NCBI RefSeq assembly: GCF_041438805.1
Contig: NZ_CP109190.1
Location: 1,550,001 to 1,614,000 of the forward strand
Origin: Streptomyces sp. NBC_01707
Lineage (GTDB): Bacteria > Actinomycetota > Actinomycetes > Streptomycetales > Streptomycetaceae
Reading direction: 5' to 3'
Length of the DNA: 64,000 nucleotides
Part shown: piece by piece, positions 1-64,000 of the stretch
Layout: the number at the start of each line of letters is the position of its first letter
Position numbering within the stretch: position 1 is the first letter of the stretch
Made by a program: the position numbers and the translations under genes
The notes under the pieces: generated by a model
What the model was told of the DNA's origin: nothing
The model's database searches: none
The model's input: the letters and a program-made list of their open reading frames with translations, nothing else

Positions 1-1
1 G

Positions 2-2215
2 GGCTACGACTCCCTCACGGAAAGCAGGCTGTGGACCACCGTCGCGGGTGTCATCTGGATCGGCGTCATGACCGCGATCTGCTACATCGGCATCGAGATC
101 TCGGCTGCCATGCAGCGATGGCTCCTGTTCATCGAGGTGGCCGTGCTGTTGCTGTTCGCCATCACCGCCCTGGTCAGGGTCTACACCGGCAACCCCGAGA
201 TGGCGATCCACGTCTCGGCCTCCTGGTTCAACCCCCTCCACGTGCCATCGGCCGAGGCGCTGACGGCAGGCATCCTCGCCGCCGTCTTCATCTACTGGGG
301 CTGGGACACCGCCGTCACGGTCAACGAGGAGACCGCGGACAGCACGCGCACCCCCGGACGCGCCGCGATCATCTCAGTTGTGCTGCTGTTGGTCATCTAC
401 GCCCTGGTCGCCACCTCGGCGCAGGCCTTCGCCGGAGTCGGCGACGCCGGAACCGGGCTCGGCAACAGGGAGAACGCGGGCGACGTGCTCTCGGGGCTGG
501 GCAACGCCGTCTTCGGTGCCCACGGCGCGGGGCCCCTCTTCTCCAAGCTGCTGATCCTCATGGTGCTGACGTCCGCCGTGGCTTCCGCCCAGACGACCAT
601 CCTCCCCATGGCCCGGACCGTCTTCTCCATGGCCGCGCACAAGGCCGTCCCCTCCAGATTCGCCCGCCTGCACCGCAGATTCCTCACCCCGACCTGGTCG
701 ACCGTCTCCTTGGGCCTGGCCTCCGTCGGCTTCCTCGTCCTGCTGACGGTGATCAGCGACAACGTCCTCGCCGACTCCATCGAGTCGGTCGGGCTCGCGA
801 TCACGTTCTACTACGGCCTCACCGGCTTCGCCTGTGTCTGGTACTTCCGCAGGGTGCTCACCCGCAGCCGCAGGGACTTCCTGTTCAAGGGCCTGCTGCC
901 GGGTCTGGGCGCGCTGACGATGCTCTTCCTCTTCTGTTACGCCGCCTTCGTCGTCTACGCCGACCCCGAATACGGTGCAACCGTCATCGACCTGCCGTTC
1001 ATCGGACTGACGGGCGGGGTCACCGTCGTAGGCCTCGGAGCCCTGCTGCTCGGCGTCGTACTGATGCTGGTCGTCACGCGTGAGCACGCCGCGGCCCTCA
1101 GGCTTCAACGCAGTCTGCTTCCCCACCGGCTGCCGCAGCCGACCGCTGTCGAGATGGCGAGCCGCTATGTGCCCGCCGACAGCCGGTCCGGGGTGGGCGG
1201 CGACTGGTTCGACGTCATCCCGCTGTCGGGAACGCGAGTCGGCCTGGTCGTCGGGGAGGTGATCGGCCACGGACTGCTCGCCGCCGCCACCATGGGGCGC
1301 CTGCGCACAGGCGTACGCGTCCTCGCCCGCCTGGACCTCGACCCGGACGAGCTTCTCTCGCGCCTGGACGACCTGGTCGGGCAGACGGCCAAGGAGCGGG
1401 CGGCCGTTCATGCTGCGGGTGCCACGGGGCCCCGGGAGGACGACGCCCTGGGCGTGACGTGCCTGTACGCGGTGTACGACCCGGTGTCCGGACAGTGCAG
1501 CATGTCGCGCGCCGGAGAGTCGATGGCCGCGGTCGTCCGGTCCGACAGCGGTGTCGCCACCTACCCGGATCTCCCGCCGGGCCCTCCGCTTGGACTGGGT
1601 GGCCTGCCCTACGAGACCACGGGATTCCAGCTGCCTCAGGGCAGCCTCGTCGCCCTCTTCACCGACGGGCTCATCCAGGCGGCCGCCGACGACGTCGACG
1701 TGGGACTCGGTCTGCTCGCCGGAGCCCTCGCCGAGCACCGGCGTCCCCTGGAAGAACTCTGTGACCGCGCTGTCACGACCCTGGTGCCGGGGCCGGCGAA
1801 CGACGACGCGGTCCTGCTCCTCGTGCGCACACGGATGCTCGACGAACGCCAGGTGGCCGCGTGGGAGCTGACCGCGGAGACGGCGATGGTCGGCAAGGCC
1901 CGCGCCGTGACCACGGGGCAACTCGGAGCATGGGGGCTGGACGAGCTGTCGTTCTCCACCGAACTCATCGTCAGTGAGCTGGTCACCAACGCCATCCGCT
2001 ATGCCGCCGGCCCGATCCATGTCCGGCTCATCCGCGACGAAACGCTGATCTGCGAAGTCGCCGACACCGGACACACCTCACCCCATCTGCGCCATGCCGC
2101 CGCTGACGACGAGAGCGGCCGTGGCCTGTTCATCGTCGCCCAGATGGCGCAGCAGTGGGGCACGCGCTACACGCCCACCGGAAAGATCATTTGGGTGGAG
2201 CAAGCCCTGCCGTAG
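2..2215 (+). CDS. Amino-acid-permease/SpoIIE phosphatase/RsbW-like ATPase fusion (5' end outside window)
   Basis: The frame is open from the window edge, so the N-terminus is missing. Up to about nt 1075 there are nine hydrophobic segments and an APC-superfamily permease pattern (YWGWDTAVTVNEE near nt 294). Without any stop or new start, nt 1079 onward is a PP2C/SpoIIE phosphatase: entry motif LQRSLLP, metal motif GGDWFDVIPL (nt ~1195), GEVIGHG (nt ~1255) and NDDAVLLLV (nt ~1798). From nt ~1850 an anti-sigma-kinase-type ATPase follows, with N-box SELVTNAIRY and GRGLFIV. The usual metal Asp of GDVxGHG is Glu here, so phosphatase activity may be altered. Inference: a membrane solute sensor or transporter that switches a partner-switching (STAS/sigma) pathway in the cytoplasm. 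Domain calls are firm; the signalling role is inferred. Confidence 0.85.
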   Translation, partial: GYDSLTESRLWTTVAGVIWIGVMTAICYIGIEISAAMQRWLLFIEVAVLLLFAITALVRVYTGNPEMAIHVSASWFNPLHVPSAEALTAGILAAVFIYWGWDTAVTVNEETADSTRTPGRAAIISVVLLLVIYALVATSAQAFAGVGDAGTGLGNRENAGDVLSGLGNAVFGAHGAGPLFSKLLILMVLTSAVASAQTTILPMARTVFSMAAHKAVPSRFARLHRRFLTPTWSTVSLGLASVGFLVLLTVISDNVLADSIESVGLAITFYYGLTGFACVWYFRRVLTRSRRDFLFKGLLPGLGALTMLFLFCYAAFVVYADPEYGATVIDLPFIGLTGGVTVVGLGALLLGVVLMLVVTREHAAALRLQRSLLPHRLPQPTAVEMASRYVPADSRSGVGGDWFDVIPLSGTRVGLVVGEVIGHGLLAAATMGRLRTGVRVLARLDLDPDELLSRLDDLVGQTAKERAAVHAAGATGPREDDALGVTCLYAVYDPVSGQCSMSRAGESMAAVVRSDSGVATYPDLPPGPPLGLGGLPYETTGFQLPQGSLVALFTDGLIQAAADDVDVGLGLLAGALAEHRRPLEELCDRAVTTLVPGPANDDAVLLLVRTRMLDERQVAAWELTAETAMVGKARAVTTGQLGAWGLDELSFSTELIVSELVTNAIRYAAGPIHVRLIRDETLICEVADTGHTSPHLRHAAADDESGRGLFIVAQMAQQWGTRYTPTGKIIWVEQALP

Positions 2216-2361
2216 GCGAAGCGCCCTCTTGGCTCGTCCGCTGCCACCTGCCACGGCGATTCGTCCGGTCCTTGTCCCGCCCTTACACCGGATCAGCGCT
2301 TCGGCCCGGGAAGCAGCCGTGTCTCCGCCGGCTGGACACCCCGCTGCGGCAACCTGTGCGC

Positions 2362-2634
2362 ATGACCGACACCTTCGCGCACACCCCTCAGATCTGGAAC
2401 GCCGCTCAATTGCGCGATGCCCTCAAGGATCTTCCCGATGACGCGCCCATCCATATCGGCGTGGCGAGCGACCCCGGTGACTTCGACGGATACCGCGGCT
2501 TCGTCCTCGTGGACGCACATCAGGTGGAGAACTGGTGGCCGGCCACTTCATCCGCACCGGAACGCACCGAGACGGAGAGGGCGCTGACGCTGTTCGCCGA
2601 CTGGGAGCCGGACAGGTACGACCGTCTCGACTGA
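2362..2634 (+). CDS. DUF6225-like small conserved protein
   Basis: A 90-residue soluble protein containing DDAPIHIGVASDPGDFDGYR and a C-terminal ALTLFADWEPDRYDR, a pattern I recognise from a small Streptomyces family of unknown function (DUF6225). The ATG at 2362 is chosen because homologues begin with a similar MTDTF-type N-terminus. The frame stays open further upstream but those residues look like non-coding composition. It is downstream of and co-directional with the permease-phosphatase fusion, 146 nt away, and no function can be assigned. Confidence 0.7.
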   Translation: MTDTFAHTPQIWNAAQLRDALKDLPDDAPIHIGVASDPGDFDGYRGFVLVDAHQVENWWPATSSAPERTETERALTLFADWEPDRYDRLD

Positions 2635-2679
2635 CCCGGCCGCGTTCCCACCGGGCTGCCACTCACCGTGGGGCGCGGG

Positions 2680-2967
2680 TCAGGGCCGGATGACGTCCTC
2701 ACTCGGCTGACGGGCGAGGTGGGGGCGGTCGAGCCGGCGCAGTGCGAGCAGGCCGCCGATGCCAGGGATGACGGCCGTGGCCTTGGTGACCGTCGTGGCC
2801 TGTTCGAGGCGCCAGGTGGTCACCACGACGAAGAGGTAGGCACAGCCGTGGGTGGGGCCCGCCAGGGAGGAGACGGGCTCGAGATGGGCGGTGGCGAGGT
2901 TGGTCAGCAGGATGATCAGTGAGATGAGTTCGCCCCGGGCCGCAATACGCAGGTGACGGAGGCTCAC
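2680..2967 (-). CDS. DUF3817-type integral membrane protein
   Basis: A 95-residue protein with about three hydrophobic stretches (residues ~10-27, ~38-50, ~58-76) and the layout of the DUF3817 family of small actinobacterial membrane proteins. It is the last gene of a minus-strand run (3761 to 2680) with gaps of only 2-3 nt, so it is very likely co-transcribed with the two genes upstream. Function unknown. Confidence 0.7.
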   Translation of the reverse strand: MSLRHLRIAARGELISLIILLTNLATAHLEPVSSLAGPTHGCAYLFVVVTTWRLEQATTVTKATAVIPGIGGLLALRRLDRPHLARQPSEDVIRP

Positions 2968-2970
2968 GGG

Positions 2971-3438
2971 TCACGCTCCCGTCGTGGAGCCGGGGCGGAT
3001 GATCATCAGGACCGTGACGGTGGCCCACAGCAGGTTGAAGACACCGGTGTGCATGGCGAGGCGGCCGGCTGAACGGGGCCCGGAACCGGAGCCCGGGGTC
3101 TGTGCCGTGGCGAGCGCTCGGTCCTGGGCGGGCAGGATCAGCAGGGCCAGGGTGGCCGCGGCCGCCGCGGTCAGCACGATCGATGTGATCAGCCATCCGC
3201 TGCCGAGGACGCCGAGGCTGCTGGCCGTGGCGAAACCGAAGACCGGGACGGCGATGCCGATGACCGCGTAGACGCGGCAGATGCGGTGCAGCATCCGCAG
3301 GTTCGTGAGCGCCTCGCCGTCGCCCGGTTCGGTATGCGCATGGCGCAGAGCTCCGGGAAACTTGCTCGCGGCGACGGTCACCGGGCCGACGGCCAGGACG
3401 GAGGCCAGGACGTGCAGGGAGAGCAGGAGTTTCGTCAT
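2971..3438 (-). CDS. DUF2269-like membrane protein
   Basis: A 155-residue predicted membrane protein with about four hydrophobic helices, opening with MTKLLLSLHVLASVLAVGP, which resembles the DUF2269 family of small integral membrane proteins. The ATG at 3438 lies 2 nt after the stop of the upstream gene. A longer reading of the same frame to 4116 crosses two other genes and has no coding character. It is the middle gene of a three-gene operon and its function is unknown. Confidence 0.7.
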   Translation of the reverse strand: MTKLLLSLHVLASVLAVGPVTVAASKFPGALRHAHTEPGDGEALTNLRMLHRICRVYAVIGIAVPVFGFATASSLGVLGSGWLITSIVLTAAAAATLALLILPAQDRALATAQTPGSGSGPRSAGRLAMHTGVFNLLWATVTVLMIIRPGSTTGA

Positions 3439-3440
3439 GG

Positions 3441-3761
3441 TCAGTGTTCCGTCGTCGGCCGGGTGGCCCGGCGTCGGCCGGTGACCTTGGAGGCGGGCAG
3501 GCGCCCGGCCCTGGATGTGCCGATCAGCGTGTCGCCGTCGACCGTCACCGCAAAGGCCAGGTTCAGGCGCATGGGCCGGGTGACGGCCTGCCTCCACGTG
3601 AGCCGGGGGCCGTCGAGAGCGACTTCGGCAAGCGGGACCTCTTCCCCCGCCCCGTGGGCGACCCCGGTCAGGACACCGTGCTGTCTGCGCAGTTCCACCA
3701 CTGCCTTGATCGTGCCGATGGGGGTCGAGACGGACAGGTCCCAGATGCCTTCGACGGACAT
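3441..3761 (-). CDS. Conserved hypothetical protein, 106 aa
   Basis: A soluble, probably all-beta protein (WDLSVSTPIGTIKAVVELRR, then GVLTGVAHGAGEEVPL and VDGDTLIGTSRAGRLPASKV). The repeated short strands and 'thresholding' glycine turns look like a lipocalin-like or beta-clip fold, but I do not recognise a named family. AAGGAAG lies about nine bases before the ATG. It is first in a tight three-gene minus-strand operon with two membrane proteins. Confidence 0.65.
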   Translation of the reverse strand: MSVEGIWDLSVSTPIGTIKAVVELRRQHGVLTGVAHGAGEEVPLAEVALDGPRLTWRQAVTRPMRLNLAFAVTVDGDTLIGTSRAGRLPASKVTGRRRATRPTTEH

Positions 3762-3818
3762 GCTGCTGTACTTCCTTACGGTGCGTGCGGTGAACAGGTT
3801 GGCCGAGAGGGGGCAGGG

Positions 3819-4508
3819 TCAGAGGCCGGTGGGAGCCGGGCCCTGGGCGCGCCAGACGGTGCCGCGACGCTCGTGGGCGAACAACTCCTCGACGGCGTGG
3901 GCGATCCGAGGGCCCACTTCGCGCTCCAGCAGGTAGAGGCCCAGGTCGATCCCGGAGGTGACGCCGGCGCCGGTGACCAGGTCGCCGTCGTCGACGACAC
4001 GGGCGTGAACCGCATGGACTCCGGTGGCGTCGAGCATGTCGAGGCCCATGTGGTGGGTGGTGGCGTGACGGCCCTCGATCAGGCCGGCCATCGCCGGCAC
4101 GAGCGAGCCGCCGCACACCGCGCCGACCGTCACCTGCGGATTGTTCATGGCCGCTTTCAGCAGCGCCGGCAGTTCGGTGTTCAAGGTGCGGCCCAACAGG
4201 ACGGGGATGAGGTCGTCCTGCTGCTGTTCGCCCGTCCCGGCCTCCAGGTCAGGTGTTTCGCCCGGCTCCCCGACACGGCCCGAGGCGCCGGGAACCAGGA
4301 CCAGGCCCGCACGGCCGGGGTCAAGAGCGGCGGTCGCGCGCAGCGCCAGCCCTCCGGTTCCGCTGACCACCTCGCGGGGCCCCTCCGCGGACACCAGTTC
4401 CACACTCACCGCCCCGCCGGAGGCGGTGCCACCGGCGTACAGCACCTCGTAGGGGGCGACGACATCCAGCGGATCGAAGCCGTCGAACAGGACGATCTGG
4501 GCGTGCAT
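3819..4508 (-). CDS. DJ-1/PfpI-family protein
   Basis: A 229-residue single-domain DJ-1/PfpI (class I glutamine amidotransferase-like) protein. It opens with IVLFDGFDPLDVVAPYEVL, typical of the GlxA/isonitrile-hydratase-like subgroup, and has the nucleophile elbow AVCGGS with its cysteine at about residue 125. Start 4508 is chosen for the strong GAAGGAAG ribosome binding site. The longer reading to 4568 lacks one. It is divergent from a regulator whose N-terminal domain is of the same superfamily, so regulator and enzyme may recognise the same small molecule (inference). The substrate is unknown. Confidence 0.8.
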   Translation of the reverse strand: MHAQIVLFDGFDPLDVVAPYEVLYAGGTASGGAVSVELVSAEGPREVVSGTGGLALRATAALDPGRAGLVLVPGASGRVGEPGETPDLEAGTGEQQQDDLIPVLLGRTLNTELPALLKAAMNNPQVTVGAVCGGSLVPAMAGLIEGRHATTHHMGLDMLDATGVHAVHARVVDDGDLVTGAGVTSGIDLGLYLLEREVGPRIAHAVEELFAHERRGTVWRAQGPAPTGL

Positions 4509-4714
4509 GGAACTTCCTTCACGTGCGAGGAACCGGATCTGTACCGGGTCGACCTCGACGCTATGCACATTTCATTCGACGGCCCAGTGGCGTTAGTGAC
4601 ATGTATCAACGGAATATCGCCATCGTCAGACCATGGGCCTTGAGCTGGACATATGGTCGCGAGTGATTCCCCCACAGCCGAGTCTTCGCTACGGCGGGGA
4701 GGTATGTTCTGGCC
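4509..4714. promoter_or_regulatory. Divergent promoter region between DJ-1 protein and GlxA-type regulator
   Basis: These 206 nt separate two genes read away from each other and must hold both promoters. The stretch 4565-4620 is markedly less GC-rich than its surroundings. TGGCG at about 4587 and CGCCA at about 4619 form a loose inverted pair. No clear -35/-10 pair or perfect operator was found. Confidence 0.4.
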
Positions 4715-5653
4715 ATGCACACCGTCGCCGTTCTCGCCCTGGACCAGGTGATCCCCTTCGACCTGTCCACCCCGATCGAGGTCTTCGCCCGCACCCGCCT
4801 CCCGGACGGGCGCCCCGGCTATCAGGTCCGCGTGTGTGCTGAGCAGCCGGATATCGACGCGGGCACCTTCCGTCTGCGCGCCCCCTGGGGGCTCGACGGC
4901 CTCAAGGACGCCGACACGATCATCGTGCCCGGCACCGCCCACACCACCGCCCCGCTCGCCACCGCTGTCCGCGACGCGCTGCGCGCCGCGGCCAAGGACG
5001 GCACACGTATCGCCTCCATCTGCTCGGGTGCCTTCCCCCTCGCCGCCACCGGCCTGCTGGACGGCCTGCGCGCCACCACCCACTGGATCGCGGCCGGTCC
5101 CCTGGCCGCCGCCTACCCGGCCATCGAGGTCGACCCGGATGTCCTGTACGTCGACAACGGGCAGATCCTCACCTCGGCAGGAGCCGCCGCCGGCCTGGAC
5201 CTGTGCCTGCACATGATCCGCAGCGACTACGGCTCGGCCGTCGCCGCCGACGCCGCACGCCTGTCCGTCGTCCCTCTCGAACGCGAGGGTGGCCAGGCGC
5301 AGTTCATCGTCCACGACCACATTCCCACCCCGCGGGGCTCCGCGCTCGAACCCCTGCTCACCTGGCTCCAGGAGAACCTGAGCCGCGATCTGACCCTCGC
5401 CGACATCGCCGCTCAGGCCGGATTCAGCACGCGGACACTGATCCGGCATTTCCGCGAACAGACCGGGGTCACCCCGCTCCAGTGGCTCCACCGGGCCCGC
5501 ATCCGCCAGGCCCAGCACCTTCTGGAGACCACCCGGCATTCGGTCGAACGCATCGGTGCCCAGGTCGGCTTCGGGTCGCCCACCGCCTTCCGCGACCGCT
5601 TCCGACGCACCACCGGGGTCAGCCCCCACACGTACCGGCGCTCCTTCAGCTGA
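4715..5653 (+). CDS. GlxA-type AraC-family transcriptional regulator
   Basis: A 312-residue protein. Residues 1-185 form a DJ-1/PfpI domain (MHTVAVLALDQVIPFDLSTP, elbow SICSGAF). Residues ~215-312 form an AraC/XylS double helix-turn-helix with TLADIAAQAGFSTRTLIRHF and IGAQVGFGSPTAFRDRFRR followed by TGVSPHTYR. The first domain usually senses a ligand and the second binds DNA. GGGGAGGT lies about ten bases before the ATG. It is divergent from the DJ-1 protein gene and probably controls it and itself through the shared 206-nt region (inference from layout). Confidence 0.9.
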   Translation: MHTVAVLALDQVIPFDLSTPIEVFARTRLPDGRPGYQVRVCAEQPDIDAGTFRLRAPWGLDGLKDADTIIVPGTAHTTAPLATAVRDALRAAAKDGTRIASICSGAFPLAATGLLDGLRATTHWIAAGPLAAAYPAIEVDPDVLYVDNGQILTSAGAAAGLDLCLHMIRSDYGSAVAADAARLSVVPLEREGGQAQFIVHDHIPTPRGSALEPLLTWLQENLSRDLTLADIAAQAGFSTRTLIRHFREQTGVTPLQWLHRARIRQAQHLLETTRHSVERIGAQVGFGSPTAFRDRFRRTTGVSPHTYRRSFS

Positions 5654-5832
5654 CTCTCTCGTCCGCCCTGCCGACGAGTGGACCCATGAAGGACGTCGAG
5701 CCTACCGAGGTGGGTGAACGGTGCTGCTCGCGACCGTGAGGTGCACGGGCGCCGGCACATAATTCGCGCGGCATCCGAAGCTCTCGACGACGGAGTTCGG
5801 GCCCGGTCTAGCCGCGGCATGCCCGTCGATGT

Positions 5833-7695
5833 TCAGGGCCGCCTCGCACAGGTCTTCTCCCCCGCCACTGCTTGCAGCACCAGTACCGAGAGGTCGTCCT
5901 CGACCGGCCCCGTCCCGAAGTCGTGCGCCGCCCGTCGCACGTGCTCCGCAAGCGCCTTCGCGCTCAGGCCCATTCCCTGCCTGAGCACGTCGGCCAGACC
6001 GTCGTTGTCGTCCAACTGCCAGTTGCCGCAGCGGCGTTCGGTGACGCCGTCGGTCACGCACAACAGCGTCTCACCGGGCGCGAGGTGGAAGGTGGCGGCC
6101 CGGAATTCGGCGCCCTCATCGATACCGAGCAACATCTGGGGTACGGAGGCCGGTTCCACCCTGCCGTCGGCGCACATGTGCAACGGCGGAGGATGGCCCG
6201 CGGTGGCGACCGTGCAGTGGGCTCCGGGCACGCCCGGGTCGACCGTGAGCTCCCCGTACAGCAGGCTGAGGAAGCGGGAACCGGACTGCTCGGCACCGAG
6301 CGCGAATGCCTCGGCGCTCTCCTCCGCCATGGCGACGTTCAGCCGGCCCAGCACCGACTCGACGCCGTGGCCCTCACGCGCCAGCAGCCTCACCAGGTGG
6401 CGGGCCAGGCCGGTGACGGACATCGCCTCCGGGTCCTTTCCCTGTACGTCCCCGAGCAGGAAGCACCAGTGGTTCTCGCCCCTCGGGAAGATGTCGTAGA
6501 AGTCGCCGCCGACGGTCTGCCCCTCGCCGTGCGGTTCGTAGACGATGGCCGTGTCGACGCCGACGATCCTGGCCAGGGTCGCCGGCAGCTGCCTGCGCTG
6601 GAGCGCGGCGCTGATCCTGCGCTGCCGGGTGTACTGGCGAGCGGTGAACACGGCCTGCGCGACCCTGCGGGCCACATCCTGGACCATCCGCACCACGGTG
6701 TCGGTCATCTGTGGCTGCCCGGCCCGGCCGAGCAGCAGTACACCCTGGTCCGTGTCGCGGGCGATGAGTGGGAAGGCGAACGCCGACCCGCCCTCATGGG
6801 CGATGCCGGCACTCTCCGGCCAGGGCCAGGGCGTACCCCCGATGCGGATCGCGGACGGCGGCGGCATCCGTTCCAGTTCCTCGCGCAGCGGAGTGATGCG
6901 CTGCTCGTCGGTATGCCAGACCCGGGACAACTGCACGCCCATCCCGGGCATGCTCAGCCAGATGCCGCACCAGTCCGCGAGCCGGGGTACGAGCATCTGG
7001 GCCGCGAGCGCGGTGACCATAGCCTCGTCGAGCTGGCCTGCGAGGAGTTCGCTGGTCTCGGCGAGGAACGACGGGCCCCCACGGTCGGTCCACTCGGCGG
7101 CGTATCCCTGGGCGTGCGCCGGATGTACGGATGGCCCTGCATCATAGGGCTGTGCGTCGCTGTGGCGCCCGGTGGCACCGGGCCCGGAGGCCGCCGCATC
7201 TGTCGCGGCAGTGTCTTCCTCCGCGGCCTCCAGCCGGAACCAGACCCGCTTCTCCGCCCGCCGGTAGGTCACGCCCCAGGACTCCGAGAGTGCGCTCACC
7301 AGCTGGAGGCCGTAGCCGGGCTCGCCACGCCTGGTGTCCGCTCCGCCGCGTACCCCTCTGGAGGGGTGGCGGTCCGCGACCTCCACGACGACACCCAACC
7401 GGGTGTCCGGGTTGCGCTCCAGCCGGCAGACCACGTCGATATCGGTGCCGGCGTACATGACGGCGTTGGTGACCAGCTCGCTGACGAGCAGGACGGCGTC
7501 GTCCACGAGCTCCTCGGGGATCGCCATCGGAACAGGGGCTCCGACCACATCGACGGTCGACGCCTCGTCCCCGTTCACGGACGGCACTGTCCACCCCTGG
7601 AGCGCCGCACACACGAATTCCCGCGCCCGGGCGGCCGCCAGCTGGTTCGCCGACAGCCCCTTCCTGGACACGGATTCGGTCGCGTGTACGGACAA
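5833..7695 (-). CDS. ATPase-GAF-SpoIIE phosphatase signalling protein
   Basis: A 620-residue cytosolic protein. Residues ~15-155 form an RsbW-like ATPase with SELVTNAVMYAGT and GYGLQLVSALSESWG. Residues ~200-355 are GAF-like. Residues ~370-610 are a PP2C/SpoIIE phosphatase with LQRRQLP, VGGDFYDIFP, GDVQGKDPEA and VEDDLSVLVLQ, all metal positions intact. The start is TTG at 7695 behind AAGGGG. Kinase-type ATPase and phosphatase in one chain suggest it can set the phosphorylation state of a STAS partner both ways (inference). It is divergent from the poly-HAMP kinase and shares its promoter region. I recognise no specific named orthologue. Confidence 0.85.
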   Translation of the reverse strand: MSVHATESVSRKGLSANQLAAARAREFVCAALQGWTVPSVNGDEASTVDVVGAPVPMAIPEELVDDAVLLVSELVTNAVMYAGTDIDVVCRLERNPDTRLGVVVEVADRHPSRGVRGGADTRRGEPGYGLQLVSALSESWGVTYRRAEKRVWFRLEAAEEDTAATDAAASGPGATGRHSDAQPYDAGPSVHPAHAQGYAAEWTDRGGPSFLAETSELLAGQLDEAMVTALAAQMLVPRLADWCGIWLSMPGMGVQLSRVWHTDEQRITPLREELERMPPPSAIRIGGTPWPWPESAGIAHEGGSAFAFPLIARDTDQGVLLLGRAGQPQMTDTVVRMVQDVARRVAQAVFTARQYTRQRRISAALQRRQLPATLARIVGVDTAIVYEPHGEGQTVGGDFYDIFPRGENHWCFLLGDVQGKDPEAMSVTGLARHLVRLLAREGHGVESVLGRLNVAMAEESAEAFALGAEQSGSRFLSLLYGELTVDPGVPGAHCTVATAGHPPPLHMCADGRVEPASVPQMLLGIDEGAEFRAATFHLAPGETLLCVTDGVTERRCGNWQLDDNDGLADVLRQGMGLSAKALAEHVRRAAHDFGTGPVEDDLSVLVLQAVAGEKTCARRP

Positions 7696-7821
7696 CGAAA
7701 CCCCTTTCCCCCGTGCGTCAAATACGCCCAGAAAGCAGTATTTTCGTGCGCTTTATACTATGACATGCGTGACCAATGAACCTCTGGTGTGTATCGATGG
7801 ATCTTGGGCGGAGGGTGTTCC
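7696..7821. promoter_or_regulatory. Shared promoter region of the phosphatase and poly-HAMP kinase genes
   Basis: 126 nt between divergent signalling genes, with an unusually AT-rich core at 7735-7770. A TATACT hexamer sits at 7754-7759 on the plus strand and fits a -10 element for the kinase gene. No convincing -35 was found at standard spacing. Confidence 0.4.
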
Positions 7822-10800
7822 ATGACGCTGAACCCGACCCGACCCGTCACGGAGCCGGACGAGCAGTGGGTTCGTACGAGCGATCTACGCCCCTTGCTCG
7901 GCGCGATGCGGGCCCTGTGCGACGGTGATTTCACAGCGCGCGTGGAGGATCCGGAGAGACAGGGCACCTCCATGCCGGACGGGGTGCTGGCCGAAATGGC
8001 CGGGGTGCTCCAACAGATCGTCGCGCGGAACGCACATCTCGCCTCGGAGCTCCAGCGGGTGCGCCACGAGATCATCCGACAGGGACGCTTGGACGAGCGG
8101 ATCTCGGCCAGTCCCGGCACGGGTACCTGGACGACGAACATCGAGGCCGCCAACACGGTGCTCGAAGCGCTGGTGGTCCCCGTCGCGAAGGCCACCCGGG
8201 TGCTCGACGCCGTCGCGGACGGCGATCTGACCCAGCACGTCGATCTGCACGACGGAAGCCGACAGCTCCGCGGTGACCTGCGGCGCCTGGGCATCGGCGT
8301 GAACCGCATGGTCGACCAGCTCTCGCTCTTCACCGGCGAGGTGACCCGGGTCGCCCGGGAGGTCGGCACCGAAGGGCGCCTGGGCGGCCGGGCGAAGGCG
8401 CAGGGGCTGTCGGGCGACTGGCTCCATGTGACCGAAGCGGTCAATACGATGGCGTCCCGGCTGACGGCGCAGGTGCGGGACATCGCGGTCGTGACGACGG
8501 CGGTGGCGCGCGGCGACCTGACACAGCAGGTGACGGTCGAAGCCACCGGCGAGCTGCTGGAGCTGAAGCTCACGGTCAACACCATGGTCGACCAGCTGCG
8601 GGCGTTCGCCGACGAGGTCACCCGCGTCGCCCGCGAGGTCGGCACCGAAGGCCAGCTCGGCGGCCGCGCCCAGGTCAGGGGCGTGTCCGGGGTCTGGAAG
8701 GACCTCACCGACAACGTCAACTTCATGGCGTCGAACCTGACGTCCCAGGTCCGCAACATCGCCCAGGTGACCACCGCCGTCGCCAACGGCGACCTCAGTC
8801 AGAAGATCACTGTGGACGCGCGGGGCGAGATCCTGCAGCTGAAGTCGACGATCAACACCATGGTCGACCAGCTATCCGCCTTCGCCGACGAGGTCACCCG
8901 CGTCGCCCGCGAGGTCGGCACCGAAGGCCAGCTCGGCGGCCGCGCCCACGTCAGGGGCGTGTCCGGGGTCTGGAAGGACCTCACCGACAACGTCAACTTC
9001 ATGGCCGACAACCTCACCTCCCAGGTCCGCAACATCGCCCAGGTCGCCACCGCCGTCGCGGAGGGCGACCTCGGCAAGACGATCACCGTGGAGGCCAAGG
9101 GGGAGATCCTGGAGCTGAAGTCGACGATCAACACCATGGTCGACCAGCTATCCGCCTTCGCCGACGAGGTCACCCGCGTCGCCCGCGAGGTCGGCACCGA
9201 AGGCAACCTCGGCGGCCAGGCACAGGTCAGGGGCGCTTCCGGGGTCTGGAAGGACCTCACCGACAACGTCAACCGCATGGCGCTCAATCTGACCTCCCAG
9301 GTCCGCAACATCGCCCAGGTGACCACCGCCGTCGCCAACGGCGACCTGTCGAAGAAGATCGATGTCGACGCGCGCGGCGAGATCCTGGAGCTGAAGGACA
9401 CCGTCAACACGATGGTGCAGCAGCTGAGGGCTTTCGCGGACGAGGTGACCAGGGTGGCCCGCGAGGTCGGCACCGACGGGCGACTCGGCGGCCAGGCCCA
9501 GGTCCACGGTGTCTCGGGCGTCTGGAAGAACCTCACCGACAACGTCAACTTCATGGCCGACAACCTCACCTCCCAGGTCCGCAACATCGCCCAGGTCGCC
9601 ACCGCCGTCGCGGAGGGCGACCTGTCGAAGAAGATCGACGTGGACGCACGCGGCGAGATCCTGGAACTCAAGTCCACCATCAACACCATGGTCGACACCC
9701 TCTCCTCGTTCGCCTCCGAGGTGACACGAGTGGCGCGCGAGGTCGGCAGCGAGGGGCAGCTGGGCGGCCAGGCCCGGGTGGAGGGCGTCTTCGGAACGTG
9801 GAAGCGGCTGACCACCAGCGTCAATGAGCTGGCACTGAACCTGACCACTCAGGTGCGCGCGATCGCCGAGGTCGCCAGCGCCGTCACGCAGGGCGACATG
9901 TCCGGCTCCATCTCGGTGGAGGCGCAGGGCGAGGTCGCCGCCCTGAAGAACAACATCAACCTCATGGTGGCGAATCTCCGTGAGACCACCCGGGCCAAGG
10001 ATTGGCTGGAGTCCAACCTGACCCGTATCGCCGGACTCATGCAGGGCCACCGCGACCTGGTCGAGGTCGCCGACCTGATCCTGCGCGAGCTGACCCCTCT
10101 GGTGAACGCCCAGTACGGAGCGTTCTTCCTGGCAGAAGCGGGCGCGGAGCCGGGCGAGGACCTTGAGCTCCTGGCCGGTTACGGCACCGGCCAGCCCGAA
10201 GGCCGCCGCCGGCGTACCCGCCTCAGCCTCGACGCCCCCGGCTGGGGTCTGATCACCCAGGCCGCCACGGAGAAGCGCCGGATCATCATCGAGGCGGTCC
10301 CCACGGAATACATCACCATCAGCTCCGGCCTCGGTGCCGCGCCCCCGGCCAGCATCGTCATCCTGCCGATCCTCTTCGAGGACCGGGTGCTCGGAGTCAT
10401 CGAACTGGCCTCGTTCAGCAGCTTCAGCGAGGTCCACCTCGCATTTGTCGACCAGTTCGTGAACACGATCGGTGTCTCCATCAACACCATCATCGCCAAC
10501 TCCCGTACCGAGTCACTGCTCTCGGAATCGCAGCGCCTCACCGCCGAGCTGCGCAAGCGCTCCGACGAGTTGCAGCTCACCAACGCCGAGCTGGAGGAGA
10601 AGGCGGCACTGCTGGCCACTTCCTCCCAGTACAAGTCGGAATTCCTGGCGAACATGTCGCACGAACTGCGCACGCCGCTCAACTCGCTCCTCGTGCTGTC
10701 GCGTCTCCTCGCCGACAACCCCGACGAACATCTCTCCTCGCAGGAGGTGGAGTTCGCCGTCACCATCCACCGCGCGGGCTCCGACCTGCTGCAATTGATC

Positions 10801-12114
10801 AACGACATCCTCGACCTGTCGAAGATCGAAGCAGGCCGGATGGATGTGCATCCCAAGAAGCTGCCACTGATCAAACTGCTCGACTACGTACGGGCGACGT
10901 TCCAGCCGCTCGCTCTGGACCGCGGGCTGTCGTTCGAGATCAAGGTCGGCGAGGACGTACCGCTCGAACTCTTCTCGGACGAGCAGCGGCTCCAGCAGAT
11001 CCTCCGCAACCTCCTCTCCAACGCAATGAAGTTCACCTCGTCCGGCGGAGTGCAACTGAGCGTCGAACGCGCGTCGGTCTCGGACTTCGAGGAGGAGACG
11101 CTGCGCAACGCCGACTCCGTGATCGCTCTGACGGTCAAGGACACCGGAATCGGCATCGCGCCGGACAAGCTCGACGGGATCTTCGAGGCCTTCCAGCAGT
11201 CCGACGGCACCACCAACCGCAAATACGGCGGCACCGGGCTCGGCCTCTCCATCAGCCGGGACATGGCAGGCCTGCTCGGCGGCCGGATCTTCGCCGAGAG
11301 CGAACCGGGGGTCGGCTCCGCCTTCACCCTCTTCGTGCCCGTGCACTACACGGGGCCGCCCTCCGGTGCCCTCCCTTCGGTGGAATCGCGCCCCACGAGC
11401 GGCACCACCCGAGCCATTGCCGAACTCACCGCCCTCAGCGGGCGGCCCGCGGCCCAGCCCGGACCCGCGACGGAGCCCGTGCCCGCGTCGCAGATCGGCG
11501 TGTTCAGGCCCCAGGAGTCCGCGCCCCGCACCGGACCCCGGCCCGACGGCGGCGACAGCGACGGCGTCAGCTGGCCGGAGACGACCCGGCTCAGGGACTG
11601 GCTGAGCGGCCGCCTCGCCGGGGTGCTGACCAACCGCCGCATCCTCATCGTCGACGACGACATCCGGAACGTCTTCGCACTGACCCATGTGCTGGGCCGC
11701 GTCGGCATCAGCGTCAAGTACGCGGAGAACGGCCGCGAGGGCCTTGAGGTCCTTGATCGGACACCTGACGTATCACTGGTGCTGATGGACATCATGATGC
11801 CCGAGATGGATGGATACGAGATGATCGCAGCGATTCGGCGCACACCTCGTTTCGCAGACCTGCCGATCATCGCGCTCACCGCGAAGGCCATGCCCGGTGA
11901 CCGTGAGAAGGCCATCGAGAGCGGCGCGAACGAGTACGTCCCCAAGCCGGTGGACGTCGATCGTCTGCTGTCGGTGATCTGCCGGCTCTTCGACCCGCAC
12001 TGCACCCTGCCGGAGCCACGGCCGGATCCCTGCGACGGTGCCCGTTCCACGGACCACGACGACACCCCCAGGAACACGGGCGATGACGACGGAGCAACAG
12101 GGCGGCCATCATGA
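7822..12114 (+). CDS. Poly-HAMP hybrid histidine kinase with receiver domain
   Basis: A 1430-residue soluble protein without membrane segments. Residues ~110-720 hold an unbroken HAMP array: seven units of the xAxGDLxxxI type alternating with six of the REVGTEGxLGG type. A GAF domain (~733-893), a short coiled coil, HisKA with [12 protein letters not shown] (His947), HATPase_c ([28 protein letters not shown]) and a C-terminal receiver (Asp1323 in [11 protein letters not shown]) follow. ATG 7822 follows GGAGGG; an earlier in-frame start at 7789 lacks one. The architecture resembles Nik1-type osmosensing kinases of fungi and large actinobacterial HAMP kinases. The next gene, a response regulator, overlaps by 4 nt (ATGA). 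The signal is unknown. Confidence 0.92.
8210..9965 (+). repeat. In-gene 276-nt repeats encoding the HAMP array
   Basis: Within the kinase gene, a 276-nt (92-codon) unit recurs about six times. The most alike copies lie between 8600 and 9700. For example, GTCGGCACCGAAGGCCAGCT occurs both near 8639 and 276 nt later near 8915. Near-identity at synonymous positions points to recent duplication or gene conversion, and the tract should be prone to copy-number change. Confidence 0.85.
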
Positions 12115-12839
12115 CGGCGACACAGCCAGCAGCATCGGAGACCGCCAGCATCCTCATCGTCGACGACATGGAGGAGAACCTGGTCGCCCTGGAAGCCGTA
12201 CTCGGCTCGCTGGGCCATGTGGTCCGCGCACACTCGGGCGAGGAAGCCCTCAAGGCGATGCTGCGCCAGGAGTTCGCGGTCGTGCTCATCGACGTGCTGA
12301 TGCCGGGTATGAACGGCTTCGAGACCGCCGCCAACATCAAGGGCCTCGACCAGACGAAGGACGTCCCGATCATCCTGCTGACCGGAGCCGCAGTCGATCC
12401 GAACTACGCCTACCGCGGCTACACGGTCGGCGCCGCCGATTTCCTGATCAAACCCTTCGACCCCTGGCTGCTGCGGACCAAGGTCAACGTCTTCCTCGAT
12501 CTGTTTCGCAAGAACCGTCAACTCACGGACCAATCCGAACAGTTGAAGCGCCTGCTGACGGCGGACGGCGGACGCCCGGCGGTTACACAGTCCGCCCCTC
12601 CCCCGACGACCACACCCACCGAGCCGTCCTACGGTACGGACGACAAGGACACCACGGACCCCGAGGAACGCCCTCCCCTCCTGGACGACACCGGGCGGCT
12701 CTCCGAAGTCGTCGGCCAACTCGCACAGGCGGAGCTCCTGCTACGAGATGCCAACGGTCCGGGCGGGGCGGACCTCGCCGACCGCGTCGTCGAACTGGAA
12801 CAGGCGGTGGGACGGCTGATGACGGAGCGCGAGACGTAG
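12111..12839 (+). CDS. Response regulator (receiver domain plus unclassified C-terminal tail)
   Basis: A 242-residue protein. Residues 12-130 are a CheY-type receiver: acidic pair Asp18/Asp19, phospho-acceptor Asp61 in LIDVLMPGMNG, and Lys in DFLIKPFD. No DNA-binding domain follows; residues ~150-242 are a low-complexity Pro/Thr linker and a short coiled coil. The start overlaps the kinase stop by 4 nt (ATGA), which implies translational coupling and makes it the natural phospho-acceptor partner of that kinase. Output is probably by protein contact rather than DNA binding (inference). Confidence 0.88.
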   Translation: MTATQPAASETASILIVDDMEENLVALEAVLGSLGHVVRAHSGEEALKAMLRQEFAVVLIDVLMPGMNGFETAANIKGLDQTKDVPIILLTGAAVDPNYAYRGYTVGAADFLIKPFDPWLLRTKVNVFLDLFRKNRQLTDQSEQLKRLLTADGGRPAVTQSAPPPTTTPTEPSYGTDDKDTTDPEERPPLLDDTGRLSEVVGQLAQAELLLRDANGPGGADLADRVVELEQAVGRLMTERET

Positions 12840-12913
12840 GGACGCACCCGGATCGTCACGCTCCGCTGATCGCGCCACCGACCGCCGCGAAGGCTCCTAT
12901 CCCTGCCGGGTCG

Positions 12914-14194
12914 CTACGAGCTGGGACGGTCCGGCCCGCGTCCCCTTCGGACGCCGGTCGCCGACCCTGCGCGAAGGGCCTTCGCCCGTGTGGATCTCCG
13001 CGTCCGCTGCAAAGCCTGATGGACCGACCAGACGACGGAAACGAGCGGCACCGTCACGATCGCTCCCAGCACCCCCGCCGCGATCGCGCCGGCGATCACG
13101 GAGAGCGCGATCACGACCGGATGCAGGCGGACGGCCCAGCTCATCACGATCGGGTGGAGCAGGTGCCCCTCGATCTGGCCGATGACGACGATCAGCGCGA
13201 TGACGACGGCCGCCACGATCGGGCCCTTCGACGCCAGAGCCACTACGGCAGCGATTCCAAGGGCGATGGGCGAGCCGATCAGGGGTACGAAGGCTGCGAG
13301 GAACTCCAGCAGCGCCAGCGGAAGCGCCAGCGGCACTCCCAGTACGAACAGGGCCAGTCCGACGAGTACGGCGTTGGTGGCAGCCACCACGATGATGCCG
13401 TGGGTGTACCCCGTGAACGTCCGCCACGCCGCTCGGCCCGCGATCTCCACCCGCTCCCGCGCCGTCGCCGGCAGCTGTTCGCACAACCAGACCCATTGCC
13501 GGTCGCCCGAGTAGATGAAGAAGACCGAGCAGAACAGTGCGAGGACGAACACGGTCATCACCTCCACCAGCCGGCCCACACCACTGAGCGCCGAGCTGAT
13601 CACGGTGGACCGATGGCTGGACAGATATTGCCCGATCCTGGCCTGCAGGTCTTTCAGTGCCCCTGGGTTCACACGGAACGGCGGCTCAGCCAGCCAGCGC
13701 TCGATCCTGGTGAGGCCTTCGCTGAACTGCCGCTCCAGCCCCGCCCTTTCTCCGGCGACCGCCTCACCGACAAGGGACAGGACGCCCAGGACCAGGACGA
13801 TACTGCCGACGAGCGCCACTGCCACCGCGAGCGGCCGCGGCAGCACACGAGCCAGGTAGTCCGTCGGCGGGCGCAGCACCGCGGTGACGACCAGGCCGAG
13901 GAAGACGGCTGCCGCGACCTCGTGGAACCGCCCCAGCGCCGAAAAACCGCCGTAGACGACAACTCCCACGACGAGGATCCGCCAGGCGTAGGCAGCGGCC
14001 GTCCGCAGCGCAGGGGACACATGCGGCCCCTGCACCGGGTCGGCCGGCCCGTACCGCGGGCCCGGATCCCGGGCAGCACGGCCGTTGATGCCGCGCAGCG
14101 CCCGGCGTGACGCCGCACGAGCCCGGTGCCTCGGTCTCTCAGGCCGGGAGCCGGCGTCCGGGTCGTCGGGCTGCAGATGCGATCGCCTGGGCAT
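12914..14194 (-). CDS. AI-2E family transporter
   Basis: A 426-residue membrane protein. After an Arg/Pro-rich N-terminal tail of about 70 residues it has about eight hydrophobic segments in the AI-2E/PerM pattern: a long hydrophilic insert (~150-210), then the C-terminal cluster with VPLIGSPIALGIAAVVAL and GQIEGHLLHPIVM. The family includes exporters of autoinducer-2 and Na+(Li+)/H+ antiporters. The substrate here is unknown. The start at 14194 has a weak AAGGG site, and a later GTG near the first helix is possible. Confidence 0.85.
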   Translation of the reverse strand: MPRRSHLQPDDPDAGSRPERPRHRARAASRRALRGINGRAARDPGPRYGPADPVQGPHVSPALRTAAAYAWRILVVGVVVYGGFSALGRFHEVAAAVFLGLVVTAVLRPPTDYLARVLPRPLAVAVALVGSIVLVLGVLSLVGEAVAGERAGLERQFSEGLTRIERWLAEPPFRVNPGALKDLQARIGQYLSSHRSTVISSALSGVGRLVEVMTVFVLALFCSVFFIYSGDRQWVWLCEQLPATARERVEIAGRAAWRTFTGYTHGIIVVAATNAVLVGLALFVLGVPLALPLALLEFLAAFVPLIGSPIALGIAAVVALASKGPIVAAVVIALIVVIGQIEGHLLHPIVMSWAVRLHPVVIALSVIAGAIAAGVLGAIVTVPLVSVVWSVHQALQRTRRSTRAKALRAGSATGVRRGRGPDRPSS

Positions 14195-14292
14195 CCCTTG
14201 CTGGTACCAGTCGGCGACGCATCATCCCAGCTCCCGCGGCTGCACACACGCGAAGTCACCCAGCAGGCGCAGTCACCGGTCGCGCCGACAGC

Positions 14293-14634
14293 TCAGTCGT
14301 CCAAGGCCGCCCGCGCCAGGTCACGGAGTTCGTCGTCCGGGAGAGAAGCCGCGTCCTCGGGCCGTAGCCGGATGGTCGCCCTGCCTGAGATGAGCGCGGG
14401 GTGGCGGGTGGCGAAACCGGCGTCGCGGCCTTGCTGCCAACCGTAGAGGGACACTCCGTGGTTCCATGCGCCGACATGGAGCCTGCGGCCGCCGACCTTG
14501 TAGGTGGGGATCCTGTAGGAGATGACCACGGCTGCCCCCGGGTGCGCCTCGAGGATCAGCCGGTGCAGCCGGTCGAACAGCGGACGGTGCTCGGCCGGGA
14601 TGCCGTCGATGTAGTCGCGCACTTCCTTGTCCAC
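14293..14634 (-). CDS. DUF1801 (YdhG-like) protein
   Basis: A 113-residue soluble protein with VRDYIDGIPAEHRPLFDRLH, VISYRIPTYKVGG and a C-terminal IRLRPEDAASLPDDELRDL, the pattern of DUF1801, a small domain related to frataxin-like iron chaperones in Bacillus. The GTG at 14634 is used because the upstream reading of the frame runs into the end of the GH15 gene. It lies 47 nt downstream of that gene on the same strand. Confidence 0.75.
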   Translation of the reverse strand: MDKEVRDYIDGIPAEHRPLFDRLHRLILEAHPGAAVVISYRIPTYKVGGRRLHVGAWNHGVSLYGWQQGRDAGFATRHPALISGRATIRLRPEDAASLPDDELRDLARAALDD

Positions 14635-14681
14635 GGCTTCATTATGGTCTCCCTGCTCGCACGTGGGGCGGCGAGCCGGGA

Positions 14682-16508
14682 TCAGGGCTGAGCACCTGCC
14701 TTCGCCCTGGCGAGGTTGACGCCACTGGCGATGATCCCGATGTGGCTGAATGCCTGAGGAAAGTTGCCCATGAACTCTCCGGTGGACGGGTCGATCTGCT
14801 CCGAGAGCAGCCCCAGCGGGCTCGCCCGGGCACACAGCGAGGCATAGAGTTCGCCGGCCTCATCGATCCGGCCTTGGCCGATCAGGTTGTCGACCAGCCA
14901 GAAACTGCACAGCACGAAGGCGCCCTCGTCGCCGGCCAGACCATCGGGTGACTCCCTTTGAAGGTAGCGATGGAGCAGCCCGTTGCCGGCCGACAGACGC
15001 TCGGCGACGGCCGTGGTGGTCGCCACCATCCGCGGGTGATCAACCGGCACAACCTGGCGCAGGGGAAGGGCGAGCAGGCTCGCGTCCACGCCGCCGCCGT
15101 CCAGGTGTGTGCTCAGGGTCTGTGCGTCGTCGTCCCAGGACTGCTCCAGGATGAGCCGGCGCAGCCGGTCGGCCGAGGCTCGCCATTCGGCGATCCGCCC
15201 GGGCAGGTGAAGCCGCTCACCGATCGAGGCGGCCCGGTCCAGGGCCACCTGGCACATCCCGGCCGAGTACGTGAACGCCCGGCCCTCGCTGCGCACCTCC
15301 CAGATTCCCTGATCCGGCTGCCGCCAGGCCTGCCCCGCCGCCTCGGCCAGCTCGGCCAGGCTGGTCCACAGCGCGGGCTGGATCTCGCCGCCGGAAAGCA
15401 GCCACTGGTCGGCGCAGTCGAGGATCTCGCCGTAGACGTCGTGCTGGCGTTGGTCGGCCGCGCCGTTGCCCCATCGCACCGGGCCGGAGCGCAGATAGCC
15501 CTCCAACTCGCCGTCCTCGACCTCGTCCGGCACGGGACTGCCATCGAGGCCGTACATGATCCGGGGCCGTCGGCTGTACTCGAAGGCATCGAGAACCCAG
15601 CCGAGGAAGGCATCGGCCTCACCACGGAAACCGATGCGGCGCAGGGCGAACACGGCGAAGGCCGCGTCGCGGATCCAGGCGTAGCGGTAGTCCCAGTTGC
15701 GGATTCCGCCGATCGGCGCAGGCAAGGAGGACGTAGGTGCCGCGACCAGCGAGCCACTGGCCCAGTCGTCACACATCTTCAGCGTGATCGCCGCGCGCCT
15801 GACCAAGGACTCCTCAGGGCCGCCGTAGTCCATATGTTTCATCCAGCGGCGCCACGCGTCGGCGGTTTCCTGGAGCATCGCGTCGGCGTCGAACCGGTGG
15901 TGGCGATGGAAGCGGCCCCAGGACAACACGAGATCAAGGCGATCACCTTGCCGCAGGTCATGTGTGCTGTGCAGGCCACCCAGCGGACGGTTGGACCGCA
16001 GGTGGAGTCGCAGGTCCGGTCGCCGGGACGATCGCACCTCCAGTCCGCCGAAGAGTGCCCGCGCCTGCCCACCGCCGCGCGGCTCGAGGTCCGCCCGTAG
16101 GCGGACGTGGCCGGCCAGCACCACGGCCGAACGCACGAGTTCCGCCCGGTCAGCCGGTGCGTCATCGGTGAGGTCGGCGCCGGAGCGCAGGGCCAGCGCA
16201 TCGGTGACGCGGACCAAGCCGGTGGGACTGCGCAATTCCGTTGTCAGTACACCGGTATCAGGTTCATAGCGCTGTCGCGCCTCCACCAGATTCTCCGGTG
16301 CCAAGGTGAAGTGCCCGCCTCGCGCTTGATCCAGCAAGCCGCAGAACAGGGGTTCGGCATCGAATCGGGGGAGGCACATCCACGGGATGGAGCCGTCCAG
16401 ACCTACCAGCGCGGCCGTCGCGCCGTCCCCGACAAGGCCGAGGTCCTCCAGCGGCAGGTAGCCCTCCCGCCTGCGGACCGGCCGGAAGGGTGGATCCGGA
16501 TCGTGCAT
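14682..16508 (-). CDS. Glycoside hydrolase family 15 protein (first copy)
   Basis: A 608-residue cytosolic enzyme with the full GH15 layout: N-terminal beta-sandwich beginning YLPLEDLGLVGDGATAALVG, then an (alpha/alpha)6 barrel with IRNWDYRYAWIRDAAFAVFA (acid-catalyst region) and C-terminal EQIDPSTGEFMGNFPQAFSH (catalytic-base region). Family members are glucoamylases or, in actinobacteria, trehalases; sequence alone does not decide. The ATG at 16508 fits the family N-terminus, although an earlier in-frame start at 16574 exists. It is downstream of a PAS-phosphatase gene, and a second GH15 gene lies 5 kb away. Confidence 0.87.
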   Translation of the reverse strand: MHDPDPPFRPVRRREGYLPLEDLGLVGDGATAALVGLDGSIPWMCLPRFDAEPLFCGLLDQARGGHFTLAPENLVEARQRYEPDTGVLTTELRSPTGLVRVTDALALRSGADLTDDAPADRAELVRSAVVLAGHVRLRADLEPRGGGQARALFGGLEVRSSRRPDLRLHLRSNRPLGGLHSTHDLRQGDRLDLVLSWGRFHRHHRFDADAMLQETADAWRRWMKHMDYGGPEESLVRRAAITLKMCDDWASGSLVAAPTSSLPAPIGGIRNWDYRYAWIRDAAFAVFALRRIGFRGEADAFLGWVLDAFEYSRRPRIMYGLDGSPVPDEVEDGELEGYLRSGPVRWGNGAADQRQHDVYGEILDCADQWLLSGGEIQPALWTSLAELAEAAGQAWRQPDQGIWEVRSEGRAFTYSAGMCQVALDRAASIGERLHLPGRIAEWRASADRLRRLILEQSWDDDAQTLSTHLDGGGVDASLLALPLRQVVPVDHPRMVATTTAVAERLSAGNGLLHRYLQRESPDGLAGDEGAFVLCSFWLVDNLIGQGRIDEAGELYASLCARASPLGLLSEQIDPSTGEFMGNFPQAFSHIGIIASGVNLARAKAGAQP

Positions 16509-16892
16509 GCCGCCTCGCTTCCGCAGCGCCGAAAACTCCGGGCGATCTCCTGTGCACACCTGGAAGGTGATCACCGCTTTCCCTGCGTTCGGTGCTCTCG
16601 ACCGCGGTCTGGAACGTCCCGTCCGCGCAGGGGGCCTCGATGGCCCCGGCCCCGTGTCAACTCAGGGATCCGCACGGCAACGCCTTCGCCGGTGAACATC
16701 CACGATCGCGTCCGCGCCGCGTCGCATCGCGCTCCCACGCTCCCAGGGAGCGAGTCGGAACGCGACCCGGCCGCTCCGGCAGTGATGCTTTCCGGTGAAA
16801 ACCGATCCGCGTGCAACGGCGGAGCGTGCGCACACGGGACCCGGCGTCGGTGGTCGGCAGCAGGGCTTCCGCTCGGCAGGCGGGCCCCGCGC
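16509..16892. other. 384-nt gap with no gene recognised
   Basis: This lies between the stop of the PAS-phosphatase and the start of GH15, both on the minus strand. I see no open frame with family character, no strong hairpin and no repeat. It presumably holds the GH15 promoter. Confidence 0.4.
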
Positions 16893-18134
16893 CTACAGGC
16901 GCAGAACGACGAGGACGATGTCATCGCGGGCGCCGGCGCTGACGCCGAGGCGGGCGAGCACGGCATCGGCGAGGCGTTGGGGGCTGAGGCCGGTGAAACG
17001 GGCAAGTGCGTCGGTGAGGCGGTGCAGACCGGCGTCGATGTCCTCGCCGCGGCGTTCGATGAGACCGTCGCTGTAGAGCACGAGAGTGTCGCCAGGGGTG
17101 TAGGACAGTTCTGCCTGAGGTCGGGGGACGGGTTTGGGGCGGGCTCCCAGCGGCGGGTCGGTGGCCCGGTCGAGCAGGTCGAAAGTGCCGTCGTGGTGGA
17201 CCAGGACCGGCGGGAGATGTCCGGCGCTGCTGTAGGTGATGCGGTGGCTGCGAGGGGCGATGACGACTTGGACCGCGGTGGTGGCCAGCGCACCTTCGAC
17301 CGAGCGCGCGTACAGCCCCAGGACCTCCAGCGCCTTGGCGGGCTCGTGGCGGGACCGGACGGCGGCGGACAGCGCGCTGCGCAGCATTCCCATGACGGCG
17401 GCGGCCTCCAGGCCGTGGCCGACGACGTCACCGACGGCCAGGGCGCAGCCGCCGTCGGGCAGGTCGACCAGGTCGTACCAGTCGCCGCACACGTTCAGGG
17501 AACCGGCGGCGGGCAGGTAGCGCACCGCGACGTCGCGATGCCGGGCCAGGTCGGGCGAGTAGAGCATGGCCTCCTGCAGAGTGACGGCGACCTGGCGTTC
17601 GCGGGCGTGAGCCAGGCGCAGCTCCTCGTTCAGCCCCTGAAGCTCACGCGCCCGTGCGTACAGTTCGGATTCCATCGCCTCCCATTTGCCGAGGTCCCCA
17701 CCTCCTCGCGGGCGGGAGGGGTGGGACAGCACGAAGGCGGTCACGTCCTCCACCCGGTGGATGATCCACGCCACCTGCCCGTCCGGCCCCGGCACGGGGG
17801 TGTTGATCGGGGACCACCATCGCTCCTCGAACACGCCGGGCTTGTCGGCAACCGGGATGTCGTACTTCTGCACCGCCATCGTGTCCGGCTCCTTGGAGCG
17901 CAGTGCCCGGCGCAGGGAGGCGCCCAGGTTCTGGACCCCGTCGGCACCCGGATCTGCGGGATTGTCGGGGAATGCGTCGAAGATGTACTGCCCGACCAGC
18001 TCGTCCCGAGTGCGGCCCGTCGCTGTCAGATACGCCCGGTTGACGTCGATGATCACCAGGTCGGGACCGAGCACCAGGTAGGGGCTGGGCGTGGCGGCGA
18101 ACAGCGCCTGGTAGTCGATCCGTGGTGTCGTCAC
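16893..18134 (-). CDS. PAS-SpoIIE phosphatase
   Basis: A 413-residue soluble protein. Residues 5-125 form a PAS fold (YQALFAATPSPYLVLGPDL; DVNRAYLTATGRTRDELVG). Residues ~150-185 are a coiled coil and ~190-413 a PP2C/SpoIIE phosphatase with LQEAMLY, VCGDWYDLVDL, GDVVGHGLEAAA and ARDDIVLVVLRL, all metal-binding acids present. It starts with GTG behind GGAGA. It belongs to the RsbU/RsbP-like class that dephosphorylates anti-anti-sigma factors (family knowledge). The PAS cue is unknown. It is divergent from the next phosphatase gene across a 660-nt gap holding a small ORF. Confidence 0.88.
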   Translation of the reverse strand: MTTPRIDYQALFAATPSPYLVLGPDLVIIDVNRAYLTATGRTRDELVGQYIFDAFPDNPADPGADGVQNLGASLRRALRSKEPDTMAVQKYDIPVADKPGVFEERWWSPINTPVPGPDGQVAWIIHRVEDVTAFVLSHPSRPRGGGDLGKWEAMESELYARARELQGLNEELRLAHARERQVAVTLQEAMLYSPDLARHRDVAVRYLPAAGSLNVCGDWYDLVDLPDGGCALAVGDVVGHGLEAAAVMGMLRSALSAAVRSRHEPAKALEVLGLYARSVEGALATTAVQVVIAPRSHRITYSSAGHLPPVLVHHDGTFDLLDRATDPPLGARPKPVPRPQAELSYTPGDTLVLYSDGLIERRGEDIDAGLHRLTDALARFTGLSPQRLADAVLARLGVSAGARDDIVLVVLRL

Positions 18135-18419
18135 ATGCTCTCCGGTTCCGTCTCGTGGCCGTGACGGCCGGACGTCGTCTCAACTATGGGTCCTGCGTTC
18201 CCGCCACCCCCGACCTCGCCCCGCCACAGGAGTGTCGGGAACGCGATCTGCGCCGCCGCGGAGACGAGGCCACCCGCAGCCCTGCAGACGAGAGCGATAC
18301 CACCCAGCTGCACGCCCCCGACACCAGGACTCGACCGCCGGGCGCGGTACGCGCAGCAGCCGATCACCCACAGCGTTACGCTCATTTTGTATGTATTTCA
18401 TCCGACTGTGGAGGCAGCC

Positions 18420-18575
18420 ATGCGCCCCACCGACGAGTACCCGACCCCGTCTCAGGCCGAGGGCGAGAGGTTGGAAGAGGACTTGAATCCGGCCGAGGAA
18501 CGGCATCCCGCCACGACACGCACCCAGCCGTCCCAGGCCGAGGGCGAGCGCCGAGCCGAGGATGACGCAAGCTGA
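18420..18575 (+). CDS. Small acidic protein with an internal duplication
   Basis: A 51-residue, strongly charged protein. The ATG is 5 nt after GGAGG, a near-ideal ribosome binding site, which is the main reason to call it. The sequence contains two copies of PSQAEGER followed by an acidic patch (EED / AEDD), with no cysteines and no hydrophobic core, so it is probably disordered. An AT-rich stretch at 18380-18405 just upstream may hold its promoter. Function unknown. Confidence 0.5.
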   Translation: MRPTDEYPTPSQAEGERLEEDLNPAEERHPATTRTQPSQAEGERRAEDDAS

Positions 18576-18797
18576 AGTGGGGGTGGCGACAGCATTCACG
18601 TCCGACCGAGGCCGGAGATGGAGCCGCAAGGCCGCGGCGTCGTGCCGGGGCCAGGGGCCCGGTCTCGACGAGCGTGGCTGCCGATGGCGCGGGCGCGGTG
18701 ACGGCCGCCCCTTGAGTTGCCGATCGCCTCACCGGCGGAAAGCCACAGCGCGGCACTACGCCCTACCGGCTTGGCGCCCGAAATATACAGTTGATCC

Positions 18798-21686
18798 ATG
18801 AATGCTCGGTTGGCCCTGCTTAACAGCGTGGAACAGGGCGTCGCGGAGGGCGAGGTGCTGCGGCTCGCGCTCCAGCACGCCGTCGCCGAGCTGGACGGCC
18901 TGGGCGGGACGGTGCACCTGCGTGGCCCCATGTCGGCGCTGCGTCTGGTGTCGGTGACCGGACTGCCCCCGGCCCTTGTCCGGCCGTGGGAGATCATCGA
19001 CCAGGAGGACGACGCGGTCCCGGCCCGGGCCGTGCGCCAGGGCACCGGCGTGTGGGAACTCCACGACACCTCAGGCACGTCGGTCGCCGACTGGCCCGGC
19101 ACGGGCCTGGCAGCCGTACCGATGTTCGGCGCGGATCGCCCGGCCGGCGCCCTCACCGTGGTGACGGGTGCGTCGGGAGAGCCCACCAGGAAGCATTGGG
19201 ATTTCCTCGCAGCGGTCGCCGCCTGGGCGAAGGAGCGAATGATCCAGGCCCGGCCACCCGCCCGCCCTGCCCGGGAGGAACCGAGTGGCAACTTCCTGCG
19301 GCAGGCGCTCAAGGCCGTCCAGGTAGGCACCTGGGACTGGAACATCCGTACCGGCGCACTGTCCTGGGACGACGCGGCCATGGCCGTCTACGGCACCGAG
19401 CCCGCCGACTTCACGCCCCAGGTCGAGAGCTGGATGAAGGTGGTCCACCCCGACGACGTGCCGTGGGCTCTCGCCGCCGTCGAGAAGGCGATTCGCACCC
19501 ACGGTGTATTCCAGGCCGAATACCGTGTACGACGCCCCGACGGCAGTTACGGCTGGACCCAGGCGCGCGCAAGGGTGGTGCTCGACGAGGCGGGCGAGCC
19601 CTACCGGATGATCGGGACGGCATGGGACAGCAACGAGTCCCGGTCCGCCCGCGACGCGCTCAGCCACGCTTTGCGCCACATGAGCGATGGGTTCCTCTCG
19701 GCGGACGACGACTGGCGGGTCACCTTCGTCAACCTGGAGGCGGAAGGCCTGCTGGGTTCCTCCGAGGAGGAGCTGTTCGGCCGCGTGCTGTGGACACTGC
19801 CCGCCGTGCAGCAGGTCCCCGACATGGAGGCCCGTTGTCGCCGGGCCGCCGCCACGGCCACGCCCGCGGGCTTCGATGTGCACATGCCGGATACAGGACG
19901 CTGTTACCACCTGCGGCTCGTCCCGGTGCCCGACGGCGTCACGCTGTACTTCACCGACGTCACCGAGATGCGCAGACACGAGGCCGAGCGCATCGCCACC
20001 GAGACCGCCTCCGCCGAGCGCGCCTCGCGCATCACGGAGCTGACCGCAGCGCTCGCCACGGCGACCACGTCACGGGACGTGGTGGACGCGGTGGCCCAGC
20101 GGGTACTGCCGCCGTTCCGCGCCACCGGGCTGCTCGTACAGGCCGTCGAGGGCAACCGGGTCCGCAACGTCGGAGCCGTCGGCTACCCCCGCGCATTCCT
20201 CGAGCGAGTCGACGGCCGTTCGCGAGTCCCGCATGACCCCGTCTGGGACGCGATCTCCACCCAGGGGCCGCTGTTCGTCTCCTCGCCCGAGGAATACGCG
20301 GCGCGCTATCCCGCCATGGCCGACCACCCGCAGGACATCGGCAAGCAGTCCTGGGCGTTCCTGCCGCTGACGGCCGCCGGGCACACCTTCGGCGTCTGCG
20401 TGATCGTGTTCGACCGACCGCGCCACCTGGCCGACGAGGAGCGCACACTGCTGACCGCCATCAGCGCCCTGGTCGCGCACGCCCTGGAACGCGCACGGCT
20501 CTACGACGCCGAGCACACCCGGTCCCGGGAACTGCAGCGCGCGCTGCTCCCCCGGACACTGCCCGACCTCCCGGCGTGCACCACCGCGGCCCGGTACCTG
20601 CCCGCCGGCCACGGCATGGACGTCGGCGGTGACTGGTACGACGTCATCCCGCTCTCCGCCGGACGGGTCGCGCTCGTCATCGGCGACGTGATGGGCCACG
20701 GCCTCTCCGAGGCTGCCACGATGGGACGGCTGCGCACGGCCGTTCACACCCTGGCCGACCTCGAGCTGCCACCCGACGAGATCATGAGCCACCTCAACGA
20801 CATCGTCAGCGGCCTCGGGGAGGACTCGTACGCCACGTGCCTGTACGCGCTCTACGACTCCACCACCCGGACGTGTTCCATCACCCGCGCCGGGCACCCA
20901 CCACCGGCAGTGGTCCACCCCGACGGCACCGTGCACTTCCCGCATCCGGTCCCCGATCCGCCCCTGGGGGTGGCAGAGCCGCCGTTCGAAACGGTGGAGC
21001 TGACGATGCCACCGGGAAGCCTCCTGGTGCTGTACACCGACGGCCTCATCGAATCGTCCGAGCGCGAGATCGACCAGGGCATGACGGATCTGGCGCAGCT
21101 CCTGCGCACCAGGGAGAGCGAAGACCTGGACCTGCTGTGCGAGTACCTCATCGCCGGCCTGCTCCCAGCCGGAGATCACACCAGCGACGACGCCGCCCTC
21201 CTGGTCGCCCGTGTGCACGCGCTCAGCCCGGACCACATGGCCTCCTGGCCACTCCCGGAGGACCCCCAGGCAGCGGGCCTGGCCCGCAGGCACGTCCGGG
21301 AGCAGCTGTCCACGTGGGGGCTGGACGACATGGCGACGACCACGGAACTGCTCGTCAGCGAACTGGTCGGGAACGTCGTGCGTCATGGGAGGGGCCCGCT
21401 GCAGCTGCGGCTGCTGCTCGACGCCGACCTGGTCTGCGAGGTCTCCGACGGCAGTCTGACCATGCCCAGGGTCCGCCACGCGTCCGAGACGGACGAGGGC
21501 GGCCGGGGACTGCAGCTGGTCGCCGCACTCTCCCAGCGGTGGGGTACTCGCTACACCGCTGCCGGCAAGTGCATCTGGACCGCGCAGACGATGCACGGAG
21601 CCGACGTCGCGGCTCCGCCCCCGCCGGAATCCGACACGGACGCCGGCGCGCCCCCCGAATCACCGCTTGACGCCGAGCACGCCTGA
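18798..21686 (+). CDS. GAF-PAS-PAS-GAF-SpoIIE phosphatase-ATPase sensor protein
   Basis: A 962-residue cytosolic protein with, in order, GAF (~10-150), PAS (~165-285, GTWDWNIRTGALSWDDAAMA), PAS (~290-400), GAF (~420-570), PP2C/SpoIIE phosphatase (~575-810: LQRALLPRTLPDL, GGDWYDVIPL, GDVMGHGLSEAA, SDDAALLVA) and RsbW-like ATPase (~820-930: SELVGNVVRHG, GRGLQLVAA). The ATG has no ribosome binding site, but TATACA ends 8 nt before it, so the message may be leaderless. The C-terminal half has the same domain order as the permease fusion at the left edge. It converges with GH15 copy two, with 7 nt between stops. Confidence 0.9.
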   Translation: MNARLALLNSVEQGVAEGEVLRLALQHAVAELDGLGGTVHLRGPMSALRLVSVTGLPPALVRPWEIIDQEDDAVPARAVRQGTGVWELHDTSGTSVADWPGTGLAAVPMFGADRPAGALTVVTGASGEPTRKHWDFLAAVAAWAKERMIQARPPARPAREEPSGNFLRQALKAVQVGTWDWNIRTGALSWDDAAMAVYGTEPADFTPQVESWMKVVHPDDVPWALAAVEKAIRTHGVFQAEYRVRRPDGSYGWTQARARVVLDEAGEPYRMIGTAWDSNESRSARDALSHALRHMSDGFLSADDDWRVTFVNLEAEGLLGSSEEELFGRVLWTLPAVQQVPDMEARCRRAAATATPAGFDVHMPDTGRCYHLRLVPVPDGVTLYFTDVTEMRRHEAERIATETASAERASRITELTAALATATTSRDVVDAVAQRVLPPFRATGLLVQAVEGNRVRNVGAVGYPRAFLERVDGRSRVPHDPVWDAISTQGPLFVSSPEEYAARYPAMADHPQDIGKQSWAFLPLTAAGHTFGVCVIVFDRPRHLADEERTLLTAISALVAHALERARLYDAEHTRSRELQRALLPRTLPDLPACTTAARYLPAGHGMDVGGDWYDVIPLSAGRVALVIGDVMGHGLSEAATMGRLRTAVHTLADLELPPDEIMSHLNDIVSGLGEDSYATCLYALYDSTTRTCSITRAGHPPPAVVHPDGTVHFPHPVPDPPLGVAEPPFETVELTMPPGSLLVLYTDGLIESSEREIDQGMTDLAQLLRTRESEDLDLLCEYLIAGLLPAGDHTSDDAALLVARVHALSPDHMASWPLPEDPQAAGLARRHVREQLSTWGLDDMATTTELLVSELVGNVVRHGRGPLQLRLLLDADLVCEVSDGSLTMPRVRHASETDEGGRGLQLVAALSQRWGTRYTAAGKCIWTAQTMHGADVAAPPPPESDTDAGAPPESPLDAEHA

Positions 21687-21693
21687 TCGGTGC

Positions 21694-23541
21694 TCAGCCG
21701 AGGGCGCGATCGAGGTTGAATGCGGCGCTGATGAGGGAAAGGTGGGTGAACGCCTGCGGGAAGTTGCCGAGTTGTTCCCCCGTCGGTCCGATCTCCTCCG
21801 CGTACAGGCCGAGATGGTTGGAGTAGGTGAGCATTTTTTCGAAGGCCAGGCGGGCGTCTTCCAGGCGGCCTGCCCGGGTGAGGGCTTCGATGTACCAGAA
21901 CGAGCAGATCGAAAAGGTGCCCTCCGTGCCCAGGAGGCCATCCGGGCTGGCTCCCACGTCGTAGCGGTGGACAAGCGAGTCGGTGACCAGGTTCGCACCC
22001 AGGGCGTCCAGCGTCGAGAGCCACTTCGGGTCGACCGGGGAGACGAACTTGACCAAGGGCATCATCAGCACGGCGGCATCAAGGACGTCGCCGTCCAGTT
22101 GCTGGACGAAGGCGCCGACCTCGGACGACCAGCCCCGGCTCATGATCTGCCGGTAGATGGCGTCACGGCTCCGCCCCCATCGGACAAGGTCGGCAGGCAG
22201 GCCACGCCGGGTCGCCATGCGCATGGCCCGTTCGATCGCCACCCAGCACATCAGGCGCGAGTACAAGAAGTCCCGTCGTCCGCCGCGGGTCTCCCAGACA
22301 CCTTCGTCCGGCTGGTCCCAGTGGTCGCAGACCCAGTCCACCACGGCGCCGACCTCGTCCCAGTGGTTGCTGCTGATGGGCTGCCCCCACTTGTCGTACA
22401 GATAGATGGAGTCGATGAGCGCTCCGTAGATGTCGAGCTGGAGCTGGGTCGCGGCACCATTGCCCACCCGCACCGGGGACGAACCCATGTACCCCTCGAA
22501 ATGCTGCAGTTCGCATTCGGGCAGCTCACGGCGTCCGTCGATGCCGTACATGACCTGCAGCGGCCCGGTGTCGTCGTCGTCCTCGCACTTGATGCAGGAG
22601 GACAGGAAGCCCATGAACGCTTCGGCCTCCGACGTGAAGCCCAGCCTGAGCATGGCGTAGATGCAGAAGGCGGCGTCCCTGACCCACGTGTACCGGTAGT
22701 CCCAGTTGCGCTCGCATCCGATCTCCTCGGGCAGGCTCGTCGTCGGCGCAGCCACGATCGCGCCGGTCGGCGCGTAGACGAGCAGCTTCAGCGTCAGCGC
22801 GGAGCGGTGCACCATCTCCCGCCACCGCCCGTGGTAGCGCGAGGAACTCAGCCACCGCCGCCAGTAGCGGACCGTGGCCTGGAACTCGTCCTCGGCCTCA
22901 CACCTGGCACACGCCCGCGGAGCGACCTCTGCCCCCACCCGGTCGAGGGCGAAGACCGCGGACTCGCCTTCCAGCAATTTGAAGTGTGACCAGGCATCCG
23001 TGCCGTCGCATTCGAGCGGGACCGTGGCCGTCAGGGCCAAGGAAAGGTTCTCGGACACGAAGAGCGCGCTGTCGCCCTGCAGGCGCGCACTGTGTGGTTC
23101 GGTCCCGTAACCGAAGCGGGGAGCCACCCTCGCGGTGAACGGAAGCGAGCCCCGGACACACAGCAGACGCCGGATCAGCCGGTGCCGGTGGACCTCGCCC
23201 CCTTCGTCACCGATGGGCATGAAGTCCTGGATCTCGCCCACTCCGTCCGCGGCGAAGAACCGCGTGATCAGCACATTGGTGTCGGGAAAATAGAACTGCC
23301 GGGTCCGCGCAGGTACGTCCGCTGCCAGCTGGAACGATCCGCCCCGGTCCGCGTCCAGGATGGAACCGAACACGCTGGGCGCGTCGAATTGCGGGCAGCA
23401 GTACCAGTCGATCGTGCCGTCGGTGCCCACGAGCGCGACGGTACGAAGGTCGCCAATCAGGCCGTGTTCGGCGATCGGCAGATAGCGCCCGGAGCCCGCT
23501 CCCTGCCCGCATCCACCGAATCCGGCATTCTCGAACGCCAT
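21694..23541 (-). CDS. Glycoside hydrolase family 15 protein (second copy)
   Basis: A 615-residue enzyme opening with YLPIAEHGLIGDLRTVALVG, then CERNWDYRYTWVRDAAFCIY (acid-catalyst region) and EEIGPTGEQLGNFPQAFTHL (catalytic-base region), so the GH15 core is complete. It is only moderately similar to the copy at 14682, e.g. a Cys-rich insert IKCEDDDDTG. The ATG at 23541 has GGGAGG seven bases upstream; the longer reading to 23676 does not. Substrate is uncertain (alpha-glucan or trehalose). Both GH15 genes flank phosphatase genes, which hints at a shared stress or carbon-storage role (inference). Confidence 0.88.
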   Translation of the reverse strand: MAFENAGFGGCGQGAGSGRYLPIAEHGLIGDLRTVALVGTDGTIDWYCCPQFDAPSVFGSILDADRGGSFQLAADVPARTRQFYFPDTNVLITRFFAADGVGEIQDFMPIGDEGGEVHRHRLIRRLLCVRGSLPFTARVAPRFGYGTEPHSARLQGDSALFVSENLSLALTATVPLECDGTDAWSHFKLLEGESAVFALDRVGAEVAPRACARCEAEDEFQATVRYWRRWLSSSRYHGRWREMVHRSALTLKLLVYAPTGAIVAAPTTSLPEEIGCERNWDYRYTWVRDAAFCIYAMLRLGFTSEAEAFMGFLSSCIKCEDDDDTGPLQVMYGIDGRRELPECELQHFEGYMGSSPVRVGNGAATQLQLDIYGALIDSIYLYDKWGQPISSNHWDEVGAVVDWVCDHWDQPDEGVWETRGGRRDFLYSRLMCWVAIERAMRMATRRGLPADLVRWGRSRDAIYRQIMSRGWSSEVGAFVQQLDGDVLDAAVLMMPLVKFVSPVDPKWLSTLDALGANLVTDSLVHRYDVGASPDGLLGTEGTFSICSFWYIEALTRAGRLEDARLAFEKMLTYSNHLGLYAEEIGPTGEQLGNFPQAFTHLSLISAAFNLDRALG

Positions 23542-23703
23542 GCCAGGCCTCCCTGCCACCGCGGCACCATCGCCGTGAAACCGAAAATGACCCTGATAAG
23601 AGTCTAAATCGCCACACAATTGAACTTGGATCTTCCTCCTCAGCTGCACCACCGCCGTGTGCCGTGCCGCGACCACAACTGCGATTCGTCACCATCCGTG
23701 CGT

Positions 23704-24762
23704 TCAAGCGGCAGGCGGCGTGGGCCGCCGCAGGTGGGCCAGATCGTCGGGCGGTGGGCTGTCGGGCCGGTGGAAAAGCGGGGTCTGGTCGATGGCGGCC
23801 GCCGGGGCGTCGGCCAGCTGGAAGCGTTCACGCAGCCGGTGGTAGAACTCCAGCGGCGCCAGACGGGCCAGGCGCAGCCGATACGGCGCCCGGTAGACCG
23901 CGACCCAGTCGCCGGGGTCCAGCACTCCGCGCGTCTCCCCGTCGATACTCACGGCCACCCGGCCGGAGTGCGGCAGCACACGTACCGCGACCGCCTCGTC
24001 GGCGGCGGCGATCACGGTACGGCCGAAGGCCATGTGCGGAGCGACCGGGGTGAAGACGATGGCGTCGGTGGCAGGGTCCAGTACCGGCCCACCCGCGGCG
24101 AAGTTGTAGGCGGTCGAGCCGGTGGGCGTCGCCATGATGACCGCGTCGGCCGAGTAGGAGGCGAGCAGCTGCCCGGCCAGGTACACGGCCACGCTCGCCT
24201 GCCGGTCCCGGGCGAGCTTTTCCAGGACCACGTCGTTCACGGCGGTGACGTCCAGGGCGACACCCCAGCCGACCGGCTGCGGCCCGGCGGGACGCAGCGT
24301 CGGCGCCGGCAGCGCGGGGCCGCGCCCGTAGCACAGCACCGTGTCCAGGCCGACGGGCGTCTGCAGCGGGCGCGACGCGCGCAGCGTGAGCACCATCCGC
24401 TCCTCGATCACCGCCGCGTCCCGGTGGAGTACGTCCAGAGCCTCCTCCACCTGGTCGGTGGAGATCTCGGTCAGGAAGCCGACCCGGCCCACGTTCACTC
24501 CCAGCACCGACGCCCCGTCCTTGGCGGCGATCCGTGCCCCACGTAGAAACGTACCGTCACCACCGAATGTGATGATCGCCCCGGGATGACCCGCCGCCTC
24601 GGCCTCCTCCTGGCCTCCGTGCCGCGGTTCCCCCTCCCGCCACACGTCGATATCGGTGCAGGCGATGCCGCGAGCGGCACACCACAGGCGGGCAGTCCGC
24701 GCCGCCGCGACGGCGGCGGGCCGGCCTTGGTGGACAACCAGACCCAGCCGATTGAGAGGCAT
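23704..24762 (-). CDS. nadK: NAD(+) kinase
   Basis: A 352-residue ATP-NAD kinase that phosphorylates NAD to NADP. Visible motifs are ITFGGDGTFLRG, the NE/D region TAVNDVVLEKLAR, and MATPTGSTAYNFAAGGPV. The C-terminal ~50 residues are a Pro-rich extension. The start is ATG 24762, immediately preceded in frame by GTG; both lie inside a small inverted repeat. Actinomycetes often have two NAD kinases. This one, flanked by GH15 and an IS relic rather than DNA-repair genes, looks like an accessory paralogue (inference). Confidence 0.9.
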   Translation of the reverse strand: MPLNRLGLVVHQGRPAAVAAARTARLWCAARGIACTDIDVWREGEPRHGGQEEAEAAGHPGAIITFGGDGTFLRGARIAAKDGASVLGVNVGRVGFLTEISTDQVEEALDVLHRDAAVIEERMVLTLRASRPLQTPVGLDTVLCYGRGPALPAPTLRPAGPQPVGWGVALDVTAVNDVVLEKLARDRQASVAVYLAGQLLASYSADAVIMATPTGSTAYNFAAGGPVLDPATDAIVFTPVAPHMAFGRTVIAAADEAVAVRVLPHSGRVAVSIDGETRGVLDPGDWVAVYRAPYRLRLARLAPLEFYHRLRERFQLADAPAAAIDQTPLFHRPDSPPPDDLAHLRRPTPPAA

Positions 24763-24770
24763 CACCTCTC
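24754..24770 (-). promoter_or_regulatory. Inverted repeat over the NAD kinase start codon
   Basis: On the coding strand GAGAGG-TGATG-CCTCTC is a perfect 6-bp inverted repeat whose 5-nt loop contains the start codon and whose 5' arm is the only ribosome-binding-site candidate. In mRNA it could mask translation initiation. The stem is short, so this is suggestive only. Confidence 0.4.
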
Positions 24771-24799
24771 ACCGTAGACCGCCCCGGGCCGCCGCGCAG

Positions 24800-24945
24800 A
24801 TCGCGACAGATCGTCCCGGCGCACCGGTGGTCGAGCGGATCTTCGCCTGGCTTCCGGGCTCCGAACGCATCCGTACCCGCTGCGAACGCGGAGCCGACCG
24901 CCGCGAAGCCTTGCCCGAGCCCGGCTGCTGGAGGAGTGCCCGGAC
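24800..24945 (+). pseudogene. IS5-like transposase 3' remnant
   Basis: The plus-strand reading contains VVERIFAWLPGSERIRTRCE then RGADRREALPEPGC, which matches the conserved C-terminal block of IS5-family transposases (VVERTFAWLHxFRRLRxRxExRADxHxAF...). The remainder is missing or frame-shifted, with no start codon and no detectable terminal repeats. This is a decayed insertion scar between nadK and the NhaA gene, supporting past transposition in this interval. Confidence 0.65.
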
Positions 24946-24968
24946 GCCATCGGTGGCGTCCGGCGGAT

Positions 24969-26858
24969 CTACCGCCTCAGCCCTGCGCGCGCACGGGCTG
25001 TCCGCACCGCGGCGGACAATGCGTCGATGTCGTAGGCGCCGCGGTGCAGCAGGCCGTTGATGAAGAAGGTGGGCGTTCCGGACACCCCGCTCAGATCGGC
25101 CGACTCCATGTGCTCGGCGACCCGGCCGGCCCCCGCGTGGGTACGCAGACTGCGCTGGAAGCGCTTGGCGTCCAGGCCCAGCTCGTCCGCGTAGCGCTTC
25201 AGGTCGGACACCTGTAGCGCGCCTTGGTGCTCCAGGAGGCGGTCGTGCATCTCCCAGAAGGCCCCCTGCTCCGCCGCTGCCTCGGCCGCCTCGGCGGCGA
25301 GTTGCGCGTTGGGATGGACGTCGGTGAGCGGCAGATGCCGCCACACGTAGCGAAGATCACCGAAGTCGGCGAGAAGGTCGCGGACCACGGGTTCGGCCTG
25401 GCCGCAGAAGGGGCATTCGAAATCGGCGTACTCGACCAGGGTCACCGGGGCGTTCTTCGGGCCCCGGACGTGGTCGCGAGCGGGGTCGACCGGGACCGCG
25501 AGATCGATCACCCTCTCCGCGGTGCCGAGCAGCACCCGTGCACGCCTGTGCGGCGACAGGAGCCTGATCGCCGTCGCCACGGCGCAAGTTGCGAGGAAGG
25601 AACAGATCACCGCGCTCAGGATGCCCATCTTCGCCTCCTCGAGCCGGTCTCCTTCGAAGGCGAGTGTGGAGATCAGCAGGGCGACGGTGAACCCGACCCC
25701 GGCGATCGTGCCGCCCCCGGCCAGGGCGCCCCAACCGACCGGAGGTCTCAACCGACCGCGGCTCAGCCGGGCAAGCAGCCAGGAGGCACCGGTGATACCC
25801 ACCGGCTTGCCGACCACATAGCCGAGCAGGATGCCCAGAGTGATCGGGGACGTTGCCGCCCGCGACAGCAGACCTGCGTCGACGGTGATGCCGGCGTTGG
25901 CGAGGGCGAAGAGCGGCACGATCACATAACTCGTCCACGGGTGGTACATCTGCTGGAGCCGCTCGTTGAGCGACACCGCCGAGGCCAGTCCCTGACGTGC
26001 CGAACGCTCCAGTTCGGGTGTGGGCTGCTCCCGGAACGAGATGAACAGATCACTTGCCCGTTCCAGGTCACTGCGCGCCGCCGGGTAGGCATAGGTCAGC
26101 AGCCCCATGGCCAGACCGACGACCACCGGATCGACACCGGACTTGAGCAGGGCGACCCAGGTCGCGACCCCCATCAGCAGGTACGCCACTCCGCGGCGCA
26201 CGCCTGCTGCCCTGACCAGCAGGATCAAGCCGAACAGAGCCACCGCCGCCAGCAGGGCGGGCACGGCGATGTCGTCGCTGTAGACGAACGCGATGACCAC
26301 CAGGGCCAGCAAGTCGTCGACCACGGTGACCGTGAGGATGAACGTGCGCAGCGCGTCGGGGAACCGTCGTCCCAGGATCGCCAGCATGCCCAGGGCGAAC
26401 GCGGTGTCCGTGGACATGGCCGCACCCCATCCGTGGGCCGAGGCATCGCCCGCGTTGAACGCCAAGTAGATACCGACGGGGACGATCATGCCGGCGAGCC
26501 CGGCGGCCAGTGGCAGCATGACCCGCTGCCGCTCCCGTAGTTCGCCCGTGTCGAACTCCCGGCGCGCCTCCAGCCCGATGACGAAGAAGAAGAACGTCAT
26601 CAGGCCGCTGTTCACCCACTCACGCAGGTCCAGCGACACCCCTGCCGATCCCAGGGTCACCGACAGATGCGTCTCCCAGAAGGATGCGTACCCCACGGGA
26701 GCCACGTTCGCCCACACCAGCGCCGCCACCGTGGCGGCCAGCAGCACCGCCGCGCTGCCGGACTCGGTTGCGAGGAACGCGCGCAGCGGGGTCCGGGTCT
26801 CCGGGTCACGTGTGCTCTGCTCCTGGAAGGGCTGAGGGGAGGAGGGGGCGTGTGTCAC
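24969..26858 (-). CDS. nhaA: NhaA-type Na+/H+ antiporter fused to a DsbA/thioredoxin-like domain
   Basis: A 629-residue protein. Residues ~20-410 are an NhaA antiporter with about eleven hydrophobic segments, [33 protein letters not shown] and [14 protein letters not shown] (ion-binding Asp pair). Residues ~440-629 are a DsbA-like thioredoxin fold with CPFC and cis-Pro in [12 protein letters not shown]. This fusion is known in actinobacteria. Its redox partner and the side of the membrane on which the domain sits are not shown by sequence. Start GTG 26858 is preferred since a family-like N-terminus begins there; ATG 26921 is possible. Confidence 0.9.
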
Positions 26859-26984
26859 CGGGCCATCATCGCGTGTCGTGTGCTTGTTGGGCTGCAACGG
26901 CCCACCAGGGCCGCACGGCATTCGACCGCTTCAGATGACGACCGGACCCGGCCCGTTCATGCCAGGCGTCGACCAGGTTCTCTC

Positions 26985-27215
26985 CTCGGACGACCGGCTC
27001 GCCGACGCCGAGCATGTTCCCCTCGCTGTCACGGAACCAGTCGCCGCGTTCACCCCGTGCAGCCTTGCCGGGGTGGTCTCCCTCGATCTCGGCGATCCCG
27101 TCCCTCGTTCGCGATCCGGGTACGTCGACCTTTTCGAACACCACGCCGCGCCGTCCGCGACGCGCCCGACCGCCCGGGCCAGGAACTCGTCTTCCTCGCA
27201 CGACGTCCGAGGGGC
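26985..27215 (-). pseudogene. Decayed VOC/glyoxalase-superfamily gene
   Basis: The minus-strand reading contains GVVFEKVDVPGSRTRDGIAE and then GDWFRDSEGNMLGVGEPV, the characteristic C-terminal half of small VOC (glyoxalase/bleomycin-resistance fold) proteins. The N-terminal half cannot be read in one frame, and recognisable fragments shift frame near 27150. No intact start exists. The rest of the 489-nt interval 26859-27347 shows nothing else recognisable. Confidence 0.5.
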
Positions 27216-27347
27216 AGCCAGGGCTGAGGCCGAGTACGGTGCCGGCGAGGGAGCCCCTCCTGGCGTCACCGACGGCGCTCTCCTGACGACGGCCTCGGCG
27301 CCCCGCCCGCCGGACCCGAACGGCGAGGTCGCGCGGAGGGATCGGTC

Positions 27348-28355
27348 TCACCGTCCTGACCAGGCCAGCAGTGTGTCCGCCGGCCATGAGGTGACGACCC
27401 GTTCCGCCGGCACACCGCACTCCTCGGCCCGGGCACAGCCGAAGATCTGCCAGTCGAGCTGACCCGGCGCGTGGGCGTCGGTGTCGATGGCGAACAGCAC
27501 TCCGGCATCCACGGCGCGACGCAGCAGACGCCGGGGCGGATCGAGCCGTTCGGGCCGGCTGTTGATCTCCACGGCGGTGCCGGACTCGGCGCACGCGGCG
27601 AACACCTCGTCCGCGTCGAACTGCGACTCCGGGCGCCCTCGGCCGGTGATCAGACGGCCTGTGCAGTGCCCCAGAACGTTCGCCTGCGGATGACGGACGG
27701 CGGCGACCAGCCGGCGGGTCATGGTCCGCGCGTCCATCCGCAGTTCGGAGTGCGCGGACACGACCACCACGTCGAGCTGTTCCAGCAGTTGCGCTTCCTG
27801 GTCGAGGGAGCCGTCCGGGAGGATGTCGCACTCGATTCCGGTGAGCAGCCGGAACGGCGCCCAGCGGTCGTTGAGTTCGGCCACGGCCGCCAACTGGCGG
27901 CGCAGCCGTTCCGGCGACAGGCCGTGTGCCACGGTCAGCCGGGGAGAGTGGTCGGTGAGGACCGCCCACTCGTGTCCCAGCTCCATGGCCGTACGGCCCA
28001 TCTCCTCGATCGGGCTTCCGCCGTCCGACCAGTCGGAATGCAGATGGCAGTCGCCGCGCAGCTCGGCACGCAGGCCACCGCCGCCTTCGGTGAGCGGACC
28101 GGCCGTGTCCTCCTCCAGCCGCCGGAGGTAGTCCGGGACTTCACCGGCCAGCGCTTCCCGTACGACCTGTGCCGTCTTCGGCCCGATGCCTCTGACCGAC
28201 TCCAGCGTCCCCGCCGTCACGCGTTCCGTGATCTCGTCGCCCCCCATCGCTCCGATCGCACCAGCCGCTGTACGGAACGCCTGGACGCGGTACGTGGCTG
28301 CCCGGTCGCGTTCCAGCAGGAAGGCGATCCGGCGCAGGGCATCCACCGGATCCAT
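27348..28355 (-). CDS. Helix-hairpin-helix/PHP-domain metal-dependent hydrolase (PolX C-terminal type)
   Basis: A 335-residue protein. Residues 1-95 are a PolX-like helical segment with a helix-hairpin-helix (LESVRGIGPKTAQVVREALA). Residues ~105-335 are a PHP domain with metal motifs DCHLHSDWSDGG, VLTDHS, GIECDI, SAHS, GHCTGR and DTDAHAPGQ. The polymerase core of PolX is absent, so it is a stand-alone HhH-PHP protein, likely a phosphoesterase or nuclease acting on DNA ends or nucleotides (inference). GGGAGGAG precedes ATG 28355. The longer reading to 28664 overlaps the next gene and is not used. Confidence 0.85.
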   Translation of the reverse strand: MDPVDALRRIAFLLERDRAATYRVQAFRTAAGAIGAMGGDEITERVTAGTLESVRGIGPKTAQVVREALAGEVPDYLRRLEEDTAGPLTEGGGGLRAELRGDCHLHSDWSDGGSPIEEMGRTAMELGHEWAVLTDHSPRLTVAHGLSPERLRRQLAAVAELNDRWAPFRLLTGIECDILPDGSLDQEAQLLEQLDVVVVSAHSELRMDARTMTRRLVAAVRHPQANVLGHCTGRLITGRGRPESQFDADEVFAACAESGTAVEINSRPERLDPPRRLLRRAVDAGVLFAIDTDAHAPGQLDWQIFGCARAEECGVPAERVVTSWPADTLLAWSGR

Positions 28356-28527
28356 CGGCTCCTCCCGTCCCGCCACGCGGGGGCTGCGCACCGGGGTTCT
28401 TCCCACGTCGGCACACCCCTGAGGCGGCGGCGTCTCGTACGCTCCCGCTCGGCCGCCGGGCTGCACCGTCGGGCGGCGCGCCGGAGGAGACGCGGCGGGC
28501 ACAGGCCGACGCCTCCTCCGGACCGTG

Positions 28528-28974
28528 TCAGTGACTCCCGGCGGCCGGTTCCAGGACGAGGACAGGAATCTGCCGGTCCGTCTTCTCCTGGTAGTCGGCG
28601 TAGTCGGGGAAGGCCTCGACCGCGCGCTCCCACCACATGCGCTTCTCGTCGCCGGTGACCTCACGGGCGTTCATGTCCTGGCGTACCGGGCCGTCCTGCA
28701 GCTCCACCCGGGGGTCCGCGGTGATGTTGTGATACCAGACGGGATGCCGGGGAGCTCCGCCCAGCGAGGCGACCACGGCGTACGCGCCGTCGTGCTCGAC
28801 CCTCATCAGCGGTGTCTTGCGGATCTTGCCGCTCTTGGCTCCACGCGTGGTCAGGATGATGACCGGCATGCCCCGCATCGTGGTCCCGTCCGTCCCTCCC
28901 GAACCTTCGAACAGTTCGACCTGATCGCGGACCCACTGCTCGGGGCTCGGCTCGTACTCACCTTTGAGAGGCAT
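28528..28974 (-). CDS. Deazaflavin (F420)-dependent nitroreductase-family protein
   Basis: A 148-residue protein with the Ddn/F420H2-dependent oxidoreductase split-barrel pattern: [20 protein letters not shown] (cofactor-phosphate binding region), [19 protein letters not shown] and [19 protein letters not shown]. The length and motifs match the mycobacterial and Streptomyces family that uses coenzyme F420. The substrate is unknown. It is upstream of and co-directional with the PHP gene, about 170 nt away. Confidence 0.87.
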
Positions 28975-29207
28975 GGCATCTGTCCCATCGTCGGCATTCG
29001 GGCAGCGCGGACACCGATGTGTCCCGCTGCACCGCGAACTCTTCCATCATCGCGCCGTCCCGGGACCTGGGCGAGTACGCGTGTCAGAGCGGCAGTTCGG
29101 TCCCCTGCGCGGCGGGATGCGGGCGGGTCGGTGGGTCCGCTCGACAGGTCCGCCCGCTCGTGGATGGAGAGCGCGGGTGACGAGCACGGACGCCGATCCG
29201 TGCAAGC

Positions 29208-29567
29208 TCAGCGCAGCTGCGCCTCCCAGTCCGCCGGAACCATCCCCTGCGGACCCGGGGTCGGCTGAGCCGCCGGGTGGCAGGTGGGCGCGAGTAGCTC
29301 CGGCCCCTCGTAGTACTCCTCGGTCTCGACGTTCCACATCCAGTCCTCCCCCGGCTCGAAGCTGGCCAGGAAGGGATGTCCCGCGTCGCGGGCATGCTTC
29401 GTTCCGTGCTGCCCGGGTGAGGAGTCGCAGCATCCGATGTGTCCGCAGGCGGCGCAGCGGCGCAGATGGAACCACCACCCCGGTCCGTCGCCCGCCATGC
29501 AGTCCGCACACCCTGTGCCACTGGGAGCCGCGGTGGGATCGATACCTGGAATCCGGTCAGGTGCCAT
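29208..29567 (-). CDS. UBP-type zinc-finger protein
   Basis: A 119-residue protein with a UBP (ubiquitin-hydrolase-type) zinc finger: GCADC, WWFHLRRCAACGHIGCCDSS, then GTKHARDAGHPFLASFEPGE, providing the Cys/His ligand set. In eukaryotes this finger binds the C-terminus of ubiquitin. In actinobacteria the family has no settled role and often ends, as here, with a WxWxxxxEEYY-type tail (DWMWNVETEEYYEGPE). ATG 29567 has GGAG nine bases upstream; the earlier in-frame start at 29609 is less likely. Confidence 0.87.
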   Translation of the reverse strand: MAPDRIPGIDPTAAPSGTGCADCMAGDGPGWWFHLRRCAACGHIGCCDSSPGQHGTKHARDAGHPFLASFEPGEDWMWNVETEEYYEGPELLAPTCHPAAQPTPGPQGMVPADWEAQLR

Positions 29568-29701
29568 GGGACGTGTCTCCGTGATCAAGCGTGAGCACAC
29601 CGACCTCAATGGTCTTGGCTCGACGCGCTGAGGCCTTCCGTCTCCCCTTCTGCATCGTACGGCCGGGTGGGACGGTGCGCCTGTGTCGGTAGTCCCTCAC
29701 C

Positions 29702-30925
29702 TCACCGGGCCGACGGCTGCGTCTCCCGGCTGCTCACCAGCCGCCGCCGGAGTGCGGCGAGTCGGGGATGTCGTTCATGCATTTCGGCCGAGTGGCGGTC
29801 GAGTTCATGCCCGAGTCGTTCGGCGCGCTTGTCGATGTCCAGCTCATCCAGAATGCGATCGACCTCGGCGAGCAGGGCACCGTGCAGTTGCCACTCCCTG
29901 GGGTGTTCCTGGACGTCCTCCAACAGGAGGTCGGCCACCACGTCCCGGGCGGCGCGGCTGGACACCAGTGCGGCGGCCAGCCGCGACTCGGCTTCCTCGG
30001 CGTTGGCGGACACCGGGGTGGTGATCAGCGTGGAAAAGCTTTCGATCGCCTCGGCCATCTGGGCGAAGAGTTCTCGCAGTGACCGCGCCACGTCCTCGGG
30101 GAACAGCGATTCCTCGGTGCGGGCCTTGGCCAGATCCGTCATGGTGCGTGCCAGCACGCGGAGCACGACCGCGCAGATCTCCAGCGTGTCGAGTCCGGTA
30201 CGCAGGACGATCCGGTAGAGGAGTCCCTGGCGGACCCGGGGGTTGAGCATGAGGCTCTCCTCGGCCTGCCGCAGCGAGGCGTCGACGGCCACGATGTCGT
30301 GGTCCAGCCGACGGGCGTCGTGCAGTCTGGCCGCCGCCTGGGGGACGGTGAGGTGTCCGCCGGACTCCTCACCCATGGCACGGAACATCCGTCCCATCTC
30401 CCGTGCCAGCGTGTCGATGGACGCCCCGGCGGTCTGCACCCATACGGGCGGTGCGAACAGCAGGTTGAACAACAGGCCGACGCCCGCACCGATCAGGGTC
30501 TCGAGTACGCGGTCCCACGCGGTGTAGGCGATCTGGGACACGCCGAGGACGAGCATCGCGCTGATCGCCACCTCGGGCACGAACTCATCGACCCGCACCA
30601 TGCGTCCGATGATCAGCGAACTGAAGATCGTCAGCCCCAGACTCCACCAGGTCAGGCCCACCAGCGCGCTGAATCCGATGGCGATGAGCACCCCGACGAC
30701 GACGGAGTTGACTCGCCGGATGCCTGTGGTGAGCGTCGCGTACAGGGTGACCTGAACGACCAGGAGTGCGGTGAGCGGAGCCGTCAGCGGAGCGGGCTGA
30801 GGAAGGGTCCACACCGCGACGACATAGGCGATGACCGCCGCCGCCGTCGAACGCAGGGTCTGCGCCGCGACAGGTTCGGTGGTTCGCCGGACGAGCTTGA
30901 CCACAGGTGCGGAGAGTTCTGGCAT
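29702..30925 (-). CDS. FUSC/aromatic-acid-exporter-family membrane protein
   Basis: A 407-residue protein. The first ~165 residues hold about six hydrophobic segments (AAAVIAYVVAVWTLP, PLTALLVVQVTLYATLTTGI, SVVVGVLIAIGFSALVGLTW). The remaining 240 residues are a charged helical cytoplasmic part, the layout of FUSC/ArAE-type proteins. Family members export aromatic acids or similar anions; the substrate here is unknown. GGGGAG precedes ATG 30925. A longer in-frame reading to 31402 crosses the intergenic region and is rejected. It is divergent from the phytochrome gene. Confidence 0.82.
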   Translation of the reverse strand: MPELSAPVVKLVRRTTEPVAAQTLRSTAAAVIAYVVAVWTLPQPAPLTAPLTALLVVQVTLYATLTTGIRRVNSVVVGVLIAIGFSALVGLTWWSLGLTIFSSLIIGRMVRVDEFVPEVAISAMLVLGVSQIAYTAWDRVLETLIGAGVGLLFNLLFAPPVWVQTAGASIDTLAREMGRMFRAMGEESGGHLTVPQAAARLHDARRLDHDIVAVDASLRQAEESLMLNPRVRQGLLYRIVLRTGLDTLEICAVVLRVLARTMTDLAKARTEESLFPEDVARSLRELFAQMAEAIESFSTLITTPVSANAEEAESRLAAALVSSRAARDVVADLLLEDVQEHPREWQLHGALLAEVDRILDELDIDKRAERLGHELDRHSAEMHERHPRLAALRRRLVSSRETQPSAR

Positions 30926-31419
30926 CTCACTCCCCTTCCCTCGCACGACCGCTTGCAGCCCCACGAATGGACCGGACGGGTGCCGATGTGTCGGGATCGA
31001 CCGGCGCAACCGCCACCGAAGACCCCGAGCCGGCCGGCCGATCCGGGGCTCGCGGGCCTCGCGGCGTACCGGCGGGGGAACCGCCCGGTGGCGCGGGACG
31101 CGCAACCTCACCTCATTAAGGGCGTGCAGATCTTTAACCCGTCTTCTTGATCTTGTTTTGAGCAGGGCCCGTGTCCAGGGTCCAGCCGGTCCGTACTTGA
31201 CCGCTGTCATCCGCTCTGAACGGCACGGAGGGGTACGACTGCGGGGAGACATGTGGTCCCAAAGGCCTATCGCACCGGCAGCCCGGCGGCAGGTGGCCGC
31301 CGCCAGCAGCGACGACACGCGCCCGCAGCAGCCCCTCAGCCCCAGGGTGCCGTGGAAGGATCTCGGCGGGCCGGACGGCCGACCAGACCGGATCGAGAAC
31401 ACGGTACGTGGGAGAAGAG
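30926..31419. other. 494-nt divergent intergenic region upstream of the phytochrome
   Basis: No gene recognised. The interval must contain the promoters of the exporter (minus) and phytochrome (plus) genes. The lowest-GC stretch is 31108-31165 (around ATTAAGG and TCTTGATCTTGTTTTGAGC), the likeliest promoter site. No perfect operator-like palindrome was found. Confidence 0.4.
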
Positions 31420-33708
31420 ATGTCCCTTCCGGACCCGGGGCGGGAGGCCGAGGCCGCGGCGGCCCTGGGCTTCGACCTCAGCGAGTGCGTCGAGGAGCCC
31501 ATTCATCTGCTGGGCAGGATCCAGTCCCACGGCACCCTGCTCGCGGTGGAGGCCGATACCGGCACCGTGGAGACCGCAGCTCTGAACACCGGCTGTTTGC
31601 TGGGGATCGCGGCCCAGGAGTTGGTCGGGGGATCCATCACACGGGTGCTGTCCCCCGAGGACTGGGCCGAGGCTCTTGAGGTCAGCGCTCAGCACGAGGC
31701 GGCAAGCCTGGTTCTCCCTGTTTCCATCGACGTGGCAGGCGCCCCCCGGATGTTCGACGTGACCGCACACCGGCAGGGGCCCCTTCTGATCCTGGAGTGC
31801 GAGCCGCGAGCCGTCGCGTTGCCGCATTTCGCGCGCTACTACCAGGGGGTTCGGCGAGCCCTGACACGGCTTCGGTCGTCGACGACGGCCGCCGAGTGCT
31901 GCCAGGCGGCCACCCATGAGATCCGGGCGCTGACCGGCTTCGACCGTGTAGTCGCCTACCGCTTCGAGGGCGAAGACGGGCCAGGAGAGGTGGTCGCGGA
32001 GGAACTCACCGACGGCCACGAGCCCTGGCTGGGGCTCTGGTTCCCCGCCAGTGACATCCCGCCCCAGGCGAGGCAGCTCTACCGCGACAACTGGATCCGG
32101 GTGATCGCCGACGTGGACGACGTCAGTGTGGGCTTGCACCCCCCGCGACGGGCCGGCTCGGGCCTGCCACTGGACCTGTCGAATTCCGTACTGCGCACCG
32201 TGTCCGGCTTTCATCTGGAGTACCTGCGGAACATCGGTGTGAAGTCGTCGATGTCGGTGAGTGTCCTGCGGGAGGGCGAGCTCTGGGGGCTGATCGCCTG
32301 TCATGGCGACGCCCCTGCAACCGTTCCCCCGGAACTGCGGGCGGTATGTGAGTTCTTCGGTGTCGCCTTCTCCCTGCAACTCGCGGTCATCGCGGAACGA
32401 GAGCAGGCCGAGGCGCTCGCCGCGTCCCGTGAGCGGCTTGATCAGATCATCTCCCGGGTCACGTCCGATCTGGAGAACTCGCTTCTGGCCGGGGACGACG
32501 CCCTCAGAACACTGCTGGACGCCGATGGTGCGGCGCTCTGCCGCGGCGGACGCAGCACCTCCAGCGGGATGAGTGTTGCGCCCGCTCTGCTGGAGACCCT
32601 CCAGGCACGCTCGGCAGGGCTGTCACCGGGCACGGTCTGGAGTACGGACCGCCTGTCCGAGGAACCGGACCGACCCGGCGGCGACACGACGGAAAGCGGT
32701 CCTGCGGGGGTCCTGATGGTGACGCTGAGCCGCGCGGGCGACTTCCTCGCTTGGTTCCGCAGGGACCGTCCCACCGCCCGCCAATGGGCCACCGACCCTT
32801 CCAAACCCATCCAGGTCGGCCCGCGAGGCGAGCGGCTCACTCCTCGCGGATCAGGTGCCGTCTTCCGCGCGGTGGTACGTGGACAGAGCCTGCCCTGGAC
32901 GCCGACCGACCGCGCCACCGCGCAGGAGCTCTGGCGCACGCTGACCGGTCTGGTACTCCGGCACGAGGCCGAACTGACAGCGCTCAACGAACAGCTACGT
33001 GTCGCCAACTCCGACCTCGACTCGTTCGCCCATGTGGCAGCCCACGACCTCAAGGAACCACTGCGGGGCATCTTCAACGCCGCGACCTTCATCATTGAGG
33101 ATGCCGCAGCGGACCTCGACTCGACGACCGTCCGACGGATGCTCACCATGCGGCGACTGGCCGGTCGGATAGACGACCTGCTCGACTCGCTGCTGCACTT
33201 CGCCCGGCTGGGTCGAGGCGGACTGCACCGCATCCGTGTTCCACTGGACCGGGTACTGGACTCCGCACTCGATGTGGCCGGGGAACGTCTGGCCGAGGCC
33301 CATGTGCGGGTCATCAGAAGAGATCTACCCGAGGTGTACGCCGATGAGCACCGGCTCTACGAGGTCCTGGTCAACCTCTTGGTGAACGCTGCCAAGTACG
33401 CCGCCGACCAAGGAGACCGCACGGTCGAGGTCCTGGTCGACACACTCCGCACGCCGGCAGGCGGGACCCCCCAGCAGACCGTCGTGGTCCGCGACAACGG
33501 CATCGGCATTCCGGCCGACCAGCAGGGCGAGGTTTTCGAGCTGTTCCGCAGACTGCACGGGCAGGACGAGCGCGGCGGAGGCACCGGTGTGGGTCTCGCG
33601 ATCGTCAAACGGATCGTCGAACGGCACGGTGGCGAGCTGTGGCTCGAAAGCGAACCAGGCTGCGGGACCAGCTTCTGCTTCACTCTGGGTCAGGACGGCG
33701 GCGACTGA
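31420..33708 (+). CDS. Bacteriophytochrome histidine kinase
   Basis: A 762-residue protein: PAS_2 (~10-125), GAF (~145-325), PHY (~335-510), HisKA and HATPase_c. The candidate biliverdin cysteine Cys23 is in place (ECVEEPIHLLGRIQSHG), as are PASDIP (209-214) and the chromophore-region His265 (GFHLEYL). In the PHY tongue the canonical PRxSF reads PRGSG and the usual WxG element reads WAT, so the light-state switch may be unusual. The kinase has His542 in AAHDLKEPL and NAAKY, DNGIGIP, GGTGVGLAI. ATG 31420 follows GGGAG. No biliverdin-producing heme oxygenase lies in the window. It ends 19 nt inside the convergent response-regulator gene, its probable partner. Confidence 0.9.
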   Translation: MSLPDPGREAEAAAALGFDLSECVEEPIHLLGRIQSHGTLLAVEADTGTVETAALNTGCLLGIAAQELVGGSITRVLSPEDWAEALEVSAQHEAASLVLPVSIDVAGAPRMFDVTAHRQGPLLILECEPRAVALPHFARYYQGVRRALTRLRSSTTAAECCQAATHEIRALTGFDRVVAYRFEGEDGPGEVVAEELTDGHEPWLGLWFPASDIPPQARQLYRDNWIRVIADVDDVSVGLHPPRRAGSGLPLDLSNSVLRTVSGFHLEYLRNIGVKSSMSVSVLREGELWGLIACHGDAPATVPPELRAVCEFFGVAFSLQLAVIAEREQAEALAASRERLDQIISRVTSDLENSLLAGDDALRTLLDADGAALCRGGRSTSSGMSVAPALLETLQARSAGLSPGTVWSTDRLSEEPDRPGGDTTESGPAGVLMVTLSRAGDFLAWFRRDRPTARQWATDPSKPIQVGPRGERLTPRGSGAVFRAVVRGQSLPWTPTDRATAQELWRTLTGLVLRHEAELTALNEQLRVANSDLDSFAHVAAHDLKEPLRGIFNAATFIIEDAAADLDSTTVRRMLTMRRLAGRIDDLLDSLLHFARLGRGGLHRIRVPLDRVLDSALDVAGERLAEAHVRVIRRDLPEVYADEHRLYEVLVNLLVNAAKYAADQGDRTVEVLVDTLRTPAGGTPQQTVVVRDNGIGIPADQQGEVFELFRRLHGQDERGGGTGVGLAIVKRIVERHGGELWLESEPGCGTSFCFTLGQDGGD

Positions 33709-34157
33709 GCGGCAGGGCCCTCGTCCCCGCCCTTCACTCTTCTCTGCCAGTAGTCCACGGCCCCCTTCAGAACGGTGCGGAAGAGCTCGAAGTTGACCGG
33801 CTTGTAGATGTAGCTGTCGGCCCCTGCTGCGTAGGTTGCGTCGACCTCGTCCGGCGCGGTCAATGACGTGAAGACAACCACGGTCACGTTGTTCAGTTCG
33901 GGCATGGAGCGGATCGATCGGAGTACCGCGGTTCCACTGAGACCGGGCATGTGCAGATCCAGGAGGACTAGCCCCGGTCGTCGGGTGGCTTCCAGCAACC
34001 GCTCGGCCACTCCGGCCCCCCTGTCCGTGAATTCCAGCGTCAGACCCGGATGAGTACGTCCGAGCGCCCGCTGAATCGCCTCAGCGTCCTCCGCCGAATC
34101 CTCGACCACCCAGACGAAATCGTGATCGATCCTCGGATCCCCGGCTGACCCGCTCAC
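33690..34157 (-). CDS. Single-domain response regulator (Rcp1-like)
   Basis: A 155-residue stand-alone receiver of the type paired with phytochromes: acidic pair Glu19/Asp20, phospho-acceptor Asp67 in VLLDLHMPGLSG, conserved Thr in VVFTSL and Lys in SYIYKPV. It starts with a GTG that overlaps the upstream phosphatase stop by 4 nt (GTGA), implying translational coupling. Its 3' end overlaps the 3' end of the phytochrome gene by 19 nt. With no output domain, it likely acts by protein contact, possibly on the neighbouring phosphatase (inference). Confidence 0.88.
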   Translation of the reverse strand: MSGSAGDPRIDHDFVWVVEDSAEDAEAIQRALGRTHPGLTLEFTDRGAGVAERLLEATRRPGLVLLDLHMPGLSGTAVLRSIRSMPELNNVTVVVFTSLTAPDEVDATYAAGADSYIYKPVNFELFRTVLKGAVDYWQRRVKGGDEGPAAQSPPS

Positions 34158-35953
34158 GCGACCATCTCCGCCTGTGCGACGAGCACGGCAATGTCGTCCG
34201 CACCCGCCGCGCGGAATTCCACAACAGCCGCTGCCAGCCGTTCGGCAAAACCTTGAGCCTCACCGGCCCCCTGCTGCGCCACCGCGTCCTGCAGGCAGGA
34301 TTCGAAGAATGTTCCGTCAGCCGCTCTCGCCTCGGTCACCCCGTCGGTGAACAGCACCAGCGCGTCCCCCGGCGCCATATGCGCCGACCCAGATCCGTAC
34401 TCGATTTCATCCAGTACGCCCAGTAGATCCCCGTGGGCCGCGAGCTCCTCCACAGCGCCATCCTCACGCCGCACCAAAGGCGCCGGATGCCCGGCACTCC
34501 AATAACGCAGGCGAAATCCCCTTCCGTCCGACACCAGTACCGCTACGAGCGCTGTCACGAAGCGGAACGTGCCCTCCCTGACCAGAGTCTGGTTCAGCCG
34601 TCCCAGCGCGTGCTCGGGCGTACTGCCGTCCTCGAGCAGGGTGCGCAGGGTATGGCGGGCCAGACCAGTGAGTGCCGCAGCCTCCGCCCCGCGACCACAG
34701 ACGTCACCGATAAGGAGCGTCACACTGCCCTGCGCCCCCGGGACAGCGTCATAGAAGTCACCGCCCACATCTAGCGATTCATCGCCCACTTCGTATGCCG
34801 AACTCAGAGTGAGACCCGAAATCTGCGGTAGCTCTCTCGGTAGCAGATGCCGCTGGAGAGAGACCACGTGCCGGCGCCGCTGTTCATGGAGGGTGCTCGT
34901 ATCGATGGCCAACGCGGCCCGGTCTGCAAGATCGGCAAGGAACAGAGAGGCCACCTCAGCGATGTCCACCCGGTGGTACAGGAACGTCAGAGTGCCCAGA
35001 GCCCGCCCCCGAGCCTTGAGCGGATTCACACTGAGCGCACGCACAGCACGCCCCGCCCCGGACGAGGTGGTCCCGAAGGGACCTCCTGCCAGCTCGTCAC
35101 CTTGCAACACCAGCCCCTGCCCGCCGTTGACGACCTGCTGCAACACATCCGTGAGCCAGAGGTCCTCGGCCGCGACCACACCGAGCCACTGCTGCTCGCC
35201 CGCGTCCATATGTGAGAAGGCCACGGGAGTCAGTCCGCGGGAAAGACACAGATGCAGGACGCACCCCTCGGCGACAGCGGGAACAGCCGTCCGAGCCACC
35301 CGTCGCACGGTCCTCTTCACATCAAGGCTCGAATCCATCTGCAACGACGCCTCCGCCAGGAAGGCGTCACTCACCTGACGCAGCTCATCCTCGCGCCGCG
35401 CCACGATGCGCCTGTTGGAGACCATGGTGACCTCAGCCACCTGCTTCAACCGGGTCCGTAGCGTCACATCGGCTGCGTCCCTCTCTGCGGTGCCGACCAT
35501 GAACGACGCCCAGCCGCCCTGCCCCAGCGGCACAGCACACAAGGCCACACTCCGCGCGCCCGCTGCTGCCAGAATCTGGGCATGCGGCATAGCACCGTCG
35601 AGTTCCGACACCTCGTGAACCGTGACAGTCGGATCGCCGCCCGGAGCCCCGGCGGCGGCAGATTCGCCAAAATCCTGTTCGAATTCCACGAACGATGGCG
35701 TGGGCTCCGCCAGGGTGACACTACGCAGATAGTGCAGCAGCCCACCGCTCCAGCGGGTGCCCACGACGGCCAGTACGCCGGGCATACGGAGCAGCATGTC
35801 GTAGAGGGAACCGGCCAGCTCGGTCACGTCCTGCGCGCTGTCGGCGAGACTCCAGAGCTCATGCAGACGGCTGGACCACCATCCGTCATCCGCCTGACAG
35901 GAAGCTTTGCCCTCGTGCTGCTCCACCGCTGATCCGCCGTTCCGTAATACCAC
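34154..35953 (-). CDS. GAF-SpoIIE phosphatase coupled to the phytochrome-linked regulator
   Basis: A 599-residue soluble protein. Two GAF-like regions (~30-185 and ~190-365) precede a PP2C/SpoIIE phosphatase (~375-595) with LQRHLLPRELPQ, VGGDFYDAVPG, GDVCGRGAEAA, LFTDGVTEAR and ADDIAVLVA; metal-binding acids are intact. It starts with GTG 35953 behind GGAG at good spacing. It is the first gene of a two-gene operon with the response regulator, and that operon converges on the phytochrome gene. The inferred route is light, then phytochrome, then regulator, then phosphatase and a STAS protein, giving light control of a sigma factor. The STAS target is not in the window. Confidence 0.87.
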   Translation of the reverse strand: MVLRNGGSAVEQHEGKASCQADDGWWSSRLHELWSLADSAQDVTELAGSLYDMLLRMPGVLAVVGTRWSGGLLHYLRSVTLAEPTPSFVEFEQDFGESAAAGAPGGDPTVTVHEVSELDGAMPHAQILAAAGARSVALCAVPLGQGGWASFMVGTAERDAADVTLRTRLKQVAEVTMVSNRRIVARREDELRQVSDAFLAEASLQMDSSLDVKRTVRRVARTAVPAVAEGCVLHLCLSRGLTPVAFSHMDAGEQQWLGVVAAEDLWLTDVLQQVVNGGQGLVLQGDELAGGPFGTTSSGAGRAVRALSVNPLKARGRALGTLTFLYHRVDIAEVASLFLADLADRAALAIDTSTLHEQRRRHVVSLQRHLLPRELPQISGLTLSSAYEVGDESLDVGGDFYDAVPGAQGSVTLLIGDVCGRGAEAAALTGLARHTLRTLLEDGSTPEHALGRLNQTLVREGTFRFVTALVAVLVSDGRGFRLRYWSAGHPAPLVRREDGAVEELAAHGDLLGVLDEIEYGSGSAHMAPGDALVLFTDGVTEARAADGTFFESCLQDAVAQQGAGEAQGFAERLAAAVVEFRAAGADDIAVLVAQAEMVA

Positions 35954-36536
35954 TGTCGGCTCCGGCCCGTCAGGGGAAACGCTATGTCACGCCGCGGCTG
36001 AGCGCCTCCAGGCGCGATCCCCGCGGCGGCGTTCCGCACGAGACGCGCGAGCCTGATCGCCATGGGCCCCCACGCGCAGAGGCGCCGCCCGCCCGGTGCT
36101 GGGAAGTGCAGTGGACGCCGTCGCCGGTGAAAGCGGCGGCGCCGTCGTTCCAAGCAGCTCATCGCCACTGAGTGGTGCCGACGGCGGCCCACCCTCGCGC
36201 CCGAGCCGACTGGAGCGACGAGAAGCGAACGTCTCCGGTTCCACCAGGCCAGGTCGCCTCTTCGCCTCTTCGCCTCTTCGCCTCTTCGCCTCTTCGCCTC
36301 TTCGCCTCTGCTGCAGGGTGCGCAACCCGTGGCTCGTGGCCTCGTCGAAGGGCTCGTGAACCAGGCACTTCGAATACCACGGGAAGGCGGCCGGCAGCCG
36401 TAGGTGACCCCAAAGCTCTGATCTCCTGGGCGGTAGAAGCGGACCAGATCCTGGCCAGCGATCCGGCTCACGAGGTGGACTCGGGGCTTCTCGCTGCTGC
36501 CGTTTGGCGCGTCAGCGTAGCGTCGGACGCCCCATT
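35954..36536. other. Intergenic region between phosphatase and insertion element
   Basis: About 580 nt without a convincing gene. It contains the octanucleotide tandem repeat listed separately. The minus-strand frame just left of the insertion sequence (residues like VHLVSRIAGQDLVRFYRPGD) looks more protein-like than its surroundings and could be a gene fragment cut by the insertion, but I cannot identify it. Confidence 0.4.
36255..36309. repeat. Octanucleotide tandem repeat, six full units plus a partial
   Basis: CGCCTCTT repeats head to tail from 36255: six exact units and a seventh that is exact for seven bases. A unit of eight bases is not a multiple of three, so copy-number change would shift frames in any gene crossing it. 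No such gene is convincing here. Slipped-strand variation is expected. Confidence 0.9.
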
Positions 36537-37385
36537 GCATCTCATTTGGTTAGTCCGCGGTGGCAGATGTGGGTGCAGGCGATGCCCGTGAAGGCGAGGA
36601 AGTGCTCGGCTTTGCGCTCGTAGCGCCGGTGGAGACGGCGGCAGCCGGCGAGCCAGGCCATGGTGCGTTCGACGGTCCAGCGGTGGCGGCCCAGTCGCTG
36701 TAAGGACTCGACGCCCTTCCTCGCATGCGTTGCCGGATGCCGCGTTGGCGTAACCATCGTCGCAGGTGGGGGTAGTCGTAGCTTTTGTCGGCGTGGAGCT
36801 TTGCGGGTTTGCGGCGCTGCGGTCCGCGGCGGGAGCGGATCGGCGGTATCCCTTGCACGAGGGGGATCAGGGCCTGGCTGTCGTGCAGGTTCGCTCCCGA
36901 GATCCTGACAGAGAGGGGCAGACCGGCCTGCTCGGTGATCAGATGGATCTTTGACCCGTACTTGCCCCGGTCGACAGGATTCGGACCTGTCAGGTCCCCC
37001 TTTTCAGGGCTCGCATGTTGACTGAGTCGATCGCGCACCGGGACCAGTCCAACCCGCCGCGGGAGCCGAGCTCGTCGAGGACCAGGCGGTGGAGCTTGGC
37101 CCACACCCTGGCCTTCGTCCACTCGGAAAAACGCCGATGAGCCGTGGCCCCCGACGGCCCGAACGAAGCAGTGGGCAGCTGCTGCCACGTGCACCCTGAC
37201 GTGGCCACGAACACGATCGCGGCCAGCACCTCACGATCACCATGCCGCCGCCGACCACCACCCTGAGGCCGCGACGGCGCATCCGGCACCACCCGCTGAA
37301 ACAACTCCCACAACTCATCCGGCACCAGCCGCTCAACAATCCCCACCATGAACGACAGCCTACCGACTCCGCCAAATGAGACGAC
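36537..37385 (-). mobile_element. IS5-family (IS427-group-like) insertion sequence
   Basis: About 850 bp bounded by imperfect inverted repeats sharing TCTCATTTGG (36540-36549 at the left, complement of 37372-37381 at the right). It encodes a transposase on the minus strand whose stop lies inside the left repeat. Size, end sequence and two-frame coding layout match the IS427 group of IS5. Exact ends and target duplication could not be fixed. It sits between the phosphatase operon and the NCS2 permease. Confidence 0.8.
36542..37349 (-). pseudogene. IS5-family transposase with an extra frameshift
   Basis: Reading begins at 37349 (MVGIVERLVPDELWELFQRV) and includes GCTWQQLP, AIDSVNMRALKRG, GKYGSKIHLITE, LHADKSYDYPHL and finally RHRWTVERTMAWLAG...RRYERKAEHFLAF. 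The first frame change occurs at AAAAGGGGG (complement of 36996-37004), a slippery run that fits programmed frameshifting in this IS group. A second change near 36722-36735, between RGIRQR and ARKGVESLQRLG, is not at a slippery site, so the copy is probably inactive. Confidence 0.75.
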
Positions 37386-37549
37386 TTCTTAGGAATGCGG
37401 CAACCCACGGGAAACACCTTCAACAGAAAGTTGACCCGCTGCCGCGTCACCGCTCCCCCGCACTCGAGCGGGCCGTCCGTCCGCGCTCGCGCCCCACCCA
37501 CCCGTTCTCACGCGTACCCGTCCGTCCCCGCCCCGTTACGGAGGCATCC

Positions 37550-38932
37550 GTGTCACAGGCACCGTCCTCGCCCGCCCCCGCCCGCCACCCCGTCGATCAG
37601 GTGCTGCCGCCCGGCCGGCTCGGGATCCTCGGTCTGCAGCACGTGCTGGTCATGTACACAGGCTGCGTCACCGTCCCCCTTGTCTTCGGCTCCGCCGCCA
37701 AGCTGGACACCTCCACCATCGGGCTGTTGATCAACGCCGACCTGTTGGTGGCCGGCCTGATCACGCTGATCCAGGCGCTCGGCATCGGCAAACTCCTCGG
37801 CGTGCGGCTGCCGGTCGTCGCCGGAGCCACCTTCACGGCGGTGACCCCGATGATCCTCATCGCGGGCAAGTACGGCATGCAGGCCGTGTACGGGTCCATG
37901 ATCGCGGCAGGTGTCTTCGGCCTGCTCGTCGCCGTGCCCTTCTCCCGCGCCGTACGGTTCTTCCCGCCGCTGGTCAGCGGTTCGGTGATCACCGTCATCG
38001 GGCTCTCGCTCATCGGAGTCGCGGCCGGGCTGATCGCCGGTCTCGACCCCACAGCCAAGGATTACGCCGCCCCCAGCCACCTCGCGCTGGCGGGCGGCAT
38101 CATCCTGCTCATCATCGTCGTCAGCCGTTTCACCCGTGGCTTCTTCGCGCAGATCGGCGTGCTCCTGGGCCTGGTCGCCGGCACCCTGGTCGCCGTTCCG
38201 ATGGGACTGACCGATTTCTCCTCGGTCGGGCCGGCCGACTGGCTGGGCGTCTCCACGCCGTTCCATTTCGGCGCCCCGCAGTTCCCGATCGCCGCCGTCA
38301 TCTCGATGTGTGTCGTGATGCTGGTGACGTTCACCGAGTCCACCGCCGACATGCTCGCCGTCGGTGAGATGACCGACCGCCCGCTCTCCAAGGCCGACGT
38401 GGCCCGGGGGCTTGCCGCCGACGGCGTCTCCGGCATCCTCGGCGGCATCATGAACGGCTTCATGGACACCGTATTCGCCCAGAACGTCGGGCTGGTCGGC
38501 ATGACCAAGGTCCGTAGCCGCTACGTCGCCGCCGTCGCCGGAGGCATCCTGCTCCTGCTGGGCCTGGTCCCCAAGCTCGGCGAGATCGTCGCCTCGCTCC
38601 CCGAGCCGGTGATCGGCGCGGCCGGTCTGGTCATGTTCGCCACCGTGACCGCCGTGGGCATCAAGACCCTGCGCACGGTGGAGTTCGAGGGGACCAACAA
38701 CCTGATGGTCGTCGCTGTCTCCATCGGGATCGGCATGCTCCCCGTCGTCGCGCCGTCGATCTATCACGCCTTCCCGACCTGGTTCCAGATCATCGGCGGC
38801 AGCGCCATCACCAGTGCCACCCTCGCCGCGTTCCTCCTCAACCTGCTCTTCAACCACACAGGGGGCCGCGGCAGATCCGCGACGGCCGGGCCGGTGTCGG
38901 CCGCGGAGGTGGCCACTTCCGGCCCGACCTGA
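37550..38932 (+). CDS. NCS2 nucleobase (xanthine/uracil-type) permease
   Basis: A 460-residue membrane protein with about twelve to fourteen hydrophobic segments and NCS2 (nucleobase:cation symporter-2) features: GLQHVLVMYTGCVTVPLVFG, the QNVGL-type motif (FAQNVGLVGMT), and VTFTESTADMLAVGEM in the conserved substrate region. It imports purines such as xanthine/urate, or uracil, with protons. GTG 37550 is chosen because GGAGG lies five bases upstream; the frame is open further back into the insertion element's edge. The insertion lies directly upstream, so its native promoter may be lost or replaced (inference). Confidence 0.9.
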   Translation: MSQAPSSPAPARHPVDQVLPPGRLGILGLQHVLVMYTGCVTVPLVFGSAAKLDTSTIGLLINADLLVAGLITLIQALGIGKLLGVRLPVVAGATFTAVTPMILIAGKYGMQAVYGSMIAAGVFGLLVAVPFSRAVRFFPPLVSGSVITVIGLSLIGVAAGLIAGLDPTAKDYAAPSHLALAGGIILLIIVVSRFTRGFFAQIGVLLGLVAGTLVAVPMGLTDFSSVGPADWLGVSTPFHFGAPQFPIAAVISMCVVMLVTFTESTADMLAVGEMTDRPLSKADVARGLAADGVSGILGGIMNGFMDTVFAQNVGLVGMTKVRSRYVAAVAGGILLLLGLVPKLGEIVASLPEPVIGAAGLVMFATVTAVGIKTLRTVEFEGTNNLMVVAVSIGIGMLPVVAPSIYHAFPTWFQIIGGSAITSATLAAFLLNLLFNHTGGRGRSATAGPVSAAEVATSGPT

Positions 38933-38999
38933 CAAACCCCGAGCCTCGAGTCCTGCCGCCCCTGGGGTGAGGGAGTCGACGGCCCACCGACGCCGGGAG

Positions 39000-39021
39000 G
39001 GCGAGGCCGATCGGCCTCGCC
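39000..39021. terminator. Bidirectional terminator hairpin
   Basis: A perfect 22-nt palindrome (arm GGCGAGGCCGA) followed on the plus strand by GTCTTTC. It sits between the convergent permease and uppP genes, the expected place for a shared terminator. Confidence 0.75.
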
Positions 39022-39043
39022 GTCTTTCGTGCATGTCCGTCCG

Positions 39044-39880
39044 TCAGGCGTTGAGGACACCCGCGCCCAGCAGGGCGAAGAGCAGCACGCCCACGATGAT
39101 GCGGTAGATCACGAACGCGTTGAACGAGTGCTTGGCGACGAACTTCAACAGCCAGGCGATCGAGGCGTACGCGACGACGAAGGAGACCACCGTGCCCACG
39201 GCGAGCGGGACCGCGCCCACCCCGCCGCCGACCGCGTCCTTCAGCTCGTACAGCCCGGCACCGGTCAGTGACGGGATTCCGAGGAAGAACGAAAGCCGGG
39301 TCGCGGCAACCCGGTTGAGGTCCAGGATGAGTCCGGTGGACATGGTGGCGCCGGAGCGGGAGAAGCCGGGGAAGAGGAGCGCCAGGATCTGGGAGCAGCC
39401 GACCAGCATCGCGTCCTTGAGCGTGGTGTCCTCCTCGCCTCGCCTGTGCCGGCCCATCTGATCGGCCGCCCACATGACGCCACTGCCGACGATCAGCGAT
39501 CCGGCCACCACCCACAGCGAGGCGAGCGGACCTTCGATGAGCCGTTTCGCCGCGAGTCCGACGATCACGATCGGGATCGTTGCGTAGATGACCCACCAGG
39601 TGAACTTGTAGTCATGGTTGTCCCGTTGGTCGCGATGGGCCAGGCCCCGTACCCACGCGGTGACGAATCGGACGATGTCCTTGAAGAAGTACACGAGGAC
39701 GGCGGCGATCGCACCCACCTGGATGACGGCGGTGAAGGCAACGACGCCCTTGTCGTCCACCGGGATGTCCATCAGCCCCTCGGTGATCTTCAGGTGCCCG
39801 GTGGAGGAGATCGGCAGGAACTCGGTCACCCCCTCCACGATCCCGAGAACGATGGCCTGTCCGATGGTGATGGCGCTCAA
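39044..39880 (-). CDS. uppP: Undecaprenyl-diphosphatase (UppP/BacA)
   Basis: A 278-residue membrane enzyme that recycles undecaprenyl diphosphate to the monophosphate carrier used for peptidoglycan and other wall polymers; it also confers bacitracin tolerance. Signature motifs are present: EGVTEFLPISSTGHL near residue 16 and LLFPGFSRSGATMSTGL near residue 170, with about eight hydrophobic segments. Length is normal. It is divergent from the BlaI/M56 pair, 309 nt away, with a perfect palindrome between them, so wall stress could control both directions (inference). Confidence 0.95.
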   Translation of the reverse strand: MSAITIGQAIVLGIVEGVTEFLPISSTGHLKITEGLMDIPVDDKGVVAFTAVIQVGAIAAVLVYFFKDIVRFVTAWVRGLAHRDQRDNHDYKFTWWVIYATIPIVIVGLAAKRLIEGPLASLWVVAGSLIVGSGVMWAADQMGRHRRGEEDTTLKDAMLVGCSQILALLFPGFSRSGATMSTGLILDLNRVAATRLSFFLGIPSLTGAGLYELKDAVGGGVGAVPLAVGTVVSFVVAYASIAWLLKFVAKHSFNAFVIYRIIVGVLLFALLGAGVLNA

Positions 39881-40126
39881 GTGATCCGTCCTTGCGAAGC
39901 ATTCGATGGGATGACGGTGGTGGTGCGGTTCGGTGGCGCTCTCGGCTCAGGGCCGCAGTTCCGGGAAGCGAGGCCCGCGCAGCCGCCGACAGCCGGTGGG
40001 CGGGCGCACCGGTGCCGTACCGGGCGGTGCCCCGGGGTCGGGCGTGTGACGGAGCATGGGATTCCTGTCATGGCGGCGGGCGTCACGGGTCCCCGAGCAT
40101 GCGTGGCACACTCGGGGAAGGCCATT

Positions 40127-40150
40127 GTCTTCTACGCGCGCGTAGAAGAC
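40127..40150. promoter_or_regulatory. Perfect 24-nt palindrome, candidate BlaI-type operator
   Basis: The half-site GTCTTCTACGCG is followed at once by its exact reverse complement. The inner CTACGCGCGCGTAG resembles the TAC...GTA symmetry bound by BlaI/MecI repressors. It lies 39 nt before the GTG of the BlaI-family gene, so autoregulation is likely. The rest of 39881-40189 shows no gene. Confidence 0.8.
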
Positions 40151-40189
40151 GGGTGTGACTGTAGAGGATGAGCAAGGAGGCAGCCAACG

Positions 40190-40591
40190 GTGGATGCGGT
40201 CGAGCGTGCCGGGACGCACGAGACGGACAGCCGCCTGGCCAACGGGAAGCGGGAGGCCGAGGTGCTCGCCGTGCTCCGGTCGGCGCAGGAGCCGCTCACC
40301 CCGAGAGCCGTACGTGAGGTCATGGACGACGACTTGTCGTACAGCACCGTCGTGACCATCCTGACCCGGCTGTACGAGAAGGACGTCCTCACCCGGGTCC
40401 CACGAGGCCGGGCCTTCGCCTACACGCCCGCGACCGACGAGCCGGGTTTCGCCGCCCGGCGGATGCGCCAGGCCATGGAGGAGGTTCCGGATCGCGAGAC
40501 GGTTCTCACCCGTTTCGTCGACGACCTGTCGAGCGGTGACGAGGCGCTTCTGCGCCGCCTGCTCGGCGGCGACCTGGACTCCGACCGGTAG
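40190..40591 (+). CDS. BlaI/MecI/CopY-family transcriptional repressor
   Basis: A 133-residue winged-helix protein: EAEVLAVLRSAQEPLTPRAV, recognition-helix region DDDLSYSTVVTILTRLYEKD and wing RVPRGRAFAYTPA, then a C-terminal dimerisation helix (VLTRFVDDLSSGDEALLRRL). The GTG start has AAGGAGG nine bases upstream. Family members repress beta-lactamase or copper genes and are released by proteolysis. The next gene encodes an M56-type membrane peptidase, so this is a BlaI/BlaR-like pair, probably acting at the palindrome just upstream. Confidence 0.92.
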   Translation: MDAVERAGTHETDSRLANGKREAEVLAVLRSAQEPLTPRAVREVMDDDLSYSTVVTILTRLYEKDVLTRVPRGRAFAYTPATDEPGFAARRMRQAMEEVPDRETVLTRFVDDLSSGDEALLRRLLGGDLDSDR

Positions 40592-40607
40592 GGCCACGGA
40601 GGCTGCC

Positions 40608-41579
40608 ATGCATCTCGCGGTCTACCTGCCGCTGCTCTTCCCGCTGCTGGCGGGACCCGCGGCCCGGCCGCTTGCCGACCGGCTGGAACCGCGGCTGGCC
40701 ACCTGGGTGCTGACGACGGCGTCCGCGGTGTTGGCCGCGGGCAGTACGACGGTACTTGGCCTGCTCGCCCTCGCCGGCCTGGTGCGTATCCCGAGGATCG
40801 CCCGACTCGCCGATCTGTCCCCGGCCGTGCTGGGGCGCGACGATCCGGCGTGGTTGCCGGTGGCCGCGCCGGCCGCGGTGCTGCTGCTCGCCGTGACCGT
40901 GGTCGCCTCCCGATTCCTGGTACGCCGGGTCCGGGCGGTGTGTGCGGCCGTTCTGGAGTCCGCGTGCTTCCCGGGTCAGGATCCGCTCGTGGTGATGGAG
41001 GAGTCGGCCGCCGACGCGTTCGCGATGCCCGGACTGCCCGGCCGCATCGTGGTCTCGACGGGCATGCTGGCCACGCTCGACGAGACCGAGCGGGCAATCC
41101 TGTTCGCGCACGAGCGGGCCCATCTGCGCGCGCACCACTACCTGTTCGCCGCAGCCGCCCAACTGGCGGCAACCGCCAACCCGTTGGTACGCCCCTTGGC
41201 GGCCCAGGTCTCCTACACGATCGAGCGGTGGGCGGACGAGGCCGCGGCAGGAACAACCGGCGACCGGCGGCGGGTGGCGGTCACCGTGGGAAAGGCGGCG
41301 CTGGCGACACAGCGCTCCGGGGGGCAGCGGCGACTGCCTTCCGCGGCCCTGGGACTTCTCGGCCGCCGGGGTGCGGAGCGCCGGACGGACACGGATCGGA
41401 CGGGGCTGGACAGGGCGGGCCCCGTGCCGCGGCGGGTGGCTGCGCTCCTGTCCCCCGCACCGACGGGCGGGAAGTGGCGAGCCATGGTCACCGCCGCCTA
41501 CCTCACGGCTGCCGTCCTGTGCACGGTCGAAGCCGCCCAGGATCTGCACGAGGTGCTGGAGCGGGCCAGAGGCGGCTGA
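40608..41579 (+). CDS. M56/M48-type membrane metallopeptidase (BlaR1-like without sensor domain)
   Basis: A 323-residue membrane protein with hydrophobic segments at ~1-25, ~35-60, ~85-105, ~165-185 and ~295-312. The zinc motif is HExxH (FAHERAHLRAHH, near residue 165), followed by ERWADEAA, which supplies the third ligand Glu. BlaR1 proteins carry a penicillin-binding sensor domain after the peptidase; this one ends without it, as is common for Streptomyces M56 pairs. CGGAGG precedes the ATG and the gap to the repressor is 16 nt, so the two form an operon. The signal that triggers it is unknown. Confidence 0.88.
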   Translation: MHLAVYLPLLFPLLAGPAARPLADRLEPRLATWVLTTASAVLAAGSTTVLGLLALAGLVRIPRIARLADLSPAVLGRDDPAWLPVAAPAAVLLLAVTVVASRFLVRRVRAVCAAVLESACFPGQDPLVVMEESAADAFAMPGLPGRIVVSTGMLATLDETERAILFAHERAHLRAHHYLFAAAAQLAATANPLVRPLAAQVSYTIERWADEAAAGTTGDRRRVAVTVGKAALATQRSGGQRRLPSAALGLLGRRGAERRTDTDRTGLDRAGPVPRRVAALLSPAPTGGKWRAMVTAAYLTAAVLCTVEAAQDLHEVLERARGG

Positions 41580-41633
41580 CGGGCCGTTCCGCGGGCCTCG
41601 GGCCCCGGAGCCGCACTGCGTACAGGTGGACGG

Positions 41634-42539
41634 TCAGCGACTGCCGTCGAGGCTCGGCAGGGCCCGGGAAAGCTGGACACGAGCGGGTTCGCGCAGGACT
41701 CTGCCCTGAAGGCGGGCCGCAAGGTCCCGGATCGCTGGGAGACGGGCGAACAGCGCATCCCCCGGGCAGTCGGTGGCAAAGCCGTCGCGATGGGCGGAGA
41801 TGGCATAAAAGCTGGCCGAAGTCCCCTTGGGGTAGAGGCTCTTGTCATTGGTGGACGTCAGTCGCACCTTGCCGCGGGGGTCGACGTCGCGCAGGCCGAG
41901 TTTCCAGGCGGCGAGGGCTGCGATCGCACGTTCCATGGGTGCCGGCACCTTCGTCCCTCGTCCGAAGGTGCCGATCGCCGCGATCCCCGCGGTGCCCTGG
42001 TTGAACCCCTGGGTGTGGGACCCGACGACGGGGCGGTCGACACCGCCGGCGCGGCCTTCGTAGATGTTTCCGCATCGGTCGACGAGGAAGTTGTAGCCGA
42101 AGTCTCCCCAGTGCTGGTCACGGGTCTGGCCCGTGTACAGGTTGCGCAGGATGTGCGGCACGTCGGCGCAGTCGTAGGCATTCGGAGTGTCCGTATGGTG
42201 AATGAAGATCGCACTCACCCCATTCGCGTAGTGGGCCCGGGGATCACGCTTGCTCTCGTCGGCCCGCCACTGCGCACGGGACACGATGGTGGGGCGAAGT
42301 GCCGCATGGGGGAACGCCACCGTCATCGCACTCAGCGCGACGAGTGACGGCGTGGAATCGACGGTCGGCGCCGGCCCCGTACCGACCTGCAGCACCGAAG
42401 CAGGGCTACCCGGCATCGTCCCGCCGACGATCCCGGCCGTCGTCACCCTCGCCGGTGCCGCCACGAGTGGAACTGCCGCTATGGAAGCCGTGAGGGGCAG
42501 CACGATTCGCCACATACGCACAGGGGGCCTTCTTTCCAT
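41634..42539 (-). CDS. Secreted peptidoglycan recognition/N-acetylmuramoyl-L-alanine amidase-type protein
   Basis: A 301-residue protein with an N-terminal signal peptide (residues ~8-30, MWRIVLPLTASIAAVPLVAA) and a PGRP/amidase_2 domain at ~85-270: AIFIHHTDTPNAYDC, WGDFGYNFLVDRCGNIYEGR, GGVDRPVVGSHTQGFN and AISAHRDGFATDCPGDAL. The His pair and the downstream His/Cys are the usual zinc ligands, so it should cleave the bond between N-acetylmuramic acid and L-alanine in peptidoglycan. It acts outside the cell. It converges on the M56 gene, in keeping with the wall theme of this block. Confidence 0.9.
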   Translation of the reverse strand: MERRPPVRMWRIVLPLTASIAAVPLVAAPARVTTAGIVGGTMPGSPASVLQVGTGPAPTVDSTPSLVALSAMTVAFPHAALRPTIVSRAQWRADESKRDPRAHYANGVSAIFIHHTDTPNAYDCADVPHILRNLYTGQTRDQHWGDFGYNFLVDRCGNIYEGRAGGVDRPVVGSHTQGFNQGTAGIAAIGTFGRGTKVPAPMERAIAALAAWKLGLRDVDPRGKVRLTSTNDKSLYPKGTSASFYAISAHRDGFATDCPGDALFARLPAIRDLAARLQGRVLREPARVQLSRALPSLDGSR

Positions 42540-43011
42540 TTCGCCGAGCGGGCGGCGGGAGCACGTGAGCCCGCTGAGGGCTGACCCGTCATCCCTGGTG
42601 GATCAGCGCACGGCGTCAGATGCGGCGCATCGCAAGGCGGAAGGACATCCGCATACTGCATGTACTCGGACGTTCCGACAACGGCGAAGCGCCGTGGCTG
42701 TCGTCGCGCGCCCGCCAGGGATGGCGCGACAGCCATCAGCCTTGCGGCAGTGGGTTCGCCGCGCGCGCCGGGCTACTGCATGCAGGCGAGTACGACACAG
42801 CCGACCTCGGTGTACGCCTGACGGCACCCTGGCCGACCCGTGCGGCACGTTGCGGGGGCGCCGGTACGGGCGCGGACCTGCCCCGCGGCACGTCGTGGCA
42901 GGACGGCGCCCTCGCCGGCCACGTACACGGCGCCGCACGTCCGACCGCATGCCAACACTGCCCGGTACTTGACGGGTTCCGCACCACCGGGCCCTGTGAC
43001 ACGATCCTGAA
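42540..43011. other. 472-nt divergent intergenic region, no gene recognised
   Basis: It separates the amidase (minus) from the acetyltransferase (plus). An open frame from 42620 exists but its composition, lack of ribosome binding site and absence of any family pattern argue against it. A small perfect dyad GATGCG-G-CGCATC lies at 42619-42631, about 80 nt upstream of the amidase start, and may be an operator. Confidence 0.4.
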
Positions 43012-43608
43012 ATGATCTCCAACTCGCCCATACCTTCGGTCGTTCCCGCGGGCCGGATGGCCCGGATGCGACAGCCGGTGCTCGGTCTTTCCGGCGGCCT
43101 GGAACTCCGTCCGTGGCGCCGGAGTGACGCGGGCGTCCTCGTGGCGGCCGGCCAGGATCCCTCGATTCGGCGATGGAACCTTCTGCATGTGGACTCGCCG
43201 GAGGACGCACGCGAGAGGATCGAGCGCATGCACGAGCGGTGGCAGACCGAGCTGAGTGCCATGTGGGCCATCGCCCGCACGGACGGCGGCGAAGCCACGG
43301 GCCTGATCGGGTGGAGTGGCATCGACCTCAAGGGCGGCGGTGCCGAGATCGTCTACTGGGTCCTGCCCGCGGTACGCGGCGGCGGTGTGGCGGTCGAAGC
43401 CACGAAACGCGTCAGCCGGTGGGCCCTGGACGACCTCGGCCTGCACCGGCTCCGGCTGTGCCACTCGGTGGCCAACCCGGCGTCCTGCCGGGTGGCGGTC
43501 AAGGCCGGATACTCCCTCGAAGGCACCATGCGCAGCGCGCTGCTGCACGCGGACGGCTGGCACGACCAGCACCTGCACGCCCTCGTCCAGGGCGACATCG
43601 GCATCTGA
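43012..43608 (+). CDS. GNAT acetyltransferase (RimJ/RimL type)
   Basis: A 198-residue enzyme of the GNAT family that transfers acetyl from acetyl-CoA, RimJ/RimL subgroup: LELRPWRRSDAGVLVAAG, GLIGWSGIDLKGGGAEIVYW, acetyl-CoA loop VLPAVRGGGVAVEATKRVSR, and the C-terminal HSVANPASCRVAVKAGYSLE. The usual RGxGxA loop reads RGGGVA. The first ~25 residues look non-conserved, so the true start may be later. The substrate (protein N-terminus, antibiotic or small molecule) is unknown. Confidence 0.87.
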   Translation: MISNSPIPSVVPAGRMARMRQPVLGLSGGLELRPWRRSDAGVLVAAGQDPSIRRWNLLHVDSPEDARERIERMHERWQTELSAMWAIARTDGGEATGLIGWSGIDLKGGGAEIVYWVLPAVRGGGVAVEATKRVSRWALDDLGLHRLRLCHSVANPASCRVAVKAGYSLEGTMRSALLHADGWHDQHLHALVQGDIGI

Positions 43609-43791
43609 GGCCTGCCGCGACAGCGCGCCGGTCGCAGCCACTCCCGTACACGGAGCCCTCAAGGTGTTCACCGGTCGGACGGACGAGCCGGCGTGCGGCT
43701 CACGCGACATGGTGACCGGTCGGCCCGTGCGGCCCGCCCTGGCGAGTGGCGCCCACCGGCAGGCCGATCAGCGGCAGGTCGTCGGTGGAGG

Positions 43792-44904
43792 TCAGGAGCA
43801 GGCGACCAGTCCGGCCGCGTCCACGGTGAAGACAGCCCGCCCGGCGGCCACCTGTCGGTCCCGGTCGGGTCCGGGGCGCACCAGCCGGTCCAGCGCGCGG
43901 ACCAGCGCCATCTCGTCGGCAGCATGCTCGGTGAGTCCTGCGGCAGCCATCTCGCCGACGCCCTCGGCGCCGTGACCGGCGATCGGCCGGTATCCGACGA
44001 CCGGTACGCCGGCGGCGAGCGCCTGCTGTGCCGTCTGCCCCGCGGCGTTGTCAACCAGGGCGCTCGATGCCGCCATGAGGTCGGGCAGGTCCTCGACCCA
44101 GCCCAGCGCCAGAACGCCGGGAAGCATCGCGGCACGGTCCCGCAGCTGTTCGTCCCTGCCGCACAGCAGCACCGGTATGTGGCCCGCGCCGGCGAGCAGC
44201 AGCGCCGTTTCCGTCAGCCCGTGTCCCACGCCCCAGGCCCCGGCCGAAATCAGCACGGGTGGACGGCCGGGGCCGCGCCGCGCGAACTCCCGCGCCCAGC
44301 GGGACGACCGGCCGCGCGGGTTCTCGTGGCCGACCGAGGCGAAGGCCGGGGGCACGATCGGGCCGCAGACCTCTGCCGGGCGTCCGGTCGTGGCGCGCAC
44401 GCGTGCCGCGGCGGCCTCGGTCAGGCACAGGTGCAGGTCGTTGCCGGGATGCAGCCACTGTCGGTGCACGGCGAAGTCGGTGACCACGACCGTGCTGGGC
44501 GGGCAGACACCGTCCCGGGACCGCAGCCGCCCCGTGACCTGAGCGGCCTGGTGGAAGGTGGAGACGAGCGCGTCCGGTCGCCAGCGTTCCACGACGCTGC
44601 GCAGGCGTGGCTCCAGGACCGCGGCCAGCGGCCCGGTGCCCGGTGCCCAGTTGTTCCGGTCGCCCGGGTCTCCGCGGTCGCGGAAGAATGCAGAGTAGAC
44701 CGCTCCGTAGGCCCAGGGGCAGCGGCGCAGCGTCGTGCGGTACACGGCGCGCAGCCCACGCCCGGCACCGGGGGGCAGCAGGTCGAGGAGGTCCACGCAT
44801 ACCGTCAGGTCGCCGCCGGACCGCAGACGCCCGGCCAGTTCGGCGGCGACGGCATCGTGTCCGGCGCCCATGCTCGCGCTGACGATCAAAATCCGACGTC
44901 CCAT
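43792..44904 (-). CDS. MGDG-synthase/MurG-like glycosyltransferase
   Basis: A 370-residue GT-B enzyme. Residues 1-160 match the N-terminal domain of monogalactosyldiacylglycerol-synthase-like enzymes (GRRILIVSASMGAGHDAVAA, then STFHQAAQVTGRLR). The C-terminal half has the GT28-type donor site GWVEDLPDLMAASSALVDNA, AGQTAQQALAAGVPVVGYRP. Family members put hexoses on diacylglycerol or other lipids at the membrane. GGAGG lies eleven bases before ATG 44904; a longer reading to 45210 crosses the divergent promoter and is rejected. It is divergent from the SDR/transporter/deacetylase operon, suggesting one glycolipid pathway (inference). Confidence 0.85.
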   Translation of the reverse strand: MGRRILIVSASMGAGHDAVAAELAGRLRSGGDLTVCVDLLDLLPPGAGRGLRAVYRTTLRRCPWAYGAVYSAFFRDRGDPGDRNNWAPGTGPLAAVLEPRLRSVVERWRPDALVSTFHQAAQVTGRLRSRDGVCPPSTVVVTDFAVHRQWLHPGNDLHLCLTEAAAARVRATTGRPAEVCGPIVPPAFASVGHENPRGRSSRWAREFARRGPGRPPVLISAGAWGVGHGLTETALLLAGAGHIPVLLCGRDEQLRDRAAMLPGVLALGWVEDLPDLMAASSALVDNAAGQTAQQALAAGVPVVGYRPIAGHGAEGVGEMAAAGLTEHAADEMALVRALDRLVRPGPDRDRQVAAGRAVFTVDAAGLVACS

Positions 44905-45100
44905 TCTTGGATATTCCTCCGCATGGACCCTCCGCGCATGGCGGCCGGTGCGCCACACCCGGACGGGCGGGCCGTTAGCCCAGTGGCGTCGCGCGCGTTT
45001 GCCGTTGCGTCGGTTGCATGAAGGATTACTCAGTACGGGTCGGTACAGGCGGTGCTTCGAGAGCACCAGGATGTCGGCGGCCCCGGAGGACGGAAGGCCC

Positions 45101-45934
45101 ATGCGCAAGAGCCCCCTACCCCGCGGAATGCCCGCAGCCGAGGCCGGTGCGGCACTGTCGGCTGCGGCCGGTCCGTCTGCCCGCGCCCCGCGTCCGGTCG
45201 TGTTGATCACCGGGGCCTCCTCCGGTATCGGTGCCGAAGTCGCCTCACGGCTCGCCGTCGGCGGCCGATGGGAACTGCTGCTGAACGGGCGGGACGAAGA
45301 CCGGCTCGGCAGTGTCGCCGCGCGTACTTCCGGTGTCGCGCTGCCGATGGACCTGGCCTCCGAGGAGGGCTGCCGCAGGCTCGCCGAGGCCGCGCTGGCG
45401 CACAGTGGCAGAGTCGACGCCCTCGTCGCAGCAGCGGGCCTCGGCTGGGCGGGCGCCTACACCGACATGCCGCCCGCCACCGTGGACCGCCTGGTGAGTG
45501 TCAACGTCTGCGCCGTTCTCCATCTCGTTCGCCTGGTCCTGCCGCAGATGGTGTCCCGCGGATCGGGCCGGCTGGTGCTCATCGGCTCTGTCGCCGGCCG
45601 GTTCGGCGTGCGGGGCGAGGCGGCGTACGCGGCGACGAAGGGCTCCCTGATCGCGTTCGCGGACAGCCTGCGCTACGAGCTCCGGGGCACCGGCGTCCAG
45701 CTCTGCCTGGTACTGCCGGGGCCCGTCGACACGCCGTTCTTCACCCGCCGTGGCACGCCGTACACGCGGTCCTGGCCACGGCCGGTATCCGCCGGGCGGG
45801 TCGCGGCAGCGGTCGAGGAGGCGCTGGCCGGTGGGCGGGACGAGATCGCCGTGCCACGCTGGCTGGGCGTGCCGGGCCGGGTGCAGGGTATGGCCCCGCG
45901 GCTCTTCCGCAGGCTGGCCACACGCTTTGGCTGA
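45101..45934 (+). CDS. Short-chain dehydrogenase/reductase
   Basis: A 277-residue classical SDR oxidoreductase: cofactor motif VLITGASSGIGAEVASRL, active-site Ser in LIGSVAGRFG and YxxxK in AAYAATKGSLIAFA, followed by LVLPGPVDTPFF. About 28 residues precede the Rossmann fold. ATG 45101 has GGAAGG close by; an alternative in-frame ATG lies 30 nt upstream. It is the first gene of a three-gene operon with a transporter and a deacetylase. The substrate is unknown, and a lipid or polyprenyl sugar intermediate would suit the setting. Confidence 0.88.
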   Translation: MRKSPLPRGMPAAEAGAALSAAAGPSARAPRPVVLITGASSGIGAEVASRLAVGGRWELLLNGRDEDRLGSVAARTSGVALPMDLASEEGCRRLAEAALAHSGRVDALVAAAGLGWAGAYTDMPPATVDRLVSVNVCAVLHLVRLVLPQMVSRGSGRLVLIGSVAGRFGVRGEAAYAATKGSLIAFADSLRYELRGTGVQLCLVLPGPVDTPFFTRRGTPYTRSWPRPVSAGRVAAAVEEALAGGRDEIAVPRWLGVPGRVQGMAPRLFRRLATRFG

Positions 45935-45976
45935 GCGGGCCCACGGCGACGGGCACGCGCGCAGGGGTGGTGACAC

Positions 45977-46843
45977 ATGATCATCCTGTCTGTCGTACTG
46001 GCACTGCTCGCCGCGCTGGGGAACGCGGGAGCCTCCGTGCTGCAGCGCCGCGCCGCGGCGGTCGACCTGCCCGGGCTCGCGGGCAGCCATCTGTTCGGAA
46101 AGCTGGGGTTCATCCGCCGGCCGGCCTGGCGCTGGGGTGCGGCGCTGCTGGTCGTCTCCGGGCTGGCACAGGCCCTCGCCCTGGCGACCGGACCACTGGC
46201 TGTGGTGCAGCCGGTGATGACGACGGAGCTGCTGTTCACACTGGTGCTGGCCGCGATCGTCTTCCGGCGGCCGCCCGGGGTTCGTACCTGGGGAGCGTTC
46301 CTCGGGATGGCGCTGGGTCTGGCGGTCTTCCTGCTGCTGGCCAGTCCGACCGGGGGCCTGGAGACCGTGCCGCCGAAGAGGTGGCTGCTCGGCGCCGTCC
46401 CGGCCGCCGCCGTGTCGACCGTGCTGATCGTGGTGGGTATGCGACTGCTGGGCTCCGCCCGCGCGGCGGTACTGGGGTCGGCGACCGCCATCGGCTTCTC
46501 CTTCACCGCGGCGCTGATCAAGGACACGCTCGGCCTGGTGTCCGGCGGGGTCGAGGGGCTGTTCGCGACATGGCAGATCTACACGGCCGCGGCCGTGGGC
46601 CTGGGATCCTTCCTGCTGCTGCAGGCCACGTTGCGGGCCGGCTCGCTGGCGGCGTCGCAGCCCGCGCTCACGCTCGGCGACTCGTTGCTGAGCGTCATTC
46701 TGGGTGTCGCGCTCTTCGAAGAGCAGATCGACCTGGGCTGGCGGGTGCTGCCGGAGGCTGCGGCGCTGGGGCTCATCGCGCTCGCCAGCGTGCATCTGAG
46801 CAGTTCACCGGTGGTCTCCGGAAAGGAAGAACAGCGATGGTAG
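45977..46843 (+). CDS. DMT-superfamily transporter
   Basis: A 288-residue protein with nine to ten hydrophobic helices and the drug/metabolite transporter layout: LALLAALGNAGASVLQRRAA at the N-terminus, GPLAVVQPVMTTELLFTLVL, then a second half with RAGSLAASQPALTLGDSLLS. Its last 7 nt overlap the deacetylase start, so the two are translationally coupled. In a lipid-glycosylation setting it could flip a lipid-linked sugar, but DMT members carry many substrates, so this is inference. Confidence 0.85.
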   Translation: MIILSVVLALLAALGNAGASVLQRRAAAVDLPGLAGSHLFGKLGFIRRPAWRWGAALLVVSGLAQALALATGPLAVVQPVMTTELLFTLVLAAIVFRRPPGVRTWGAFLGMALGLAVFLLLASPTGGLETVPPKRWLLGAVPAAAVSTVLIVVGMRLLGSARAAVLGSATAIGFSFTAALIKDTLGLVSGGVEGLFATWQIYTAAAVGLGSFLLLQATLRAGSLAASQPALTLGDSLLSVILGVALFEEQIDLGWRVLPEAAALGLIALASVHLSSSPVVSGKEEQRW

Positions 46844-47610
46844 GACGCTCCGGTGCAGGGCGGACGGCGGTGTCGTCAGGCGCGGCGGCCGGCGCGGTGG
46901 GTGCGGCCGCGGCCGCCGCGTGGCACATCGGGCCCGCCGCCACCTGGCTGCCGCCCGTACGGAGGATCCTCAGCCCGGCGTTGGACGGCCGCGGTCATCC
47001 CGCCCATGTGGCGCTGACCTTCGACGACGGGCCGGATCCGGCCAGCACCCCACACTTCCTGCGCGTCCTGGACGAGCACCGGGTGCGGGCCACCTTCTTC
47101 GTCGTCGGCAGCTCGCTGGAACGGCATCCTGACCTCGGCCGGGCGCTTGTGGCGGGTGGTCACGAGGTCGCGGTGCACGGCTGGCAGCACGGGCGCCCCT
47201 GGTTCCCCACGCCGCTGCGCGACGTACGGGAGGTGGCGCGCACCGTCGGCGCGGTACGGCGAATCTGCGGGACCGTTCCGCAGTGGTACCGGCCGCCTTA
47301 CGGCATCCTCACCGGCGGCCGCCTGGTCGCAGCCCGCCGCGCCGGGCTGCGACCGGTGCTGTGGTCGGCCTGGGGCCGGGACTGGACGGCGTGCGCCGAT
47401 GCTCGCTCCGTGCAGGCATCGGTCCTCGCGGATCTGACCGGCGGTGGCACCGTACTGCTGCACGACGCGGACGGCTGGAGCGCGCCGGGTGCCTGGCGAG
47501 CCGCGCTGGGCGCGCTGCCCGGACTGCTCGCCGAGTGTCGCCGACTCGGTCTGACCGCCGGCCCGCTCGCCGAGCACGGCATCAAGCGCGTGCACACCGG
47601 CACACGCTGA
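46837..47610 (+). CDS. Polysaccharide deacetylase (NodB-like)
   Basis: A 257-residue enzyme with an Ala-rich N-terminal membrane anchor or signal (~10-30) and a carbohydrate-esterase-4 NodB domain: VALTFDDGPDPASTPHFL (catalytic Asp and metal Asp), VAVHGWQHGRP (metal His pair), WYRPPYGIL and TVLLHDADG. It removes acetyl groups from N-acetylated sugars in the wall or envelope, on the outer face. The ATG overlaps the transporter stop by 7 nt, with AAGGAAG upstream. It is the last gene of the operon. Confidence 0.9.
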   Translation: MVGRSGAGRTAVSSGAAAGAVGAAAAAAWHIGPAATWLPPVRRILSPALDGRGHPAHVALTFDDGPDPASTPHFLRVLDEHRVRATFFVVGSSLERHPDLGRALVAGGHEVAVHGWQHGRPWFPTPLRDVREVARTVGAVRRICGTVPQWYRPPYGILTGGRLVAARRAGLRPVLWSAWGRDWTACADARSVQASVLADLTGGGTVLLHDADGWSAPGAWRAALGALPGLLAECRRLGLTAGPLAEHGIKRVHTGTR

Positions 47611-47994
47611 CCGGGCACGGCGCCGCCGGTGAGAGCGACGGCCTCGCCGGTGGGGACGCCCGGAACGGGAGCCGGTCCCTGATCCCGCCCGCCCTCGTGA
47701 CACTCGCCGCCGCGTTGCTGTCGCCGTCCCGCGAATCGGCCTCCGGCATCGCATGGCCCTCTGCGGCGCACGCTTCCCGGATGGCCCGCATCGGAGTAAC
47801 CGCACCGGTCTCGACCGACCGCCGTCGGCTCGACCGGGCTACAGTCGGCCACGTACGACAAGCTCCCGACCCCGGACACCGTCCCCGGTGTCCGGCCGGA
47901 CCTCGGGCCGGCCGCCGCGTTCGGCCTCGCGCCCGGTGCCGGGCCGGCCGCTCAGCGACGTATCGCCACCGATGCCTCTGACGTGGAGCCCTTC
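47611..47994. other. 384-nt gap upstream of the GPP34 gene with a strong stem-loop
   Basis: No gene recognised. A perfect 10-bp stem (CCGGACACCG / CGGTGTCCGG) with loop TCCC lies at 47872-47895, about 100 nt before the GPP34 start. It has no T-run after it, so it may be a leader structure or a terminator of upstream transcription. Confidence 0.5.
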
Positions 47995-48600
47995 ATGACC
48001 ACACCGCAAGATCTGCTGATCGTCGCCTTGGACGTGGAACCCAGCCGTCCCGTGGAGCAGGGCGATCTGTCGCTGGCACTCGCGGGAGCCGAGGTGATCG
48101 ATCTCATCGACGCCGAGGCACTGACTCTGGACGACGACCGCATCGTGCCGAGTGCCCGGTGGACGCTGGCTGATCACTTGTTGGACGAGGCCGCTTCGTC
48201 ACTCGTTCGGCAGATGCCCTACGAGTCGGTCGAGGACTGGCTGTGGCGCCGGGGCCGCGGACTGTCCTCGGCCTATCTGGCCGCCCTGGAGGCGGAAGGG
48301 CAGGTCACTCGGCAGCACGGCCGCTGGATTCCCACGCGGACCATCCGGACGGCACCGGTCGACTCACCCGCTCGCCGCCACGCCTCTGAACGCTGGACGT
48401 CCGGTGAGCCCGTCCTCGCGGTCCTCGCTGCTGCCGTCGGGATCCGCGAAATGCCTGCTGAGGACTCCCCGAGCGGGGCCGACGACGCGGTCGAGACGGT
48501 GCTCGCCGCCGTCAACGACGCAGTGATGGAGCTGGAGGCCGTACGGCAGCGGCGAGCCATCGAAGATGCGGCCTTCGACAACATCTGGCGCGGCCAATGA
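47995..48600 (+). CDS. GPP34/GOLPH3-domain protein
   Basis: A 201-residue helical protein of the bacterial GPP34 family: TTPQDLLIVALDV, LSLALAGAEVIDLIDAEALT, ASSLVRQMPYESVEDWLWRR and RSLGLSS-type GRGLSSAYLAALEAEG. Eukaryotic GOLPH3 binds phosphatidylinositol-4-phosphate and retains glycosyltransferases at the Golgi. Actinobacterial members are common and unexplained. ATG 47995 has GTGGAG six bases upstream. It follows the envelope glycosylation operon on the same strand, 384 nt away. A link with those enzymes is only inference. Confidence 0.88.
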   Translation: MTTPQDLLIVALDVEPSRPVEQGDLSLALAGAEVIDLIDAEALTLDDDRIVPSARWTLADHLLDEAASSLVRQMPYESVEDWLWRRGRGLSSAYLAALEAEGQVTRQHGRWIPTRTIRTAPVDSPARRHASERWTSGEPVLAVLAAAVGIREMPAEDSPSGADDAVETVLAAVNDAVMELEAVRQRRAIEDAAFDNIWRGQ

Positions 48601-48814
48601 CGGGCACGGGCGGACCATCAGCCATCTCCACAGGCCGGGAGCCGCAGCCACCGGCGATGAACCGCAGATGATGCCGTGATTGAACCGGATGACGCCCTGT
48701 GTCGCCGACTCACCGACGTCACGCGGTTTCCCAACTGATTCATCCGCCACGTCCGATGTGGCCGCTCGCCCGGCGTGCATGAGCGTGTGGAGACTTCGCA
48801 GAGAGGTGAGCCCG

Positions 48815-49849
48815 ATGGACAGGCGTACGTTTTCCAGAATTCTCACGGCAGGGGCTGTCGGAATATCGTTACCGGCGCTGCCGGTGACATCGGCCTCGGC
48901 ACCCGGCCGGGAAGGGCTCACGATGCCCCCCGCGGGACGGCGGGGTAACACGTCCTTCGGCACACTCAAGCAGGTCGATGCCGGGGTCCTGAACATCGGA
49001 TACGCCGAGGCCGGCCCCGCCGACGGCCCTGTGGTCGTCCTTCTGCACGGCTGGCCCTACGACATTCACAGCTATGTCGACGTGACACCGTTGCTGGCCG
49101 CGAAGGGCTACCGGGTGGTCGTCCCGTATCTGCGCGGTCATGGCACGACGCGCTTCCTTTCGAGCAAGACGTTCCGGAACGCCCAGCAGTCGGTGATCGC
49201 TCTCGACATCATCGCGCTGATGGACGCGCTGAAGATCGAGAAGGCTGTCCTCGCCGGTTTCGACTGGGGCGCGCGGACGGCCGACATCATCGCGGCCCTC
49301 TGGCCGGCACGATGCAAGGCGCTGGTCTCGGTGACCGGCTATCTGATCACCAACCGTGAACGCAACAAGGCGCCACTGGCGCCGGAGGCCGAGTGGGCGT
49401 GGTGGTATCAGTACTACTTCGCCACGGAAAGGGGCAGGCTCGGCCTCGAGCGGTACAAGCACGCTTTCGCGAAGCTCATCTGGAAGAACGTCTCCCCGAC
49501 ATGGCATTTCGATGACGCAACGTTCGAGCGCACTGCGACGGCCTTCGACAATCCGGACTGGGTGCCCATCGTGATTCACAACTACCGCTGGCGACTTGGC
49601 CTGGCCGCGGGCGACCCACAATTCGATCAGCTCGAGAAGCAACTTGCCCGAAGCCCTGCCATCTCGCTCCCGACGATCACCCTTGACGGTGAGCTGGATC
49701 CGTTCACTCCGCCCGGAGACGGCGCCAGTTATCGCGGCCGCTTCACGGGCAGGTACGCCCACCGAACTCTGAAGGGCATCGGCCACAACCTGCCGCAGGA
49801 GGCCCCTGAAGCCTTTGCCGAAGCGGTGGTCGAGGTCGACAGCTTTTGA
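48815..49849 (+). CDS. Tat-exported epoxide-hydrolase-like alpha/beta hydrolase
   Basis: A 344-residue protein with a twin-arginine signal (MDRRTFSRILTAGAVGISLP). The mature domain is an alpha/beta hydrolase with oxyanion motif LLHGWPYDIHSYV and nucleophile elbow VLAGFDWGARTA. The nucleophile is Asp rather than Ser, as in epoxide hydrolases and haloalkane dehalogenases. The acid is in LDGELDPFTPP and the base in KGIGHNLPQE. GAGAGGTGAG precedes ATG 48815, which begins precisely at the Tat motif. It acts outside the cytoplasm. The substrate is unknown. Confidence 0.88.
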   Translation: MDRRTFSRILTAGAVGISLPALPVTSASAPGREGLTMPPAGRRGNTSFGTLKQVDAGVLNIGYAEAGPADGPVVVLLHGWPYDIHSYVDVTPLLAAKGYRVVVPYLRGHGTTRFLSSKTFRNAQQSVIALDIIALMDALKIEKAVLAGFDWGARTADIIAALWPARCKALVSVTGYLITNRERNKAPLAPEAEWAWWYQYYFATERGRLGLERYKHAFAKLIWKNVSPTWHFDDATFERTATAFDNPDWVPIVIHNYRWRLGLAAGDPQFDQLEKQLARSPAISLPTITLDGELDPFTPPGDGASYRGRFTGRYAHRTLKGIGHNLPQEAPEAFAEAVVEVDSF

Positions 49850-50379
49850 CCGGCCGACCCGCTGTCTGCTCACGGCCGTCCAGTGGATGTCCCGGTGGAC
49901 GGCCGTCGGCGCCACTCGACGTCACCGACCTCCGATGCCGACCTCCGGCGTGATCGGAACGCCTCACCGCTGTCGGCCCGGCGGACCTGCAACCGCCCGG
50001 CCTCCACTGCTGCGGCTCGACGAGACAGGATCGAGATCGCCACCCGGCCCGGTCACGGACGCGTGGCGACTGATGTTGCCTGCCGTGCCCGCACGCGTGC
50101 GGGCACGGCACGCCGCCACCTTGATCTTGTAGTCGCGCGGATCCATGGCGCACCACTCCCAGCGCGCTCCCCGTGAACGGTAGATGCAGGAAAGACGTGC
50201 CCCACATCACCACCTTGACGGGTGACGAACTTGCGTGTAAATATCGTCACTACTCTAACCAGTGATGCATCTCAGAGTGCCTGGCACGTGATCACACGGG
50301 CCACCACCCTCGCCGGTGCCGTATCTCCGGCGACCGGTAACGACCCAGGCTCCAGCACAACCAGCGCAGGAGGCGACCC
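49850..50379. other. 530-nt region without a recognised gene
   Basis: Several short open frames exist on both strands but none shows a family pattern or good ribosome binding site. The region contains the 30-nt palindrome listed separately. The AT-richer stretch 50215-50275 just before the 58-residue ORF could carry that gene's promoter. Confidence 0.4.
50081..50110. repeat. Perfect 30-nt palindrome
   Basis: The arm TGCCGTGCCCGCACG is followed directly by its exact reverse complement with no loop bases. It is very GC-rich and lies 230 nt after the Tat-exported hydrolase. It may act as a factor-independent terminator (no T-run seen), a protein-binding site, or a recombination relic. Confidence 0.85.
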
Positions 50380-50556
50380 ATGTCGCGAACAGAGAAGATC
50401 CCGAGCGACGCCGAAGCGGCCCGTCATGCCCGGTTCGGCAGACTGCCGGAGCGCATCCGCCTGGAGGACACGACCGAAGGGCACGCGGCCACATTCCTGG
50501 ATCCGGCGAGGGATGCGTACAACTACGACGAGTGGCTCGTGCGCATGTGTCTGTGA
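50380..50556 (+). CDS. Small conserved protein, 58 aa
   Basis: An ORF with an excellent ribosome binding site (AGGAGG, six bases before ATG). It reads MSRTEKIPSDAEAARHARFG, continues with LPERIRLEDTTEGH and ends DPARDAYNYDEWLVRMCL. Small Streptomyces proteins with the same xPSDxExxRHARFGxLPxRIxxED layout and a trailing D(A)xxDxYN...W stretch are familiar to me, but I know no function. It is hydrophilic, with no membrane segment. Confidence 0.65.
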   Translation: MSRTEKIPSDAEAARHARFGRLPERIRLEDTTEGHAATFLDPARDAYNYDEWLVRMCL

Positions 50557-50867
50557 CGTGCAGAACGCCCCGCCCGTCCGTCAAAGGATTCCCGTGAAGA
50601 TGTCAATGCCGCTGAAGAGGGTGTCGGTGGCCGTGGGTGCGGTGACCATCGCCTTCGGCTGCTTCGTCCAACTCTTCTGAAACGCCGCCTCCCCCAGGAG
50701 GTCCGAAGCCATGGGTGTGGCCCGCGGTCCACACCCCGCCTCGGCCGCCGGCCAAGGGCTTCGGGGACAACCGGTAGGGCCTTGTCACATCTCTGGGCGT
50801 GGCACCCGCCGGTCCTCTGTGTGCTGACAGGCGCGGTCCGCCGGCGGGAGGCCGCGGGACCGAGTGT
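50557..50867. other. Gap with a possible tiny membrane peptide
   Basis: At 50594-50680 a GTG-start frame encodes 28 residues with one hydrophobic segment (RVSVAVGAVTIAFGCFVQLF), preceded by AAAGGA. It could be a membrane micropeptide, but length and weak initiation make it uncertain. Nothing else is recognised before the AraC-family gene ends at 50868. Confidence 0.3.
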
Positions 50868-51827
50868 CTACTCCTGGACGATCACCGCGCTCTGGAGGCG
50901 TGCCGCGTCCTGACCCGGCGGGGCTCCGAACATGCGCCGGTACTCGCGACTGAACTGCGACGGGCTGTCGTAGCCGACGGCGTGTCCGATCGCGGCCACG
51001 TCGTGCGACGCTGCGATGAGTTGAATGCGGGCCTTCTGGAGCCGGAGTTGCTTTTGATACTGCAGCGGACTCATGGCGGTCACCGCACGGAAGTGCCGAT
51101 TGAGCGACGAGACGCTCATGCCGACCTCGCGGGCGAGGTCGTCGACGCGAATCACCTGGTCGTAATGAGCCTGGATCCACTCGGTCGCGCGGGCGACGAG
51201 AGCCATACGGCTGTCGGCCAGGCCGACCTGTCTGACCAGGGCCGCCTGGGGCCCGTTGAGCAGTCGCCAATGAATCTCGCGTCGCACGCCGGGCGCCAGT
51301 ACCGGGATGTCGCGTGGCTCGTCCAGCAGGCGCAGCAGCCGGACGACGGCATCGAGCAGCGTGTCGTCGGCGTCGCTGGTCGCGATGCCCGGTCCGTCAT
51401 GAGTGGGGACGGCCGCGGGGCCGGCTTCCACCAGCAGTTGCGCAACGATCGAGGGTTGCAACGGAAGCCCGAACGCGAGAAACGGCTCGGCGGGCGTGGC
51501 GTCGGTGATCTGCGAGGTCAGGGGGAGGTCGACGGTCGCGACGAGGTACTGGCCCGCGTGGTAGTCGAAGACGCGGTCGTTGAGGATCGAGCGCTTCGCC
51601 CCCTGAGCCACCAGAGCGATCACGGGTTCGGTGACCGTGCCCAGCGGTTCGGTCACGTGCTCGGTCGAGAACACCGTCATTCCCTCGACCCGCACCGGGC
51701 GCGGGCCGCCCGCGGCGAGCCGCGCGATCCGGTTTCGGATTTCGTCCAGGTGATGCACCACACCAGTGGACCATGGGGTTGCCCGCAAGGCCAACATGAT
51801 CCAGGCAAGGTTGAGCGGATTGTGCAA
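50868..51827 (-). CDS. AraC-family transcriptional regulator
   Basis: A 319-residue regulator. Residues ~45-190 form the AraC_N ligand domain (VTEPVIALVAQGAKRSILND, YHAGQYLVATVDLPLTSQIT). Residues ~215-319 are the double helix-turn-helix: RVDDLAREVGMSVSSLNRHF, TAMSPLQYQKQLRL and IGHAVGYDSPSQFSREYRRM. The first ~22 residues are not family-like, so the true start may be GTG 51761. It is divergent from an aldo/keto reductase, a frequent regulator/target pair for this AraC subgroup, which suggests control by an aldehyde or related compound (inference). Confidence 0.9.
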   Translation of the reverse strand: MHNPLNLAWIMLALRATPWSTGVVHHLDEIRNRIARLAAGGPRPVRVEGMTVFSTEHVTEPLGTVTEPVIALVAQGAKRSILNDRVFDYHAGQYLVATVDLPLTSQITDATPAEPFLAFGLPLQPSIVAQLLVEAGPAAVPTHDGPGIATSDADDTLLDAVVRLLRLLDEPRDIPVLAPGVRREIHWRLLNGPQAALVRQVGLADSRMALVARATEWIQAHYDQVIRVDDLAREVGMSVSSLNRHFRAVTAMSPLQYQKQLRLQKARIQLIAASHDVAAIGHAVGYDSPSQFSREYRRMFGAPPGQDAARLQSAVIVQE

Positions 51828-51937
51828 CGATCCGCGCGCATCGGTCTAGGAGATCGCCAGGCCGCGGGGTCGAATGGAGGGGCACCGGGATGGCCTCCAC
51901 GGCGTCCCCGAACCTCGTTCCGTCTGGGAGTTCCACC

Positions 51938-53020
51938 ATGTCGCTCGATTCCTACGTCACGCTCGGCCGCTCAGGTCTGCGCGTCAGCCCCTTCACGCTG
52001 GGCACGATGACCTTCGGTGAGGATCTCGGGTGGGGCAGCAGCCCACAGGAGTCCGCGAACATCCTGGCCGCCTATCTGGACCGGGGCGGCAACTCGATCG
52101 ACACTGCCAACATCTACACCAACGGCCACTCCGAGAAGATCATCGGCGACTACTTCGCGGGCCGGTCCGCGCTGCGCGACCGGGTCGTGATCGGCACGAA
52201 GTTCTTCGGCAACCTGTACGAGAACGACCCCAACGGCGGCGGACCCGGTCGGAAGGCGATCGTGCAACAGCTGGAGAACTCGCTGCGGCGTCTGCAGACC
52301 GACTTCGTCGACATCTACTGGTTGCACAATTTCGACCCGGTCACACCGGTCGAGGAGACTCTCCGCGCGCTGGATGACCTGATCCGCGACGGCAAGGTCC
52401 GCTACGTCGGATTCTCCGACGTGCCTGCGTGGGCCGCCGCCGAGGCGGCAACCATCGCGCGTTTCCGCGGGTGGGCCCCGATCATCGCTCTGCAGTTGGA
52501 GTACTCCCTGCTCGAACGCACCTCGGAGGGGGAGTTGATCCCCATGGCCCAGGCCCTGGGCATGGGTGTGATGCCATGGAGCCCGTTGAAGAGCGGGTTC
52601 CTGTCCGGCAAGTACTCCAGCACCACCACCGGCCCGGTCGACACCACGCGCACACAGCTGGTCGGTGCGCCGAGCGAGGCCGACTATGTCGTGATCGACG
52701 CGCTCGACGCCGTCGCCCGCGAGGTGGGCGCCGGCCCCGCCGCAGTGGCCCTGGCCTGGGTGCAGGGTCGTCCCGGGATCACCTCCACCCTGGTCGGCGC
52801 GCGCCGCATCGACCAGTTCGAGGCCAACCTGCAGGCCCTGGACGTGACCCTCACCGAGGCCCAGCGCGGTGTGCTGGATGACGTGTCCGCTCCCACGCTG
52901 AACTTCCCCGCCGACAACAACAGGACGTTGGCGCCGATGATCCAGTTCGGCGGAGCCACCGTGGACGGCCGCCGGTCAACGGTGTCCCCGCTGCTGCAGG
53001 CCGGCAGCGCCCGCTACTGA
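51938..53020 (+). CDS. Aldo/keto reductase
   Basis: A 360-residue NADPH-dependent carbonyl reductase of the AKR superfamily: VTLGRSGLRVSPFTLGTMTF, catalytic Asp/Tyr in NSIDTANIYTNG, Lys in VVIGTKFFGN, His in YWLHNFDPVTP, and a C-terminal cofactor loop GARRIDQFEANLQAL. ATG 51938 has GGGAG eight bases upstream; an earlier in-frame start at 51890 lacks one. The stop is followed at once by a run of ten C residues. It is divergent from an AraC-type regulator. The substrate is unknown. Confidence 0.92.
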   Translation: MSLDSYVTLGRSGLRVSPFTLGTMTFGEDLGWGSSPQESANILAAYLDRGGNSIDTANIYTNGHSEKIIGDYFAGRSALRDRVVIGTKFFGNLYENDPNGGGPGRKAIVQQLENSLRRLQTDFVDIYWLHNFDPVTPVEETLRALDDLIRDGKVRYVGFSDVPAWAAAEAATIARFRGWAPIIALQLEYSLLERTSEGELIPMAQALGMGVMPWSPLKSGFLSGKYSSTTTGPVDTTRTQLVGAPSEADYVVIDALDAVAREVGAGPAAVALAWVQGRPGITSTLVGARRIDQFEANLQALDVTLTEAQRGVLDDVSAPTLNFPADNNRTLAPMIQFGGATVDGRRSTVSPLLQAGSARY

Positions 53021-53134
53021 CCCCCCCCCCGGGACACGGCGACGAACCGGTCCTCGGCAAGGCCCGCCCCCGGTCCGCGACACCGTCGTGATCGCCACCG
53101 AACCACGTCGACCACGTAGTGGACGCCGACGGTC

Positions 53135-55600
53135 TCAGCCCTGACGGCCGTTCCTGTGCCGGCGGTCGGGACGTCCGCCCGCCGGCAGATCGAGCCATCG
53201 CACGGTGCCGGGGGCGATCAGGTGGGTGTGGCCACCCAGGACCAGCCGCACGGCCGGGTGGTGCGAGTGCGGTACCGCGATCCGGAGCCGCTGCGCCCGT
53301 ATCCCCAGGTCCACGTCCCCGTGTCCGCGGAATCGGATGCGTACCCCGAATTTCGACAGCTGGGGAAGCGGGGCCGGGGAGAGCCACAGTGCGTCGTCAC
53401 GGGTCTCCAGCCCGGTCATCCCACGCTGCACCAGATCGAGGGTGCCGGCCATCGCCCCCAGGTGGATGCCTTCGGCGGTGGTGCCGCCCTGGATGTCGAC
53501 CACATCACCGGTCAAGGCCTCTTCGCAGTAGGTCCACGCCTCCTCGCGGTGCACCCGTGCGAGCACCCAGGCGTGGACCAGAGAGCTGAGGGTGGAACCG
53601 TGGCTGGTACGCGCGAGGTAGTAGTCGACGGTGGCCCGCCAGGTCTCGTCGTCCAGAACATGCCCGAGGCGCTGGAACAGGCCGCCGAGCTCTCCGGGTG
53701 AGAAGAGGTAGCCGAGCATCAGCACATCGGCCTGCTTGGATGCCTGGTAGCGGTTGACCGTGTCGCCCTCCGCCTCAAGAATGCGGTCGAGCCGCCGGAT
53801 GTCGCCATAGCGCTTCCGGTATGCGGCCCAGTCGAGTTCGTCGAGCTCGCCGTAACCGGCGAACTGGCTGATGACACCACGGTGATACGGCACATACAGC
53901 CGCCGGGAAATGTCCTCCCACCGTTCCAGCTCTGCGGGGTCGAGCCCCGAGCGCTCCAGCAGGGTCCTGCGCCATGGCTCGGGCAGGTCGCGGTACAGCT
54001 CCGTGGCCCGCGCCAGCACCCAGGCCGCCGTCACATTCGTGTACGCGTTGTCATCGATGCCCGCACTCCCGGCTCCGGGGTAGGCGTCGTGGTACTCGTC
54101 GGGGCCGACCACACCACGGATGCGGTACCGGGCCAGCGACGCGTCCCATTCGGCACCGGCAGCCCAGAACCGGGCGATCTGCAGCAGCATCTCCGCGCCC
54201 TTGGAATGCAGGTAATCGGTGTCCGCGGTGGCCTGACAGTACTGCCACACGTTGTAGGCAACGGCCGAACCCACGTGGTGCTGCAGTCGTGAGCGATCGG
54301 GCAGCCAACGCCCCGAAGCCGGGTTGAGATGGAGTTCCTGCGTCTCCTCCCGGCCGTCGTCGGCACTCTGCCAGGGGAACATGGCCCCTGCCCGCCCCGC
54401 CTGTTGCGCCGCCCGGCAGGCCGCGGGCAACCTCCGGTGGCGGTAGTCCAGAAGTCCCCGGCACACCTCCGGGAAATGCAGACTCAGGAACCTCAGTACG
54501 AACAGCTCGTCCCAGAACACGTGGCCGCGGTACGCCTCACCGTGCAGCCCTCTCGCCGGTACACCGACGTCGAGCTCGGCGGTGTGCGGAGACAGCGTCT
54601 GCAGCACATGAAAGAGGTGCAGTCGCAGAATCCTGCCGACTTCGCCCGGAACCTCGATACGGGCCCGCCGCCACAGGCCGGCCCACGCCCGACAGTGCGA
54701 GGCCAGCAGCTCCGCGAAATCCGGGGCCGTCCGGACGCCGGCCACAGCAGCCCGCAGGGGGCTGCCGATCGCCGGGTCACGCGAGGTGTACAGCGCGACC
54801 GTCTTGTCCACGACGGCATCGCGTTCCGGGTCCAGCGACAGCACCAGTGTCTGGAAGACCTGCCGTGGCGCCCGCCGGGGACGCGAATGCCGACCGGACT
54901 CATCCGTGTGCCGGCCACGACCGCCGGACGTGCCAACGGTGCGGGAGGCCAGCGCGAAGCCGATGTCCGACTCCACGGTGCGGCATCCCAGCCACACCAC
55001 ATCGTCCGGTTCCGTTCCGGTCGACCAGCCGGTCAGATGACGGTCGGAGAGGTCCCGGTACCGCGGGACACCGGTGTTCCGGATGTCGCCGTCGATCGCC
55101 GCCTCCACCTCGATCGCGCCGGTCCAGCCGTCCGCGGTGAAAACCGTGTGCAGGGCGGCGAGATGCGGGGTGCCCATGTGCACCAGACGGCGCTGCTCGA
55201 CGTCCAGGCGACGGCCTGCCTCGTCCACGTAGACGGACCGACGGTTCAGCGTGCCGCGACGCAGATCGAGAGTCTGCCGGTGTTCCATGAGCTGTCCGTG
55301 GTCCGGTGAGAGCCACGGTCCGGGGTCTGCGCCGGCAGGGCGGATACGGTAGCGCAGCGGCAGCCAGTTCGGCAGGTTGACCAGGTCGGCGTTCTCCACC
55401 GTCCGGCCCTGGACCGATGAGATCAGCCGGTCGTAGCACCCCGCCAGGTAGGTGCCCGGGTAGTGAGAGCCGCTCGTGGATGCCTCGGATGCGGCTCCAC
55501 GCGTGGCGAAGTAGCCGTTGCCGAGTGTGCACAGCGCCTCGCGCAGCCGCTCCTCATCCGGCTCGTACCCCTCGTACGACCATTCCCAGGCCCCCGCCAT
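53135..55600 (-). CDS. Glycoside hydrolase family 65 protein (disaccharide phosphorylase type)
   Basis: An 821-residue enzyme with the GH65 layout: N-terminal beta-sandwich (ALCTLGNGYFATRGAASEAS), then an (alpha/alpha)6 barrel with HVFWDELFVLRFLSLHFPEV, general acid Glu in GVVGPDEYHD, and KQADVLMLGYLF (phosphate-site region), and a C-terminal beta-sheet. Family enzymes phosphorolyse maltose, trehalose, kojibiose or nigerose to beta-glucose-1-phosphate, or hydrolyse such sugars. It starts by TGATG overlap with a HAD gene, normally beta-phosphoglucomutase, which would convert that product; here the HAD partner looks crippled. Confidence 0.9.
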   Translation of the reverse strand: MAGAWEWSYEGYEPDEERLREALCTLGNGYFATRGAASEASTSGSHYPGTYLAGCYDRLISSVQGRTVENADLVNLPNWLPLRYRIRPAGADPGPWLSPDHGQLMEHRQTLDLRRGTLNRRSVYVDEAGRRLDVEQRRLVHMGTPHLAALHTVFTADGWTGAIEVEAAIDGDIRNTGVPRYRDLSDRHLTGWSTGTEPDDVVWLGCRTVESDIGFALASRTVGTSGGRGRHTDESGRHSRPRRAPRQVFQTLVLSLDPERDAVVDKTVALYTSRDPAIGSPLRAAVAGVRTAPDFAELLASHCRAWAGLWRRARIEVPGEVGRILRLHLFHVLQTLSPHTAELDVGVPARGLHGEAYRGHVFWDELFVLRFLSLHFPEVCRGLLDYRHRRLPAACRAAQQAGRAGAMFPWQSADDGREETQELHLNPASGRWLPDRSRLQHHVGSAVAYNVWQYCQATADTDYLHSKGAEMLLQIARFWAAGAEWDASLARYRIRGVVGPDEYHDAYPGAGSAGIDDNAYTNVTAAWVLARATELYRDLPEPWRRTLLERSGLDPAELERWEDISRRLYVPYHRGVISQFAGYGELDELDWAAYRKRYGDIRRLDRILEAEGDTVNRYQASKQADVLMLGYLFSPGELGGLFQRLGHVLDDETWRATVDYYLARTSHGSTLSSLVHAWVLARVHREEAWTYCEEALTGDVVDIQGGTTAEGIHLGAMAGTLDLVQRGMTGLETRDDALWLSPAPLPQLSKFGVRIRFRGHGDVDLGIRAQRLRIAVPHSHHPAVRLVLGGHTHLIAPGTVRWLDLPAGGRPDRRHRNGRQG

Positions 55601-56070
55601 CAGTCGTCCATGCCGCTCAGCAGTTCGCCGGGATCCGACACCACGTCGTCGGCGCCACGGCGTCCCCGGTCCGCGGCGCCGCCGGGACCCTCTGTCCCGG
55701 TCACGGCGACCACGAGCCCGAATCCGCCGTGCCGGCCGGCTTCGACACCCGCCAGGGAGTCCTCCACCACCGCGGTTTCCGGAACCGGGACATGGAGGCT
55801 CCGCGCCACCTCCCCGAGGAGCGCGGGATCCGGCCTTCCCGGAAGGCCCAGCCCGTCGCGGACCGGACTCATCGAGCAGTTCGGGGCCGTGGTCGACGGG
55901 GCCGACGCACGGCGGGGCCGCTGCGCCTCGCGCTCCGGCGGACGGGCGTCAGACGCTTGCTCCCACGCCGCCGCGCGACTCCGGGCGGAGTCGGTGATCA
56001 CTCCGCCGGTGTCGAAGGCCACGGCCCGCAAAGGTCGCAGGCACGGTGCCGGGGACGGTACGGCTGCCAT
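55600..56070 (-). pseudogene. Internally deleted HAD-family (beta-phosphoglucomutase-like) gene
   Basis: The 156-residue product begins like beta-phosphoglucomutase (AVAFDTGGVITDSARSRAAA) and ends like it (ETAVVEDSLAGVEAGRHGGF, DDVVSDPGELL). The cap domain and the middle motifs are missing, so it is far shorter than the usual ~240 residues. The catalytic DxDG reads DTGG, losing the second Asp. The frame is intact and the stop overlaps the GH65 start (TGATG), so it may now serve mainly to couple GH65 translation. An alternative start is ATG 56106. Confidence 0.7.
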
Positions 56071-56479
56071 GAATGGGGATTTCCCTTCGTCAGGGTCTTC
56101 ATTCATGGCATCACGGTTCCAGGACGCGGGCGCGTCGTGGTTCTCAGTAGGGCAGAGGGCGCCCGGACGGGGTTCGCAGGTCGAGGGGCGGCGGCCCCGA
56201 GACAGGCGGTGGACGGCGGACGATTCTGATGCGGCTCACTGCCACCACCTCCTGGCGCTCACCGGGTATGTGCCCAGGCGCGTCCGCGACAATCCTGCGG
56301 GGGCAAACACGTCCACGTCGCAGGACCTTCGTGCCGGCCGGCCCGGACAGGACGGGCCCCTCCGAAGAGGCCTGTCCTGTCCGGACCGGCCCAGGGACGA
56401 ACGGCCCATACCTCCGGCGAGGACGCCCACTTCATCCTGAAGGTGCGTCAACCGCTACCTGCTCTCCGGGAGGCCCCCG
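56071..56479. promoter_or_regulatory. 409-nt divergent control region with large stem-loop and DosR-like box
   Basis: No gene recognised. Arms 56343-56358 and 56369-56384 form a 16-bp stem with one mismatch (CCGGACAGGACgGGCC) and a 10-nt loop. At 56394-56407, GGGACGAACGGCCC resembles the DosR/DevR (Streptomyces OsdR) half-symmetric box; it lies 72 nt before the Acg-type gene, a family typically under that control. The box assignment is inference. Confidence 0.5.
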
Positions 56480-57298
56480 ATGCTCGCGCAGACGCTCGAC
56501 GACACGATGTTGGTCGACCTCGTCTCCGATGCCACCGCAGCGCCGTCGATGCACAACGCCCAGCCTTGGCACTTCGACTACAAACGATCCAGCCGCACTC
56601 TCGCTCTTCGGGCGGATTTCGACCGGGCCATGCCGGAGGCCGACCCCTCCACCCGCGCGCTGCACGTGGGATGTGGCGCGGCCCTCCTGAACCTACGGGT
56701 CTCCGCAGCCCACCACGGCCTCTCCATGGTGACCGCGCTGCTGCCCGTCCCTTCGGACCAGGCGCTCCTGGCGAGCAACCAGCTGAGCGACTCCCCCCAA
56801 GAGCCCCGGGATGCCGTGCTCGTCGGGCTCCACCGCGCGATCCGGGACCGGCATACCAGCCGGTACCCGTTCGACGCCCGGGCGATACCTGAGGACATCC
56901 GCCTGCTCCTCGCCGACGCGGCCCGCGCCGAAGGAGCGGACTTCTCGTTCCCGACCCCGACGCATCTGGAGACCGTGCTGGAACTGATCCGGGACGCCGA
57001 GGGATACGACCGAGGGGACCCGGCGCGGGAAGCGGAGCAGCACCACTGGACCCGGGACACGCAAGCGGAGGCTCCCGTCGACGGGGTCCCGGAACGTGTC
57101 CTGCTCACCGCCACACTCCAAGAGGTATCCGCGTCGTTCGCGACGCAGCCCCTCGAGGGGCCCGACCTGCGGTGGATCCTGCGTGACCCCGTCTTCGGCA
57201 CGGGACACGCACAGATGATCATCCGCATGGGTTACGGCCCGGCAGGGCCGCACACACCGCGCCGCCCCTGGGCGCAGGTTCTGACGATCGAACCCTAG
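56480..57298 (+). CDS. Acg-type nitroreductase-family protein, shortened
   Basis: A 272-residue protein of the Acg-like FMN-binding nitroreductase family: [55 protein letters not shown], and the C-terminal [16 protein letters not shown] and [18 protein letters not shown]. Relatives are about 320-330 residues. Here the stretch between DGVP and ERVLLTAT is missing (~50-60 residues) without breaking frame, which may remove part of the flavin site. GGGAGG precedes the ATG. Mycobacterial Acg is a hypoxia/dormancy-regulon member. A DosR-like box upstream fits that. Confidence 0.8.
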
Positions 57299-57507
57299 AA
57301 CCGTCCCGGACCGAGCGTCGCGAGGCGGGCCGAGAGACGACGAGCGGGGCGCGGTGGTCATCCGCGCTGCGCCGGACACCGGCCGGACGGGTGCCCACAG
57401 GCTGCCCTCCGATCCGTCGCCGCCTACGTCCAGTGCCGAGCCGTGTTGTACTCGAGCGGGACAACGGCCGGTTTGCCGGACCCGGCCGACAGCCGCAGGC
57501 TGGAGCC

Positions 57508-58539
57508 ATGGGGCGATCCGACCACGCCAGACAGATGCTCAGCGGCTGGGCCGTCGGGACACCGGGGCCCATGCGTACCGGCCCCCTCGTACCGACACAT
57601 CGCCCGGTGGCCGCGCCCGGCCCGGACGAACTTCTGCTGGAGGTGGAAGCGTGCGGTGTCTGCCGCACGGACCTTCACCTCGCGGAGGGTGATCTCACCC
57701 CTCACCGTCCGTCCACCATTCCCGGCCACGAGATCGTCGGCCGTGTGGCATCCGTCGGCGAAGCGGTCAGCACGTTCCGCGTGGGCGACCGGGCGGGCGG
57801 CGCCTGGTTGCGCGGTACCTGCGGGACCTGCCGGTACTGCAGAGCGGGACAGGAGAATCTCTGCCCCGGTTCCACGTACACGGGATGGGACGCGGACGGC
57901 GGATTCGCCGACCTGGTACTCGTTCCCGAGGCCTTCGCCTATCGTCTCCCGGAGGCACAGGACGCGGCCTTGCTCGCTCCTCTCCTGTGCGCCGGAATCA
58001 TCGGCTACCGGTCCTTGCGGCGGAGCGCGTTGCCGACGGGCGGCCGACTCGGAATCTACGGCTTCGGCGCGTCGGCCCATCTGGCCGCCCAGGTGGCTCT
58101 GTCCGAGGGCGCAACCGTGCATGTGATGACGCGTTCCGCGCAGGCGCGTGAACTCGCCATGTCCCTGGGCGCCTCATCGGTCAGCGGTGCCTACGAGAGC
58201 CCACCTGAGCCGCTGGACTCGGCGATCCTGTTCGCCCCGGTAGGTGACCTGGTTCCGGTGGCTCTGGAGGCGCTGGACCGGTCGGGCACGCTCGCGATCG
58301 CCGGCATCCATCTCTCCGACATCCCCGTGCTCAACTACCAGCGACATCTCTTCCAGGAACGGAATCTGCGCAGCGTCACCTCCAACACCCGCCAGGACGG
58401 CCGCGAGTTCCTCGAGCTCGCCGAACGCATCGGCATCCAGGTCACCGTGAGCCGGTATCCCCTGGACCGCGCCGATCAAGCACTGGTCGACCTGGCCTCG
58501 GACCGGGTGAACGGAGCCGCGGTGCTCACCGCCGCCTGA
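57508..58539 (+). CDS. Zinc-dependent alcohol dehydrogenase
   Basis: A 343-residue medium-chain dehydrogenase/reductase: catalytic zinc ligands in [16 protein letters not shown] and PGHEIVG, the structural zinc set [15 protein letters not shown], and a Rossmann segment [18 protein letters not shown]. It oxidises alcohols or reduces aldehydes using NAD(P). Start 57508 has GGAG three bases upstream; ATG 57535 is a fair alternative because homologues begin near it. It is 209 nt downstream of the Acg-type gene, a neighbour often seen in actinomycete hypoxia/stress clusters. Its 3' end overlaps the convergent M20 gene by 14 nt. Confidence 0.92.
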
Positions 58540-59632
58540 CCCGAATCGCGTTCACCAGTGCGGCAACAAGGTTCGCCCGCTCGGTCATGGCTTCGATCAC
58601 CAGGTACTCGTGGTCGGCGTGGGCACCGCCGCCGACTGCTCCCAGGCCATCGAGAGTCGGCACCCCCAGTGCGGCCGTGAAGTTGCCGTCACTTCCGCCG
58701 CCGACCGCCTTGCCTTCGAGGTCAGGAAGCAGCTGCTTGGCCACCGCGAAGAGCTCGGCCGACGCCGACTCGGGCATCGGGGGGCGGCCGACAGCTCCCT
58801 GGACGACGATCTCCGCCCCATCGAGATGCGGAGCCAGAGCCGCGAACGCAGACTCGATTCTGTCCTTCTCGCCGGCCGACTCGACCCGGACGTCGACGAT
58901 GACGGCCGCCTCCGCGGGAACGACGTTGTCCAGTGTTCCTGCCGACGCGACGGTCGGGGTGACAGTCGTGCCGATATCGGGTCGACCGAGCGCCGCGATG
59001 TCCAGCACCTGGTGCGCCGCTTCGATCAGGGCGTTGACCCCGGCTGCGGGTTCAAGACCCGCATGCGACGCCCGGCCCGCGATGGAGACCTGGAAGGTGC
59101 CACAGCCTTTACGGGCGGTCTTCAGGGCTCCGCCGTCGGCGGCCCCCTCGAGCACGAGTACCGCGCCGCAGGCGAGGGCCCGTTCTTCGATGAGAGCTCG
59201 GGAGGAGCGGGAGCCGACCTCTTCGTCGGCCGTCACCAGGATCTCGACGCCCGACAGGTCATCGAGCGTCGCCAGACCGTGAACGGCCTGGACCAACCCG
59301 CCGAGCATGTCGAAGACCCCGGGGCCGGTTGCGTGTCCGTCTTCGACCGTGAACGGGCGACGTTCGAGGGTGCCGAGCGGAAACACCGTGTCATGGTGAC
59401 CGAGGATCAGCACCTGGGGATCGTCACCGGCTGACCAGTGGACGTGCGGCCCGGCTTCACTTTCGACGAGGACGGCCTGCCCACCGAGGCGGCTCTCGAT
59501 GAGGGCGGCGACGACCTTGGCCGATGCCGCCAGGGCGTCGCGGTCGCGCGAGGGAGACTCGATTTCGACGAGTTTCCTGAGGTCCTCGATCATCGCGTCG
59601 ACACTCACTTCGACAATCCTGTGCATCGTCAC
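58526..59632 (-). CDS. M20-family metallopeptidase (glutamate-carboxypeptidase-like)
   Basis: A 368-residue di-zinc exopeptidase of the CPG2 type: [14 protein letters not shown] (His ligand), [20 protein letters not shown] (bridging Asp; the usual Lys after DM is Leu), [17 protein letters not shown] (catalytic Glu and ligand), a dimerisation lid (~175-285), and [14 protein letters not shown] (final His ligand). Such enzymes remove C-terminal glutamate or act on N-acyl amino acids. Cytosolic, with no signal peptide. The substrate is unknown. Confidence 0.92.
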
Positions 59633-59881
59633 GTCGCAAGGCTACTTGGTACGCCGCGCCGGAACAGGGCCGAGCCCGCGCCCGCCGGGCTGTCGAGCGC
59701 CCCGACTCCTCGCACGACCGTGGTCGCCGGAAGCGTGTCTGCACCGGCCGCAGGGCCGTGTCATCGCGGCGCTCATCGCGCTCGCCGACACGTTCACCGT
59801 GGTGCGCCGGCCACTGAACCTCCACCAGCCTCAGCTCGGGCACCCGTCCCGGCCGATGCCTCTGACCCGTCCGCGATCGCC

Positions 59882-60484
59882 TCAGGCATCGCCCCTGAGG
59901 CGGTCGCGCTGGATCTGATGAGCGAGGGCGCGACGCACAGAGGCCGAGGCGGTGGTGGCTGCCTTCGTGGGGATGTCGAGACCGCGGCTGATCTGGTCGT
60001 AGGCGTCCCGATAGCTGCCCGGTATCTCTGCCTGATGAAGCCTCAGGTCCTCTTCGACGAGGCGTCGCAACTCGTCGACGTTCTGGGGCGTGAAGCGCTT
60101 CTTCCCCCGGGTGATGGCGTTGACGTAGCGCGTACAGCGGGCGGTCTCGTAGAAGGTCTCGGAGATCTCCTCGGCGAGGCCCCACAGGCGTCCTTCGAGC
60201 CAGTGCTCGTCGTGCTGGTCGAGGGAGAGGTTCGTCGGGGGCAGTGGGTCGCCCGTCCTGTACTTCGTCACCTGCTTGGACACGGCGGGCTGACTCATGT
60301 CGGTGAGTTGGGCAATCCTGTCCTGGGTCCAGCCGAAGCCGGCGAACAGCTTGATCATTTCGGTGCGCAGCTTCCGCATCTCCTCGCCCGCACGGATGAC
60401 CTCGTTCATGCCGGCGAGCATCCGCTCGGCCTGCTCCTCGGTCAGCGTCTCGGGGTTCTGACGCGCGCTCTCTTCGCCTGGCAT
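59882..60484 (-). CDS. Helix-turn-helix regulator
   Basis: A 200-residue protein with a coiled-coil N-terminus (EEQAERMLAGMNEVIRAGEE) and a helix-turn-helix at ~40-75 (AGFGWTQDRIAQLTDMSQPA, VSKQVTKY), like sigma-70 region 4 or MerR/transposase-type HTH. The C-terminal 110 residues are helical and not recognised. ATG 60484 is preferred; GTG 60499 lies inside the candidate operator. It is divergent from an alpha/beta hydrolase with only 77 nt between starts and two palindromic sites, which strongly suggests self- and target-regulation (inference). Confidence 0.8.
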   Translation of the reverse strand: MPGEESARQNPETLTEEQAERMLAGMNEVIRAGEEMRKLRTEMIKLFAGFGWTQDRIAQLTDMSQPAVSKQVTKYRTGDPLPPTNLSLDQHDEHWLEGRLWGLAEEISETFYETARCTRYVNAITRGKKRFTPQNVDELRRLVEEDLRLHQAEIPGSYRDAYDQISRGLDIPTKAATTASASVRRALAHQIQRDRLRGDA

Positions 60485-60489
60485 GGTTC

Positions 60490-60501
60490 GGTTATACACC
60501 C
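60490..60501. promoter_or_regulatory. Second, imperfect operator half of the HTH/hydrolase region
   Basis: GGTTATACACCC matches the palindromic core GGTTGTACAACC at nine of twelve positions and lies 34 bp from it centre to centre, about three helical turns, immediately upstream of the HTH start. This fits cooperative binding by a dimeric repressor. Confidence 0.55.
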
Positions 60502-60515
60502 GGGGACCCCGCAGC

Positions 60516-60543
60516 CATAACCGGGTTGTACAACCTGGTTATG
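60516..60543. promoter_or_regulatory. Near-perfect 28-nt palindrome between HTH regulator and hydrolase
   Basis: Left arm CATAACCGGGTTGT and right arm ACAACCTGGTTATG are reverse complements except at one position. The central 12 bases GGTTGTACAACC are perfectly symmetric. It overlaps the upstream in-frame start codons of the hydrolase, so a bound protein would block its transcription or translation start. Best candidate operator for the divergent HTH protein. Confidence 0.8.
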
Positions 60544-60561
60544 AATGGCAGGGTTCCCGTC

Positions 60562-61416
60562 ATGCCTACCTTCTCCGCACCTGACGGAACCCGGCTCGCC
60601 TACCGCATGATCGGGGAGGGCGACCCGGTCGTGTGCCTCCCGGGAGGCCCCGCGGACTCCCGCTACCTCGGCGACCTCGGCGGCCTCTCCACCCACCACC
60701 GGCTGATCGTCCTGGACCTGCGCGGCACCGGCCGGTCCGCGAGTCCCGAGGACACCTCGTCCTACCGCTGCGATCGTCTGGTCGACGACGTCGAGGCGTT
60801 GCGCGAACACCTCGGACTTCCCTGGATGGACCTGCTCGGCCACTCCGCGGGCACGAACATCGCGACGCAATACGCGGCTCGGTACCCGAAGAACGTCAGC
60901 AAGCTCGCCCTGATCGGCCCCAGCACGAGAGCTGTCGGCATAGCGATCACCGGGGAGACGCGACGCGATCTCGCACAGCTTCGTAGAAACGAGCCGTGGT
61001 TCCCGGCGGCGTTCGCCGCCCTGGAGGCGATCACCACGGGTGAGGGCAGTGACCCGGAGGCCATCGCCCCCTTCTTCTACGGTCGCTGGGACGCCGCGGC
61101 ACAGAGGCACCATGCAGCCGGCCGGCCGAGCAACCAGGAAGCTGTCGCTCTCTTCGCGGCTGACGGCGCCTTCGGTCCGGAGTCCACTCGTGCGGCACTC
61201 GCCTCCTTCGAGGCCCCCGTCCTGCTGCTCGCCGGAGAGTGCGACTTGAACAGCCCCCCTCAGTCGGCGGCCGAGTTCGCAGGTCTGTTCCCTGCCGCCA
61301 CGCTCGTGGTGCAGCCGGGGGCGGGTCACTACCCCTGGCTCGACGACGCCGACCGGTTCGTGGCGACCACTACGACATTCCTGGGGCGAGGATCTGCTCA
61401 CACATCTGAAGTCTGA
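60562..61416 (+). CDS. Alpha/beta hydrolase (serine type)
   Basis: A 284-residue alpha/beta hydrolase: oxyanion region VVCLPGGPADSRYLGDLGGL, nucleophile elbow LLGHSAGTNIATQYAA (Ser in GHSAG), acid in LAGECDLNSPP and base His in QPGAGHYPWLDDADRF. LPGGP near the start resembles proline-iminopeptidase-like hydrolases. ATG 60562 with AGGG upstream is chosen; TTG 60526 and ATG 60541 are in frame but lie in the operator palindrome. The target is unknown, and regulation by the divergent HTH protein is likely. Confidence 0.88.
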   Translation: MPTFSAPDGTRLAYRMIGEGDPVVCLPGGPADSRYLGDLGGLSTHHRLIVLDLRGTGRSASPEDTSSYRCDRLVDDVEALREHLGLPWMDLLGHSAGTNIATQYAARYPKNVSKLALIGPSTRAVGIAITGETRRDLAQLRRNEPWFPAAFAALEAITTGEGSDPEAIAPFFYGRWDAAAQRHHAAGRPSNQEAVALFAADGAFGPESTRAALASFEAPVLLLAGECDLNSPPQSAAEFAGLFPAATLVVQPGAGHYPWLDDADRFVATTTTFLGRGSAHTSEV

Positions 61417-61476
61417 GACGCCCCGAGCCGAGGCCATCGCCTCGCCAACTTCTTCTCCGGCGGCGTCCAGGTCCGG

Positions 61477-61510
61477 CAAAGGGGCGCAGGCCAGCGCCTG
61501 CGCCCCTTTG
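61477..61510. terminator. Strong bidirectional terminator hairpin
   Basis: Arms CAAAGGGGCGCAGGC (61477-61491) and GCCTGCGCCCCTTTG (61496-61510) form a perfect 15-bp stem with loop CAGC. It sits between the convergent hydrolase and GAPDH genes and can serve both strands. The remaining bases of 61417-61641 hold no recognised gene. Confidence 0.85.
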
Positions 61511-61641
61511 GAGCGGAACTCGAAGCCGTAGCGGCCCCGGAAGCCGACGACGGCCGGTGTGCGAGGACCGACACCGGCTCAGCCGGCGGTGGGAGAGCAA
61601 CCGGGTGCACATCGGGCCGGGTGCCGCCCCACCTGCCGGGA

Positions 61642-63087
61642 TCAGACCGCCGGAACCGGGTAGGTCGGGTACTCCACCCCGGAGACGTGCTGGACGACGC
61701 GGATGACCTGGCAGGAGTAGCCGAACTCGTTGTCGTACCAGAGGTAGAGGATCGCGTTGTCGCCGTCGACCTTGGTGGCGCCGGCGTCGACGATCGAGGC
61801 GTGGCGCGAGCCGATGAAGTCGCTCGAGACCGCGTCGGGAGCGGTGGTGAAGTCGATCTGGCGCTTGAGCGGCGAGGTCAGCGAGACGTTGCGGAGGTAG
61901 TCGAGGACCTCCTCGCGGGTGGTCTCACGCCCGAGCCGCAGGCTGAGGATCGCGATCGAGACGTCAGGCACCGGGACACGGATCGAGCTGCCGGTGATCG
62001 GTGCCTTGAGGTCGGGCAGCGCCTTGGCGACGGCGGAGGCCGCACCGGTCTCGGTGATGACCATGTTGAGCGGCGCCGAGCGGCCACGGCGGTCGGCGCT
62101 GTGGTAGTTGTCCAGCAGGTTCTGGTCGTTGGTGAACGAGTGGACGGTCTCCACGTGGCCGCGCAGGACGCCGTACTCGTCCGCCATCGCCTTCAGAGGC
62201 GGCACGATCGCGTTGGTGGTGCAGGACGCGCAGGACAGGATCTGCTCGTCCGGCTTGATCATGTCGTGATTGACGCCGTGCACGATGTTGGGGACGTCAC
62301 CCTTGCCGGGCGCGGTCAGGACGACCTTGTCGATACCGGGGCGCAAGTGCTTCGACAGGCCTTCGCGGTCGCGCCACTTGCCGGTGTTGTCGATGAGGAT
62401 GGCGTCCTTGATGCCGTACGCCGTGTAGTCGACCTCCGAGGGGTCGTTGGCGTAGATCACCTTGATCTCGTTGCCGTTGGCGCTGATCGTGCTGTTCGCC
62501 TCGTCGACGGTGATCGTGCCCTGGAACTGGCCGTGGATGGAGTCGCGGCGCAGCAGGGAGGCGCGCTTGACGATGTCCTGGTCACCACCCTGACGGACGA
62601 CGATGGCGCGCAGCCGCAGGCCGTTGCCGGAGCCGGCCTTCTCGATGAGCAGGCGGGCGACGAGGCGGCCGATGCGGCCGAAGCCGTAGAGGACGACGTC
62701 GCGCGGCTCGCTGCGCTCCATCTTGTTGGCACCGGTGGCGCCGGCGACGGCGCCGGCGGTGAACTCCTCCACCGAGAGACCGCGGTCGTCGGTCTTGTAC
62801 GTCGCGGCGAGCATGCCGATGTCGATCTGGGAAGGGCCGAGATCGAGCGAGGCGAGAGCCTGCAGGAACGGCATCGTCTCGGTGACCGAGAGTTCCTCAC
62901 CGGCGATCTGCCGGGCGAATCGGTGGGTCTTGAGGATGCTGACCACTGACTTGTTCACCAAGGAGCGGCTGTGAAGCAGGATCGTGACGTCCCGCTCCCG
63001 GTGCAGCTTCCCGATGATCGGGATCATCGACTCCGCGATCCTCTCGCGGTTCTTCCAGCTGGTGAACGAGTCCTCATTGACAGTCAC
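61642..63087 (-). CDS. gap: Glyceraldehyde-3-phosphate dehydrogenase, long form
   Basis: A 481-residue enzyme. The first ~125 residues are a helical extension (NEDSFTSWKNRERIAESMIP...) and the rest is a complete GAPDH: Rossmann motif VLYGFGRIGRLVARLL, catalytic cysteine in SCASCTTNAIVPPL, ETVHSFTNDQNLLD, HSADRRGRSAPLNM and LWYDNEFGYSCQ. The extended form matches the actinobacterial GapB-type enzymes, some of which prefer NADP and act in gluconeogenesis (family knowledge; preference not shown here). It is monocistronic by context, ending at the strong hairpin. Confidence 0.93.
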   Translation of the reverse strand: MTVNEDSFTSWKNRERIAESMIPIIGKLHRERDVTILLHSRSLVNKSVVSILKTHRFARQIAGEELSVTETMPFLQALASLDLGPSQIDIGMLAATYKTDDRGLSVEEFTAGAVAGATGANKMERSEPRDVVLYGFGRIGRLVARLLIEKAGSGNGLRLRAIVVRQGGDQDIVKRASLLRRDSIHGQFQGTITVDEANSTISANGNEIKVIYANDPSEVDYTAYGIKDAILIDNTGKWRDREGLSKHLRPGIDKVVLTAPGKGDVPNIVHGVNHDMIKPDEQILSCASCTTNAIVPPLKAMADEYGVLRGHVETVHSFTNDQNLLDNYHSADRRGRSAPLNMVITETGAASAVAKALPDLKAPITGSSIRVPVPDVSIAILSLRLGRETTREEVLDYLRNVSLTSPLKRQIDFTTAPDAVSSDFIGSRHASIVDAGATKVDGDNAILYLWYDNEFGYSCQVIRVVQHVSGVEYPTYPVPAV

Positions 63088-63374
63088 AGGTTTATCTTTC
63101 GAGCTAGGCGGTGCTCATATGCTAACCCGCCGCTCTTTTGATCATTCAAACGGTGCCACCTGAGCGCATCCCGCGATCGGCTCCATGGCCACACCGCGAC
63201 GGGAATGGGTCGCCGCATGGGAAAAAATGTTCCGTTAAAGCCGATTTGGACCAGTGCAATCTCCCTCATGTGATGCTCGTCGGTCTCGGCGTCGACGTGG
63301 TCCGCATCGACGGGCTCGGCGCACCTCCTCCTGGACGCCGTCCACGAACCGCGACGAGAAGCGCTCCGGATCCG

Positions 63375-63800
63375 TCACCGACCCGCGATCACGACAGCGA
63401 ACAGCGTCACCGAGAGCAGCACGACGAGGGCACCCCCGGCCATGAACGCGCGTTCAGCACCCAAGCGCTCCCGCCCGTGGACCACGACGATTCGCGGGTC
63501 GGCCGGATCGTAGGAGACATGTACGTTGTCGCCGTCGCTCAACGGCTGTCGCCGGGTGGAGGGAACGGGACAGACCACTTCCATCACCCTGTCGTCCTCC
63601 GTCACGAACTGGAGCAGCGGGCGCAGCATGGCCGACTCCTCACGGACCGCTGCCGGGTGCCGCTTGACGAGCGCCTGGACACGCACACCCGTCTCGCTCA
63701 ATCGGCGTGCCTGGCGCAAGCCGTAGGCCCCCACAAGGACGGCGAACATGCCGCCGAACGCGGCGATCCCTGCCGGCACGGCCACGGCCCCCACGCCCAT
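63375..63800 (-). CDS. DUF3592-type membrane protein
   Basis: A 141-residue protein with two hydrophobic segments (~5-25 and ~118-138) enclosing a beta-rich extracytoplasmic or cytoplasmic part with LLQFVTEDDRVMEVVCPVPS and VHVSYDPADPRIVVVHG, the pattern of DUF3592. ATG 63800 follows a GGAG/GAGG-rich stretch. The frame is open to 63869 but that adds a non-family N-terminus. It lies 65 nt after the kdpC stop on the same strand. Function unknown. The 287 nt to the GAPDH start contain no recognised gene. Confidence 0.8.
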   Translation of the reverse strand: MGVGAVAVPAGIAAFGGMFAVLVGAYGLRQARRLSETGVRVQALVKRHPAAVREESAMLRPLLQFVTEDDRVMEVVCPVPSTRRQPLSDGDNVHVSYDPADPRIVVVHGRERLGAERAFMAGGALVVLLSVTLFAVVIAGR

Positions 63801-63865
63801 GTCACGCCTCACTCCGATGTGTGTCCTCGCCCGGCCGCCTTCGCACAGGCACCCCGACATTCTGG

Positions 63866-64000
63866 TCACATCAGGGCGGCCAGCGCGTGGTTGAGTTCCA
63901 CGACGTTGACGCTTCTCTGACCCAGAAACCCGAGAACACGTCCCTGGACGTGGTGGGCGACCAGCGCCTTGACCTCGGCGGGGGCGAGGTGACGGGCCTT
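63866..64000 (-). CDS. kdpC: KdpC, potassium-transporting ATPase subunit C (3' end only)
   Basis: The last 44 codons of a gene that runs off the right edge. The peptide (EVKALVAHHVQGRVLGFLGQ, then RSVNVVELNHALAALM) matches the conserved KdpC C-terminus, where GFLGxxxVNVxELNxAL is diagnostic. KdpC helps assemble and activate the KdpFABC high-affinity K+ pump in the membrane. The stop is at 63866. Other kdp genes are expected just beyond the window on the minus strand's upstream side. Confidence 0.85.
   Translation of the reverse strand, partial: KARHLAPAEVKALVAHHVQGRVLGFLGQRSVNVVELNHALAALM

Follow-up and report, generated by a model that had tools for sequence, protein, structure and literature searches.

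Among transporters that also signal, CbrA is described as a rare transceptor in which an SLC5 transporter is joined to a histidine kinase (PMC13022988). According to one account, CbrA transports histidine, which is without significant effect on its signalling, and its kinase needs no SLC5 domain, although that domain appears to modulate autokinase activity; the same account mentions fusions of SLC5-STAC to diguanylate cyclases (PMC7096432). On the side of partner switching, RsbT is described as activating RsbU through a change in its linker, which becomes ordered as a coiled coil and brings the phosphatase into a dimer; sensor domains have been proposed to be exchangeable across such PPM phosphatase linkers, those named being the RsbU N-terminal domain, PAS, GAF, response receiver and HAMP (PMC12143880). 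The locus presented here, at the start of a 64,000-nucleotide stretch (the window) of the genome of the soil bacterium Streptomyces sp. NBC_01707, joins an APC-type permease to a SpoIIE-type phosphatase and an RsbW-like ATPase. The fusion is genuine and conserved, it arose only once, and a mechanism that couples its parts is plausible. On balance, we think it likely to be a transporter-derived membrane receptor (a 'transceptor') that drives partner switching with an output tending toward the kinase; it is probably a nutrient sensor wired directly into a gene-expression switch.

Within the window, the gene is a single open frame from position 2 to 2212 that begins 413 bp upstream. Its N-terminus could be recovered by extending the contig, as the original prediction had recommended, and was taken from the whole genome (G000, 9.9 Mb), in which the gene occupies G000:C1:1549588-1552215 and encodes 875 aa from a GTG. 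Two starts are candidates, an ATG at L031:9567 (the 882-aa form) and the GTG at L031:9588, with the stop at L031:12213-12215; from the sequence comparison the GTG seems the more likely, being found at the corresponding place in 27 of the 28 orthologues compared within the genus, L045 being the exception. A Pfam scan of the 882-aa form at E 0.001 returned four families: AA_permease (PF00324, residues 46-464, 82.8 bits against a cut-off of 24.6), SpoIIE (PF07228, residues 555-755, 147.8 bits, cut-off 25), HATPase_c_2 (PF13581, residues 769-876, 46.1 bits, cut-off 27.4) and HATPase_c (PF02518, 30.3 bits, also above its cut-off). The open frame and the order of these matches bear out what had been read from the window, a permease that runs without a stop into a phosphatase and then an ATPase. 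At the same threshold the protein has neither a PAS nor a C-terminal STAS domain, and no SLC5 (SSF) or HisKA match; all NCBIfam matches are below cut-off, the best being to amino-acid transporters, ethanolamine permease and RsbA-type anti-sigma proteins. The features are collected in Table 1.

Table 1. Features of the fusion gene, in window coordinates
Feature	Position	Strand	Remarks
APC-type permease domain, in-window part	1..1075	+	gene starts upstream, at G000:C1:1549588
Last TM helix into SpoIIE linker helix	1016..1117	+	residues 477-510; junction at 1076 (TREHAAALRLQRSLLP)
SpoIIE/RsbU-type PPM phosphatase domain	1160..1831	+	PF07228 at 1229-1831, after GGDWFD motif
Glu replacing Asp in G(D/E)VxGHG motif	1256..1258	+	
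RsbW-like GHKL ATPase/kinase domain	1871..2194	+	PF13581
Fusion gene stop codon	2213..2215	+	

The same architecture, which it had been suggested might be sought in other actinomycetes, is indeed present there. Searches with the full protein gave a full-length match in 28 of 392 genomes of the genus, this one included (31 places), and in 25 of 297 genomes of the family, or 26 with one that is cut by a contig end (G567). In the order, 17 of 197 genomes carry the fusion, every one of them in this genus; full-length matches among 345 genomes of the class were likewise confined to this genus (G000, G502, G497), and the single carrier among 296 genomes of the phylum was the window's own. These draws of genomes overlap, and the searches scored the best two to four candidates per genome, under strict E-value limits of 1e-100 to 1e-250, so that a much-diverged fusion would escape them. 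The fusions are 68-87% identical to this protein. Named carriers include Streptomyces atratus, S. avidinii, S. echinatus and S. hygroscopicus and, outside Streptomyces, Kitasatospora humi, K. aureofaciens ATCC 10762 and Streptantibioticus ferralitis; among the best 80 permease loci with named contigs 32 are fused, and these 32 were used for the structure model only. The comparisons below draw on 46 of the 54 full-length places found in the genus, family and order searches, the unused ones being the second copy in G308 and those in G456, G512, G575, G593, G625, G1239 and G1241; the cut G567, not counted among the 54, was left out as well. The two copies in G308 score equally, lie on opposite strands near both chromosome ends (C1:120840-123458 and 10201027-10203645) and presumably sit in terminal inverted repeats. 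The Streptomyces lilacinus fusion locus (L261) is interrupted by a stretch of N that separates permease from phosphatase.

The original prediction had named a stop or frameshift near nt 1075, separating two genes, as the finding that would undo it. The frame in the window contains no stop there, between the permease and phosphatase parts, and the uninterrupted junction recurs in dozens of independent assemblies, which excludes a sequencing frameshift and leaves a negligible chance that an assembly or sequencing error joined two genes. Alignments crossing a stop had also suggested split fusions in G489, G409, G431, G524, G609, G406 and G417; the places fetched turned out to be standalone permeases, and any SpoIIE gene nearby was separate.

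Both halves of the protein have relatives that are not fused to each other. Many matches in the genus, family and class searches span residues 503-882 only, at 54 to 73% identity. Nine such C-module frames look by eye like sensor-type proteins, L084 being out of frame in its N-terminal part. Of the two nearest relatives, L168 scans as PAS, PAS, GAF, SpoIIE, HATPase; matches to the permease only are standalone genes of about 490-550 aa. In trees that were quick searches with SH-aLRT supports, unrooted by outgroup, the fusions form one clade in the C-module (46 fusions with 21 sensor-type proteins, support 98), adjoined by a pair from genus code g7 (support 91), and again one clade in the permease (46 fusions with 63 standalone permeases, support 100), beside which stand ten unfused permeases (nine of g14, one of g7), the joint clade having support 98. 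As each half is a single clade, the fusion arose once, and the family still contains close relatives of both parents. The last TM segment leads directly into the linker (TREHxxALxLQRSLLP in most fusions), and sensor-type relatives have the same linker after GAF; by sequence, the permease replaced PAS-PAS-GAF exactly at the linker helix, in one event.

Of 67 standalone permease loci, six, from three contexts, have a same-strand SpoIIE gene immediately downstream; two of the 67 (L171 and L205) were covered by just 1.1 and 2.2 kb of downstream sequence. About 0.5 such loci would be expected by chance from the 82 SpoIIE matches per 9.9 Mb in this genome, and the excess suggests, without settling, a functional link between the two parents. 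One locus (L093) has a standalone permease and then a GAF-SpoIIE-HATPase gene; in three g3 loci and two g16 loci the permease is likewise followed by a SpoIIE gene, which scans as PAS-SpoIIE in L155 (g3) and as PAS-GAF-SpoIIE in L159 (g16). These loci (L093, L155, L159, L160, L164 and L165) may preserve a pre-fusion arrangement. In two Streptosporangiales MAG contigs (L274, L285), a frame with HATPase alone begins some 2 kb downstream from the permease.

The permease part of the full protein is predicted by AlphaFold2 to have 12 TM helices in a LeuT-type fold with TM1 and TM6 broken. TM12 and the linker form one helix in the model, which is of the L214 orthologue (same numbering) and is a monomer with a pTM of 0.67, where the mechanism proposed below needs a dimer. 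The phosphatase domain aligns to that of Rv1364c (3KE6), its best sequence match and top Foldseek match. Identities of the permease to the solved transporters ApcT and GkApcT, at 15% and 18%, are too low for the substrate to be inferred from them. Of 166 columns that are near-invariant in standalone permeases (defined from 102 rows, with some genomes present twice and L210, L211, L261 and L289 dropped, and compared without L202, L205, L212, L213, L260, L263, L275, L276 and L280), 130 are conserved in 95% or more of the 46 fusions, the TM6 YWGWD among them. Near-invariant positions that are changed include P90A and L445M, each in all 46 fusions, T341 (45), Q128 (43) and Y383 (40); other changes are found in part of the fusions, D119N in 18 and A44G, at the TM1 break, in 17.

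Median dN/dS values, calculated by NG86 on pairs picked from the trees and suited to group comparison only, as the method is rough on GC-rich genes, were 0.31 for the permease, 0.34 for SpoIIE and 0.18 for HATPase in 12 close fusion pairs, against 0.16 for unfused permeases (13 pairs) and 0.22 and 0.12 for SpoIIE and HATPase of sensor-type proteins (7 pairs). All 12 fusion pairs stay below 0.6 in all three domains. All parts of the fusion are under purifying selection that is weaker than in their unfused relatives, the kinase being least affected, and the constraint on the permease is relaxed about two-fold relative to standalone permeases. In view of this relaxation and of the changed near-invariant positions, the permease may have altered or lost its transport or ligand binding. 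Relaxed constraint and fusion-specific changes would also suit a permease that only tethers the phosphatase and kinase to the membrane, or that transports independently, the two halves not communicating, and CbrA supplies a precedent in an SLC5 domain described as dispensable for output and a ligand without significant effect (PMC7096432). We consider this unlikely, as TM12 joins the linker without a flexible spacer and the signalling helix is kept, and as TM6 and most near-invariant positions are retained beyond the needs of an anchor. Less likely still is control in the reverse direction, in which the partner-switch module, STAS-loaded or unloaded, would gate the permease: the C-module derives from proteins where sensor domains precede it, and the permease is under weaker constraint than its standalone relatives.

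The output domains form an orthologue series in which phosphatase residues are lost and kinase motifs kept. The N-box E and N, the G1 D and G, and the two G2 glycines are each present in 46 of 46 fusions, as is the D of the phosphatase GGDW. At the GDV position 37 fusions have D, five N and four E; at the TDG position D is kept in 29 of 46; and the DD pair begins with D in 21, E in 12, V in 12 and N in one. The corresponding counts of D in 24 sensor-type relatives (21 at first, plus L074, L078 and L087) are 24, 20 (the other four having N) and 24. At least one of these three aspartates, which we take by PP2C/SpoIIE homology to be metal ligands, is changed in 33 of the 46 fusions, two are changed in 18 and none in 13; one is changed in four of the 24 sensor-type relatives, a set that may favour intact phosphatases because it was chosen by greatest resemblance to this protein. 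Glutamate can partly replace aspartate as a ligand, and a neighbouring aspartate could help in DVD forms.

The protein itself has D, E, D and D at the four candidate metal-site positions and, as had been noticed at the outset, GEVIGHG instead of GDVxGHG. The suggestion built on that motif, a balance tipped to the kinase side, draws its strength from the family, with its ATPase residues kept in 46 of 46 and its aspartates eroding, and little from the single D-to-E change here, which is weak evidence because SpoIIE paralogues of this genome also have GEV, GNV, GHV and GSV. We rejected GEV as a peculiarity of this protein, since several paralogues vary at that site (L297, L301, L305 and L306 are SpoIIE proteins of this genome with GHV, GSV, GEV or GNV for GDV), and altered phosphatases may accordingly be common in streptomycetes. 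To judge from the motifs, the output of the fusion would tend toward a regulated kinase or anti-sigma binding. A more specific version, which we offer tentatively as possible, is that an APC transporter with transport reduced or lost has become a ligand-gated, kinase-dominant anti-sigma factor at the membrane, signalling through the unbroken helix of TM12 and the PPM linker while its phosphatase decays to a transmitting pseudophosphatase; such a protein would represent a new class of bacterial transceptor. The loss of phosphatase residues might instead mark a low-function fusion, drifting after a chance joining of genes, as might its patchy occurrence (28 of 392 genus genomes), its varied genomic context and dN/dS above that of unfused relatives in all three domains. 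However, a single origin, 46 uninterrupted frames, dN/dS well below 1 throughout and invariant ATPase box residues make drift very improbable.

The whole genome has 82 SpoIIE matches, of which five are in the window (1229-1831, 5872-6477, 16896-17459, 20658-21218 and 34172-34732). Among 53 of the 82 SpoIIE frames that were read, only the fusion has at least seven membrane-like segments before the phosphatase, the others having 0-4, and these 53 include no other transporter-SpoIIE fusion. Farther along the window are two divergent genes, at 3819-4568 (-) and 4715-5653 (+), whose products presumably resemble DJ-1/PfpI-type and AraC-type regulator proteins; beyond them, at 5833-7695 (-), is a partner-switch protein in reverse order, HATPase, GAF, SpoIIE by Pfam. 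No STAS match falls within the window, all those in the genome (10 to PF01740 and 12 to PF13466, one below cut-off) being outside it. A partner was also sought in the gene neighbourhoods of 30 fusion loci, with genes called by a simple script, and besides the fusion no gene family was common to more than seven of them. The family c2 is near seven (L110, L111, L113, L115, L118, L120 and L124), and c11, ribosomal protein L21-like by eye, occurs in several of these.

Where does this leave the transceptor of the original prediction, wired to a general stress pathway? The architecture is genuine, conserved and of single origin, with a permease in the sensor slot; the link to general stress is conjectural, as the window contains no STAS match and the fusion no conserved neighbour. 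That both writer and eraser of STAS phosphorylation sit in one polypeptide is nothing out of the ordinary for streptomycetes, whose PAS/GAF-SpoIIE-HATPase proteins do the same; the unusual part is therefore the transporter alone.

The mechanism that we favour starts from an event that sequence and trees show: an APC permease gene was joined in frame once, in an ancestor within the Streptomycetaceae, to the linker-phosphatase-kinase part of a PAS-PAS-GAF-SpoIIE-HATPase protein, whose soluble sensors it replaced. Either the binding of substrate or the switch of the LeuT-fold permease between inward and outward states would then move TM12, which continues into the linker in the model, and the linker may control phosphatase dimerisation and activation as in RsbU/RsbP-type proteins, given the published RsbU mechanism. 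Going by their families, the phosphatase and RsbW-like kinase would determine how far a STAS antagonist, encoded at another place, is phosphorylated, and a sigma factor would be freed or sequestered accordingly. In the many descendants that have lost phosphatase aspartates and kept kinase motifs, output would shift toward the kinase or anti-sigma binding. The fusion shows a complete transporter swapped by nature into the PPM sensor slot, and it offers a direct test of how a sigma-factor switch can read transporter conformation; it may also reveal that nutrients feed into the control of development or stress in streptomycetes.

The nearest relatives of the fusion are the PAS-PAS-GAF-SpoIIE-HATPase proteins (L167 and L168 being closest), which share its C-module (up to 73% identity over residues 503-882), its linker and its phosphatase-kinase order but have PAS/GAF sensors where the fusion has a 12-TM permease, and whose phosphatase aspartates are intact in 20 of the 24 examined. 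Rv1364c (3KE6) also has a phosphatase and then a partner-switching kinase in one chain; as described, it has a PAS sensor in front and a STAS domain behind (PMC12143880), both of which the fusion lacks. ApcT, GkApcT and other APC transporters are without the SpoIIE-HATPase module. In CbrA, the closest analogue that has been characterised, and in CrbS, a single polypeptide likewise combines a transporter with a signalling output (PMC7096432, PMC13022988, PMC5715377), and CbrA is described as LeuT-type, as the fusion permease is by model. In the accounts given there, however, the transporter is SLC5 and the output a STAC-PAS-histidine kinase, reached through a 30-residue, partly disordered linker to STAC, whereas in the fusion an APC permease is joined to a phosphatase-kinase and its last TM helix continues into the linker helix. 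The 5TMR receptors joined to PPM/SpoIIE likewise combine a transporter-related membrane fold with a SpoIIE-type phosphatase; theirs is the S-component fold, and the excerpt describing them mentions no kinase domain (PMC11109136), in contrast to the 12-TM APC permease and kinase here. An APC permease with a partner-switching phosphatase and kinase was not found in the literature searched (2012-2026), an absence that is not proof. Transporter-like domains on signalling outputs, even on SpoIIE, are already known, and the APC permease with a partner-switch pair is a variant of that design.
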